Shown piece by piece: positions 1-36,574 of a stretch of 36,574 nucleotides of DNA. Where the stretch lies: contig CALKJQ010000153.1 of the NCBI GenBank assembly GCA_937995785.1, positions 1-36,574 on the forward strand. The letters are read 5' to 3'. Below the pieces are notes generated by a model. The model had not been told where the DNA came from. It made no database searches and was given only the letters and a program-made list of their open reading frames with translations. Both the position numbers and the translations under genes were made by a program. This DNA is from Candidatus Kapaibacterium sp. (GTDB taxonomy: Bacteria; Bacteroidota; Ignavibacteria; Kapaibacteriales; UBA2268). Position 1 is the first letter of the stretch. Each line of letters starts with the position of its first letter.

Positions 1-1
1 T

Positions 2-1861
2 CTTGAAGCAGCCAAAAAAGGTACGGCAAACTTCATTACGACCCAGACAAATTCTTCTTTGGATGTTCATCAGCCTTCGTTGAATCAGTCCGGAATTTTA
101 GGATATTTAAAAGATTTTATCGAAATTAAAGAAGAATATCAAGAATATTTGAATTTGATTACTCAAGATATTGTTTTGGTTGATAATTCCGAAATTGCAA
201 TAGAGTTAATCAAAAATCACAATGTGAGCAAAGTTGTAACAATAGATGGAATTTTATTTAATAAAAATGGGCTTGTGCGTGGTGGAAGCAATTCTATAAA
301 TCAAAAGGAAGCAATTATTGGCAGAAGAAATAAAATCAATAGACTTACAAAAGAAATTTCCGGTTTAGAACAAGATATTTCAGAGTTGCAAGCAACAATA
401 AAGTCGGAACAATCCAAAATTTGGAAATATTCTATACCGGATGTTGAAAGTGAACTCAGAAACTGCGAAAAACAATTAAATGCTCTTGATCACAACATAA
501 GTAGCGACGCAAACAGAATTGAAATTATCAAAAACTCTTTGCAGAATTCCCTTTCTACTATAAACCAACTGAAGTCCGAAAATGAAGATATTACTTCTGA
601 AAAATCAGATTACGCCAAACAAATTGAAATTATAGACTCTGATTTCGATATTTTAGAAACCGAGCTAGAAAATATAAATGAAGTATTTAACCAATCTAAG
701 ATTAAGTTAGAAAATCAAATCAAAAATATTAGGGCTATGGAGATAGATGTTGCCAAAAATACCGAATCGCTCAAATATATAAACTCTGAGATTGAAAAGG
801 TAACTGCTCTCACCGAAAATGCCAAAAGACGATTGAAGGAAAAGCAAACAGAATTGCAAAAAAGCCTTGAAACCAAGCAATCACTCCAAGCCCAAATAAT
901 AGAGATAATTCAATTAAGAAATCAATATCAATCTTGGATTAATGAATTATTACAAGATAAACAATCCGTGGAATTAAATAGGAAGCAACTTCAAGAACAA
1001 ATTGCACAATACGATATAACTTTGGAGCAATTCAGAAAGAATTATCAAAAGTTACAAAATGAATTTTACGCTTTAGAAGTTGAATTAGCTGGGATACACT
1101 CCAAAAACGAAACACTGTTGGAACAAGCCCAAGAACAATATCAATTGAAATTAGACGAATATATTGAAGTTAATCAATTCACACAAGAACAATTAAACGA
1201 TTACAATTCAACAGATTCGAAAAATCAAATCAACGAAATTAAAAACAGAATTGCTGGATTGGGAAACGTAAATTTTCAGGCACTTGAAGATTTCGAAGAA
1301 CAAAAGCAAAGGTTGGATTTTTTATTGACACAAATGAATGATTTGCAAAATTCCCGAAAAACACTATCGGAAACAATAGATGAAATCAACAAAATTGCTA
1401 TTGAAAAATTCACAAAAACCTTCGATGAGATTCGAAACAATTTCAAACATCTTTTTAAACTACTTTTCGGCGAAGAAGGCGAAGCCGATTTAACATTAGA
1501 AGGCGAAAATGTGTTGGAAGCAGGGATTTATATCTCTGCAAAACCACCATTCAAAAAGCCAAGTTCTATCGATTTACTCTCGGCTGGCGAAAAAACACTA
1601 ACGGCAATTGCATTGTTGTTTGCAATATATTTGGTAAAACCGAGTCCTTTCTGTATATTGGACGAAGTGGATGCTCCGCTTGATGACAATAATATTGATA
1701 AATTCGTCAATTTAATTAAAAAGTTTAGTACAGATAAAGACATTCAATTTATTCTGATTACGCACAATAAAAGAACAATGGAAGCCGCCGATACTTTGTA
1801 TGGCTTAACTATGGAAGAAGAAGGAGTAACCAAAATTGTTTCTGTAAAATTAGAAAAATAA
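2..1861 (+). CDS. smc: Chromosome segregation protein SMC, C-terminal part (5' partial)
   Basis: SMC is the ATPase core of the condensin-like complex (with ScpA and ScpB) that organises and segregates the chromosome. The reading frame is open from base 2, so the gene begins upstream; the TTG at 59 is an internal codon, not a start. What is present: the second half of the hinge, with the typical VTIDGILFNKNGLVRGGS stretch; about 350 residues of coiled coil rich in Q, E, K and N; and the C-terminal ABC half. That half shows the signature motif LLSAGEKTLTAIALLF, the Walker B segment FCILDEVDAPLDD and the H-loop ITHNKRTME. The N-terminal Walker A half lies outside the window. The next gene starts 20 bases downstream. 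Family assignment is secure from the signature and Walker B motifs together with the hinge. Confidence 0.96.
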   Translation, partial: LEAAKKGTANFITTQTNSSLDVHQPSLNQSGILGYLKDFIEIKEEYQEYLNLITQDIVLVDNSEIAIELIKNHNVSKVVTIDGILFNKNGLVRGGSNSINQKEAIIGRRNKINRLTKEISGLEQDISELQATIKSEQSKIWKYSIPDVESELRNCEKQLNALDHNISSDANRIEIIKNSLQNSLSTINQLKSENEDITSEKSDYAKQIEIIDSDFDILETELENINEVFNQSKIKLENQIKNIRAMEIDVAKNTESLKYINSEIEKVTALTENAKRRLKEKQTELQKSLETKQSLQAQIIEIIQLRNQYQSWINELLQDKQSVELNRKQLQEQIAQYDITLEQFRKNYQKLQNEFYALEVELAGIHSKNETLLEQAQEQYQLKLDEYIEVNQFTQEQLNDYNSTDSKNQINEIKNRIAGLGNVNFQALEDFEEQKQRLDFLLTQMNDLQNSRKTLSETIDEINKIAIEKFTKTFDEIRNNFKHLFKLLFGEEGEADLTLEGENVLEAGIYISAKPPFKKPSSIDLLSAGEKTLTAIALLFAIYLVKPSPFCILDEVDAPLDDNNIDKFVNLIKKFSTDKDIQFILITHNKRTMEAADTLYGLTMEEEGVTKIVSVKLEK

Positions 1862-1881
1862 TTAAAAACAAAAGGTATAAA

Positions 1882-2946
1882 ATGAAAAAAGTATTGTTAA
1901 TTTTATTCTCGTTTGCTATAGCAACAAGTTTGCTGGCACAAAGCAAAAACTCACCGAAAATTGAGCAAATAAATGCACAATTCACAAACAGAACCGAAAC
2001 AACAGCAACTTTTACATTCCAAAATCCCGAAAAATCCTTAATATACTTCGTCCTTTCCACAAAGCCCACCAATTTAAAACAAATCGACAAAGATATTTTA
2101 AGTTTGGAAAAAACAATTAAGTTAGACCCAAGGCTCTCCTTGGAAAATGACGTTTATCTTATTGTAACATCCAAACAAGCAAACGGTGAATATACAATCA
2201 CTGAATTGACTCCCAGAACAAAATATGAATTTGCAATCTACAAACGCATCGACAACAAAAAGGTCGAAAAAGTGTGGTTTACCGATATGTCCACTTTAGC
2301 CAAAGAACCAACTCAACAAGCAGAGAATATCGCATTTAGCGATGCAACCGACAAATCCTTCAAGATTTCTCTATTCAGAGGAAACGGTGAGAGAAGAATT
2401 GTTGTCGTTACCAAAGGCAACGAAACTAATCTACCTGTTGATGGAGTGCGATATTTTGCTAATCAAAATTATGGCAGTAAAGACAACAAAATTGGCTCAG
2501 GATATGTTGTTTATAATGGTGGCGATAGGATGATTGATTTAGTCGTCAAAAATCTCGAAAGTGGTGAATACACTGTTCAAGTTTTCGAATATAACGGAGA
2601 TGGCGAATCTGCTAATTATCTAACCAAAACTGCAAGTAATAATCCCCGTAAATATAGAACATTGCTTGCAGCACCCAAAGCTTTAGCTCCGGAATTGATA
2701 ACACACGATGGTTTTGTTGCAAAATGGACTAAAGTTCAAGGCGCCACTACCTATTACCTTGATATTGCTACTGATAAAGACTTCATAAATAGATTGGAAC
2801 TTTATTCTGATTTGGATGTAGGCGATATAGACGAAATTGAAGTAGTTGATTTACAGAGCGATAATACCTATTTCTTTAGAGTGAGAGCAGCAGCCCCTGG
2901 AACTAAAGGTGCATATTCTAATGTAATTCAGTTTAAGACCAAATAA
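1882..2946 (+). CDS. Exported fibronectin type III repeat protein, function unknown
   Basis: This 354-residue protein begins with a clear signal peptide (MKKVLLILFSFAIATSLLAQ, cleavage probably after the AQ). The rest is beta-rich. At least two segments look like fibronectin type III modules: residues about 20-130, ending in the TELTPRTKYEFAIYKR pattern, and about 265-354, with ITHDGFVAKWTKVQGATTYYLDIATD and a final NTYFFRVRAAAPG. The middle contains GEYTVQVFEYNGDGES, typical of Bacteroidota surface proteins. No catalytic motif was seen and there is no obvious C-terminal sorting domain. It is probably periplasmic or surface-attached and involved in binding. It lies 20 bases after smc on the same strand and may be cotranscribed, but nothing links the two functionally. 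Confidence 0.7.
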   Translation: MKKVLLILFSFAIATSLLAQSKNSPKIEQINAQFTNRTETTATFTFQNPEKSLIYFVLSTKPTNLKQIDKDILSLEKTIKLDPRLSLENDVYLIVTSKQANGEYTITELTPRTKYEFAIYKRIDNKKVEKVWFTDMSTLAKEPTQQAENIAFSDATDKSFKISLFRGNGERRIVVVTKGNETNLPVDGVRYFANQNYGSKDNKIGSGYVVYNGGDRMIDLVVKNLESGEYTVQVFEYNGDGESANYLTKTASNNPRKYRTLLAAPKALAPELITHDGFVAKWTKVQGATTYYLDIATDKDFINRLELYSDLDVGDIDEIEVVDLQSDNTYFFRVRAAAPGTKGAYSNVIQFKTK

Positions 2947-2974
2947 TTATATAGTTTGTCTATGAATAATTGAA

Positions 2975-3320
2975 ATGTTCACACCTCAAATAATTGAGTC
3001 AATCAAGGACTATAATAAGCATAAGTTATATTTAGACCTTGTTGCAGGGATAGTAGTTGGAATAGTTGCTTTGCTATTGGCAATTGCATTTGGAATAGCT
3101 TCGGGTGTGTCGCCTTCTAAAGGTTTGATAACAGCAATTTTTGGCGGTTTTATTGTATCGATGCTGGGCGGCAGCAGATATCAAATTGGGAGTTCATGCC
3201 CAACCACTATTTGCAATGACACAATCTAAATTAACAGATTTGATTGGTGAGGATCATATCTTTGGTAATATCGACGATGCTCTCGACAAAGCAAGGGAAT
3301 TTAAGGATTACCTAAATTAG
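2975..3320 (+). pseudogene. SulP-family anion transporter remnant with large internal deletion
   Basis: The first frame (from ATG 2975) encodes about 72 residues typical of the SulP N terminus: [20 protein letters not shown], then [20 protein letters not shown] and GGSRYQIG. SulP proteins (sulfate/bicarbonate-type transporters with a C-terminal STAS domain) are normally about 500-570 residues. At about 3188-3192 the similarity stops, and this frame ends 13 codons later at 3229. From 3189, one base out of phase, a second frame reads [20 protein letters not shown] followed by FGNIDDALDKAREF and stops at 3320. That resembles the end of the SulP STAS domain. The simplest reading is one gene that lost roughly 1.2-1.4 kb of its middle with a frame change. 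The protein cannot be functional as read. An assembly collapse is the main alternative. Confidence 0.8.
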
Positions 3321-3350
3321 GTCGCCCCGCTGATTTTGTTCCAACTGTTC

Positions 3351-3941
3351 TTAGGGATTTAGACTCACAATAACCTTGTCTTCCAAATCAATCATCGAAT
3401 TGATAATTTGAAGATATTTGTAAGAATGCAAATCATTTATATGTATCATTTTAGGTATGATTTTCCCTTCTGAAATAAGTTTTGCACGTTTTGTTCCTTC
3501 CAACAGGCACATTGCCGGAGTTACATAATTAATTCCATCAAAAAGAACTACATTTGCATAGGTAACATCGGTTAAGTAGCCATTTTTAGTGATAATCCCT
3601 ATCTCGTGTTTCGCCAGTTGCAATTCAATCTCTTCTAATTCTCTTCTGTCAAGATATTTTAAAGCATAATTTAAATAAGGTTTATCAATAAATATAATTT
3701 CATTTTTTTGAATAATAGAATATTGAATTAGTTGATAATCCATAATTTTTTGATTGTATACCACTTTTAATTTATAAATTTTATCTTCACCTACTCGAAA
3801 ATTATCAATAAATTCAACAAAATCGATGATATTCGACATTCCAAAAAGAATTTCTCGCGACTTTGCCACTCTTCGAATGTGATATTCCACATTTTGCGGT
3901 TTGCCATTTTGAATCTTAATAGTTTCGAACAATAGGGACAT
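3351..3941 (-). CDS. pabC: Class IV aminotransferase, probable 4-amino-4-deoxychorismate lyase PabC
   Basis: This 196-residue protein belongs to the fold-type IV PLP enzymes (branched-chain aminotransferase/ADC lyase). PabC converts 4-amino-4-deoxychorismate to p-aminobenzoate plus pyruvate, for folate synthesis. The likely PLP lysine is K95 in ALKYLDRRELEE, matching the LKHLNR context of E. coli PabC. After it come the family's substrate and phosphate-binding pattern TDVTYANVVLFDG and TPAMCLLEGTKR. The protein is shorter than E. coli PabC (about 270), with the N-terminal domain reduced. Its start codon lies inside the end of pabB (26-base overlap), which implies translational coupling, and pabA is divergent next door. 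That neighbourhood is the main reason for choosing PabC over other class IV enzymes. Confidence 0.82.
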   Translation of the reverse strand: MSLLFETIKIQNGKPQNVEYHIRRVAKSREILFGMSNIIDFVEFIDNFRVGEDKIYKLKVVYNQKIMDYQLIQYSIIQKNEIIFIDKPYLNYALKYLDRRELEEIELQLAKHEIGIITKNGYLTDVTYANVVLFDGINYVTPAMCLLEGTKRAKLISEGKIIPKMIHINDLHSYKYLQIINSMIDLEDKVIVSLNP

Positions 3942-4875
3942 AAATTTTGCTTATTAATTCATTATATTCGATTTCGGGTAGGCTTTGGGTAGTAATTCCA
4001 CCACCACTTTTAAAGTATAACTTACCATTTTCATTTTCAATAAATCGTATCAAAACATAACTTTCCAAAGTTATTCCATCGTAAACACCCGCTATACCTG
4101 TATAAAAACCTCGTTGATAATTTTCGATATTTTTAATAATTTCGCAAGTTCTTTGTTTGGGGGCACCCGTAACGCTTCCTGCTGGAGTAATTTTATTTAG
4201 GATATCGCCTACGGATTTGTTCCAATCGTTGGGTAAAATGCCGCTTATCAAACTACTTGTCTGAATAATCTCACCTCGATTAGTTTTTAATTTATCGATA
4301 TATCTAAATTTTTCGACCCTTACTTTTTGTGCAACAATCGATAAATCATTTCGGAGTAAGTCCACAATTGTGTAATGTTCATCCTTTTCCTTTTTATCAT
4401 TCAAAAGTACTTGTTCTGAATCTCCATTTTTTGCTTCAATTGTGCCTTTCATTGGGTTTGTAGAGATTTTATTTCCTCTTATCTTAATAAAAATTTCAGG
4501 ACTAAAACAAACAAATCGGTTTTGGAAAAGTATTTTAAATGGCGATTGAGAAAATTCAAAAATTTCTTGAAGCGAAAGGTTTGTTATAATCTCCGTTCGA
4601 AAAGTTAAATTTAATAGATAAGAATCGCCATTCTCGAGATATTTTTTTACTCTATTAAATCGGTTGATATAATCGGAATAGTCAATTGGATGATATTTGA
4701 AAATGAATTCATTAGGGTAAGAATTTGCTTTATGTTTTGTTAAATAATGAACATTGGAACTCTCTAAATTTTCCAATTTGCATACAAATATTTCACTTTT
4801 ATCGTAAGATATAACAAACAAAAAAGGTATATTTTTGCTGCCATATTCATTCATTATTTTAAATTCATCACGCAT
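3916..4875 (-). CDS. pabB: Aminodeoxychorismate synthase component I (PabB)
   Basis: This 319-residue chorismate-binding enzyme adds ammonia to chorismate to form 4-amino-4-deoxychorismate, the first step of p-aminobenzoate synthesis. The key motif is NPMKGT (K143). A lysine there is characteristic of PabB (PIKGT in E. coli), whereas anthranilate synthase TrpE usually has alanine (PIAGT). Other family segments are DEHYTIVDLLRNDLSIVAQ, ITPAGSVTGAPKQRTCEII, GFYTGIAGVYDG and the C-terminal SGGGITTQSLPEIEYNE. The N-terminal barrel region is shorter than in E. coli PabB (about 450 residues), leaving mainly the catalytic domain. ATG 4875 is preceded by a TAATTTTG promoter box on the minus strand (4903-4910). 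pabC overlaps its 3' end and pabA, the amidotransferase partner, is divergent. Confidence 0.93.
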   Translation of the reverse strand: MRDEFKIMNEYGSKNIPFLFVISYDKSEIFVCKLENLESSNVHYLTKHKANSYPNEFIFKYHPIDYSDYINRFNRVKKYLENGDSYLLNLTFRTEIITNLSLQEIFEFSQSPFKILFQNRFVCFSPEIFIKIRGNKISTNPMKGTIEAKNGDSEQVLLNDKKEKDEHYTIVDLLRNDLSIVAQKVRVEKFRYIDKLKTNRGEIIQTSSLISGILPNDWNKSVGDILNKITPAGSVTGAPKQRTCEIIKNIENYQRGFYTGIAGVYDGITLESYVLIRFIENENGKLYFKSGGGITTQSLPEIEYNELISKIYVPIVRNY

Positions 4876-4902
4876 AAGCAGGTCTTTGCATCGTCAATAC
4901 TA

Positions 4903-4910
4903 CAAAATTA
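4903..4910 (-). promoter_or_regulatory. Putative -7 promoter box TAATTTTG for pabB-pabC
   Basis: On the minus strand this reads TAATTTTG, matching the Bacteroidota -7 consensus TAnnTTTG. It ends 28 bases before the pabB ATG, a plausible position. It lies in the 44-base gap between divergent pabB and pabA. No convincing -33 TTG was seen at the usual spacing. Confidence 0.5.
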
Positions 4911-4919
4911 ACTAATGCA

Positions 4920-5492
4920 ATGACAAAACCGATTTTACTTATCGATAATAATGACTCATTCACGATGAATATTCGTCAAATAGTTAACGAATTAGGCTTT
5001 CAGGTTGAAATAACCAATTATCTTGAATTACAAACATCAGACGTAACAAATTTCGACAAAATAATAATATCACCCGGACCAGGCCACCCCACTGAATATA
5101 CAAAATATTATGCAGTTTTCGACCTCTATAAATCTCATAAATCTTTTTTAGGAATATGTCTGGGATTGCAGATTATTGGGCAATATTTTGGAGCAAAACT
5201 GAGGCAATCCTTTCCTATCGAACATGGCAAACAAAGTCAGAATATAATAATTTCTTCCTCAACAATTCTCGAAGGAATACCCAACAATACTCAAATTGGA
5301 CGCTATCACTCTTGGTGTTTGGATAAAAAAACAATCCCACAAGAACTAATTATCAATTCTGTTTCCGAAGATGACGAAATAATGTGCATTTCGCATAAAA
5401 GTTATTCAATTTATGGAGTTCAATTCCATCCCGAGTCCTACATTACTCAATTTGGGAGCAAGATATTAGAAAATTGGATAACAAAAGTTTAA
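4920..5492 (+). CDS. pabA: Aminodeoxychorismate synthase component II, glutamine amidotransferase PabA (TrpG-like)
   Basis: This 190-residue class I glutamine amidotransferase releases ammonia from glutamine for PabB. It starts with LLIDNNDSFTMNI, has the oxyanion segment IISPGPGHPTEY, the nucleophile C80 in FLGICLGLQIIGQYFG, and the catalytic pair H170 and E172 in GVQFHPESY. Length is normal for the family. TrpG and PabA cannot be told apart from sequence alone. The adjacent divergent pabB (with the PabB-type lysine) and pabC make PabA the better name, although the protein may also serve anthranilate synthase, as happens in several bacteria. No trpE-like gene is present in the window. Confidence 0.9.
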   Translation: MTKPILLIDNNDSFTMNIRQIVNELGFQVEITNYLELQTSDVTNFDKIIISPGPGHPTEYTKYYAVFDLYKSHKSFLGICLGLQIIGQYFGAKLRQSFPIEHGKQSQNIIISSSTILEGIPNNTQIGRYHSWCLDKKTIPQELIINSVSEDDEIMCISHKSYSIYGVQFHPESYITQFGSKILENWITKV

Positions 5493-5525
5493 AATATGTT
5501 TCAGGGTGGTGCAAAAAAAATAAAG

Positions 5526-5610
5526 TGCAGGAAGAGAGACTCGAACTCTCACGGCTTTAAGGGCCACTGGATTTTGAGTCCAGCGCGTCTACCAATTCCG
5601 CCATTCCTGC
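5526..5610 (-). tRNA. tRNA-Leu (anticodon CAA)
   Basis: Read on the minus strand, the acceptor arms GCAGGAA and TTCCTGC enclose a D-arm with GGCGGAATTGGTAGACGC, an anticodon stem CTGGA/TCCAG with loop CTCAAAA (anticodon CAA), a long class II variable arm, and GTTCGAGTC in the T loop. The length of 85 bases without CCA fits a leucine tRNA. CCA is not encoded. The discriminator base is A. A T-rich run follows on the transcript side (5512-5525), which may help termination. Confidence 0.96.
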
Positions 5611-5626
5611 ATTTATTTGGGTTTTG

Positions 5627-5701
5627 TGGGCAAGGAGGGAGTCGAACCCCCGACCCTCTGCTTGTAAGGCAGATGCTCTAGACCAACTGAGCTACTTGCC
5701 C
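5627..5701 (-). tRNA. tRNA-Val (anticodon TAC)
   Basis: Read on the minus strand, the acceptor arms GGGCAAG and CTTGCCC enclose a D-arm AGCTCAGTTGGTCTAGAGC, an anticodon stem TCTGC/GCAGA with loop CTTACAA (anticodon TAC, valine), and a T-arm with GGTTCGACTC. It is 75 bases long with discriminator A and no encoded CCA. It lies 16 bases upstream of tRNA-Leu in transcription order, so the two are probably cotranscribed from the promoter at 5715-5722. Confidence 0.96.
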
Positions 5702-5714
5702 GCAAATAAGAATA

Positions 5715-5744
5715 CAAAATTAACAAAATTTAAACAAATAACAA
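5715..5744 (-). promoter_or_regulatory. Putative promoter of the tRNA-Val/tRNA-Leu unit
   Basis: On the minus strand, a TTG at 5742-5744 is followed after 19 bases by TAATTTTG at 5715-5722. This fits the Bacteroidota -33/-7 layout (TTTG, about 19-20 bases, TAnnTTTG). The box ends 13 bases before the tRNA-Val 5' end. It is the best complete promoter of this type in the window. It sits in the 49-base gap after mnmA, so the tRNAs have their own start. Confidence 0.6.
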
Positions 5745-5750
5745 GGATTT

Positions 5751-6821
5751 TTAGAAAGATTTTTCAATTATTCCACCACCAACCAAATCGTCGTTTTCAT
5801 AAAGAACCACGCTCTGACCAGGCGTTATGGCATCTTTTGGCTCGTCGAATTCAACATATAATTTACCCTCTTTGGTCCAAGCTGTACCGTAGCTACCTTT
5901 GTCGTTGTATCGAATTTTGATAAAGAAATTCTTAGGTTCGGGTAATTCGTCGTATTTCACCAAATTAATTGAATGTGCAACGAGACCTTTATTTTCGATT
6001 TCGGTTTTTGTTCCAACAATCACCGTATTACTTTCGGGAATGATTTGTTTTACGTATAATGGCTCGCTATATGAAACTCCCAATCCATGCCTTTGACCTA
6101 TTGTGAAAAACGGAAAGCCTTTGTGTTTACCAAGGATTTTGCCATCTTTAATTATGTAGCCTTCGCCTAAATTCTCCAAAAATTCTCTCTTTTCTTCCCA
6201 AAGGTATTCTTCGTAATTATTTGCTGGAATAAAACACACATCTTGACTATCCCACCTGTTGTGGTTATCAAAACCAAATTGACGAGCCAATTCTCGCGTT
6301 TTATCTTTATCCATATTCCCAATCGGAAACATCGCTCTTGATATCTGAAATTCCCGTAGTCCCCATAGAACATAGGATTGATCTTTTTTCAAATTTTTGC
6401 TTCGCACAATTAAATGTCGTTCAAGCTGTTCGTCATAACGAACATTTACGTAATGCCCCGAGGCAATCCAATATATCCCCAATGAATCAGCAAATTTCAG
6501 CAATTCGCCGAATTTAATCTCGGGATTGCACTTTGTGCAAGGGTTTGGAGTACGACCCTGTAGGTATTCATCAACAAAATAATCTATTATTTGTCTCTTA
6601 AATATCTCTGTGTAATCAATAAAATGATGTTCAATTCCCAAATTATCGCAAACTGCTTTAGCATCCAATTCGGAATAGCAATGGCAATGTGGTTTATCAG
6701 TCGTGTACGGTTGAAAAGTAACACCCACTGGGCTATATCCCATATCCTTAATCAAAGCGGCGGTAACAGACGAATCAACTCCTCCGGACATACCGACCAA
6801 TACTTTATTCTTATCTAACAT
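5751..6821 (-). CDS. mnmA: tRNA-specific 2-thiouridylase MnmA
   Basis: MnmA puts sulfur on U34 of the Lys, Glu and Gln tRNAs. The 356-residue protein opens with the PP-loop ATP motif GMSGGVDSSVTAALI (residues 10-24), has the first catalytic cysteine in TPNPCTKCNPEIKFGEL (C95, with C98 nearby), and the second in DSQDVCFIPA (C196). GFPFFTIGQRHGLGV and a C-terminal beta-barrel (DAITPGQSVVLYE) complete the family pattern. The C95-x2-C98 plus C196 set is the arrangement discussed for iron-sulfur-dependent thiolation in this family. An unusual HCHC pair lies at residues 45-48. The length is normal. It follows the carboxylase gene by 45 bases on the same strand and may be cotranscribed with it. Confidence 0.96.
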   Translation of the reverse strand: MLDKNKVLVGMSGGVDSSVTAALIKDMGYSPVGVTFQPYTTDKPHCHCYSELDAKAVCDNLGIEHHFIDYTEIFKRQIIDYFVDEYLQGRTPNPCTKCNPEIKFGELLKFADSLGIYWIASGHYVNVRYDEQLERHLIVRSKNLKKDQSYVLWGLREFQISRAMFPIGNMDKDKTRELARQFGFDNHNRWDSQDVCFIPANNYEEYLWEEKREFLENLGEGYIIKDGKILGKHKGFPFFTIGQRHGLGVSYSEPLYVKQIIPESNTVIVGTKTEIENKGLVAHSINLVKYDELPEPKNFFIKIRYNDKGSYGTAWTKEGKLYVEFDEPKDAITPGQSVVLYENDDLVGGGIIEKSF

Positions 6822-6866
6822 AATAATATAAAGAATACAAAAAATTTAAGGACGAATAAAATCATT

Positions 6867-8474
6867 TTACATTCTGAAAACACCAAATTGATGGTCGGAT
6901 ATTGGATTATTCAAGCTTGTTGCAATCGATAAACCAATTAGTTCTCGCATCTTGAGTGGGTCTATTATACCATCATCCCATAATCGGGCGGAGCTATAAT
7001 ATGGGCTTGCCTCTGCTTCGTATTGTTCGATTATTGGTTGGCGAATAGCGTCGATTTCTTCTTGCGAAAGCTTTCTACCATCTTTTTGAAGTTGGTTGAT
7101 CTTTACAGTTGCCAATACGTCAGCAGCTTGTTCTCCGCCCATGACGCTTATTTTGCTGTGAGGTGTCATCCATAAGAAATGGGGATTATAACCCCGTCCA
7201 CACATAGCATAATTTCCTGCACCATAGCTTCCACCAACGATTATGGTGAATTTTGGAACTTGAGCATTAGCAACTGCATGAACCAACTTAGCTCCATCGC
7301 GTGCAATTCCACCATGCTCGTATTTACGACCAACAATAAAGCCAGTGATGTTTTGTAAAAATAGTAATGGAATTTTACGAATTGCACACATTTCGATAAA
7401 ATGAGCACCTTTCAAACTTGATTCCGAGAATAATACTCCATTGTTACCTAAAATTCCGACGGGATAACCCAATATTCGGGCAAAACCAGTTACAAGAGTT
7501 TTTCCGTAATTTTCTTTAAATTCCTGAAAACGGCTTCCGTCCACAATGCGAGCAATTACTTCGCGTATGTCGAATGGTTGGCGTATATTTTTTGGCAAAA
7601 TTCCATAAAGTTCCTCGGGGTCGTAATAAGGCTCTTCAATTTCCTGACGTCCAATATCGAATTTTGATTGTTTTGAGAGATTTTCGATTATATTTCTCGC
7701 AATTTCTAAAGCGTGTTCATCGTTGTTTGCTAAATGGTCTGCTACGCCCGATATTTTGGTATGAACATCTGCACCGCCTAATTCTTCGTCGGTAACTTCT
7801 TCGCCTGTTGCCGCTTTAACAAGTGGTGGTCCGCCAATAAAAATTGTTGCTTGGTTGCGTACCATTATAGTTTCGTCACTCATCGCCGGTACGTATGCTC
7901 CGCCAGCAGTGCAAGAACCCATTACAACTGCAATTTGAGGAATATTCCGAGCCGACATTATCGCTTGGTTATAAAAAATTCTACCAAAGTGTTCTTTATC
8001 GGGAAATGTTTCGGATTGGTAAGGAAGAAAAATACCACCTGAATCAACTAAATACACACAAGGTAAATTGTTTTGGATTGCAATTTCTTGGGCACGAATA
8101 TGTTTTTTAATTGTCATTGGAAAATAAGTTCCACCCTTAACAGTAGCATCATTAGCAAGAATCATTACTTCGCGACCGATTACAACCCCAATTCCCGTAA
8201 CCATTCCTGCCGATGGAGCCTGATTTTCATACATATCATAGGCGGCGAATGGAGCAATTTCCATAAATGGTGTATTGGGATCGAGCAAATTATTTATTCT
8301 ATCGCGTGTTAGAAGTTTGCCGCGACTTGTATGTTTTTTGCGAGCATGTTCGGGACCTCCTTGTTGTATCTTGTAATAATTCTCTTTTAATTGAGCCATT
8401 AAATTAATGGAATTTTCGTAATTTTCCTTATAATCGGGATTATTTGTTGAAATTTTGGATTTTATTCTATTCAT
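6867..8474 (-). CDS. mccB: Biotin-dependent acyl-CoA carboxylase, carboxyltransferase (beta) subunit, probably methylcrotonyl-CoA type
   Basis: The 535-residue enzyme moves carboxyl from carboxybiotin to an acyl-CoA. It carries the crotonase-like carboxyltransferase halves: [15 protein letters not shown] (residues 186-200) and, in the C-terminal half, [18 protein letters not shown], with oxyanion-forming glycines. [19 protein letters not shown] and [18 protein letters not shown] are close to the 3-methylcrotonyl-CoA carboxylase beta pattern, and the C terminus ([20 protein letters not shown]) also fits. Methylcrotonyl activity would place it in leucine degradation; propionyl- or geranyl-CoA carboxylase cannot be excluded. 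No biotin carboxylase or biotin carrier gene is nearby, so the alpha subunit must be elsewhere. ATG 8474 follows an AT-rich leader. Confidence 0.85.
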
Positions 8475-8607
8475 AAATAATTGTATTTATTATTTGTGTA
8501 AATTAGTTAAAATAATTTAAATAAAAAAAAGTAGATAGATTTTATTGATTCCAAGTTTATGTTCAAGCAAAATAGATGATAAATTATGTTTGGTTGTCTC
8601 GAAAAAT

Positions 8608-8640
8608 AAAAGCCACATTAAAAAATGTGGCTTTTTGGTT
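8608..8640 (-). terminator. Rho-independent terminator after the chemoreceptor gene
   Basis: A perfect 11-bp inverted repeat (AAAAGCCACAT, 6-base loop, ATGTGGCTTTT; arms 8608-8618 and 8625-8635) lies 30 bases past the stop of the minus-strand chemoreceptor gene. On the minus strand the hairpin is followed by a T-rich tract (complement of 8601-8610). The 8475-8665 gap holds nothing else recognisable apart from the carboxylase leader. Confidence 0.85.
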
Positions 8641-8665
8641 TTTCTGCAAGAAAAATCAAGTTCTT

Positions 8666-11600
8666 TTAATATTTACCAAAGTCATCATCATCAAGTTTGA
8701 TTATATCAGATGGTTTAATCTTATATTGCTCAAAATTACTATCATAATCATCTTCAGTTACGTTGGTTTCGGTTGTTTTGGGTAAACTTTTGGACTTTCG
8801 GGTTGATAATGTGAAATGTTCCATTGATTTTAAACTTTCGTCGTAACCATCCTTACCCCCCTGCAATTTAAAACGAGCAACCATTTCTTTGAGCAATGCT
8901 GCTTGACCGCTCAATTCTTCAGAAGCGGATGCACTTTGCTCGGCACTTGCCGTGTTGGTTTGCGTTACTTTATCAATTTGGGCTAAGCCCTCGTTAATTT
9001 GTGCAATTGCCTGAGCTTGTTCGTTGGACGAGGAAGCAATCTCGGCAACAATATCTGCAGATTTTATTGAGCCATTTTTGATTTCTTCTAATGCCTCGCT
9101 TGTTCGGGTAACAATCATTATTCCATTGTCGACTGCTTTTTTGGTATTATCAATTAATTCAGCTGTTTCCTTAGCGGCAGTGGCACTACGAGCAGCTAAA
9201 TTGCGGACTTCTTCGGCTACAACAGCAAACCCTTTACCGTGGCGACCAGCACGGGCGGCTTCGACTGCTGCATTTAATGCCAAAAGGTTTGTTTGGAAAG
9301 CAATTTCGTCGATTACTCGGATAATTTTACCAATATTATCGCTTGCTACATTGATTTCGTTCATTGCTGTAACTAATTGCTCCATTTCGCGATTACCACG
9401 TTCGGAGAAAGATTTTGCCTCGTTTGTTAATAAACTAGCTTGATGGGCATTATCGGCATTGATTTTAACTTGAGATGCTATTTCGTTCATCGAACTTGTT
9501 ATTTCTTCGAGTGATGCAGCTTGTTCGGTTGCTCCTTGCGACAATGCTGTGCTTGCATCGCTCACTTGCATAGCTCCACGAGCAACCTCGTCGATAGTAG
9601 TTTTCACACTTGTTATTAGTTCATTCAATGAATTCAAAGAGGCATTTAATCCACTTTGTAATCTTTGGAATTCGCCGTCGTAATTACCAATCATTTCGGC
9701 TGTTAAATCGCCATCTGCTAATTTCTGAACAACATCCATAACCACAACCATAGGTTGCTTGAACAACTTGTTGATGTTATTAATTCCATTTACAAGGGTA
9801 TTATAATCGCCACGGTATTTTCCGGTATCTATTGCTGCATCCAAATTGCCTCCACCAATTTCTTTAGCAATCCATTTAAGGTCGGTTATTAAACCATTCA
9901 ATACATTAATAATACCATTGACACTTGTCTTTAAGTTGTTTAAATCGCCTTTGTATTCATCTGTGATTAATTCGGGAATATCTCCATCTGCTATTTGATT
10001 AATATAGGCAATTGCAGTATTAAGTGGCGTTATTATACCATCAAGCATAGTATTTAAATTATTTGCTATATCTATATATCCACCCGTAAATTTGGAATTA
10101 TTTATTCTCGAGTTTAGTTGACCTTCCAATAATTTATCTATAGTATTGTTCAATTCGCTCTCCAAAGTTGCTTCATTTGTGTAATTAACCCATTGAACTA
10201 CAAAACCAAACTTATTTCCATCTTTATTGAATAATGGATTGACAATCAATTTCATTACTTGGTCGCCTATTTGGATTTTGGCTTCATGTGTTTTATTCAA
10301 TCCCGAAAGCAAGTTACGATTGTAAGATGGATTCTTATGCCACATATCAATATTACTTCCAATCACTTTTTCTGTATCGAAAGAAGCAAAATTCTTCCTA
10401 TAGTCATTTTCATAGGTTTTTAGGAATTTCTTTTGTGAATCGTTTAGATAAGAGATTATACCATTATCGTCGCCAAGCATAAAGTTGCCTGCATAATCGA
10501 AAATATTGCCCACAATATCGAGCGACTGGTTCACTCCCTCCAGCATCTTTGCATAAGCACCTTGATGTTTGTATGAATCTATTCTATAATTTAAATTACA
10601 TTTGCCAAATTCAACAGATACAGATTGAACGTCATCAATCAAAGTATTCATTGTGTCGATTAGCTGATTCAAGTTATTTTTTATCTCGTTGAAATCGCCA
10701 TTGTATTCTTTTGTGATTTTTGGAGGTATATCGCCTTTCGAAATTCTATCCACATATTCGGCAGTTACGTTGATTGGTTTAATTAAAGCATCAACCAGAT
10801 CGTTGAGCCCCACAACCATTTTTTGAAATTCTCCACTAAACTTATTGGAATTTGCACGAAAATCTAACTTTCCATTTTTCATATTGTCCGAAAGTAGATT
10901 TATTTCCTTTGTTATTTCTTTTAAATTATCTGCTAATATGTTGCTTGCATCAATTATTTGCTTGGTTTCATCTTTTACCTTGATGTCTCGATTGAGTGAT
11001 AAGTTACCTTTTGATAATGAATCCGAAGCATCAGCAGCAAATTTCACGGACGTAAGGACGCCTCTAATTATTAGTGTCGATAATATTATTGTAACTAAAA
11101 TCGCTATTATTCCAATAATTAACATCAAAGAAAATTGGGATTCATAGATTTCGATTGCCTCTTTTGATGATTCATCAAATAGTTCCGATTGATAATCAAT
11201 TAGGGAATTTATAGAGTTAAGGTATTTATCTTGATTTGTTTTAAAATCACCAAACATAAAACTTTCTATTAGAGCAAGATTATTCGATCTAACAAGTTCC
11301 AGCATTTGTGTCCTCGACTGAAGGTAATTCGTCCGTGCATTTAACATTTGCGAAAGTATTTCCTTTCCTTTTTCCGATTTAATTGTTTCTTCTAATTTTT
11401 TTAGATTTTCGGCTATATTGCTCGTTGAAGTTTTGATAATATCTAATTCTGAGTTTTTTCTTTCTGGATTGCTTGTGATTATTGCATTGCGTATTGCAAC
11501 TGATTGCTTATTTACTTCATCAATGATGTTGTTAGCCCAAACCGTTTTGGGAAATCTGTCTTTGGCTAAGTCCCCAACTTTTTCTTCGAGTGCTGAAAGC

Positions 11601-11683
11601 GAATTGATAGCATTATAGATCAATACTATTATGAATACAATAAGTATTCCAAAAGTTAGCAATAATTTTGCTTTAATACTCAT
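8666..11683 (-). CDS. Methyl-accepting chemotaxis protein with multiple HAMP modules and an internal PAS-like domain
   Basis: The 1005-residue chemoreceptor is built as follows: TM1 (about 5-27), a four-helix-bundle periplasmic sensor (about 28-182), TM2 (about 185-208), a HAMP region followed by several HAMP-like repeats, a PAS-like insert (about 395-500), more HAMP-like repeats (about 505-690), then the kinase-control domain (about 700-945). Repeats with near-identical lines are VDRISKGDIPPKITKEYNGD (311-330), INQIADGDIPELITDEYKGD (561-580) and VVQKLADGDLTAEMIGNYDG (651-670). The signalling tip is DEIAFQTNLLALNAAVEAAR (792-811) with AGRHGKGFAVVAEEVRNLAA after it. There is no C-terminal CheR-docking pentapeptide; the tail is acidic (DDDDFGKY). 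No che genes are in the window. The gene lies 40 bases after a small helical protein gene and ends at a strong terminator. Confidence 0.96.
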   Translation of the reverse strand: MSIKAKLLLTFGILIVFIIVLIYNAINSLSALEEKVGDLAKDRFPKTVWANNIIDEVNKQSVAIRNAIITSNPERKNSELDIIKTSTSNIAENLKKLEETIKSEKGKEILSQMLNARTNYLQSRTQMLELVRSNNLALIESFMFGDFKTNQDKYLNSINSLIDYQSELFDESSKEAIEIYESQFSLMLIIGIIAILVTIILSTLIIRGVLTSVKFAADASDSLSKGNLSLNRDIKVKDETKQIIDASNILADNLKEITKEINLLSDNMKNGKLDFRANSNKFSGEFQKMVVGLNDLVDALIKPINVTAEYVDRISKGDIPPKITKEYNGDFNEIKNNLNQLIDTMNTLIDDVQSVSVEFGKCNLNYRIDSYKHQGAYAKMLEGVNQSLDIVGNIFDYAGNFMLGDDNGIISYLNDSQKKFLKTYENDYRKNFASFDTEKVIGSNIDMWHKNPSYNRNLLSGLNKTHEAKIQIGDQVMKLIVNPLFNKDGNKFGFVVQWVNYTNEATLESELNNTIDKLLEGQLNSRINNSKFTGGYIDIANNLNTMLDGIITPLNTAIAYINQIADGDIPELITDEYKGDLNNLKTSVNGIINVLNGLITDLKWIAKEIGGGNLDAAIDTGKYRGDYNTLVNGINNINKLFKQPMVVVMDVVQKLADGDLTAEMIGNYDGEFQRLQSGLNASLNSLNELITSVKTTIDEVARGAMQVSDASTALSQGATEQAASLEEITSSMNEIASQVKINADNAHQASLLTNEAKSFSERGNREMEQLVTAMNEINVASDNIGKIIRVIDEIAFQTNLLALNAAVEAARAGRHGKGFAVVAEEVRNLAARSATAAKETAELIDNTKKAVDNGIMIVTRTSEALEEIKNGSIKSADIVAEIASSSNEQAQAIAQINEGLAQIDKVTQTNTASAEQSASASEELSGQAALLKEMVARFKLQGGKDGYDESLKSMEHFTLSTRKSKSLPKTTETNVTEDDYDSNFEQYKIKPSDIIKLDDDDFGKY

Positions 11684-11723
11684 ATATACCTCTTTTTTTG
11701 AATTTTCTAAATAATATTATGGT

Positions 11724-12206
11724 TTAATTTATTTTTTGCAAAATTTCATCGACTAATGTTGTCTTGAATAATTGAGCGACATCTATATCAATGTATTTTG
11801 CAAATTTATTGATTGCTTCGTCCTCTTGTTCGCTGATGTTGTGGTGGAACAATTTTCCTGAGGCATTAGCAATATAAACTCCCAAAGCAATTAAGTGGTG
11901 TTTGAACGCTTTAGATTCAGTTGGATTAACCTTTAGGTCTAATGTTAAATCCACTTCTTTTAAGTTTTCTTTTATTAATTGCTTATCGATTTTGGGGAGT
12001 GTTTCGTCTATATATTTCTTTGGTTCGTCGGGTAACAACAACTTGATAAGTTCGGATTTAAACATACTTTTACTCGAGCAAAATTTGGAGAAGGCTTCCA
12101 ACTCTTTTTTGTCCACCACTCGATCAGCCAATGCAACCATTGCGAGAACAATAGCTGGGGCTTTAAGAAGTAGGTCCCATTCTTGTTCTGAAAATAATTC
12201 TTTCAT
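11724..12206 (-). CDS. Small helical protein of unknown function, possibly TerB-like
   Basis: The 160-residue protein is predicted to be soluble and all-alpha, with no signal peptide or membrane segment. The segment IVLAMVALADRVVDKKELEAFSKF resembles the repeated acidic helix pattern of TerB-like folds (metal-linked helical bundles of the tellurite-resistance family), and a second similar helix pair lies around HHLIALGVYIAN and SEQEDEAINKFAKYI. This similarity is weak and by eye only. Two adjacent histidines (HH) occur twice. It is 40 bases upstream of the chemoreceptor gene on the same strand, so the two are probably cotranscribed; a role as receptor accessory protein is possible but unproven. 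Confidence 0.5.
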   Translation of the reverse strand: MKELFSEQEWDLLLKAPAIVLAMVALADRVVDKKELEAFSKFCSSKSMFKSELIKLLLPDEPKKYIDETLPKIDKQLIKENLKEVDLTLDLKVNPTESKAFKHHLIALGVYIANASGKLFHHNISEQEDEAINKFAKYIDIDVAQLFKTTLVDEILQKIN

Positions 12207-12242
12207 ATTTTTTATTTTTTTATTTAAACAATTACTAATTTA

Positions 12243-12250
12243 CAAAAATA
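12243..12250 (-). promoter_or_regulatory. Possible -7 box for the small protein/chemoreceptor unit
   Basis: Reads TATTTTTG on the minus strand, a match to TAnnTTTG, 37 bases upstream of the ATG at 12206. It is in a very AT-rich gap between divergent genes, so a chance match is possible. No -33 element was recognised. Confidence 0.3.
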
Positions 12251-12303
12251 GATTTTTTAATTTAACAAATATTTATTAAATTTTGAACACTTTTCGATAT
12301 ATT

Positions 12304-15096
12304 ATGAAAAAAAAAACAACAATACAAGAAAACAAAAAATTAATTACTATCAATAATGCATACCAAAACAATTTAAAAAACATTTCTTTAACAATACCTC
12401 GAAACAAGATCACTGTAATCACCGGAATCTCAGGTTCGGGAAAATCTTCTTTGGCTTTCGACACAATTTATGCCGAAGGACAACGTAGATTTGTAGAGTC
12501 TTTATCGGCATACACACGACAATTTTTAGAAAGAATGGAAAAACCAAAGGTAGAATCCATAAGCGGACTGCCACCAGCGGTTGCTATCGAGCAGAAGTCG
12601 CCTCCTCGCAACCCCCGTTCGACTGTGGGCACTATTTCGGAAATATATGATTTACTTAGAATTTTATTCGCAAGAATAGGTAAAACAATTTGTTATAGTT
12701 GCAATCAAATTGTTCAGAAAGATACTCCCCAAACGGTTGTTAATTCAATCAAATCTTTCGAAGATGGCAACAAGATTTATATTATGTTCCCAGTATCGCC
12801 ACAAACAAAAAGTTTGAAAAATGAATTACAAAAATTCAGAGAATTAGGTTTTTATCGTGCAATTAAAAAAGGCTCTAACGAAATAATCGATTTTGAAAAC
12901 AACGATATCGAAACAAATTTACTTAGTGAAGATTTGTATATATTAGTCGATCGTGTGGTTGTGGACCAAGACCAAGATACCCTTTCTAGAATCACAGATT
13001 CTATAGAAACTGCTTTTGGAATGGGTTATGGAAAGGTGATTGTTCGTAATATCGACAATGAAGTAGATTTCAAATTTAGTTCTATTTATGAATGTTCCAA
13101 TTGCGAAATAGTTTATCAAGAACCTTCACCTCATTTGTTTAGTTTCAATAGTCCGTTGGGTGCTTGCCGTCAATGTCAGGGATTTGGTAGGACTGTTGGG
13201 TGGGACGAGGAATTACTAATTCCCGACGTATCAAAATCAATAGCAGAAGGCGCTTTGCATCCGTTGAGAACCGAAGCAATGTCCAACTTGCTTTTCGAAC
13301 TTTTGAATGGCTTAAAAAAAATTGATTTTCCTATTGATAAGCCATACTTGAAATTGACCGACGAAGAAAAACGATTACTTTGGGAGGGGAAAGGACGCTT
13401 TCGTGCAATAAATGGAATTCTTCAGCATTTCGAGGAAAATAATTACAAAGTTCAATATAGAATACTTGCTAATCGTTATCGTGGCTATACTTTGTGCAAA
13501 TCTTGTAATGGTTCGAGATTGCGAACATCGGCTCGTCAGGTTTATGTTCAAGATATGAACCTACCCAAATTAATTGAATTACCAATAAGCGAAGCGTACG
13601 AATTTTTCCAAAAATTGACATTAAATGAATATGAATTTAAAATAGCCAAGCAAGTTTTAATCGAAATAAGACGTCGTTTGGAATTATTGGTCAAAATCGG
13701 TTTGGGGTATCTAACATTATCAAGATTATCCCATACACTTTCGGGCGGGGAATTACAGCGAATTAATTTAGCAACTGCTCTGGGTTCTTCGTTGGTTGGC
13801 ACTTTGTTTGTTCTCGACGAACCAAGCATTGGACTCCATCCATCGGATACTAATAAACTAATCGATATTATCAAAAGTATGAGAGATATTGGTAATACAA
13901 TTGTAATAGTCGAACACGATCTTGATGTTATCCAGAGTGCAGATCATATTATTGAATTAGGACCTAAAGCGGGAGATGGCGGTGGCGAAATAGTTTTCCA
14001 AGGTAGTTATTCCGAATTATTAAATGATAAAAATTCTATTACTTCAGATTATTTGCGAAAAAGAAAGAAAATCGAAAAAGTTAATTCGAAGAAAATCACA
14101 AACAGGAAAATTCGCATTTTCAATCCTCGCGAGAACAATTTGAAAATGGATTTAGTGGAAATTCCTTTAAATTGCGTTACTGTGGTTACGGGTGTATCTG
14201 GTTCGGGAAAGAGTACTCTGGTTATGGATATAATTTACAACGGAATAAGGAAATTAAGAGGTGAACCAAACACAAAAGCAACGAAATTCGAAAAAATTGA
14301 AGGACACGAATTAATCGATCAAATACAAATTATCGACCAGTCCCCTATTGGACGTTCCTCGCGATCCACTCCCGCAACCTACACTAAAGCATTTGATGCT
14401 ATTCGAGATGTTTTCGCATCAACGCAACTGGCAAAACAATTTGGACTGAAACCCGGATATTTTTCCTTCAATGTTCCTGGTGGAAGGTGTGAGGTTTGCG
14501 AAGGTGATGGATTTGTTACAATTGATATGCAATTTTTGGCAAATATTCAACTTACTTGTGAAGCTTGTGGCGGCAAACGCTATAAAAACGAGGCGTTGCA
14601 CTTTACTTACAAAGGCAAAACAATAGTAGATGTTTTGGAAATGACTATCGACCAATCATTACAATTTTTTTCGGATGTTCCCCAAATCACTCGAAAACTT
14701 AGAACTCTGTCAGATTTAGGTTTAGGGTATTTAACTCTTGGTCAATCTAGCACAGTTCTGAGTGGTGGAGAGTCCCAACGATTAAAAATTGCAGATTTTT
14801 TGGATTCGAAGAATTTTCAAAATAATTTAATTATTTTCGATGAGCCAACAACGGGACTTCACTTGGACGATATATCCAAATTATACAACTCAATAACAAA
14901 ACTTGTCGATAGTGGAAATACAATAATTATCGTCGAGCATAATTTAGAAATAATCAAAAACGCCGATTGGATAATCGATCTGGGACCCGGAGCCGGTAAT
15001 GATGGAGGTAATTTAGTTTTTAGTGGAACTGTCCTCGATTTATATAAAACCGATACACCAACTGCCAATTCTTTAAGGAATTATCCATTACTTTAA
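12304..15096 (+). CDS. uvrA: Excinuclease ABC subunit A (UvrA family), probable second-type UvrA
   Basis: UvrA recognises DNA damage in nucleotide excision repair as a dimeric twin ABC ATPase. Both halves are complete. The first has the Walker [10 protein letters not shown], zinc pairs CSNC/CRQC and CKSC, the signature [19 protein letters not shown] and Walker [14 protein letters not shown]. The second has GVSGSGKST, the zinc pairs CEVC/CEAC, signature [13 protein letters not shown] and [13 protein letters not shown] chose ATG 12304 (930 residues) over a TTG at 12283, because the family N terminus needs no extra residues. The [14 protein letters not shown] and [16 protein letters not shown] segments, and the lack of an evident RKGEY-like stretch near residue 165-185, resemble the second UvrA paralogue of Bacteroidota more than canonical UvrA; that is from memory. 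The next gene starts 1 base after the stop. Confidence 0.92.
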
Positions 15097-15097
15097 T

Positions 15098-15970
15098 ATG
15101 ACACGCAATTTGTTGAACTTAATACTTTTTACTTTTCTTATTATTACATCTGAAACCTTTTCTAATTGGGAATCAAGTTTCTTAGGATTGCTCGAAAAAT
15201 TTGATGAGGAAAAACTTCTAAATCAGCCAATTATTTCCTTATGGTATGGATTTGGCTCGAATGATAATTCGTTGTTATTTTCACAAGAAAAATTTGCCAA
15301 TTCTTATAACCTCGGTATAGAATATGGTTTTGTAAGAATTAAAGAGGATAAATCTACTTTACCCTACTATCTGCACTTTGGCGAAAGGGCATATTTCGAA
15401 AACCAATCTTCTCACCTTAAACCAAAAAGTTGGATTTCGAACGGCAAAACAATAGATGGATGGATATTTGGGTTGAAAGCTATAGATGGATTAGGACTAA
15501 AATCAAAGAATTTGGCTATCGAGTTCCAACATTCAGCAAGTTTAATATGGTCGCGATTCGATTTTGAAGATTATTTTCGTAATATCGAAACCAACAAGCA
15601 AATTCAGATGTTCGACCAACAATATAAATTTGGACGAAATTATGGATATGCCCTTTCGTTCCAATTTTTCGATAAATTAAATCTTGGTCTAAATTATTCT
15701 CAGAACTATCTTTATCCCGAATTCGAATTTAGTAAATGGGCAATTGCTTATCTCAGCGAAATATTATTACAAAAATGGATGGAACCATTTGATGAGGAAT
15801 TGAGACAAACCATTGGTTCGAATTATTGGTTGTATAAAAATATCTACAAATCATCTATATCTTTACTTATTACGAAAATTATGAACAAAAAGCCCTATCT
15901 TTTCTTTAATACCGACAGGGCTTTTAGCAACCAATTCGTAATGATTAAAATTTCTTATGTAGGCTTCTAG
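15098..15970 (+). CDS. Exported beta-rich protein of unknown function, possibly outer-membrane
   Basis: This 290-residue protein has an N-terminal signal-like hydrophobic stretch (NLLNLILFTFLIITSETFS). The rest alternates aromatic and polar residues as in outer-membrane or beta-barrel proteins (ISLWYGFGSN, YNLGIEYGFVR, YGYALSFQFF, LNLGLNYSQNYLYPEF), and it ends in IKISYVGF. A terminal phenylalanine in a beta strand is typical of proteins inserted by the BAM machinery. I do not recognise a family. It starts one base after uvrA stops, so it is probably coupled to it, without an evident functional link. Its stop codon overlaps that of the convergent SurA-like gene. Confidence 0.55.
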   Translation: MTRNLLNLILFTFLIITSETFSNWESSFLGLLEKFDEEKLLNQPIISLWYGFGSNDNSLLFSQEKFANSYNLGIEYGFVRIKEDKSTLPYYLHFGERAYFENQSSHLKPKSWISNGKTIDGWIFGLKAIDGLGLKSKNLAIEFQHSASLIWSRFDFEDYFRNIETNKQIQMFDQQYKFGRNYGYALSFQFFDKLNLGLNYSQNYLYPEFEFSKWAIAYLSEILLQKWMEPFDEELRQTIGSNYWLYKNIYKSSISLLITKIMNKKPYLFFNTDRAFSNQFVMIKISYVGF

Positions 15971-17253
15971 TTATCGATTACTTCCCAATACATTTTTTTT
16001 CTTAATCCATCAACCCATTCGTTGTATGTTTTCATTTTTTTATATTGTTGGGCTTGTTGTTGTAATATTTGATAATCCTGCTCTAAATTTGCTTTGTGGG
16101 CGGGTATAATTTTTTCTTTAAATAAGATCTGATAAGATTGTTTATTAATATCAGTTTCGAATGGCACAACTTTACTAACTTCACCAATATTAATCTCTTT
16201 CAATGCTTCAACAACACTGGTGGGGAAAGATTCCAAGGGCATATTTCCAATGTAACCGCTAAACCCTTTGGTATCTTCATCTTCGGAATATTGCTTGGCA
16301 ATTCGTTTAAAATCTTCTAAATTGTTTATTTTAGTTCTGATGGAGTCCAAAAATTTTTTTGCAATTTCTTTATCCTCATCGCCCTGACCAAAACGGAAAA
16401 GTATGTGGCTAACATTAATTTCGTCTTTGCGTTTTTCATTAACCTTGATTATGTGAAAACCCAAGGGAGTTTCAATTGGTAACGACACCTCGCCAACAAG
16501 CATCGAAAAACCAACACGCTCTAATTCGGGTAAGAATTTACCTTTTTGAATCCAACCCAAGTCTCCACCATCGTTTTTAGTTGCGTTATCTTCACTATAT
16601 GTTTTAGCAAATTCACTAAAATTACCACTAATTATTATAGAATCTCGGATTTTGAGTGCAAGTTTGAATATATCTTCTTTCTGCTGCATTTTTGGTTTAA
16701 CTTTTTTTACAATTCGATAAACTGATACCGCTTCGGGAATTGTTGGAATAGAATCTTGATATTTTTCGAAAAATTCTTGGATATCTTTTTGCGACACTTC
16801 AACTTTCATTAATTCCCTTTCTATCAATTTATTGCTCAATAGCTTATCTCTTATATCATCCTTGAATTCGTTTTTCATTTTGGGTATGGACATACCATAA
16901 ACTTGTTCCATTCGTTGCTCCGAACCAAGTTGCATAACAGATTGTTCCAAAAAAATTTGCCAACGTTGTTCTATTTCTTCATCGCTAACAACAATCGAAT
17001 CTTCTTTTGCTTTTGCAAGAATTAATTTCTCATCGATTATTGAATTGAGCACATCGTTATATATTTTGGGGTCATCGAATTTCAATTTTGGATTTTGTTG
17101 TAATAAAAATATAATTCTACCCTTAACTTCCGAATCGGTAATTGCTTCCTCACCAACTATAGCTACAATCTTATCGAGAGTTTCACCTTTTTTCAATTGC
17201 GAAAAGAGTGATATTGTGGTTAAGAGGAATAAAAATATTAATTTTAATTTCAT
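15967..17253 (-). CDS. surA: SurA-like periplasmic peptidyl-prolyl isomerase/chaperone
   Basis: SurA-type chaperones escort outer-membrane proteins across the periplasm. The 428-residue protein has a signal peptide (residues 1-19), then the standard SurA opening LDKIVAIVGEEAITDSEV, a helical chaperone domain (to about 170), and two parvulin (rotamase) domains at about 175-275 and 280-380. Each has the expected elements: FAKTYSEDNATKNDGGDLGW with FHIIKVNEKR, and FKRIAKQYSEDEDTKGFSGYIG. A C-terminal helix follows. It is the last gene of a minus-strand cluster, 27 bases after a larger parvulin gene. Its TAG stop shares the palindrome CTAG with the stop of the convergent gene. Confidence 0.9.
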   Translation of the reverse strand: MKLKLIFLFLLTTISLFSQLKKGETLDKIVAIVGEEAITDSEVKGRIIFLLQQNPKLKFDDPKIYNDVLNSIIDEKLILAKAKEDSIVVSDEEIEQRWQIFLEQSVMQLGSEQRMEQVYGMSIPKMKNEFKDDIRDKLLSNKLIERELMKVEVSQKDIQEFFEKYQDSIPTIPEAVSVYRIVKKVKPKMQQKEDIFKLALKIRDSIIISGNFSEFAKTYSEDNATKNDGGDLGWIQKGKFLPELERVGFSMLVGEVSLPIETPLGFHIIKVNEKRKDEINVSHILFRFGQGDEDKEIAKKFLDSIRTKINNLEDFKRIAKQYSEDEDTKGFSGYIGNMPLESFPTSVVEALKEINIGEVSKVVPFETDINKQSYQILFKEKIIPAHKANLEQDYQILQQQAQQYKKMKTYNEWVDGLRKKMYWEVIDN

Positions 17254-17280
17254 TTAAGTATCTGTTTTATAACACTGTTA

Positions 17281-19323
17281 TTATTTTGCAAATTTTAGTA
17301 CTTGTTCTACATTTTTTTGATTGATCTTAACAGGAAAAGTCTTCTTAATATTGTTGAGCCAATTATTTAATAATTCTTTTTGATATTGTTCTTGCAATTT
17401 AGATGCAAAATCGGGTATAGCCTCTTCGAAGGTCTTCAATCTTGGTGGTTCGTATTTATTTATTTTCATTATTGTGTAACCATTTTCTACCTGAATTGGT
17501 TGAACAACTATTGGTTCGAGTATATTCCTCTCGTATAACAACTTCGCATATTTATTTGATTTACCCGAAACCAAGCCCATTTTTCCCGACTTTTCGCGAT
17601 ACCCCGACCTTTGAGTATATTGCGATGCCAATTCCTCGAAATTGGCACCATTTATGGCTGATTTGTAAATTTCTTGTGCCAACGAATCAGATAAAACATA
17701 TATTTCTGTTATATCATACATTGGGTCGGTATAATATTTGACTTTGGTGGTGTCGAAGTATTTCTTGGCGCGAGTTGAATCAAATTTCAATTTATCCCAA
17801 ATTTCGGAAGTTTCTGCTTTGAATAACAATATACCATCATTGAATTCATTCAGAATAATTTTGAAATCGGGAAATTCTTTTTCTAGATCTTTTGTTGCAT
17901 AGTCAATACAAATTGGTTCACATATCTTTTTAATTGCATTTTTGAGACCATCCTTATTGGTAGCATAGCCACGCAATAAGTTGTTTTTGTTCATTTCATC
18001 TACCAAATCGGCTACTGTAAATTTTCTTTTGGAAATTGTGAATAATGTTTTATTTTGAACCTCATTTGGGATATTTTCAGACCACGTTTTGTTAATGTTA
18101 CTCTTATTGGTATCGAGAGAAGCAACCATTTCATCAAGAACGTTTTGATTTAATTCAAATGACAGCTCTGCCATTAACTTATCGAAATAAACTGCTTTGT
18201 CGTCTTCGAGATATTGTCTTCTGTATATCTTATACACATCATCTTTTTCTGCGGTCATATCCAATTCTTTATCATCAAAATACTTAATAATATGTATTCC
18301 AAAATCAGTCATAACTTGATTGGATATTTCGTTTTTCTTTAGTGAAAATAATACATCAACAAATTTTGGGTCTAATAATCCTTTATTTTTTTCGAAACCT
18401 GTCGATCGCGAATAATATTCTTCGAACTTACCTTTGTTCGATGCAGTGTAAGTATCGCTCGATTCGGTGATTGCCAGATCCTCGAATTTTTCACCTTTCT
18501 TAATTCGGTCGATTATCTTTTGAGCTTTATCCTGGTTATTCACTAATCCTAATGTAGAATCGATTTCATTCTTGATTAGTATATGTCCTCCCAAAACCCA
18601 TTTTCGAGGCTGTTTGTCCAAAACTTTAACAATAAAATAACCGAAAGGTGTTATTATAATTTTTGGATGAATTTGCCCAACTTCTGTTTTATAAATTGCA
18701 TCTTCCAATTCTCGATATATTTTCCCCGAAGTAATCCACTGATCGACTTTTCCACCTCGACGTGCTAAATTTTCATCATCATTGTATTTTGCCGCAATTG
18801 TATCGAAATCTCCTCCATTTTTGATTTCTTTCATCGCTTGCTGAATTTTTTCGAAGGCTTTTGCTGTATCTCTGATAGGTGCTTGCGAAAATGTTGTAAA
18901 AATAATTGCAAATTTGTATTCCCACTTTCGCCGTTCGAGCATTTCGGCAACATTAGGCTCAATTAGTTTCTTTGTAAATAAAAAGTTTTCAGATAAAATT
19001 TTTCTATTTTGGATGCTTTCTGCTATTATTGCAGAGTCTTTGTCCAATCCCTTTCTTTTGGCTTCGAGAACCTTCAACCTAAAGTTTGCGTAGAGGTTAA
19101 TAAAGTCATATAAACTATCTTTATCCAGAAGATAGAGATAAGGTTGGTGTTTGTTCACATTCTTTTGGTAGGCTCTTTCCAATTGTTCGTAGGTAATTTC
19201 TTCAGTTCCAACACTAAGGAGGACTAATCTGTTGATTTTGGATAAATCTTGAGAATTTAACGACAAACTAAATATAGTGAAAAGTAAAAGAAAGACTGAG
19301 AAAAAGATATTCTTGTTATTCAT
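17281..19323 (-). CDS. Large parvulin-type peptidyl-prolyl isomerase, exported (PpiD/SurA-like)
   Basis: The 680-residue protein has an N-terminal signal peptide or anchor (NNKNIFFSVFLLLFTIFSLS). Its parvulin-like domains lie at about 135-237 (FDTIAAKYNDDENLARRGG, then TPFGYFIVKVLDKQPR), about 242-350 (GGHILIKNEID, FEDLAITESSDTYTASNKGK, TDFGIHIIKYFDD) and about 545-650 (FEELASQYTQRSGYREKSGK, VENGYTIMKINKYEPP). The N-terminal helical region resembles the SurA/PpiD chaperone part. The domain between residues 360 and 540 is less clear. It sits between murC and the SurA-like gene in one minus-strand cluster and is likely a second folding factor for envelope proteins. Long, multi-parvulin proteins of this type are common in Bacteroidota. 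Confidence 0.85.
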   Translation of the reverse strand: MNNKNIFFSVFLLLFTIFSLSLNSQDLSKINRLVLLSVGTEEITYEQLERAYQKNVNKHQPYLYLLDKDSLYDFINLYANFRLKVLEAKRKGLDKDSAIIAESIQNRKILSENFLFTKKLIEPNVAEMLERRKWEYKFAIIFTTFSQAPIRDTAKAFEKIQQAMKEIKNGGDFDTIAAKYNDDENLARRGGKVDQWITSGKIYRELEDAIYKTEVGQIHPKIIITPFGYFIVKVLDKQPRKWVLGGHILIKNEIDSTLGLVNNQDKAQKIIDRIKKGEKFEDLAITESSDTYTASNKGKFEEYYSRSTGFEKNKGLLDPKFVDVLFSLKKNEISNQVMTDFGIHIIKYFDDKELDMTAEKDDVYKIYRRQYLEDDKAVYFDKLMAELSFELNQNVLDEMVASLDTNKSNINKTWSENIPNEVQNKTLFTISKRKFTVADLVDEMNKNNLLRGYATNKDGLKNAIKKICEPICIDYATKDLEKEFPDFKIILNEFNDGILLFKAETSEIWDKLKFDSTRAKKYFDTTKVKYYTDPMYDITEIYVLSDSLAQEIYKSAINGANFEELASQYTQRSGYREKSGKMGLVSGKSNKYAKLLYERNILEPIVVQPIQVENGYTIMKINKYEPPRLKTFEEAIPDFASKLQEQYQKELLNNWLNNIKKTFPVKINQKNVEQVLKFAK

Positions 19324-19367
19324 AGCACCGATTAAAATTGTTCAAAAAGTAAAGTCGAATATAATTG

Positions 19368-20747
19368 TCAATTATTATTTAATTTGGTTAATAGGTTATC
19401 TGCAATTCTCACAATATTCCCAGCTCCAATGGTTATAACCATATCGTTTTCCTTAACGAAGTCTTCTAAGAAAGCCATTATGTCATCAAAATTTGGTATG
19501 AAGAATACATTCTTATGTCCAAATTTAATCATATTATCCGAAATTAACCTACCATCAACCCCTTCGATTGGCAGTTCCCTTGAAGGATAAATGTCGGTAA
19601 CAATTACTACATCTGCATCATCGAACGCACGAGCAAATTCTTTGTAGAACTTTTGAGTTCGTGTGAAGGTATGCGGCTGAAAAACGGCAACAATGCGCCT
19701 ATCCCATCCATTTCGTGCAGCTTGGAGAGTTGCTTGGATTTCGGTGGGATGATGTGCGTAATCATCAACAATCATAATACCTTTTGCTTCTCCTTTAATG
19801 TCGAATCGACGATAAACACCATTAAACTTTGCGAGAGCAGAGGTGCATATTTCGATGCTTATTCCAATTTTTGATGCAACTGTTATTGCTGCCAGAGAAT
19901 TTTTAATATTATGCAAACCAGGTATTTTCAATATTACTTTTCCAAGGAACTTTCCTTGGAATAATAAATCATATTGAGTTCCATATGGAATGGTTTCGAT
20001 ATTGTTAGCTCGAAAATCCGCATTTCTTGATATGCCATACGAAAAAATCTTTTTATTGACTGAAAAAAGTAGGTCCTTAACCCCATTATCGTCCAAACCA
20101 GCAGCCAAAAATCCATAAAATGGAATTTTGTTACTAAATTTTGTAAAAGTTTCGAGTAAATCATCATAGTCCCTATAAATATCCATATGTTCGGGTTCAA
20201 TGTTATTTACTACTGCAATGGTTGGTAATAATTGCAAAAATGAACGGTCGTATTCGTCGGCTTCTACTATTATCCAATCGCCATTGCCCAATCTGGCATT
20301 AGTGCCTCCAAAATCCTTTAATCTACCGCCGACAATAACTGTGGGATCAAAACCAGCTTCGATAAGTATTAATCCAATCATCGAGGTTGTTGTGGTCTTA
20401 CCGTGAGTTCCAGCAACTGCAATTGAGTATTTCATTCTGGATATCTCGGCAAGCATTTCTGCACGACGAAGTACCGGGATTCCCAATCTCTGTGCTTCTC
20501 TTATTTCAGGGTTCTCGTTAACATTTACTGCACTAGAATAGACTACAACTTCTGCACCCTGAATATTATTTGAGTTGTGACCTATAAAAACTTCAACTCC
20601 AAGATTTTCCAAATAAGTTGTATTTTCATTTGCACCAATATCAGAGCCTGAAACCTGAAACCCTTGGTTTTGAAGAATCTCGGCAATGCCACTCATACCA
20701 ATTCCTCCAATTCCAACAAGGTGGATTTTATTGACTGATTTGAACAT
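19368..20747 (-). CDS. murC: UDP-N-acetylmuramate--L-alanine ligase MurC
   Basis: MurC adds L-alanine to UDP-N-acetylmuramate, the first peptide step of peptidoglycan precursor synthesis in the cytoplasm. The 459-residue protein starts with the Rossmann-like MurC signature IHLVGIGGIGMSGIAEIL, has the ATP loop AGTHGKTTTTSM (residues 112-123), the metal-binding region IVEADEYDRSFL, VVNNIEPEHMDIY, the ligase-domain FNGVYRRFDIKGE, and the C-terminal DDYAHHPTEIQATL and FQPHTFTRT. Length matches the family. It is 23 bases after a nitrilase-family gene and 44 bases before the large parvulin gene. No other mur genes are in the window, unlike the usual dcw cluster context. Confidence 0.97.
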   Translation of the reverse strand: MFKSVNKIHLVGIGGIGMSGIAEILQNQGFQVSGSDIGANENTTYLENLGVEVFIGHNSNNIQGAEVVVYSSAVNVNENPEIREAQRLGIPVLRRAEMLAEISRMKYSIAVAGTHGKTTTTSMIGLILIEAGFDPTVIVGGRLKDFGGTNARLGNGDWIIVEADEYDRSFLQLLPTIAVVNNIEPEHMDIYRDYDDLLETFTKFSNKIPFYGFLAAGLDDNGVKDLLFSVNKKIFSYGISRNADFRANNIETIPYGTQYDLLFQGKFLGKVILKIPGLHNIKNSLAAITVASKIGISIEICTSALAKFNGVYRRFDIKGEAKGIMIVDDYAHHPTEIQATLQAARNGWDRRIVAVFQPHTFTRTQKFYKEFARAFDDADVVIVTDIYPSRELPIEGVDGRLISDNMIKFGHKNVFFIPNFDDIMAFLEDFVKENDMVITIGAGNIVRIADNLLTKLNNN

Positions 20748-20770
20748 ATTCTGACCTAAAAAAAATTTAT

Positions 20771-21568
20771 TTAGCCTAAAAAGTAGTTGTTTGGGCGCCT
20801 ATCCGAAAAAATATCGTTAAATGCATTTATTGATTTATCTCTTGCTTCAGTTGGGTCTATTTCTGCAATAATATCTGCTTCCTCGTTTGGTCCGGCAAGA
20901 TTCAAAACTTCTCCATAACAATTATAAATGACCGACATTCCGTTAAAGTTTAATTCGTCTTCTCTTCGGGATTCAACCCCAATTCTATTGGCAACTAACA
21001 GAAATATATGATTATCGAGTGCTCGAGAAGGCATTGAATGGTGCCAAATCCTTGTGATTAAATTGGAGGGAACAACTATTAAATCGGCTCCATTTAATGC
21101 TAAAGTACGAGCCGCTTCGGGAAAACGCCAATCATAACAAATCATAGTTCCTAAATTTAAATCCCATTCGGGATAATGAATATTGAATAATCCAGTATTT
21201 CCTTCGGTAAAAACAAATTTTTCTTTAAAAAACAGATGAATTTTTCTATATACTCGTGTGTATTTAGAATCTGGGAAAATTATAGCTGCAGAATTATAGA
21301 AATGATCATTGTAAATTTCGGGAAATCCATAAACTATTGCTTTGTTTTGTTCTGTAGAAAGTTTTTGAATTAATTCTCTTGTATCACCATCGAATGGTTC
21401 AGCTATTTTTTTTATTTCATCTTTGTTAACAAAAAAATATCCTGATGTTGCCAATTCGGGAAATACTATCAAATCAGAATTAATTTGATTGATTTTTGAA
21501 ACAATAAAATTCACATTATTGTCTTTTTCGAATAATACTGGAGAGAATTGTACTGATGATATTTTCAT
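20771..21568 (-). CDS. Carbon-nitrogen hydrolase (nitrilase superfamily)
   Basis: The 265-residue enzyme has the complete catalytic set of the nitrilase superfamily: E38 in FPELATSGYFF, K109 in YRKIHLF, and the nucleophile C144 in MICYDWRFPEAARTL. PSRALDNHIFLLVANRIG and the C-terminal RRPNNYF complete the fold. Members hydrolyse amides, for example omega-amidase, N-carbamoyl amine or carbamoylputrescine substrates. The substrate cannot be read from sequence. It heads a minus-strand run with murC, 23 bases upstream of it, but similar enzymes are scattered, so no murein role is claimed. Confidence 0.9.
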   Translation of the reverse strand: MKISSVQFSPVLFEKDNNVNFIVSKINQINSDLIVFPELATSGYFFVNKDEIKKIAEPFDGDTRELIQKLSTEQNKAIVYGFPEIYNDHFYNSAAIIFPDSKYTRVYRKIHLFFKEKFVFTEGNTGLFNIHYPEWDLNLGTMICYDWRFPEAARTLALNGADLIVVPSNLITRIWHHSMPSRALDNHIFLLVANRIGVESRREDELNFNGMSVIYNCYGEVLNLAGPNEEADIIAEIDPTEARDKSINAFNDIFSDRRPNNYFLG

Positions 21569-21584
21569 AACAGCTCCAAAAAAG

Positions 21585-21592
21585 CAAAATTA
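21585..21592 (-). promoter_or_regulatory. Putative -7 box for the nitrilase-murC-parvulin unit
   Basis: On the minus strand this reads TAATTTTG (TAnnTTTG). It ends 16 bases before the ATG at 21568, leaving a leader of about 10 bases, which is short but feasible for this group. No -33 TTG was seen at the usual spacing. Confidence 0.4.
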
Positions 21593-21659
21593 ATTATTTT
21601 TTTCGATAAATGTTCTTATTTTTAGGAAAGAATTTTTTTTAATATTCAAAGAAATTTAC

Positions 21660-21667
21660 TAATTTTG
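21660..21667 (+). promoter_or_regulatory. Putative -7 box for the small-protein/HDOD/kinase unit
   Basis: TAATTTTG on the plus strand, 22 bases before the ATG of the small protein at 21690, in an AT-rich 121-base gap between divergent genes. This is the same octamer as at 24178 and 30969. Confidence 0.45.
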
Positions 21668-21689
21668 TTTTTTAGTTGATTACTTTAAT

Positions 21690-22022
21690 ATGCCTAAAAC
21701 AATTCCAATACAAGATTTACAAGAGGGAATGATTTTAAACAATCCTGTTGTTAATAAATTTGGACAGGTATTGCTCAGAGAGGGAACTGAACTTAAAACA
21801 TCTCACAACAAGGTGCTACATCTTTGGGGAATTAGTTTTTTGACAATCGAAACCCCTAATGAAACTCATTTGGCCGTTATAGATGAGAATATAATTGCAA
21901 AGTCATTAGAGTTAATCCAATGTAGAATGAAATGGGAACCTCGCAATGTCCATGAAGCCGATCTTTACGAACTTATTAAAAAAGCTGTTTCTAACCAAAT
22001 TATCTCGGGCGAAATGCAATGA
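21690..22022 (+). CDS. Small protein of unknown function linked to an HDOD gene (DUF3391-like N-terminal pattern)
   Basis: This 110-residue soluble protein starts with TIPIQDLQEGMILNNPVVNKFGQVLLREGTELK. The pattern V.L..GM.L..PV....G.vLL..G..L resembles the small beta domain often found at the N terminus of HD-GYP phosphodiesterases (DUF3391-like). Here it is a free-standing protein without an HD domain. The C-terminal half is helical. Its stop overlaps the start of the HDOD gene (ATGA at 22019-22022), so translation of the two is coupled, and the pair may act together as a split version of such a regulator. This functional reading is inference. Confidence 0.6.
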   Translation: MPKTIPIQDLQEGMILNNPVVNKFGQVLLREGTELKTSHNKVLHLWGISFLTIETPNETHLAVIDENIIAKSLELIQCRMKWEPRNVHEADLYELIKKAVSNQIISGEMQ

Positions 22023-22870
22023 AAGATGTTGACAAACTTATTGACTCTATAAGAGAATTCCCCACTTTACCCACGATTTATTCGTCGTTGCTTGACGTAT
22101 TGTCCAATCCATTTTCAACCGTTAATGATGTTACCAATATAATAATAAGAGATCAATCAGTTACATCTAAAATCATCAAAGTAGCAAATTCGCCAGTTTT
22201 TGGGATTTCTTCGAGAGTGGATACTATTTCGCAAGCAATTTTCTTCTTGGGATTTAATGAAATCAAAAACATTGTGTTAACGGTTTCTGTTATGAAAATT
22301 TTTAGTTCCACCAAAAGTTTCACATACTTTAATTTTATCGATTTATGGAAACACTCAATTGCAGTTGGAGTGATAACCAGATTACTTGGAACAAAACTCG
22401 GAATTAAAAATGTAGAAAATTACTTCATATCTGGATTACTTCACGATTTAGGAAAGTTAGTATTCTATAAAATATTCGGCGAAGAATATGCAAAAATTCT
22501 ACGGTATTCGTTCGATAACTTTGAGGAAATTAGGGATCAAGAGAAAAAAAACTTTGGAATTACTCACGAGATTGCTGGCGAAATACTTGCTGAAAAATGG
22601 CGTTTTTCCAGAATAATGCGTGAAGTTATAAAACATCATTATGTATTCCGAAAAAACAACGAAGACGATGTTCTGATAGCTTGCGTTCATTTGGCAAACA
22701 TTATCGCAATTGCTATGAATCTCGGCAATAGTGGTTCTAACGCAATTTATCAGCCAAATTATGAAATTTGGAGTGTTCTCAATCTACCCGAAGGAGCTCT
22801 TACTGCTATGTATGATGAAATAATGGATTCCTATTCGAAATCTATCGATATTCTGAATTACTCAACTTAA
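22019..22870 (+). CDS. HDOD-domain signalling protein
   Basis: The 283-residue protein is an HDOD domain almost from end to end. It begins IREFPTLPTIYSSLLDVLSN, with NIIIRDQSVTSKIIKVANSP and ISQAIFFLGFNEIKNIVLT, the classic HDOD helices. HD-type residues are retained: H112 (LWKHSIAVG), H142-D143 (LLHDLGKLVFY), H183 (ITHEIAGEIL) and H206-H207 (IKHHY). HDOD proteins act in stress, chemotaxis and nucleotide-second-messenger networks, but most have no proven catalysis. It overlaps the small protein gene by four bases and is followed 11 bases later by a histidine kinase, implying a single signalling unit. Confidence 0.9.
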   Translation: MKDVDKLIDSIREFPTLPTIYSSLLDVLSNPFSTVNDVTNIIIRDQSVTSKIIKVANSPVFGISSRVDTISQAIFFLGFNEIKNIVLTVSVMKIFSSTKSFTYFNFIDLWKHSIAVGVITRLLGTKLGIKNVENYFISGLLHDLGKLVFYKIFGEEYAKILRYSFDNFEEIRDQEKKNFGITHEIAGEILAEKWRFSRIMREVIKHHYVFRKNNEDDVLIACVHLANIIAIAMNLGNSGSNAIYQPNYEIWSVLNLPEGALTAMYDEIMDSYSKSIDILNYST

Positions 22871-22881
22871 AATTAAATGAA

Positions 22882-24168
22882 ATGCAAAAAGATTTTAATA
22901 TACAATTACTGAAACAATTCATAAAATTTGAAGAACTTTTTTCAAAATTTCTATCATCTCCCGATCCAAGTATTTTCAAATGTGTAGATCTATTATTAAA
23001 AGAGTTACTTAAATTTGAGTTTATTAAAAAAATATTTGTTTTCTTTACCAATGAAGAAACTTTTTTGTTTGATTATTTCATCGAATACCCACCTTCCGAA
23101 AATCCACAGAAAACTGATTTTTACGAAGTTGTTGGAGATCTAGAAATAATAAAAACTTCGATGTTAACTTTACAAATTCAAGTTGGCAAAGAGATATCAA
23201 GCAATTCTTATAATTTTATAATACCTCTCTTGTCCTTCAATAAATTACTTGGTTTTGTTGTAATCAAGTCTTCAATATCGCAAGAAAATTTAACTTTGTT
23301 ATTTTTAACATTACTTAAAGTTTTCTTTAACCAACTATCCACATCGATTGATTTGCTGAACACCAATGAGCATTTAAATCAAGCACGGGACAATTATCAA
23401 CAATTATTGGCTACGCAGTCTCTTGAAAGTCAGAGAGTCAACCTTGAGTTTAGTGAAAGATTGAATGAAATAACAACCAATCTCTCGATGATTCTTCCAC
23501 ACGAAATCAGAACCCCTATTAATCAAATTCTTGGCTCTACCAAGTTGCTAAAAGAATATATTAGTATCATACCCAAAGAAGATGCCCAAGGGATGACCGA
23601 AATTATCGAAGATATCAATTCATCTGTAAATAGATTGCGAAATCTTTCCGAAAATTACATATTCTTTTCTAATTTATTAATCATTTCGAATGACATTGCT
23701 AAGTTGCAACAATTTTCCAAAGAAAAAATAATATCCCCTCAATCAATAATTTTTGAAAGATGTAATTTAATAATGCAACATCATCACAGAGATGGTCTAA
23801 TTATTAATTTGATAGACGCTCCTATCAGAATGAACGAAGTATTCCTTGATAAAATGGTAACAGAAATTATGGATAATGCAATAAAATTCTCACTACCAAA
23901 TTCACCTATAAATGTCAATACATTTATTGATGAAAATTATTACGTTCTTTCAATCCTTAACTATGGTACCGGTTTGAGCAAAGAAGAAGTTGATGCAATT
24001 CAACCATTTTTACAATTTGACCGTTCACATAATGAACAACAAGGCTCGGGTTTAGGGTTATCGATTGTATATAAAATTATCAACATTTTTGGCGGAAAAG
24101 TTGTAATAAAAAGCGAGAAGAATTCACATTTCGAAATTTGTTTGTATTTCAAGCTATCAAATAATTAA
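22882..24168 (+). CDS. Cytoplasmic sensor histidine kinase with GAF-like N terminus
   Basis: The 428-residue kinase has no signal peptide or membrane segment. Residues about 10-160 look like a GAF-type sensor (FVFFTNEETFLFDYFIEYP, PLLSFNKLLGFVVIKSSI). A linker coiled coil leads to a HisKA domain with the phospho-acceptor H207 in LPHEIRTPINQILG. The ATPase domain shows the N box with N332 (TEIMDNAIKFS), the G1-like NYGTGLS (the usual Asp position reads Asn), and the G2 box GSGLGLSIVYKIINIFGG. No response regulator is adjacent; the nearest receiver is in the hydrogenase operon, about 6.3 kb away on the other strand. It follows the HDOD gene by 11 bases, which suggests they share a pathway. Confidence 0.92.
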   Translation: MQKDFNIQLLKQFIKFEELFSKFLSSPDPSIFKCVDLLLKELLKFEFIKKIFVFFTNEETFLFDYFIEYPPSENPQKTDFYEVVGDLEIIKTSMLTLQIQVGKEISSNSYNFIIPLLSFNKLLGFVVIKSSISQENLTLLFLTLLKVFFNQLSTSIDLLNTNEHLNQARDNYQQLLATQSLESQRVNLEFSERLNEITTNLSMILPHEIRTPINQILGSTKLLKEYISIIPKEDAQGMTEIIEDINSSVNRLRNLSENYIFFSNLLIISNDIAKLQQFSKEKIISPQSIIFERCNLIMQHHHRDGLIINLIDAPIRMNEVFLDKMVTEIMDNAIKFSLPNSPINVNTFIDENYYVLSILNYGTGLSKEEVDAIQPFLQFDRSHNEQQGSGLGLSIVYKIINIFGGKVVIKSEKNSHFEICLYFKLSNN

Positions 24169-24177
24169 TTTTTTTGT

Positions 24178-24185
24178 TAATTTTG
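24178..24185 (+). promoter_or_regulatory. Putative -7 promoter box for the riboswitch-controlled transcript
   Basis: TAATTTTG, matching TAnnTTTG, ends 7 bases before the first paired base of the TPP aptamer at 24193. Transcription would therefore start close to the aptamer P1 stem, as expected for a leader riboswitch. It lies just after the stop of the kinase gene. No good -33 element was recognised. Confidence 0.55.
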
Positions 24186-24192
24186 TATTTTA

Positions 24193-24278
24193 TCCCGTGG
24201 GGGTTGCTGTATTCCAATACAGCTGAGAGTTATACCCTTCGAACCTGATCCAGATAATACTGGCGTAGGAAATCGGGA
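24193..24278 (+). ncRNA. TPP riboswitch (THI element)
   Basis: All conserved parts of the thiamine pyrophosphate aptamer are visible: the P1 closing stem TCCCG (24193-24197) with CGGGA (24274-24278), GGGG, the variable P3 hairpin CTGTATT..AATACAG, CTGAGAG (from 24223), ATACCC, GAACCTGATC (24241-24250), CAGATAATACTGGCG and TAGGAAA. It lies upstream of a TonB-dependent receptor on the same strand. TPP riboswitches reduce expression when TPP is plentiful, so the receptor is likely a thiamine or precursor importer. Confidence 0.96.
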
Positions 24279-24310
24279 AAAGAAACATATTTGTCGCTTT
24301 TCTTTTTTTT
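24277..24310 (+). terminator. Possible attenuator terminator of the TPP riboswitch
   Basis: The arms GAAAAG (24277-24282) and CTTTTC (24297-24302), with an inner ACA/TGT pairing, are followed by eight T (24303-24310). The stem is weak and AT-rich, but its place directly after the aptamer fits a transcription attenuator. Downstream, CCTACG (24319-24324) is an exact complement of CGTAGG (24264-24269) in the aptamer, and CCCCTAC can pair with GTGGGGG (from 24197), offering a competing fold. Confidence 0.5.
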
Positions 24311-24362
24311 AACTCTCCCCTACGGAAAAATAAAGTTATTATTAACAAAAAGAGGTTTTAAA

Positions 24363-26768
24363 ATGTTCAACCACTTTACTTTATTTTTCTGTAGTATCTT
24401 GATTGTTTTATCATTGAATTTGAATGCCAATGATAAGGACAAAAGGAACACAGATACTCTTAAACAATACGTTTTGCCGAACATCACAATAGTTTCGGAA
24501 CGCAATCAAACAAATATATTGGCTAAGCCAATTTCGCAGATTACTCAGTCGCAGATTTCAAGAACCTACTCCACTAATGATTTACCTTTAGTAATTTCGG
24601 AATTACCTTCATTATACTCTTACTCATTAAACGGAAGCGGAGTTGGTTACTCAAACCTTTCGTTACGTGGTTTCGACCAAAGGAGAATTGCCGTAAACAT
24701 TAATGGTATTCCACAAAACGACCCCGAAGACCACAACGTATATTGGATTGATTTCCCCGATATTACCTCTAATATAGAATTAATCGAAGTGCAACGCGGT
24801 GCCGGACGTAATAATTATGGTTTTGCTTCTATTGGTGGAGCAATTAATCTAATAACTTCGAATTTTTTAAATCAGAAAGGGGTTAAACTTCATTCAGGAT
24901 TTGGTTTTCAGGAATTTTCTGCTAAAAATAAAATACAGCATAATATTTCTAAGTTTTCTATCGAGGCATCGTCCGGACTTATCCCAACCGACAACAAAGA
25001 TTTATTTTATTCCTTTTACACAAGATTTTCGCAGATTAATTCGATGGGATATCGAAATCATTCATTTGCGGAACTAAATTCGTATTTTTTTGGTTTCGCT
25101 CGATTCGATAATCATTTTTCTACTCAAATCAATATTTTTGGTGGTCCTATTCGCGATGGATTGGCTTATTATGGAATTCCAAAATCATTTGTTTACGATA
25201 AGGAAAAAAGATTGATTAATTATAACTATTGGTCTTACGATTCGTTGGGACAAAGTTTATCGTATTCACAAATTAGAAGAACACAAGAAATCGAGGAATT
25301 TTCGCAGCCTCATTTTGAACTTTTGAATGACTTTAAAATAAACGAAAAAATTAATTTAAAATCAGTTGTTTTTTATTACACGGGCAAAGGTTATTTTGAT
25401 TACGATGGAACGGGTTGGACGGATGCTAATTCATTCGAATTGAACGAAAGGAACGGATATCCTAATGCTAGAGATCCCCAAAATCCAATCATTCGTGCTT
25501 TTGTTGAAAATCGTCATTTTGGCTGGTTGCCAAGCCTAACCTATGATAATGACTTTCAATTTCTTAAAGTTGGAGCAGAAATTCGCTTTCATAACAGCGT
25601 CCATTGGGGAAAATTAAACTATGCCGAAGATTTACCAAAGAATTATAATCCCGATTTTATGTTTTATTACTATAATGGTTCAAGAATTATTTCATCAGTT
25701 TATTCGAGTTATCAGAGGTACCTTTTGGATAATTTAACTATCAACTTAGATGCTCAATTGGTTTATCACAATTATGCAATTTCGAACGATAAAGCAGGTA
25801 ATTTCTTTCGTACTTTTCAAACAACTAAGGGTGTTAAATTAGCCGAGGGAAATCTGTTTGATGTTGATTACTTGTTTTTCAATCCGAGAGTTGGAATAGA
25901 TTTCGATTTAAACTCAAGAAATAAATTATTCGGATTCGTCGCCGTAACTTCGCGAGAACCAAGAATGGCAAATCTCTATAATGCATCGGAAGCCTTCACT
26001 GGCAAAACCCCTCGTTTCCAAAGTTTTTTAAATAATGATGGCGTTGTTGTTTACGATTTTAGCAAACCAATGGTTAAACCCGAAACAATGTATGATTTTG
26101 AGTTAGGTTATAGTTATTCAAAATCAAACTTAAATTTATCAGCCAATGCCTATTATATGCTTTATGAAAATGAATTAGTAAAAAGCGGTCAGTTAGACGT
26201 ATTTGGCGATCCTATCGATGGCAACGCTCCTCGAACCACACACTATGGAATAGAATTGTCGTCGAAATATGAGTTCGAAATCGATGAAGACCAAAAAATT
26301 GCCATAAACGGAAACGTTACGCTTAGTCAAAATCGAATTCTCGAATACGATTTCGAACTGGGTAATGGCGAAAAAATTGACCTCAAAGATAACGATATTG
26401 CTGGTTTCCCCAATCTTTTAGGTAATCTAAGATTATCATATTTCAATTCTAATCTGTTTGTCTCTCTTATTTATCAATATGTTGGTAACTATCGAACAGA
26501 TAATTTTGGGGATTTACTCCAAAATGAAATAAGATTGAAGGATTATCTTGGGTGGGATTATTACACCGATAACACCTTGGATGCTTATGGTATTATAAAC
26601 TTAGATTTAGTATATAACTTAAAAGTAGTTCAATACTTTAACAATATTAAGCTACAATTAAAAATTAACAACATATTGAACAAACTTTATGCAGCTGGTG
26701 CAGAAGGTAAAGAATTTTTTCCGGGAGCCGAACGCAATATCTTTTTTGGATTAGGAATTGAGTTCTAA
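24363..26768 (+). CDS. TonB-dependent outer-membrane receptor, probably for thiamine or related compound
   Basis: This 801-residue receptor has a signal peptide (MFNHFTLFFCSILIVLSLNL), a short region with a possible TonB box (VLPNITIVSE), a plug domain with LPLVISELPSLYSYS, LSLRGFDQRRIAVNINGIP, IELIEVQRGAGRNNYGFAS and GGAINLIT, then a 22-strand type barrel ending in NIFFGLGIEF with terminal Phe. I chose ATG 24363, which has GAGG 7 bases upstream, and not the earlier ATG at 24291, which would begin just after the aptamer and within the attenuator, and would bury the signal peptide. The TPP riboswitch upstream is the evidence for substrate. No SusD partner or inner-membrane thiamine transporter (PnuT or ThiBPQ-type) is next to it. 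A terminator follows. Confidence 0.94.
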   Translation: MFNHFTLFFCSILIVLSLNLNANDKDKRNTDTLKQYVLPNITIVSERNQTNILAKPISQITQSQISRTYSTNDLPLVISELPSLYSYSLNGSGVGYSNLSLRGFDQRRIAVNINGIPQNDPEDHNVYWIDFPDITSNIELIEVQRGAGRNNYGFASIGGAINLITSNFLNQKGVKLHSGFGFQEFSAKNKIQHNISKFSIEASSGLIPTDNKDLFYSFYTRFSQINSMGYRNHSFAELNSYFFGFARFDNHFSTQINIFGGPIRDGLAYYGIPKSFVYDKEKRLINYNYWSYDSLGQSLSYSQIRRTQEIEEFSQPHFELLNDFKINEKINLKSVVFYYTGKGYFDYDGTGWTDANSFELNERNGYPNARDPQNPIIRAFVENRHFGWLPSLTYDNDFQFLKVGAEIRFHNSVHWGKLNYAEDLPKNYNPDFMFYYYNGSRIISSVYSSYQRYLLDNLTINLDAQLVYHNYAISNDKAGNFFRTFQTTKGVKLAEGNLFDVDYLFFNPRVGIDFDLNSRNKLFGFVAVTSREPRMANLYNASEAFTGKTPRFQSFLNNDGVVVYDFSKPMVKPETMYDFELGYSYSKSNLNLSANAYYMLYENELVKSGQLDVFGDPIDGNAPRTTHYGIELSSKYEFEIDEDQKIAINGNVTLSQNRILEYDFELGNGEKIDLKDNDIAGFPNLLGNLRLSYFNSNLFVSLIYQYVGNYRTDNFGDLLQNEIRLKDYLGWDYYTDNTLDAYGIINLDLVYNLKVVQYFNNIKLQLKINNILNKLYAAGAEGKEFFPGAERNIFFGLGIEF

Positions 26769-26828
26769 ACTAAAATCACATAATCATATTTGTCATTTTA
26801 GTTAAATCGCTTTGTGAAGCCAAAATGA

Positions 26829-26862
26829 AAAAAGGGATAAGCAATAAAACTTATCCCTTTTT
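26829..26862. terminator. Bidirectional rho-independent terminator between the receptor and hydrogenase genes
   Basis: A perfect 13-bp inverted repeat, AAAAAGGGATAAG (26829-26841) and CTTATCCCTTTTT (26850-26862), with an 8-base loop and T tracts on both strands. It sits between the ends of the convergent receptor (+) and hydrogenase (-) genes and can end both transcripts. Confidence 0.92.
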
Positions 26863-26879
26863 CACTATTTGATGAAATT

Positions 26880-28757
26880 TTATGCTATATAGCTTCCACG
26901 TTTAGTATAATGAGTGTGCAATAATTTATGAGAAAGATGCGAACAAGGTCCTTCGGTTAAGAACTTTTGGTAAAGGTAATTCACGTGTTGGTTTTCGTGA
27001 GATTTTCTAAGTGGCAAGCCAGCATCTTCATCATAGATGGCTTTAGCTCGAGCGGCACGAATTTCGGAACTTGTGGGAATTGGTTGACCACCACCACCAA
27101 TACAACCTCCTGGACAACCCATAATTTCGATAAAATGAACATCGTTCAGTTCGCCTGCAACCAATCTATCCATTACAATCTTGGCATTAGCAGTGCCGTG
27201 GGCTATCATAAATTTCAAGTCAATTCCTTCGAGGAACGACCATTCGGGTTTTACATTTTCCAACTTAATCGAAGCTTCTTTCACTCCATCCATACCCCGG
27301 CAAGGAGTTATGTTTAAATTTTCGAATGGAACTTCTCTGCCCGTAACAAGTTCGTATGCAGTTCTTAATGCAGCTTCCATCACGCCACCAGTGGCACCAA
27401 AGATAAGACCAGCTCCGCTGGCTTCTCCAAATGGTTCGTCGAATCCTGTTTTGGGTAGATCTGGCAAGTTTATGCCAGCTTCTTTTATCATTTGGGCTAA
27501 TTCGCGAGTTGTTAGACCGTAATCAACATCTTTGAATCCACTATCGTTCATTTCGGGACGATTGCACTCAAACTTCTTTGCCGAGCAAGGCATAACCGCA
27601 ACTGTAACTATATCTGCAGGATCTACTCCAGTTTCTTGAGCATAGAAAGTTTTCAGAACTGCTCCGAACATTTGTTGCGGGGACTTAGCTGTGGAAAGGT
27701 AATCCAAATAATCGGGATAAAAATGTTCGATAAATTTAACCCAACCTGGGGAACAAGAAGTGAACTGCGGTAATTTTACGTTTGGATCTTTATCGACCAA
27801 TGCAGATTTTAATCTGAGAAGTAGTTCAGTGCCCTCTTCCATTATAGTGAGGTCAGCTGTAAAATTGGTATCAAACACTCTATCGAAACCAATCATTCGA
27901 AGCGCCGTATTTAATTCGCGAGTAAGCGACCGACCTGGTGCTAAACCAAATTCTTCACCAATAGCCGCACGCGGAGAAGGTGCAGTTTGGATAACTACGT
28001 GCTTCTTTGGGTTATCGATTGCATCCCAAATTGCATCTGAAGGATCGTTGGCACGCAATGCACCAGTTGGGCAACGATTTATGCACTGTCCACAATTAAT
28101 ACAAATCACTTCTGCCAAAGGTTTGTCCATAAAGGTTGTGATTTTTGTTTCGTAGCCTCTGTTCAATGCTTCCAAACAACCTACTTCTTGCAAATCAATA
28201 CAAGTGCGAACACATCTTCGGCATAGAACGCACTTATTCATATCGCGTACTACCGAGTAACTGGAATTGTCAACCTCGTAATGTGGATTCTGGACGTGTC
28301 CGAATCGATAAAAATCAACTCCGTGCTCTTTGGCTAATGATTGTAATTCGCAATTATTATTCCTTACGCAGGAATAGCACTCTCCATAATGATCGCTCAA
28401 AAGCAAGTCGATAATATGGCGACGCGATTTCCGAACTTTTTCGGATGTGGTTTTTATCTTTATCGAGTTGGTAATAGGATAAGTGCATGCCGATTGTAAT
28501 GTTCGCATTCCTTCAACTTCGACGACACAAACACGGCATACACCCGCAATACACAAATCGTCGTGATAGCACAATGTTGGAATATGAAAATCAAATTGTT
28601 TGCAAGCATCCAAAATATAAGTGCCAAAAGGAACCTGAAATTGTTTGCCATTAATTTCTATATCAACCAATCCGCCGATTTCGTGGGCAGACCCTTTGTC
28701 GATTTTAATTGACTGCTGAGCGGTTGGTATTCTTGTCGAAAAACTACTATCTGTCAT
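26880..28757 (-). CDS. hydA: [FeFe] hydrogenase catalytic subunit (HydA-like, NADH-linked trimeric type)
   Basis: This 625-residue subunit makes or oxidises H2 at the H-cluster. N-terminal NuoG-like electron relay: [2Fe-2S] cysteines C63, C74, C77, C91; the His-Cys [4Fe-4S] site H123, C127, C130, C136; two ferredoxin-type [4Fe-4S] sites, CVLCRRCVRTC (C176-C186) and CINCGQCINRC (C219-C229). H-cluster motifs: L1 FTSCSPGW (C335), L2 MPCSAKKFE (C391), L3 FIEIMGCPGGCIGGGGQP (C548, C552). L1 has Ser336 where many enzymes have the proton-shuttle Cys (TSCCP). The C-terminal tail (about 570-625) contains YLYQKFLTEGPCSHLSHKLLHTHY. No signal peptide: cytoplasmic. hydB is 10 bases upstream, with hydC before it. 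The maturases HydE, HydF and HydG are not in the window. Confidence 0.95.
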   Translation of the reverse strand: MTDSSFSTRIPTAQQSIKIDKGSAHEIGGLVDIEINGKQFQVPFGTYILDACKQFDFHIPTLCYHDDLCIAGVCRVCVVEVEGMRTLQSACTYPITNSIKIKTTSEKVRKSRRHIIDLLLSDHYGECYSCVRNNNCELQSLAKEHGVDFYRFGHVQNPHYEVDNSSYSVVRDMNKCVLCRRCVRTCIDLQEVGCLEALNRGYETKITTFMDKPLAEVICINCGQCINRCPTGALRANDPSDAIWDAIDNPKKHVVIQTAPSPRAAIGEEFGLAPGRSLTRELNTALRMIGFDRVFDTNFTADLTIMEEGTELLLRLKSALVDKDPNVKLPQFTSCSPGWVKFIEHFYPDYLDYLSTAKSPQQMFGAVLKTFYAQETGVDPADIVTVAVMPCSAKKFECNRPEMNDSGFKDVDYGLTTRELAQMIKEAGINLPDLPKTGFDEPFGEASGAGLIFGATGGVMEAALRTAYELVTGREVPFENLNITPCRGMDGVKEASIKLENVKPEWSFLEGIDLKFMIAHGTANAKIVMDRLVAGELNDVHFIEIMGCPGGCIGGGGQPIPTSSEIRAARAKAIYDEDAGLPLRKSHENQHVNYLYQKFLTEGPCSHLSHKLLHTHYTKRGSYIA

Positions 28758-28767
28758 TTTCTTACTC

Positions 28768-29943
28768 CTAATAATGTTCAGCTAAAATTTCATCCCCAAA
28801 ATGGGTCATAATTGTGATAAATGGATTCGGACTTGACTGACCTAAACCACATTTGGATGATACTTGCATTGTTCGTCCCAAGTCGATAAGTTCTCTGAGA
28901 TACTTAACAGAGCATTTTCCTTGTTCTATCATATTAACACCATCCAATAATTTCTTGTTTCCAACGCGACATGGAGTGCACTGACCGCAAGATTCTTCTG
29001 TAAAGAATTCCATAAAGTTTTTCAAAATTTTAAGCATATCTCGCGACTTATTGAAAACAATGATCGACCCTCCAGTCGGGACGTCCTCGAATGATAAATT
29101 TCTGTGTAATTCTTCCTCGGGAATGCAAATGCCCGATGCACCACCTATTTGGACCGCTTTGGTATCTTTGGCTCGAACCATTTCGAGCATATCGATTATT
29201 TTTGTTCCAAATGGAACTTCGTAAATACCGGGGCGCTCCACATCACCCGAAATTGAAAGTAATTTTGTTCCTCGGGATTTCTCTGTTCCAATATTTCTGA
29301 ACCATTCAGCACCTTTGTTGATTATAATTGGAACCGACACCAAAGTTTCAACGTTATTTACCACTGTTGGATAACCCATATATCCAGTATTAACGGGATA
29401 AGGAGGACGATTTCTGGGTTCTCCCCGATGCCCTTCCAACGATTCAATTAGTGCGGATTCCTCGCCACAAACATAGGCACCAGAACCTAAGCGAACTGAG
29501 ATATCAAAATCAAAATTCTTACCAAAAATTCCTTTTCCTAATTTACCTTCTTCGTGGAATTTATTAATAACCCCATTTATGTGGGACAGCATATATTCGT
29601 ATTCACCGCGAAGATAAATATATCCCTCTTTTGCGCCAATGGCATAACCACAAAGAATCATACCTTGCAGAAGTTCGTCGGTATATTCAGTTAACAACAA
29701 TCTATCCTTGAATGTGCCGGGTTCGCCCTCGTCTGCATTGCAAATCACATACTTTTTGGGAGAAACAGCTGTTGCCGCAAGCATCCATTTTGTGCCAGTT
29801 GGAAAGCCAGCACCACCTCGACCTTTTAAACCAGACTCGCGAATTTCGAGAACAATATCGATTGGACGACCTTTTATTCCTTTTTCGAATCCATTTCCGA
29901 AATTATTCCTATCGAAAATTATAGGTTTATTTAAAATTGGCAT
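28768..29943 (-). CDS. hydB: NADH-binding flavoprotein subunit of the hydrogenase (HydB/NuoF-like, core-only)
   Basis: This 391-residue NuoF-type subunit carries FMN and oxidises NADH or reduces NAD+. FMN/NADH motifs: GLKGRGGAGFPTGTKW (residues 38-53), CNADEGEPGTFKDR (68-81) and GSGAYVCGEESALIESLEG. A [4Fe-4S] site is formed by C319, C322, C325 (SCGQCTPCR) and C365. Bifurcating HydB proteins such as that of Thermotoga carry an N-terminal thioredoxin-like [2Fe-2S] domain and C-terminal ferredoxin domains. Both are missing here; the protein is only the NuoF core. It lies 10 bases upstream of hydA and 10 bases after hydC (each intergenic gap 10 nt), all minus strand, so they are one complex. Confidence 0.93.
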   Translation of the reverse strand: MPILNKPIIFDRNNFGNGFEKGIKGRPIDIVLEIRESGLKGRGGAGFPTGTKWMLAATAVSPKKYVICNADEGEPGTFKDRLLLTEYTDELLQGMILCGYAIGAKEGYIYLRGEYEYMLSHINGVINKFHEEGKLGKGIFGKNFDFDISVRLGSGAYVCGEESALIESLEGHRGEPRNRPPYPVNTGYMGYPTVVNNVETLVSVPIIINKGAEWFRNIGTEKSRGTKLLSISGDVERPGIYEVPFGTKIIDMLEMVRAKDTKAVQIGGASGICIPEEELHRNLSFEDVPTGGSIIVFNKSRDMLKILKNFMEFFTEESCGQCTPCRVGNKKLLDGVNMIEQGKCSVKYLRELIDLGRTMQVSSKCGLGQSSPNPFITIMTHFGDEILAEHY

Positions 29944-29953
29944 TATTCTCCTC

Positions 29954-30427
29954 CTATTTCAATGAATTTAAAATATCAACAACTTTGCGGGGGGTTAGAT
30001 TAGTATAAACTTCATTGTTGATAAGCATGGCCGGACCTTGGTCGCACATACCTAAGCAGCTTATAAACTCTAAAGAATATTTTTCGTCTTTGGTAACCTC
30101 GCCAAACTTTATTCCAAGTTCGCGTTCGAATGTTTTGGCAATTCCGTCCTTATTCATTAAATCACAAGAAATTGTTTGGCAAAGCCTAATATTATACTTT
30201 GCCCTCCTACCTTTTCGAAAAAATGCATAAAATGTAACAACTCCGTCGACTTCAACAGGATGAATTTTGAGCAATCGTGCAACTTCTTGTTGGGCATGAG
30301 CCGAAATATACCCGTGCTTTCTTTGGATGTGTTGCAATATTGGCATCAATGCCTGTCGTCCGTTGCCGAGTGTTTGCACTAACTCTTGAATTTCTTCATT
30401 GAGAGCACTAACTTCACTAGCTAACAT
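29954..30427 (-). CDS. hydC: NuoE-like [2Fe-2S] subunit of the hydrogenase (HydC)
   Basis: This 157-residue thioredoxin-like ferredoxin passes electrons between the flavoprotein and hydrogenase subunits. The four cluster ligands are C83 and C88 (LCQTISCDL) and C124 and C128 (FISCLGMCDQGPAML). An N-terminal helical domain has ALMPILQHIQRKHGYIS and VDGVVTFYAFF, as in NuoE. Length is normal for NuoE/HydC. It follows the response regulator gene by 13 bases and precedes hydB by 10 bases. Confidence 0.94.
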   Translation of the reverse strand: MLASEVSALNEEIQELVQTLGNGRQALMPILQHIQRKHGYISAHAQQEVARLLKIHPVEVDGVVTFYAFFRKGRRAKYNIRLCQTISCDLMNKDGIAKTFERELGIKFGEVTKDEKYSLEFISCLGMCDQGPAMLINNEVYTNLTPRKVVDILNSLK

Positions 30428-30440
30428 TTTTACTCCAAAT

Positions 30441-30806
30441 TTAATTCAATAATCTTTTTGCTTTTTCTAATAATAATTCGGGGCTTACTGGTTTCAATAA
30501 AAATTCATCCACAGGTAGAGCATCACTAACTCCAAATTGAAATCCAGTAACTTTGGAAATGCAGGCAAGCATTATTATTGGTGTAGTTATACCAATCTGA
30601 CGATACTTGTTTGCAAGGTATAATCCATCGTCGGATTCTTGCATCATAACATCCAATATAATTAAATCGGGTTTTTCGTTGTTTACAACTTCTATCGCAG
30701 TTTTAACATCAGTGGCATAAACAACCTCGAAGCCCTCCTTCTCGAACAAGCTTTTAATCTCGTTAATTATTTGGATTTCGTCGTCGATAACAGCAATTTT
30801 CTTCAT
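30441..30806 (-). CDS. Receiver-only response regulator at the head of the hydrogenase operon
   Basis: This 121-residue protein is a single CheY-like receiver. It has the acidic pocket (VIDDE, D8-D9), the phospho-acceptor D52 (LIILDVMM) and the conserved lysine K107 (FLLKPVS). The switch residue, normally Thr or Ser in the MLTA position, reads Ala here (IIMLACIS). There is no output domain. It lies 13 bases upstream of hydC on the same strand, so it is most likely cotranscribed with hydABC and linked to hydrogenase control or to redox signalling. No histidine kinase is in the operon. Confidence 0.92.
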   Translation of the reverse strand: MKKIAVIDDEIQIINEIKSLFEKEGFEVVYATDVKTAIEVVNNEKPDLIILDVMMQESDDGLYLANKYRQIGITTPIIMLACISKVTGFQFGVSDALPVDEFLLKPVSPELLLEKAKRLLN

Positions 30807-30968
30807 TATCTTTCTCCATTAACTATTTTTAATTATTTTATAAAATTTTAAAAATTACTCTATTAGATAATACTAAAATACGAAAACTAAATCATTATTT
30901 CTATATTTTCTTTTCAAAAATTTAATTAATATTTATTAATAATTATTTATTTAAAATTTTATTTTTTC

Positions 30969-30976
30969 TAATTTTG
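30969..30976 (+). promoter_or_regulatory. Putative -7 box for panD and downstream genes
   Basis: TAATTTTG on the plus strand, 60 bases before the panD ATG. The 230-base gap 30807-31036 is extremely AT-rich and separates the divergent hydrogenase operon and panD; apart from this box I see no other clear element in it. Confidence 0.4.
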
Positions 30977-31036
30977 TATTTCAATAAATAATTTATTGTA
31001 AATAAATTCGTTTAATCTACTATTTAAGAGTAATTT

Positions 31037-31435
31037 ATGCAGCGATTTTTATTTAAATCGAAAATACATCGAGCAAAAGTAACTGAAGCTAACCTCTATT
31101 ACGAGGGTAGTATTACTATCGACCGTGAACTTATGGAAGCTGCAGACATTATTGAAAATGAAAAAGTCTCTGTGTTGAATATAAATAATGGCGAAAGATT
31201 CGATACCTATGTTATCGAAGGAGATTTCGGGAGTCGTGATATTTGCTTGAATGGTGCGGCTGCTCGCAAAGCTGCTGTTGGCGACGAAATTATTATTATT
31301 TCTTATGCTGCAATTGACGATAATGAAGTTGATAAATTTAAACCAACAATTGTATTAGTGGATGAACAAAATAATATTAAGTCTATATCCCACAAAACTT
31401 TACCAAAAAAAGTATTTACTCGTCTCGATAATTAA
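31037..31435 (+). CDS. panD: Aspartate 1-decarboxylase PanD (pyruvoyl enzyme)
   Basis: PanD makes beta-alanine from aspartate for pantothenate and coenzyme A. The 132-residue precursor is cleaved between G24 and S25 (YYEGSITID), where S25 becomes the pyruvoyl cofactor. K9 ([11 protein letters not shown]), [19 protein letters not shown] and the C-terminal strand region match the family. Length is normal. It is preceded by an AT-rich leader with a TAATTTTG box and is followed after 4 bases by a nucleotidyltransferase gene, so the two are likely cotranscribed. No panB or panC is in the window. Confidence 0.96.
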
Positions 31436-31439
31436 AAAT

Positions 31440-32177
31440 ATGAACAAACATAATTTTACTGTTGTTATCTTAGCTGCGGGCAAAGGCAAGAGAATGAATA
31501 ACCCTAATTTGCCTAAAGTTTTGGTCGAATTTAATGGACAGCCTCTATTGAATTATGTGATTGAACTATCGCTAAAATTAAATCCAAATCAAATCATTGT
31601 AATTGTTGGACATCATAAAGAGCAAGTTATCAAATTTCTTGAAAAATTTAATTCAAATATCATTCAATTTGCCGAACAAAACCAACAACTTGGCACGGGG
31701 CATGCCGTCCAACAAGCCGAACCATTTATATCGAGCGAAATTGAGAATATATTGATTCTTTCGGGGGATGTGCCTTTGCTAACAATTCAAACTTTGGAAG
31801 AATTTATCCAAATGCACCACTTCTATTCCTCCGATGCTTCGGTTCTATCGAGCATCACACCAACTCCCATTGGATATGGAAGAATTGTTAGGGATTCCGA
31901 AGGTAGGTTTGTCAGAATTGTTGAAGAAAAAGATGCAACAGAATTAGAGAAAAATATAAAAGAAATCAATTCGGGAATTTATATCATAAACAAAGAATTG
32001 CTTTTTCAGTCTTTGAAATTTGTTCAGAATAACAATGCTCAAAATGAATATTACTTAACAGATGTAATTTCTATACTTCACAATCAAAAAAGAAACGTAA
32101 ACGCATTCGTTATTGCGAATTTTGATGAAATACAGGGCGTAAACAGCATTAATGATTTAAAAAACTTAAAATTATAA
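31440..32177 (+). CDS. Stand-alone sugar-1-phosphate nucleotidyltransferase, GlmU N-terminal-like
   Basis: This 245-residue protein starts with the nucleotidyltransferase signature FTVVILAAGKGKRMNNPNLP. It continues with QQLGTGHAVQQAEP, ILSGDVPLLTIQTLE, GYGRIVRD and EINSGIYI, all as in the uridylyltransferase half of GlmU. The left-handed beta-helix acetyltransferase half of GlmU (about 200 more residues) is missing, and no partner acetyltransferase is adjacent. It probably makes UDP-N-acetylglucosamine or another nucleotide sugar. ATG 31440 was chosen, 4 bases after panD, over an in-frame ATG at 31362 inside panD. It precedes methylmalonyl-CoA epimerase by 18 bases. Confidence 0.86.
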   Translation: MNKHNFTVVILAAGKGKRMNNPNLPKVLVEFNGQPLLNYVIELSLKLNPNQIIVIVGHHKEQVIKFLEKFNSNIIQFAEQNQQLGTGHAVQQAEPFISSEIENILILSGDVPLLTIQTLEEFIQMHHFYSSDASVLSSITPTPIGYGRIVRDSEGRFVRIVEEKDATELEKNIKEINSGIYIINKELLFQSLKFVQNNNAQNEYYLTDVISILHNQKRNVNAFVIANFDEIQGVNSINDLKNLKL

Positions 32178-32195
32178 ATTATCGAGGTAATAAAA

Positions 32196-32600
32196 ATGAT
32201 TAAATCAATTAATCACATTGGTATTGCAGTAAAAGATTTAAATGATTCTTTAGACTTATTTACAAAATTATTTCAAATCCAAAATGTTCACACCGAAGAA
32301 GTAGCAGCACAAAAAGTAAAAGTTGCTTCGTTCAAGGTAGGAGAAGTGCTGATCGAACTTACTCAAGCAACTGATGAGTCATCTCCAATCGCAAAATTCA
32401 TCGAAAAGAAAGGCGAAGGTATCCACCATATAGCATTCGAAACCGATGACGTTGATTCGGAATTGAACAGATTGAAAGAATTGAATTTTTCATTAATTAA
32501 CGAAACTGCCGTAAAAGGTGCACACGATATGCAAATTGCATTTTTGCATCCAAAATCCACAAACGGAGTTTTAACAGAACTATGTCAACCAACCCATTGA
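32196..32600 (+). CDS. mce: Methylmalonyl-CoA epimerase
   Basis: This 134-residue vicinal-oxygen-chelate protein interconverts (R)- and (S)-methylmalonyl-CoA, linking propionyl-CoA and succinyl-CoA. Recognised segments are INHIGIAVKDLNDSLDLF (metal ligand H7), VGEVLIELTQAT, GEGIHHIAFETDDV (His ligand), KGAHDMQIAFLHPKSTNGV and LTELCQP (Glu ligand). Length is normal. An SD-like GAGG (32183-32187 region) precedes the start. Methylmalonyl-CoA mutase is not in the window. The acyl-CoA carboxylase at 6867-8474 could belong to related acyl-CoA chemistry but is far away. The next gene begins 10 bases later. Confidence 0.93.
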   Translation: MIKSINHIGIAVKDLNDSLDLFTKLFQIQNVHTEEVAAQKVKVASFKVGEVLIELTQATDESSPIAKFIEKKGEGIHHIAFETDDVDSELNRLKELNFSLINETAVKGAHDMQIAFLHPKSTNGVLTELCQPTH

Positions 32601-32610
32601 GGATAATTTA

Positions 32611-34275
32611 ATGTATCTCATATTATTTTTTTTATTGATAGGTTTGTCGCAGTTATTTGCACAACAAATCAAGTCGACCGATTTAATTCAAATTTCCGAA
32701 AAAGAAATAAATCGAACAATCAACGGATTGAAGGATAAACCTAATCCCCCATACTTTATTTCGTATTACATTACAGAGACCCAGAGTTATCGACTTGCTT
32801 CGACAAACGGAGTAATAGATACGAAGAACCACGATAGTTCCCGAATGTTAGATATTCAAGTTAGAGTTGGCGATTATAAATTCGACAATACCCACTTGAT
32901 AAGAGGCAATCCACTGAATTTTAATAGCAGTATGGGAAGAATTGAGCTACCATTTGTCGATGATGAACAAGCCATAAGAAACACGATGTGGTTTGCGACC
33001 GACAAAGCCTATAAAAACGCCATAGAGAGATACGAAAAAGCATTAACCAACTCGAAGGTTAAGGTTCAAGAAGAAGATACATCGGCTGATTTTTCAATGG
33101 AACAGCCACTTGTTGCACTCGAAAATGGTCAACTTTATAGATTGAATCTCGATAATTACGAATCAATGATTAAGCGGTTATCTTCGAAATTTACAAAACA
33201 TAAGTGGATTTTGAATTCATCTGTGTCTTTTTTTGGAAATTCAATAAGAAAAATAATTGTTACAAGCGAAGGAACAAAAATCCAAACATACGAAAATTAT
33301 TTTTATATTTTCGTAAATGCAAGTACCAAAGCCGACGATGGAATGAGCTTGCCACTATATAGAAGTTTTTACACCTACGACCCTTTTAATATGCCACAAG
33401 AGCAAGAAATCGATGCAGAAATTGATAAATTGATTGATTTGCTCGGTAAGTTAAGAATTGCTCCTTATGCTGAAGTTTATACCGGTCCAGCAATGCTTTC
33501 GGGACGTGCCGCAGGAGTGTTTTTCCACGAAATATTCGGTCATCGTGTGGAAGGGCACCGCGAGAAAGATCCAAACTCAAGTCAAACATTTAAAAAATCG
33601 ATTGGTGAGAAAATTCTACCTGATTTTATGAATATTGTATTCGACCCAACTTTGAGGAAATTGAACAACACTCCTATTGCGGGTTACTATGTTTACGACG
33701 ACGAAGGTGTGAAAGCACAAAAAGTTGAAGTTGTTAAAAATGGTGTTTTCTCTGATTTTTTAATGTCGAGAACTCCTATCGATGGTTTTTCCAAATCTAA
33801 TGGACATGGTAGAAAGTCAAGTGGTTATACGAGTGTAACTCGCCAATCCAATCTTATTGTTCAAAGCAATAAAACAAAAACTATCGAAGAATTGAGAGAG
33901 GAATTAAGAAGAATTGCTAAAGAGCAAGGTAAAGACTACGGATTATTTTTTGATGATGTTTCTGGTGGCTTCACATTCACAAGTCGCTCAATTCCAAACG
34001 CTTTTAACGTAACGCCTTTAGTGGTATACAAAGTTTATGTCGATGGACGACCCGATGAATTAGTTCGTGGTGTAGATTTGATTGGAACGCCTTTAACAAC
34101 ATTTGCAAACATAATAGGTGTGGGCAACGATATGGGTATCTTCAATGGAATATGTGGAGCCGAGTCCGGCGGAGTGCCCGTCTCTGCTTGTTCCCCATCG
34201 TTACTTGTTTCGAGAATTGAAGTGCAGAAGAAACTAAAATCCCAAGCAAAACCACCAATTTTACCAGCACCATAA
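32611..34275 (+). CDS. Exported TldD-like metallopeptidase (U62 family), metal site present
   Basis: The 554-residue protein has an N-terminal signal-like sequence (MYLILFFLLIGLSQLFAQ), unlike cytoplasmic TldD of E. coli. The TldD metal site is there: H306-E307 and H311 (FHEIFGHRVEGHRE, HExxxH form), with C515 (NGICGAESGGVPVSA) as the likely third ligand, by comparison with TldD. GRAAGVFFHE, PIAGYYVYDDEG, FLMSRTPIDGFSKSNGHGR and ELVRGVDLIGTPLTTFANI are also family-like. TldD/TldE are known as a heterodimeric protease acting on unfolded or modified peptides (microcin B17, CcdA). It is followed 16 bases later by a paralogue lacking the metal site. Confidence 0.87.
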   Translation: MYLILFFLLIGLSQLFAQQIKSTDLIQISEKEINRTINGLKDKPNPPYFISYYITETQSYRLASTNGVIDTKNHDSSRMLDIQVRVGDYKFDNTHLIRGNPLNFNSSMGRIELPFVDDEQAIRNTMWFATDKAYKNAIERYEKALTNSKVKVQEEDTSADFSMEQPLVALENGQLYRLNLDNYESMIKRLSSKFTKHKWILNSSVSFFGNSIRKIIVTSEGTKIQTYENYFYIFVNASTKADDGMSLPLYRSFYTYDPFNMPQEQEIDAEIDKLIDLLGKLRIAPYAEVYTGPAMLSGRAAGVFFHEIFGHRVEGHREKDPNSSQTFKKSIGEKILPDFMNIVFDPTLRKLNNTPIAGYYVYDDEGVKAQKVEVVKNGVFSDFLMSRTPIDGFSKSNGHGRKSSGYTSVTRQSNLIVQSNKTKTIEELREELRRIAKEQGKDYGLFFDDVSGGFTFTSRSIPNAFNVTPLVVYKVYVDGRPDELVRGVDLIGTPLTTFANIIGVGNDMGIFNGICGAESGGVPVSACSPSLLVSRIEVQKKLKSQAKPPILPAP

Positions 34276-34291
34276 TTGAGAGATAAAAAAA

Positions 34292-36058
34292 ATGAAAAAA
34301 TTAATAATAATTATTATTATCATCGCATCTGCTTTATTGAATTTGAATGCACAATATCCTGATACCAAAATTGTTATGAGTGCAATGAAAGACGAATTAA
34401 CACGCTCGATGAAAGAACTTAAATTAGAAAACCTTCAGAAACCTTATTATATCGAGTACCAATTGAAAGTGATGGGTGAGTATAATGCCTCTGCTTTTCT
34501 CGGCAATCTTACTAATTCCAGTTCGGGTTTTAATTACATTTTGAATGTATCTGTTCGGGTTGGGGATTATCAGTTCGACAACTCTAATTTCCTCGATATA
34601 GGATTTTCCTTTTTCGGGAGCACCGACGATGAGGAGAGATTTACCAATCGACGAATCCCTGAGGAAATTAATTACGACATTTTGAGACGACAATTATGGT
34701 TAGCCACAGATGCTGCCTACAAACAATCCTCGGAAGTCTATTCTAAAAAAGTTGCAAGCATCAAAAATTTAACCCGAAAAGATTCCATTCCCGATTATTC
34801 GATAGTAAAACCAAGTAAGTCATACGATACTACAAATAAATTTGATTTCCAATTTGATTACTTTATAAAGTTGATAAAAGAATTGAGCAATCAATTCAGT
34901 GGATTACCTCAAATCTACACTTCGAAAGTAAATTTTGAATATCTTCCCACAAGAATCTATTACCTAAACAGTGAAGGAATTGAGTATATCAAGGATGAGC
35001 ATTTTAGTGGTATCGAAGCCATTTGCTTTACGCAAACAGAAAAAGGAATACCAATTGCACAGCATTACAGTGTTTATTCCCGACAACCAAAAAATCTACC
35101 TTCCAAGGATTCACTTCGTCGGGCAATAAACGAAATTGCCATTAAACTAATCGCCAAGACCTCGCAATCGAGTTTGGAAGATAGTTACAATGGTCCGGTA
35201 ATAGTTGAAGGACAAGCCGCTGGCGAAATTATTTCTCGAGTGTTTGCTCCAAATTTAATTGCACAAAGAGAAAAGTTAAGCGAAGGTATGATAGCAAGTT
35301 TTGGAGGACGATTTAACGCATTCCAAAAGAAAATTGGCGGTAGGGTGCTTCCGGAATTCATATCAGTATTCGACAAACCAAAAGAATTGAATTATAAATC
35401 AACAGAATTGGTTGGATACTATACAATAGACGACCAGGGTATTGAACCTAAGAATGTAACCTTGGTCGATAATGGTTTTCTGAAAACATTATTGAACGAC
35501 AGAACTCCAATCAAAAGAGTAATGGAAAGCAATGGTCATCGCCGTGGCGGCGTGCCAATGTTCAGCAATTTATTTTTCTTTTTAGATTCAACAAAAACAT
35601 TTTCGAATCAAGATTTAAAGAAAAAATTGTTGGAGCTTGTTAAACAAAGGGAGTTGCCATTTGGCATTATTATCCGTAAAGTAATGAATCAAAACATTTT
35701 CTCCACATCGCTTATGAGCCAAACCTACGGAGCAATCTCATTCTTGATAGATCAAAACTCAATTCCAATCGTGGAAGCATATAAAATTTATCCCGATGGC
35801 CGCGAAGAACTATTGAAAAATGTTCAAATTAATTCGTTGTCTCATCAATCTTTCAAAGATATTTTATTTGGTAGCAAAGAAATTTATGTTCATAATCTAC
35901 TTGCTCAAAATCCAGGTGGAGGATTTGGATCGGAAGGTTCTGCGTGGATACCATCAAGTATAATATCTCCATCATTGCTGTTCGAGGACTTAGAAATCAC
36001 CAACGTTGATAAAGATATTCCTAAACCACCTTTTTTATCTAATCCAATCAAGAATTAA
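34292..36058 (+). CDS. Exported TldE/PmbA-like protein, metal site lost, partner of the preceding gene
   Basis: This 588-residue paralogue of the previous protein has its own signal peptide (MKKLIIIIIIIASALLNLNAQ) and shares the RVGDYQFDN and AAYKQSSEVY lines near the N terminus. At the metal-site position it reads GQAAGEIISRVFAPN (about 308-321), so HExxxH is gone, and the third-ligand Cys region (AQNPGGGFGSEGSAW) has no Cys. The C-terminal region keeps ELVGYYTIDDQGIEP, LNDRTPIKRVMESNGHRRGG and PSSIISPSLLFEDLEI. This asymmetry matches the TldD/TldE heterodimer, in which only TldD holds the metal. Tandem duplication followed by loss is the likely origin. It is 16 bases after the metal-bearing gene and 5 bases before a small membrane protein gene. 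Confidence 0.85.
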   Translation: MKKLIIIIIIIASALLNLNAQYPDTKIVMSAMKDELTRSMKELKLENLQKPYYIEYQLKVMGEYNASAFLGNLTNSSSGFNYILNVSVRVGDYQFDNSNFLDIGFSFFGSTDDEERFTNRRIPEEINYDILRRQLWLATDAAYKQSSEVYSKKVASIKNLTRKDSIPDYSIVKPSKSYDTTNKFDFQFDYFIKLIKELSNQFSGLPQIYTSKVNFEYLPTRIYYLNSEGIEYIKDEHFSGIEAICFTQTEKGIPIAQHYSVYSRQPKNLPSKDSLRRAINEIAIKLIAKTSQSSLEDSYNGPVIVEGQAAGEIISRVFAPNLIAQREKLSEGMIASFGGRFNAFQKKIGGRVLPEFISVFDKPKELNYKSTELVGYYTIDDQGIEPKNVTLVDNGFLKTLLNDRTPIKRVMESNGHRRGGVPMFSNLFFFLDSTKTFSNQDLKKKLLELVKQRELPFGIIIRKVMNQNIFSTSLMSQTYGAISFLIDQNSIPIVEAYKIYPDGREELLKNVQINSLSHQSFKDILFGSKEIYVHNLLAQNPGGGFGSEGSAWIPSSIISPSLLFEDLEITNVDKDIPKPPFLSNPIKN

Positions 36059-36063
36059 TAAAA

Positions 36064-36432
36064 ATGAATGGGTTTTGGTCGATATTTTTATTGATTATTT
36101 CGAACACCTTTATGACTTTTGCGTGGTATGGTCATCTTAAGTTCAAAGAGATAAAATTCTTTGATACTTTGCCTCTTTTCCTGATAATACTATTGAGTTG
36201 GGGAATAGCATTGTTCGAATATATTTTCCAAGTACCAGCAAATAGGTTAGGATATAAGGACTACAGCGGACCTTACTCATTAGTAGAATTAAAAGTGATT
36301 CAAGAGGTGGTTTCCCTCACCGTGTTTAGCGTATTCACAATATTGATTTTCAAAACAGAAACATTTAAAATAAACCATTTGATAGGTTTTGGATTTTTAA
36401 TTTTAGCAGTTTATTTTATTTTTAAAAATTAG
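36064..36432 (+). CDS. Small four-helix membrane protein, DMT family (DUF486-like)
   Basis: This 122-residue protein has four membrane helices: about 4-22, 33-52, about 83-100 and 103-119. MTFAWYGHLKF, ALFEYIFQVPANRLGY and the SLVELKVIQEVVSLTVFSVF line match the DUF486/DMT-type small protein family of the inner membrane. The substrate is unknown; some members resemble half-transporters. It begins 5 bases after the TldE-like gene and ends 9 bases before the next one, so all are on one plus-strand run. Confidence 0.8.
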   Translation: MNGFWSIFLLIISNTFMTFAWYGHLKFKEIKFFDTLPLFLIILLSWGIALFEYIFQVPANRLGYKDYSGPYSLVELKVIQEVVSLTVFSVFTILIFKTETFKINHLIGFGFLILAVYFIFKN

Positions 36433-36441
36433 GTATAATAT

Positions 36442-36574
36442 ATGGCGTTCAATAAAACAGAAAAAATACTAAAGAGCAAAAAAGCTTATGATAATTTCGA
36501 ATTCATTCACAGCAGCGATGGACGAATTTTAAGAATGATTGCTGAATATTTATATCCCGATCAGTATCTTAGAA
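36442..36574 (+). CDS. LOG-family protein (TIGR00730-like), N-terminal part, 3' partial
   Basis: The frame from ATG 36442 is open to the window end, giving 44 residues. The segment KAYDNFEFIHSSDGRILRMI followed by AEYLYPDQYLR resembles the N terminus of LOG-type Rossmann-fold proteins annotated as lysine decarboxylase-like or cytokinin-riboside phosphoribohydrolases. The catalytic PGGxGTxxE motif lies beyond the window, so this name rests on the N terminus only. Confidence 0.6.
   Translation, partial: MAFNKTEKILKSKKAYDNFEFIHSSDGRILRMIAEYLYPDQYLR

What the first reader, a model, noticed from the sequence alone, without database searches (positions are those of the whole stretch)
32611..36058. 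Tandem exported TldD/TldE-like pair: one with a metal site, one without
Both proteins have their own signal peptides, whereas E. coli TldD/TldE is cytoplasmic. The first has HExxxH plus C515 and the second has lost all three ligands, mirroring the TldD/TldE heterodimer. They are 16 bases apart and related in sequence. The substrate could be envelope or extracellular peptides, which would be a different job from the known cytoplasmic one. The location and partner are inference.
Basis: partly seen in the sequence, partly recalled or inferred. Interest (0 to 1): 0.55.

Follow-up and report, generated by a model that had tools for sequence, protein, structure and literature searches.

The report
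Exported TldD/TldE-like two-part peptidase
Two neighbouring genes encode an exported, two-part metal protease resembling the cell-interior TldD/TldE enzyme of E. coli, and its inactive half seems to have evolved separately from the E. coli one, so bacteria may have built this kind of enclosed peptide shredder for their cell envelope as well as for the cell interior.

Summary
Genes 32611-34275 (554 aa) and 34292-36058 (588 aa) lie 16 bases apart. Each has a Sec-type signal peptide with Gln at the predicted +1. The first keeps HExxxH (306-311) and C515; the second has lost all three metal ligands. Both are members of the TldD/TldE superfamily (PF19289; predicted folds match TldD/E crystal structures and, at E<=0.001, nothing else), but not orthologues of E. 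coli TldD and TldE. In trees of the catalytic domain the two exported subunits group together, apart from both cytoplasmic-type subunits (100/100), and grouping the two catalytic subunits is rejected (p-AU 0.006). So the dead partner probably arose twice. The pair is widespread (71 of the 80 best named loci carry both genes; several phyla) and is conserved across the window's order, where the classical pair is rare. Natural fusions with a single signal peptide in two lineages, and a predicted fusion model (pTM 0.85), support a heterodimer in one exported compartment. Most likely it is a periplasmic metallopeptidase with an enclosed active site that trims unfolded peptides. Activity, substrate and location are untested. 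Exported TldD is not unique: Bacteroidota TldD often carries Tat-like signals. New variant of a known kind.

The parts
32611..34275 (+). Catalytic subunit, exported TldD-like (here called xTldD)
   Evidence: ORF; PF19289 105 bits; HExxxH + C515; fold of the orthologous half of the L062 fusion matches E. coli TldD at Z 30.1
32611..32661 (+). Predicted Sec signal peptide of xTldD (residues 1-17, cleavage before Q18)
   Evidence: hydrophobic segment, x-x-A|Q pattern; inferred, no experiment
33526..33543 (+). Metal-site motif HEIFGH (residues 306-311)
   Evidence: sequence; 80 of 80 relatives (retrieval patterns favour it)
33487..34227 (+). PmbA_TldD_3rd catalytic domain of xTldD
   Evidence: Pfam PF19289, residues 293-539
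34153..34155 (+). C515, predicted third metal ligand (equivalent of E. coli TldD C454)
   Evidence: alignment to TldD; 80 of 80 relatives
34292..36058 (+). Non-catalytic partner, exported TldE-like (here called xTldE)
   Evidence: ORF; PF19289 54 bits; model pLDDT 90.9; Foldseek to TldD/TldE only
34292..34351 (+). Predicted Sec signal peptide of xTldE (residues 1-20, cleavage before Q21)
   Evidence: inferred, no experiment
35195..36001 (+). PmbA_TldD_3rd domain of xTldE
   Evidence: Pfam PF19289, residues 302-570
35234..35251 (+). Degenerate metal site (S315-P320) of xTldE
   Evidence: alignment; no HExxxH in 71 of 71 relatives
32196..32600 (+). Upstream gene, methylmalonyl-CoA epimerase (10 bases from xTldD; probably co-transcribed, not part of the system)
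   Evidence: TIGR03081 over its cut-off; not a conserved neighbour
36064..36432 (+). Downstream DMT_6 (DUF486) membrane protein (5 bases after xTldE; not part of the system)
   Evidence: PF04342

Best explanation
The two genes encode an exported heterodimeric metallopeptidase of the TldD/TldE superfamily. Each subunit is sent across the inner membrane by Sec, cut by signal peptidase I, and pairs in the periplasm. xTldD binds one metal ion (probably Zn or Fe, as in E. coli) through H306, H311 and C515, with E307 as general base. xTldE has no metal site and supplies the other half of a hollow shell, so that only unfolded peptides reach the active site and are cut into short pieces from one end, as proposed for E. 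coli TldD/E. The likely job is removal or trimming of unfolded peptides in the cell envelope. The dead partner most likely arose by duplication inside this exported lineage, separately from the origin of cytoplasmic TldE. Shown by sequence or model: two-gene unit, ligands present and absent, signal-like N-termini, fold, co-inheritance, fusions, tree. Inferred: metal binding, activity, entry route, periplasmic location, substrate.
For: Ligands: H306, E307, H311, C515 and R411 (brace R362 of E. coli) in 80 of 80 relatives; gene 2 lacks HExxxH in 71 of 71. Export: 79/79 and 70/70 intact N-termini pass the hydrophobic rule, canonical TldE control 1/15. Same compartment and complex: three fusion genes with one signal peptide and the second signal lost, L062 and L019 in the Kapabacteria group and L187 in a Gammaproteobacteria record; the halves of L062 and L187 fall in different clades, so at least two fusion events. 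Fusion model: 1105 aa, pLDDT 87.6, pTM 0.85; first half Z 30.1 to TldD over 445 residues, second half Z 23.5 to a TldE. Window xTldE model pLDDT 90.9, pTM 0.90; the 16 Foldseek hits at E<=0.001 are all TldD/TldE. Co-inheritance: gene 2 within the locus in 71 of 80; over 300 bits in 59 of 61 genomes of the order; in 22 of 22 strongly matching Acidobacteriota genomes; Mantel r 0.895, 0 of 2000 permutations as high. Separate origin of the dead subunit: split 100/100, p-AU 0.0058 against joining the catalytic subunits. Independence from the classical pair: PF01523 found in 4 of 25 genomes of the order, one of them a partial match.
Against: No activity, metal or localisation data. Signal peptides were called by a home-made rule that 185 of 367 unrelated ORFs also pass. 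H/E/H conservation in the named set is partly built in by the search patterns. The pTM comes from one fused relative, with 8 of 28 other rows joined by reading through a stop codon and only 9 rows over the second half; AlphaFold may recall the known TldD/E structures. The clamp residue K456 and its partner D272 of E. coli TldD are replaced (A517 in 80/80; H316 in 72/80), so the active-site edge and perhaps the specificity differ. No functional neighbour is conserved. A signal-less, apparently partnerless relative exists (L214), so neither export nor pairing is absolute in the wider clade.
Confidence: 0.72

Rival explanations
1. The pair is an exported amidase or N-deacetylase rather than a peptidase, cutting a non-peptide amide bond in the envelope. 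The TldD/TldE superfamily is said to contain N-deacetylases.
For: [quoted passage not shown] the review itself was not read. The substitutions around the cleft (A517, H316) would allow another substrate.
Against: Metal ligands, general base and brace Arg are all kept; no biosynthetic neighbours are conserved; the distribution (25 of 25 genomes of the order) looks like housekeeping.
Confidence: 0.12
2. The pair matures a specific exported peptide (leader removal), like E. coli TldD/E for microcin B17, but outside the inner membrane.
For: Known TldD/E members remove RiPP leader peptides (PMC5810440, abstract, sections 11, 13, 15; PMC10885120 passages).
Against: No RiPP-type family in the neighbour tallies shown (top 25 families), no conserved partner gene, and presence in nearly every genome of an order and in several phyla fit poorly with one dedicated substrate.
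Confidence: 0.1
3. xTldD acts alone or as a homodimer, and xTldE is a regulator or an unrelated periplasmic protein kept nearby by chance.
For: A Sulfolobus TldD homodimer has been reported active (discussed in PMC5810440, section 15); a lone relative exists (L214).
Against: Fusions in two lineages, partner retained where unlinked (for example G283, G204, G192, G275, G220, G023, G168, G160, G279), matching distances, predicted joint fold.
Confidence: 0.05
4. The exported pair descends directly from cytoplasmic TldD and TldE that gained signal peptides, with a single origin of the dead subunit.
For: Same division of labour; deep trees of fast-changing subunits are hard.
Against: Split {xTldD,xTldE} against {TldD,TldE} 100/100 with and without the trait columns; p-AU 0.0058, log-likelihood difference 59.8; xTldD and xTldE align over full length including the N-terminal half where neither matches PF01523.
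Confidence: 0.1

Closest known systems
E. coli TldD/TldE (PmbA) heterodimer, MEROPS M103, PDB 5NJ5 and others
   Same: Two-domain fold in both subunits by predicted structure, HExxxH + distal Cys in one subunit only, brace Arg, dead partner.
   Different: Sec signal peptides on both subunits; N-terminal half not recognised by PF01523; A517 for K456 and H316 for D272; not orthologous subunit by subunit; genes adjacent or fused, whereas E. coli tldD and tldE are about 1.1 Mb apart.
Bacteroidota classical-type TldD with an N-terminal RRxF/L-type (Tat-like) motif
   Same: Probably exported TldD with HExxxH; 27 of 29 frames from the PF01523 survey.
   Different: Belongs to the classical clade (PF01523 hit; cD rows); Tat-like rather than Sec-type signal; its TldE partner has no signal of its own in the cases examined (1 of 15 canonical TldE frames passed the hydrophobic rule).
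Myxococcus xanthus MXAN_2519 'Peptidase U62' in the OMV-enriched protein list
   Same: A protein of the old U62 (TldD/PmbA) class found outside the cytoplasm by mass spectrometry (PMC4158809, passage).
S. maltophilia operon with two TldD proteins and a MoxR-like ATPase
   Same: Two TldD-family genes in one operon (PMC7688217, passage).
   Different: Sequence and export not examined here.

Membership tests
TldD/TldE superfamily (PF19289 C-terminal domain) | PmbA_TldD_3rd domain over the curated cut-off (22 bits) | tested here: met
   105 and 54.2 bits
TldD/TldE superfamily | PF01523 N-terminal domain by sequence | tested here: not met
   No hit at E<=0.001 in either protein
TldD/TldE superfamily | Two-domain TldD/E fold, N-terminal domain included | tested here: met
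   Window xTldE model: 16 Foldseek hits at E<=0.001, all TldD/E, 550-582 aligned columns; fusion model: Z 30.1 to TldD over 445 residues. Predicted, not solved
TldD (catalytic subunit, M103) | HExxxH plus distal Cys (or Asp) metal ligands | tested here: met
   H306, E307, H311, C515
TldD (catalytic subunit, M103) | Clamp Lys (K456) with Glu/Asp partners | tested here: not met
   A517 in 80/80; K in 21/22 canonical TldD; D272 position is H316; E314 kept
TldD orthologue (NCBIfam NF008006, NF040952) | Score over the curated equivalog cut-offs (513, 635) | tested here: not met
   49.5 and 97.7 bits
TldE/PmbA orthologue (NF008268) | Score over 438, and grouping with TldE in a tree | tested here: not met
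   xTldE has no NF008268 hit; groups with xTldD, 100/100
TldD/E-type heterodimer | One catalytic and one dead subunit forming one shell | tested here: inconclusive
   Fusions and fusion model pTM 0.85 favour it; no biochemistry
TldD/E-type peptidase | Metal-dependent cleavage of unfolded peptides | not testable with these tools
   needs purified proteins
TldD/TldE-type N-deacetylases | Sequence grouping with the lincosamide enzymes and amidase activity | not tested
   no sequences fetched
Sec / signal peptidase I substrates of the Q-rule type | n-h-c signal peptide with Gln at +1 | tested here: inconclusive
   Both window proteins fit; home-made rule, 185/367 of unrelated ORFs also pass the hydrophobic part
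T9SS cargo or lipoprotein | C-terminal sorting domain; lipobox Cys | tested here: not met
   No sorting-domain hit; no lipobox in either window protein

The most novel reading that the evidence does not exclude
Diderm bacteria evolved a second, envelope-resident version of the TldD/E peptidase chamber, exported in two halves by Sec and assembled outside the inner membrane, in which the catalytically dead half was invented independently of cytoplasmic TldE; in the window's order this exported machine, not the cytoplasmic one, is the conserved TldD/E.
Probability: 0.5. Interest if true: 0.68.

Novelty: new variant of a known kind. Interest (0 to 1): 0.52.

Why it matters
TldD/E is treated as a ubiquitous protease of the cell interior with unclear housekeeping role. 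A widespread exported relative would place the same enclosed, low-specificity peptide cutter in the periplasm, where free unfolded peptides are a hazard and a food source. If the dead subunit really arose twice, it is a clean natural test of why a peptidase shell needs a non-catalytic half. The single-chain fusions give ready-made proteins for structure and activity work.

Tried and rejected
Conserved neighbours as a clue to substrate: scanned 60 of 74 upstream and 59 of 70 downstream neighbour calls (I left out shorter or doubtful frames) and 123 neighbours from 27 loci outside the Kapabacteria/Ignavibacteria group. Lineage-specific pieces only: His_Phos_1 14/60, Glyoxalase_4 7/60, Wzz 9/59; outside the group no family in more than 3 of 123. 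Rejected as functional evidence.

Joint alignment of fusion and single-subunit rows for both halves (A4): the gene-2 rows came out at only about 28% identity to the fusion, as expected if laid on its first half, so it was not used; A6 keeps gene-1 singles plus paired rows and was checked.

Literature: searches for TldD/TldE/PmbA, TldD with signal peptide/periplasm/Bacteroidetes, old family names, TldD with Tat or exported, MXAN_2519, TldD with secretome/OMV and TldD-like/related gave no paper in the listings that describes an exported TldD/TldE pair of this type; the library is open-access only and the 2022 family review was not seen in it.

Unrelated rows under Z 5 in the VIA-align list (CapZ, CsgG, MHC-like) were ignored.

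Rows dropped before counts: the Mantel test uses 61 of 71 pairs (truncated, frame-broken or over-long frames left out); the first tree left out 3 canonical frames, the second also two rows of L192. Of 80 named loci, 9 have no separate gene 2 within about 6 kb: L062 is a fusion; L046, L051, L063, L071 and L100 have contig lengths equal to the contigs of G168, G283, G160, G275 and G204, where gene 2 lies elsewhere in the genome; L052, L055 and L096 are unresolved. L113 (gene 1) and L087 (gene 2) were not counted as intact. The loci overlap (some are the same contigs), so they are not added together.

Full report
What is there. The window carries an operon-like run on the + strand: a nucleotidyltransferase-like gene ending at 32177, methylmalonyl-CoA epimerase 32196-32600, gene 1 32611-34275, gene 2 34292-36058, and a DMT_6 protein 36064-36432, with gaps of 18, 10, 16 and 5 bases. 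The two genes of the finding align to each other over their whole length (27% identity, E=8e-56). Pfam sees only the TldD/TldE C-terminal domain PF19289 in each (105 and 54 bits); the N-terminal family PF01523 is not seen. NCBIfam's TldD and PmbA equivalogs are hit far below cut-off or not at all. Gene 1 matches E. coli TldD in the PDB by sequence (E=1e-14, residues 284-537), and that alignment places H306, E307, H311 and C515 on H262, E263, H267 and C454, the ligands and catalytic Glu described for TldD. Gene 2 has no significant PDB sequence hit.

Export. Both N-termini have a short start, a long hydrophobic stretch and a cleavage-like x-x-A followed by Gln. Bacteroidota signal peptidase I substrates mostly start with Gln after cleavage; the Q-rule paper gives 55% for Chloroherpeton thalassium and 77% for Ignavibacterium album (PMC5837995, abstract and passages). 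The frames at 15967-17253 and 17281-19323 (the latter a PPIC-type PPIase, typical of the periplasm by recall) show the same Gln pattern. In 80 named relatives the hydrophobic rule is met by 79 of 79 intact gene-1 and 70 of 70 intact gene-2 N-termini; 1 of 15 canonical TldE frames and 185 of 367 unrelated ORFs meet it, so the rule is sensitive but not specific, and the strength lies in consistency. An x-x-A/G/S|Q pattern is seen in about half of the relatives (19/41 and 18/39 for gene 1; 14/34 and 22/37 for gene 2), so Gln itself is not a constant feature. Neither window protein has a lipobox or a type IX sorting domain. Periplasm is the best guess.

Spread and linkage. Record titles include Kapabacteria, Ignavibacteria, other Bacteroidota, Acidobacteria-type groups, Gemmatimonadota, Planctomycetota, Aminicenantes, Opitutae, Alpha- and Gammaproteobacteria. 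Titles of metagenome bins can be wrong (L040 is titled Desulfobulbaceae but sits with the Kapabacteria proteins in the trees). Gene 2 lies in 71 of the 80 loci and never has HExxxH (0 of 71). In one sub-clade a 177-184 aa gene, membrane-protein-like by eye, sits between the two. In the window's order gene 1 is found in 25 of 25 genomes sampled, and gene 2 scores over 300 bits in 59 of 61 (the other two, G113 and G311, show only weaker matches, and in G113 gene 1 runs off the contig end). In nine genomes the two genes are far apart yet both kept. In Acidobacteriota (phylum of G332, the genome of L078) 22 of 149 genomes have gene 1 at E<=1e-150; all 22 have gene 2, 21 on the same contig nearby (one of these split into fragments) and one elsewhere. 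Distances among 61 gene-1 proteins and their partners agree (Mantel r 0.895, 0 of 2000), which also reflects common descent of the species.

Independence from the classical pair. The window's own genome has a classical adjacent TldD-TldE pair on contig C58, but PF01523 is found in only 4 of the 25 genomes of the order, one of these a partial match in an 866-aa frame. Among 12 named carriers chosen by me, 7 show only the exported pair among PF19289 hits. So the exported pair does not depend on the classical one.

Fusions. In L062 one unbroken frame holds both proteins with one signal peptide; gene 2's signal is missing and the join is seamless. L019 (genome G086, same group) has the same fusion. 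A Gammaproteobacteria record (G334, L187) has a third, with a longer linker. In the tree the L062 halves sit with Kapabacteria and the L187 halves with L091 and L078, so fusion happened at least twice. A fused protein with one signal puts both halves in one compartment.

Structure. The window's gene-2 protein (mature, 563 aa) was predicted at pLDDT 90.9, pTM 0.90; its 16 PDB matches at E<=0.001 are all TldD/TldE/PmbA entries, over nearly the full length, TM-score by target 0.66-0.77. The L062 fusion (1105 aa) was predicted at pLDDT 87.6, pTM 0.85. Its first half aligns to TldD at Z 30.1 (445 residues, 3.4 A) and less well to TldE entries (Z 24.6-27.2), and B. thetaiotaomicron TldE aligns to the second half (Z 23.5) (Foldseek). 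A pTM of 0.85 over two equal halves implies a confident mutual placement (inference); the alignment had 29 rows, 9 of them covering both halves, and the known complex may have been in the training data.

Evolution. On the C-terminal domain (73 rows) the four groups xTldD, xTldE, TldD and TldE are each one side of a branch, and {xTldD,xTldE} against {TldD,TldE} has 100/100 support. Forcing the two catalytic groups together costs 59.8 log-likelihood units, p-AU 0.0058. With the metal-site columns dropped and fusions and a lone relative added (80 rows) the split stays at 100/100. The tree is unrooted; unless the root lies on one of the two dead-subunit branches, the metal site was lost twice. The central branch is long (about 2 changes per column), so wider sampling is needed. 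The lone relative (L214, Acidobacteriota) has HEAVGH and the C-G-A-E motif, no obvious signal peptide, and no second match in its genome; its place relative to xTldD and xTldE is unresolved.

Active site. H306, E307, H311, E314, R317, R411 and C515 are in 80 of 80 relatives (H/E/H and R317 partly by construction of the search patterns). E. coli K456, which ties the clamp to E270 and D272 (PMC5810440, section 13), is replaced by Ala (80/80) and D272 mostly by His (72/80); canonical TldD keeps Lys and Asp in 21 of 22 each. The cleft edge is therefore held differently and the S2 side, which K456 lines in E. coli, is changed; a specificity shift is inference. C515 is one of only two Cys in the protein, so a disulfide is not expected to compete strongly (inference).

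How it most likely works. Two Sec-exported halves assemble into a hollow shell with one metal site, and nibble unfolded peptides in the periplasm. Near-universal presence in the order and lack of conserved neighbours favour a general clearing or scavenging role over one dedicated substrate.

Known or new. The fold, the metal site and the catalytic/dead division of labour are those of TldD/E (Ghilarov et al. 2017, PMC5810440: abstract and sections 11, 13, 15 read, passages of others). Export of TldD relatives has a second form in Bacteroidota: 27 of 29 classical TldD frames carry an RRxF/L-type motif at the N-terminus, and M. xanthus lists a U62 peptidase among OMV-enriched proteins (PMC4158809, passage). 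I found no description of this Sec-exported pair in the searches listed under Tried and rejected. I file it as a new variant of a known kind.

Noticed in passing
L115-L144 and L188-L207 (Bacteroidota classical TldD): Classical-type TldD frames start with a Tat-like RRDF/RRxF motif and hydrophobic stretch (27 of 29), while partner TldE frames lack a signal; the TldE may hitchhike through Tat with TldD.
   Followed up: partly
L214:2768-4420: A lone relative of the exported catalytic subunit in an Acidobacteriota genome, with HEAVGH and the C-G-A-E motif but no obvious signal peptide and no partner match in that genome.
   Followed up: partly
G000:C58:3400-6100 (window's own genome, L197): Classical adjacent TldD-TldE pair without obvious signals, rare in this order.
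   Followed up: partly
L039, L041, L042, L043, L049, L066, L107, between gene 1 and gene 2: A 177-184 aa gene, membrane-protein-like by eye, is inserted between the two exported TldD/E-like genes in one sub-clade.
   Followed up: no
G334 (L091, L187): One Gammaproteobacteria record carries three exported pairs (one fused) and two classical pairs.
   Followed up: no
window 26880-30427: Run of genes on the - strand for an iron-only (Fe-Fe) hydrogenase large-subunit protein (Pfam) next to NuoF- and NuoE-like proteins (names of the latter two by recall from sequence), suggesting an electron-bifurcating hydrogenase.
   Followed up: no
window 12283-15096: UvrA-like protein of 937 aa with a TTG start in the listing; not compared with the genome's other UvrA.
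   Followed up: no
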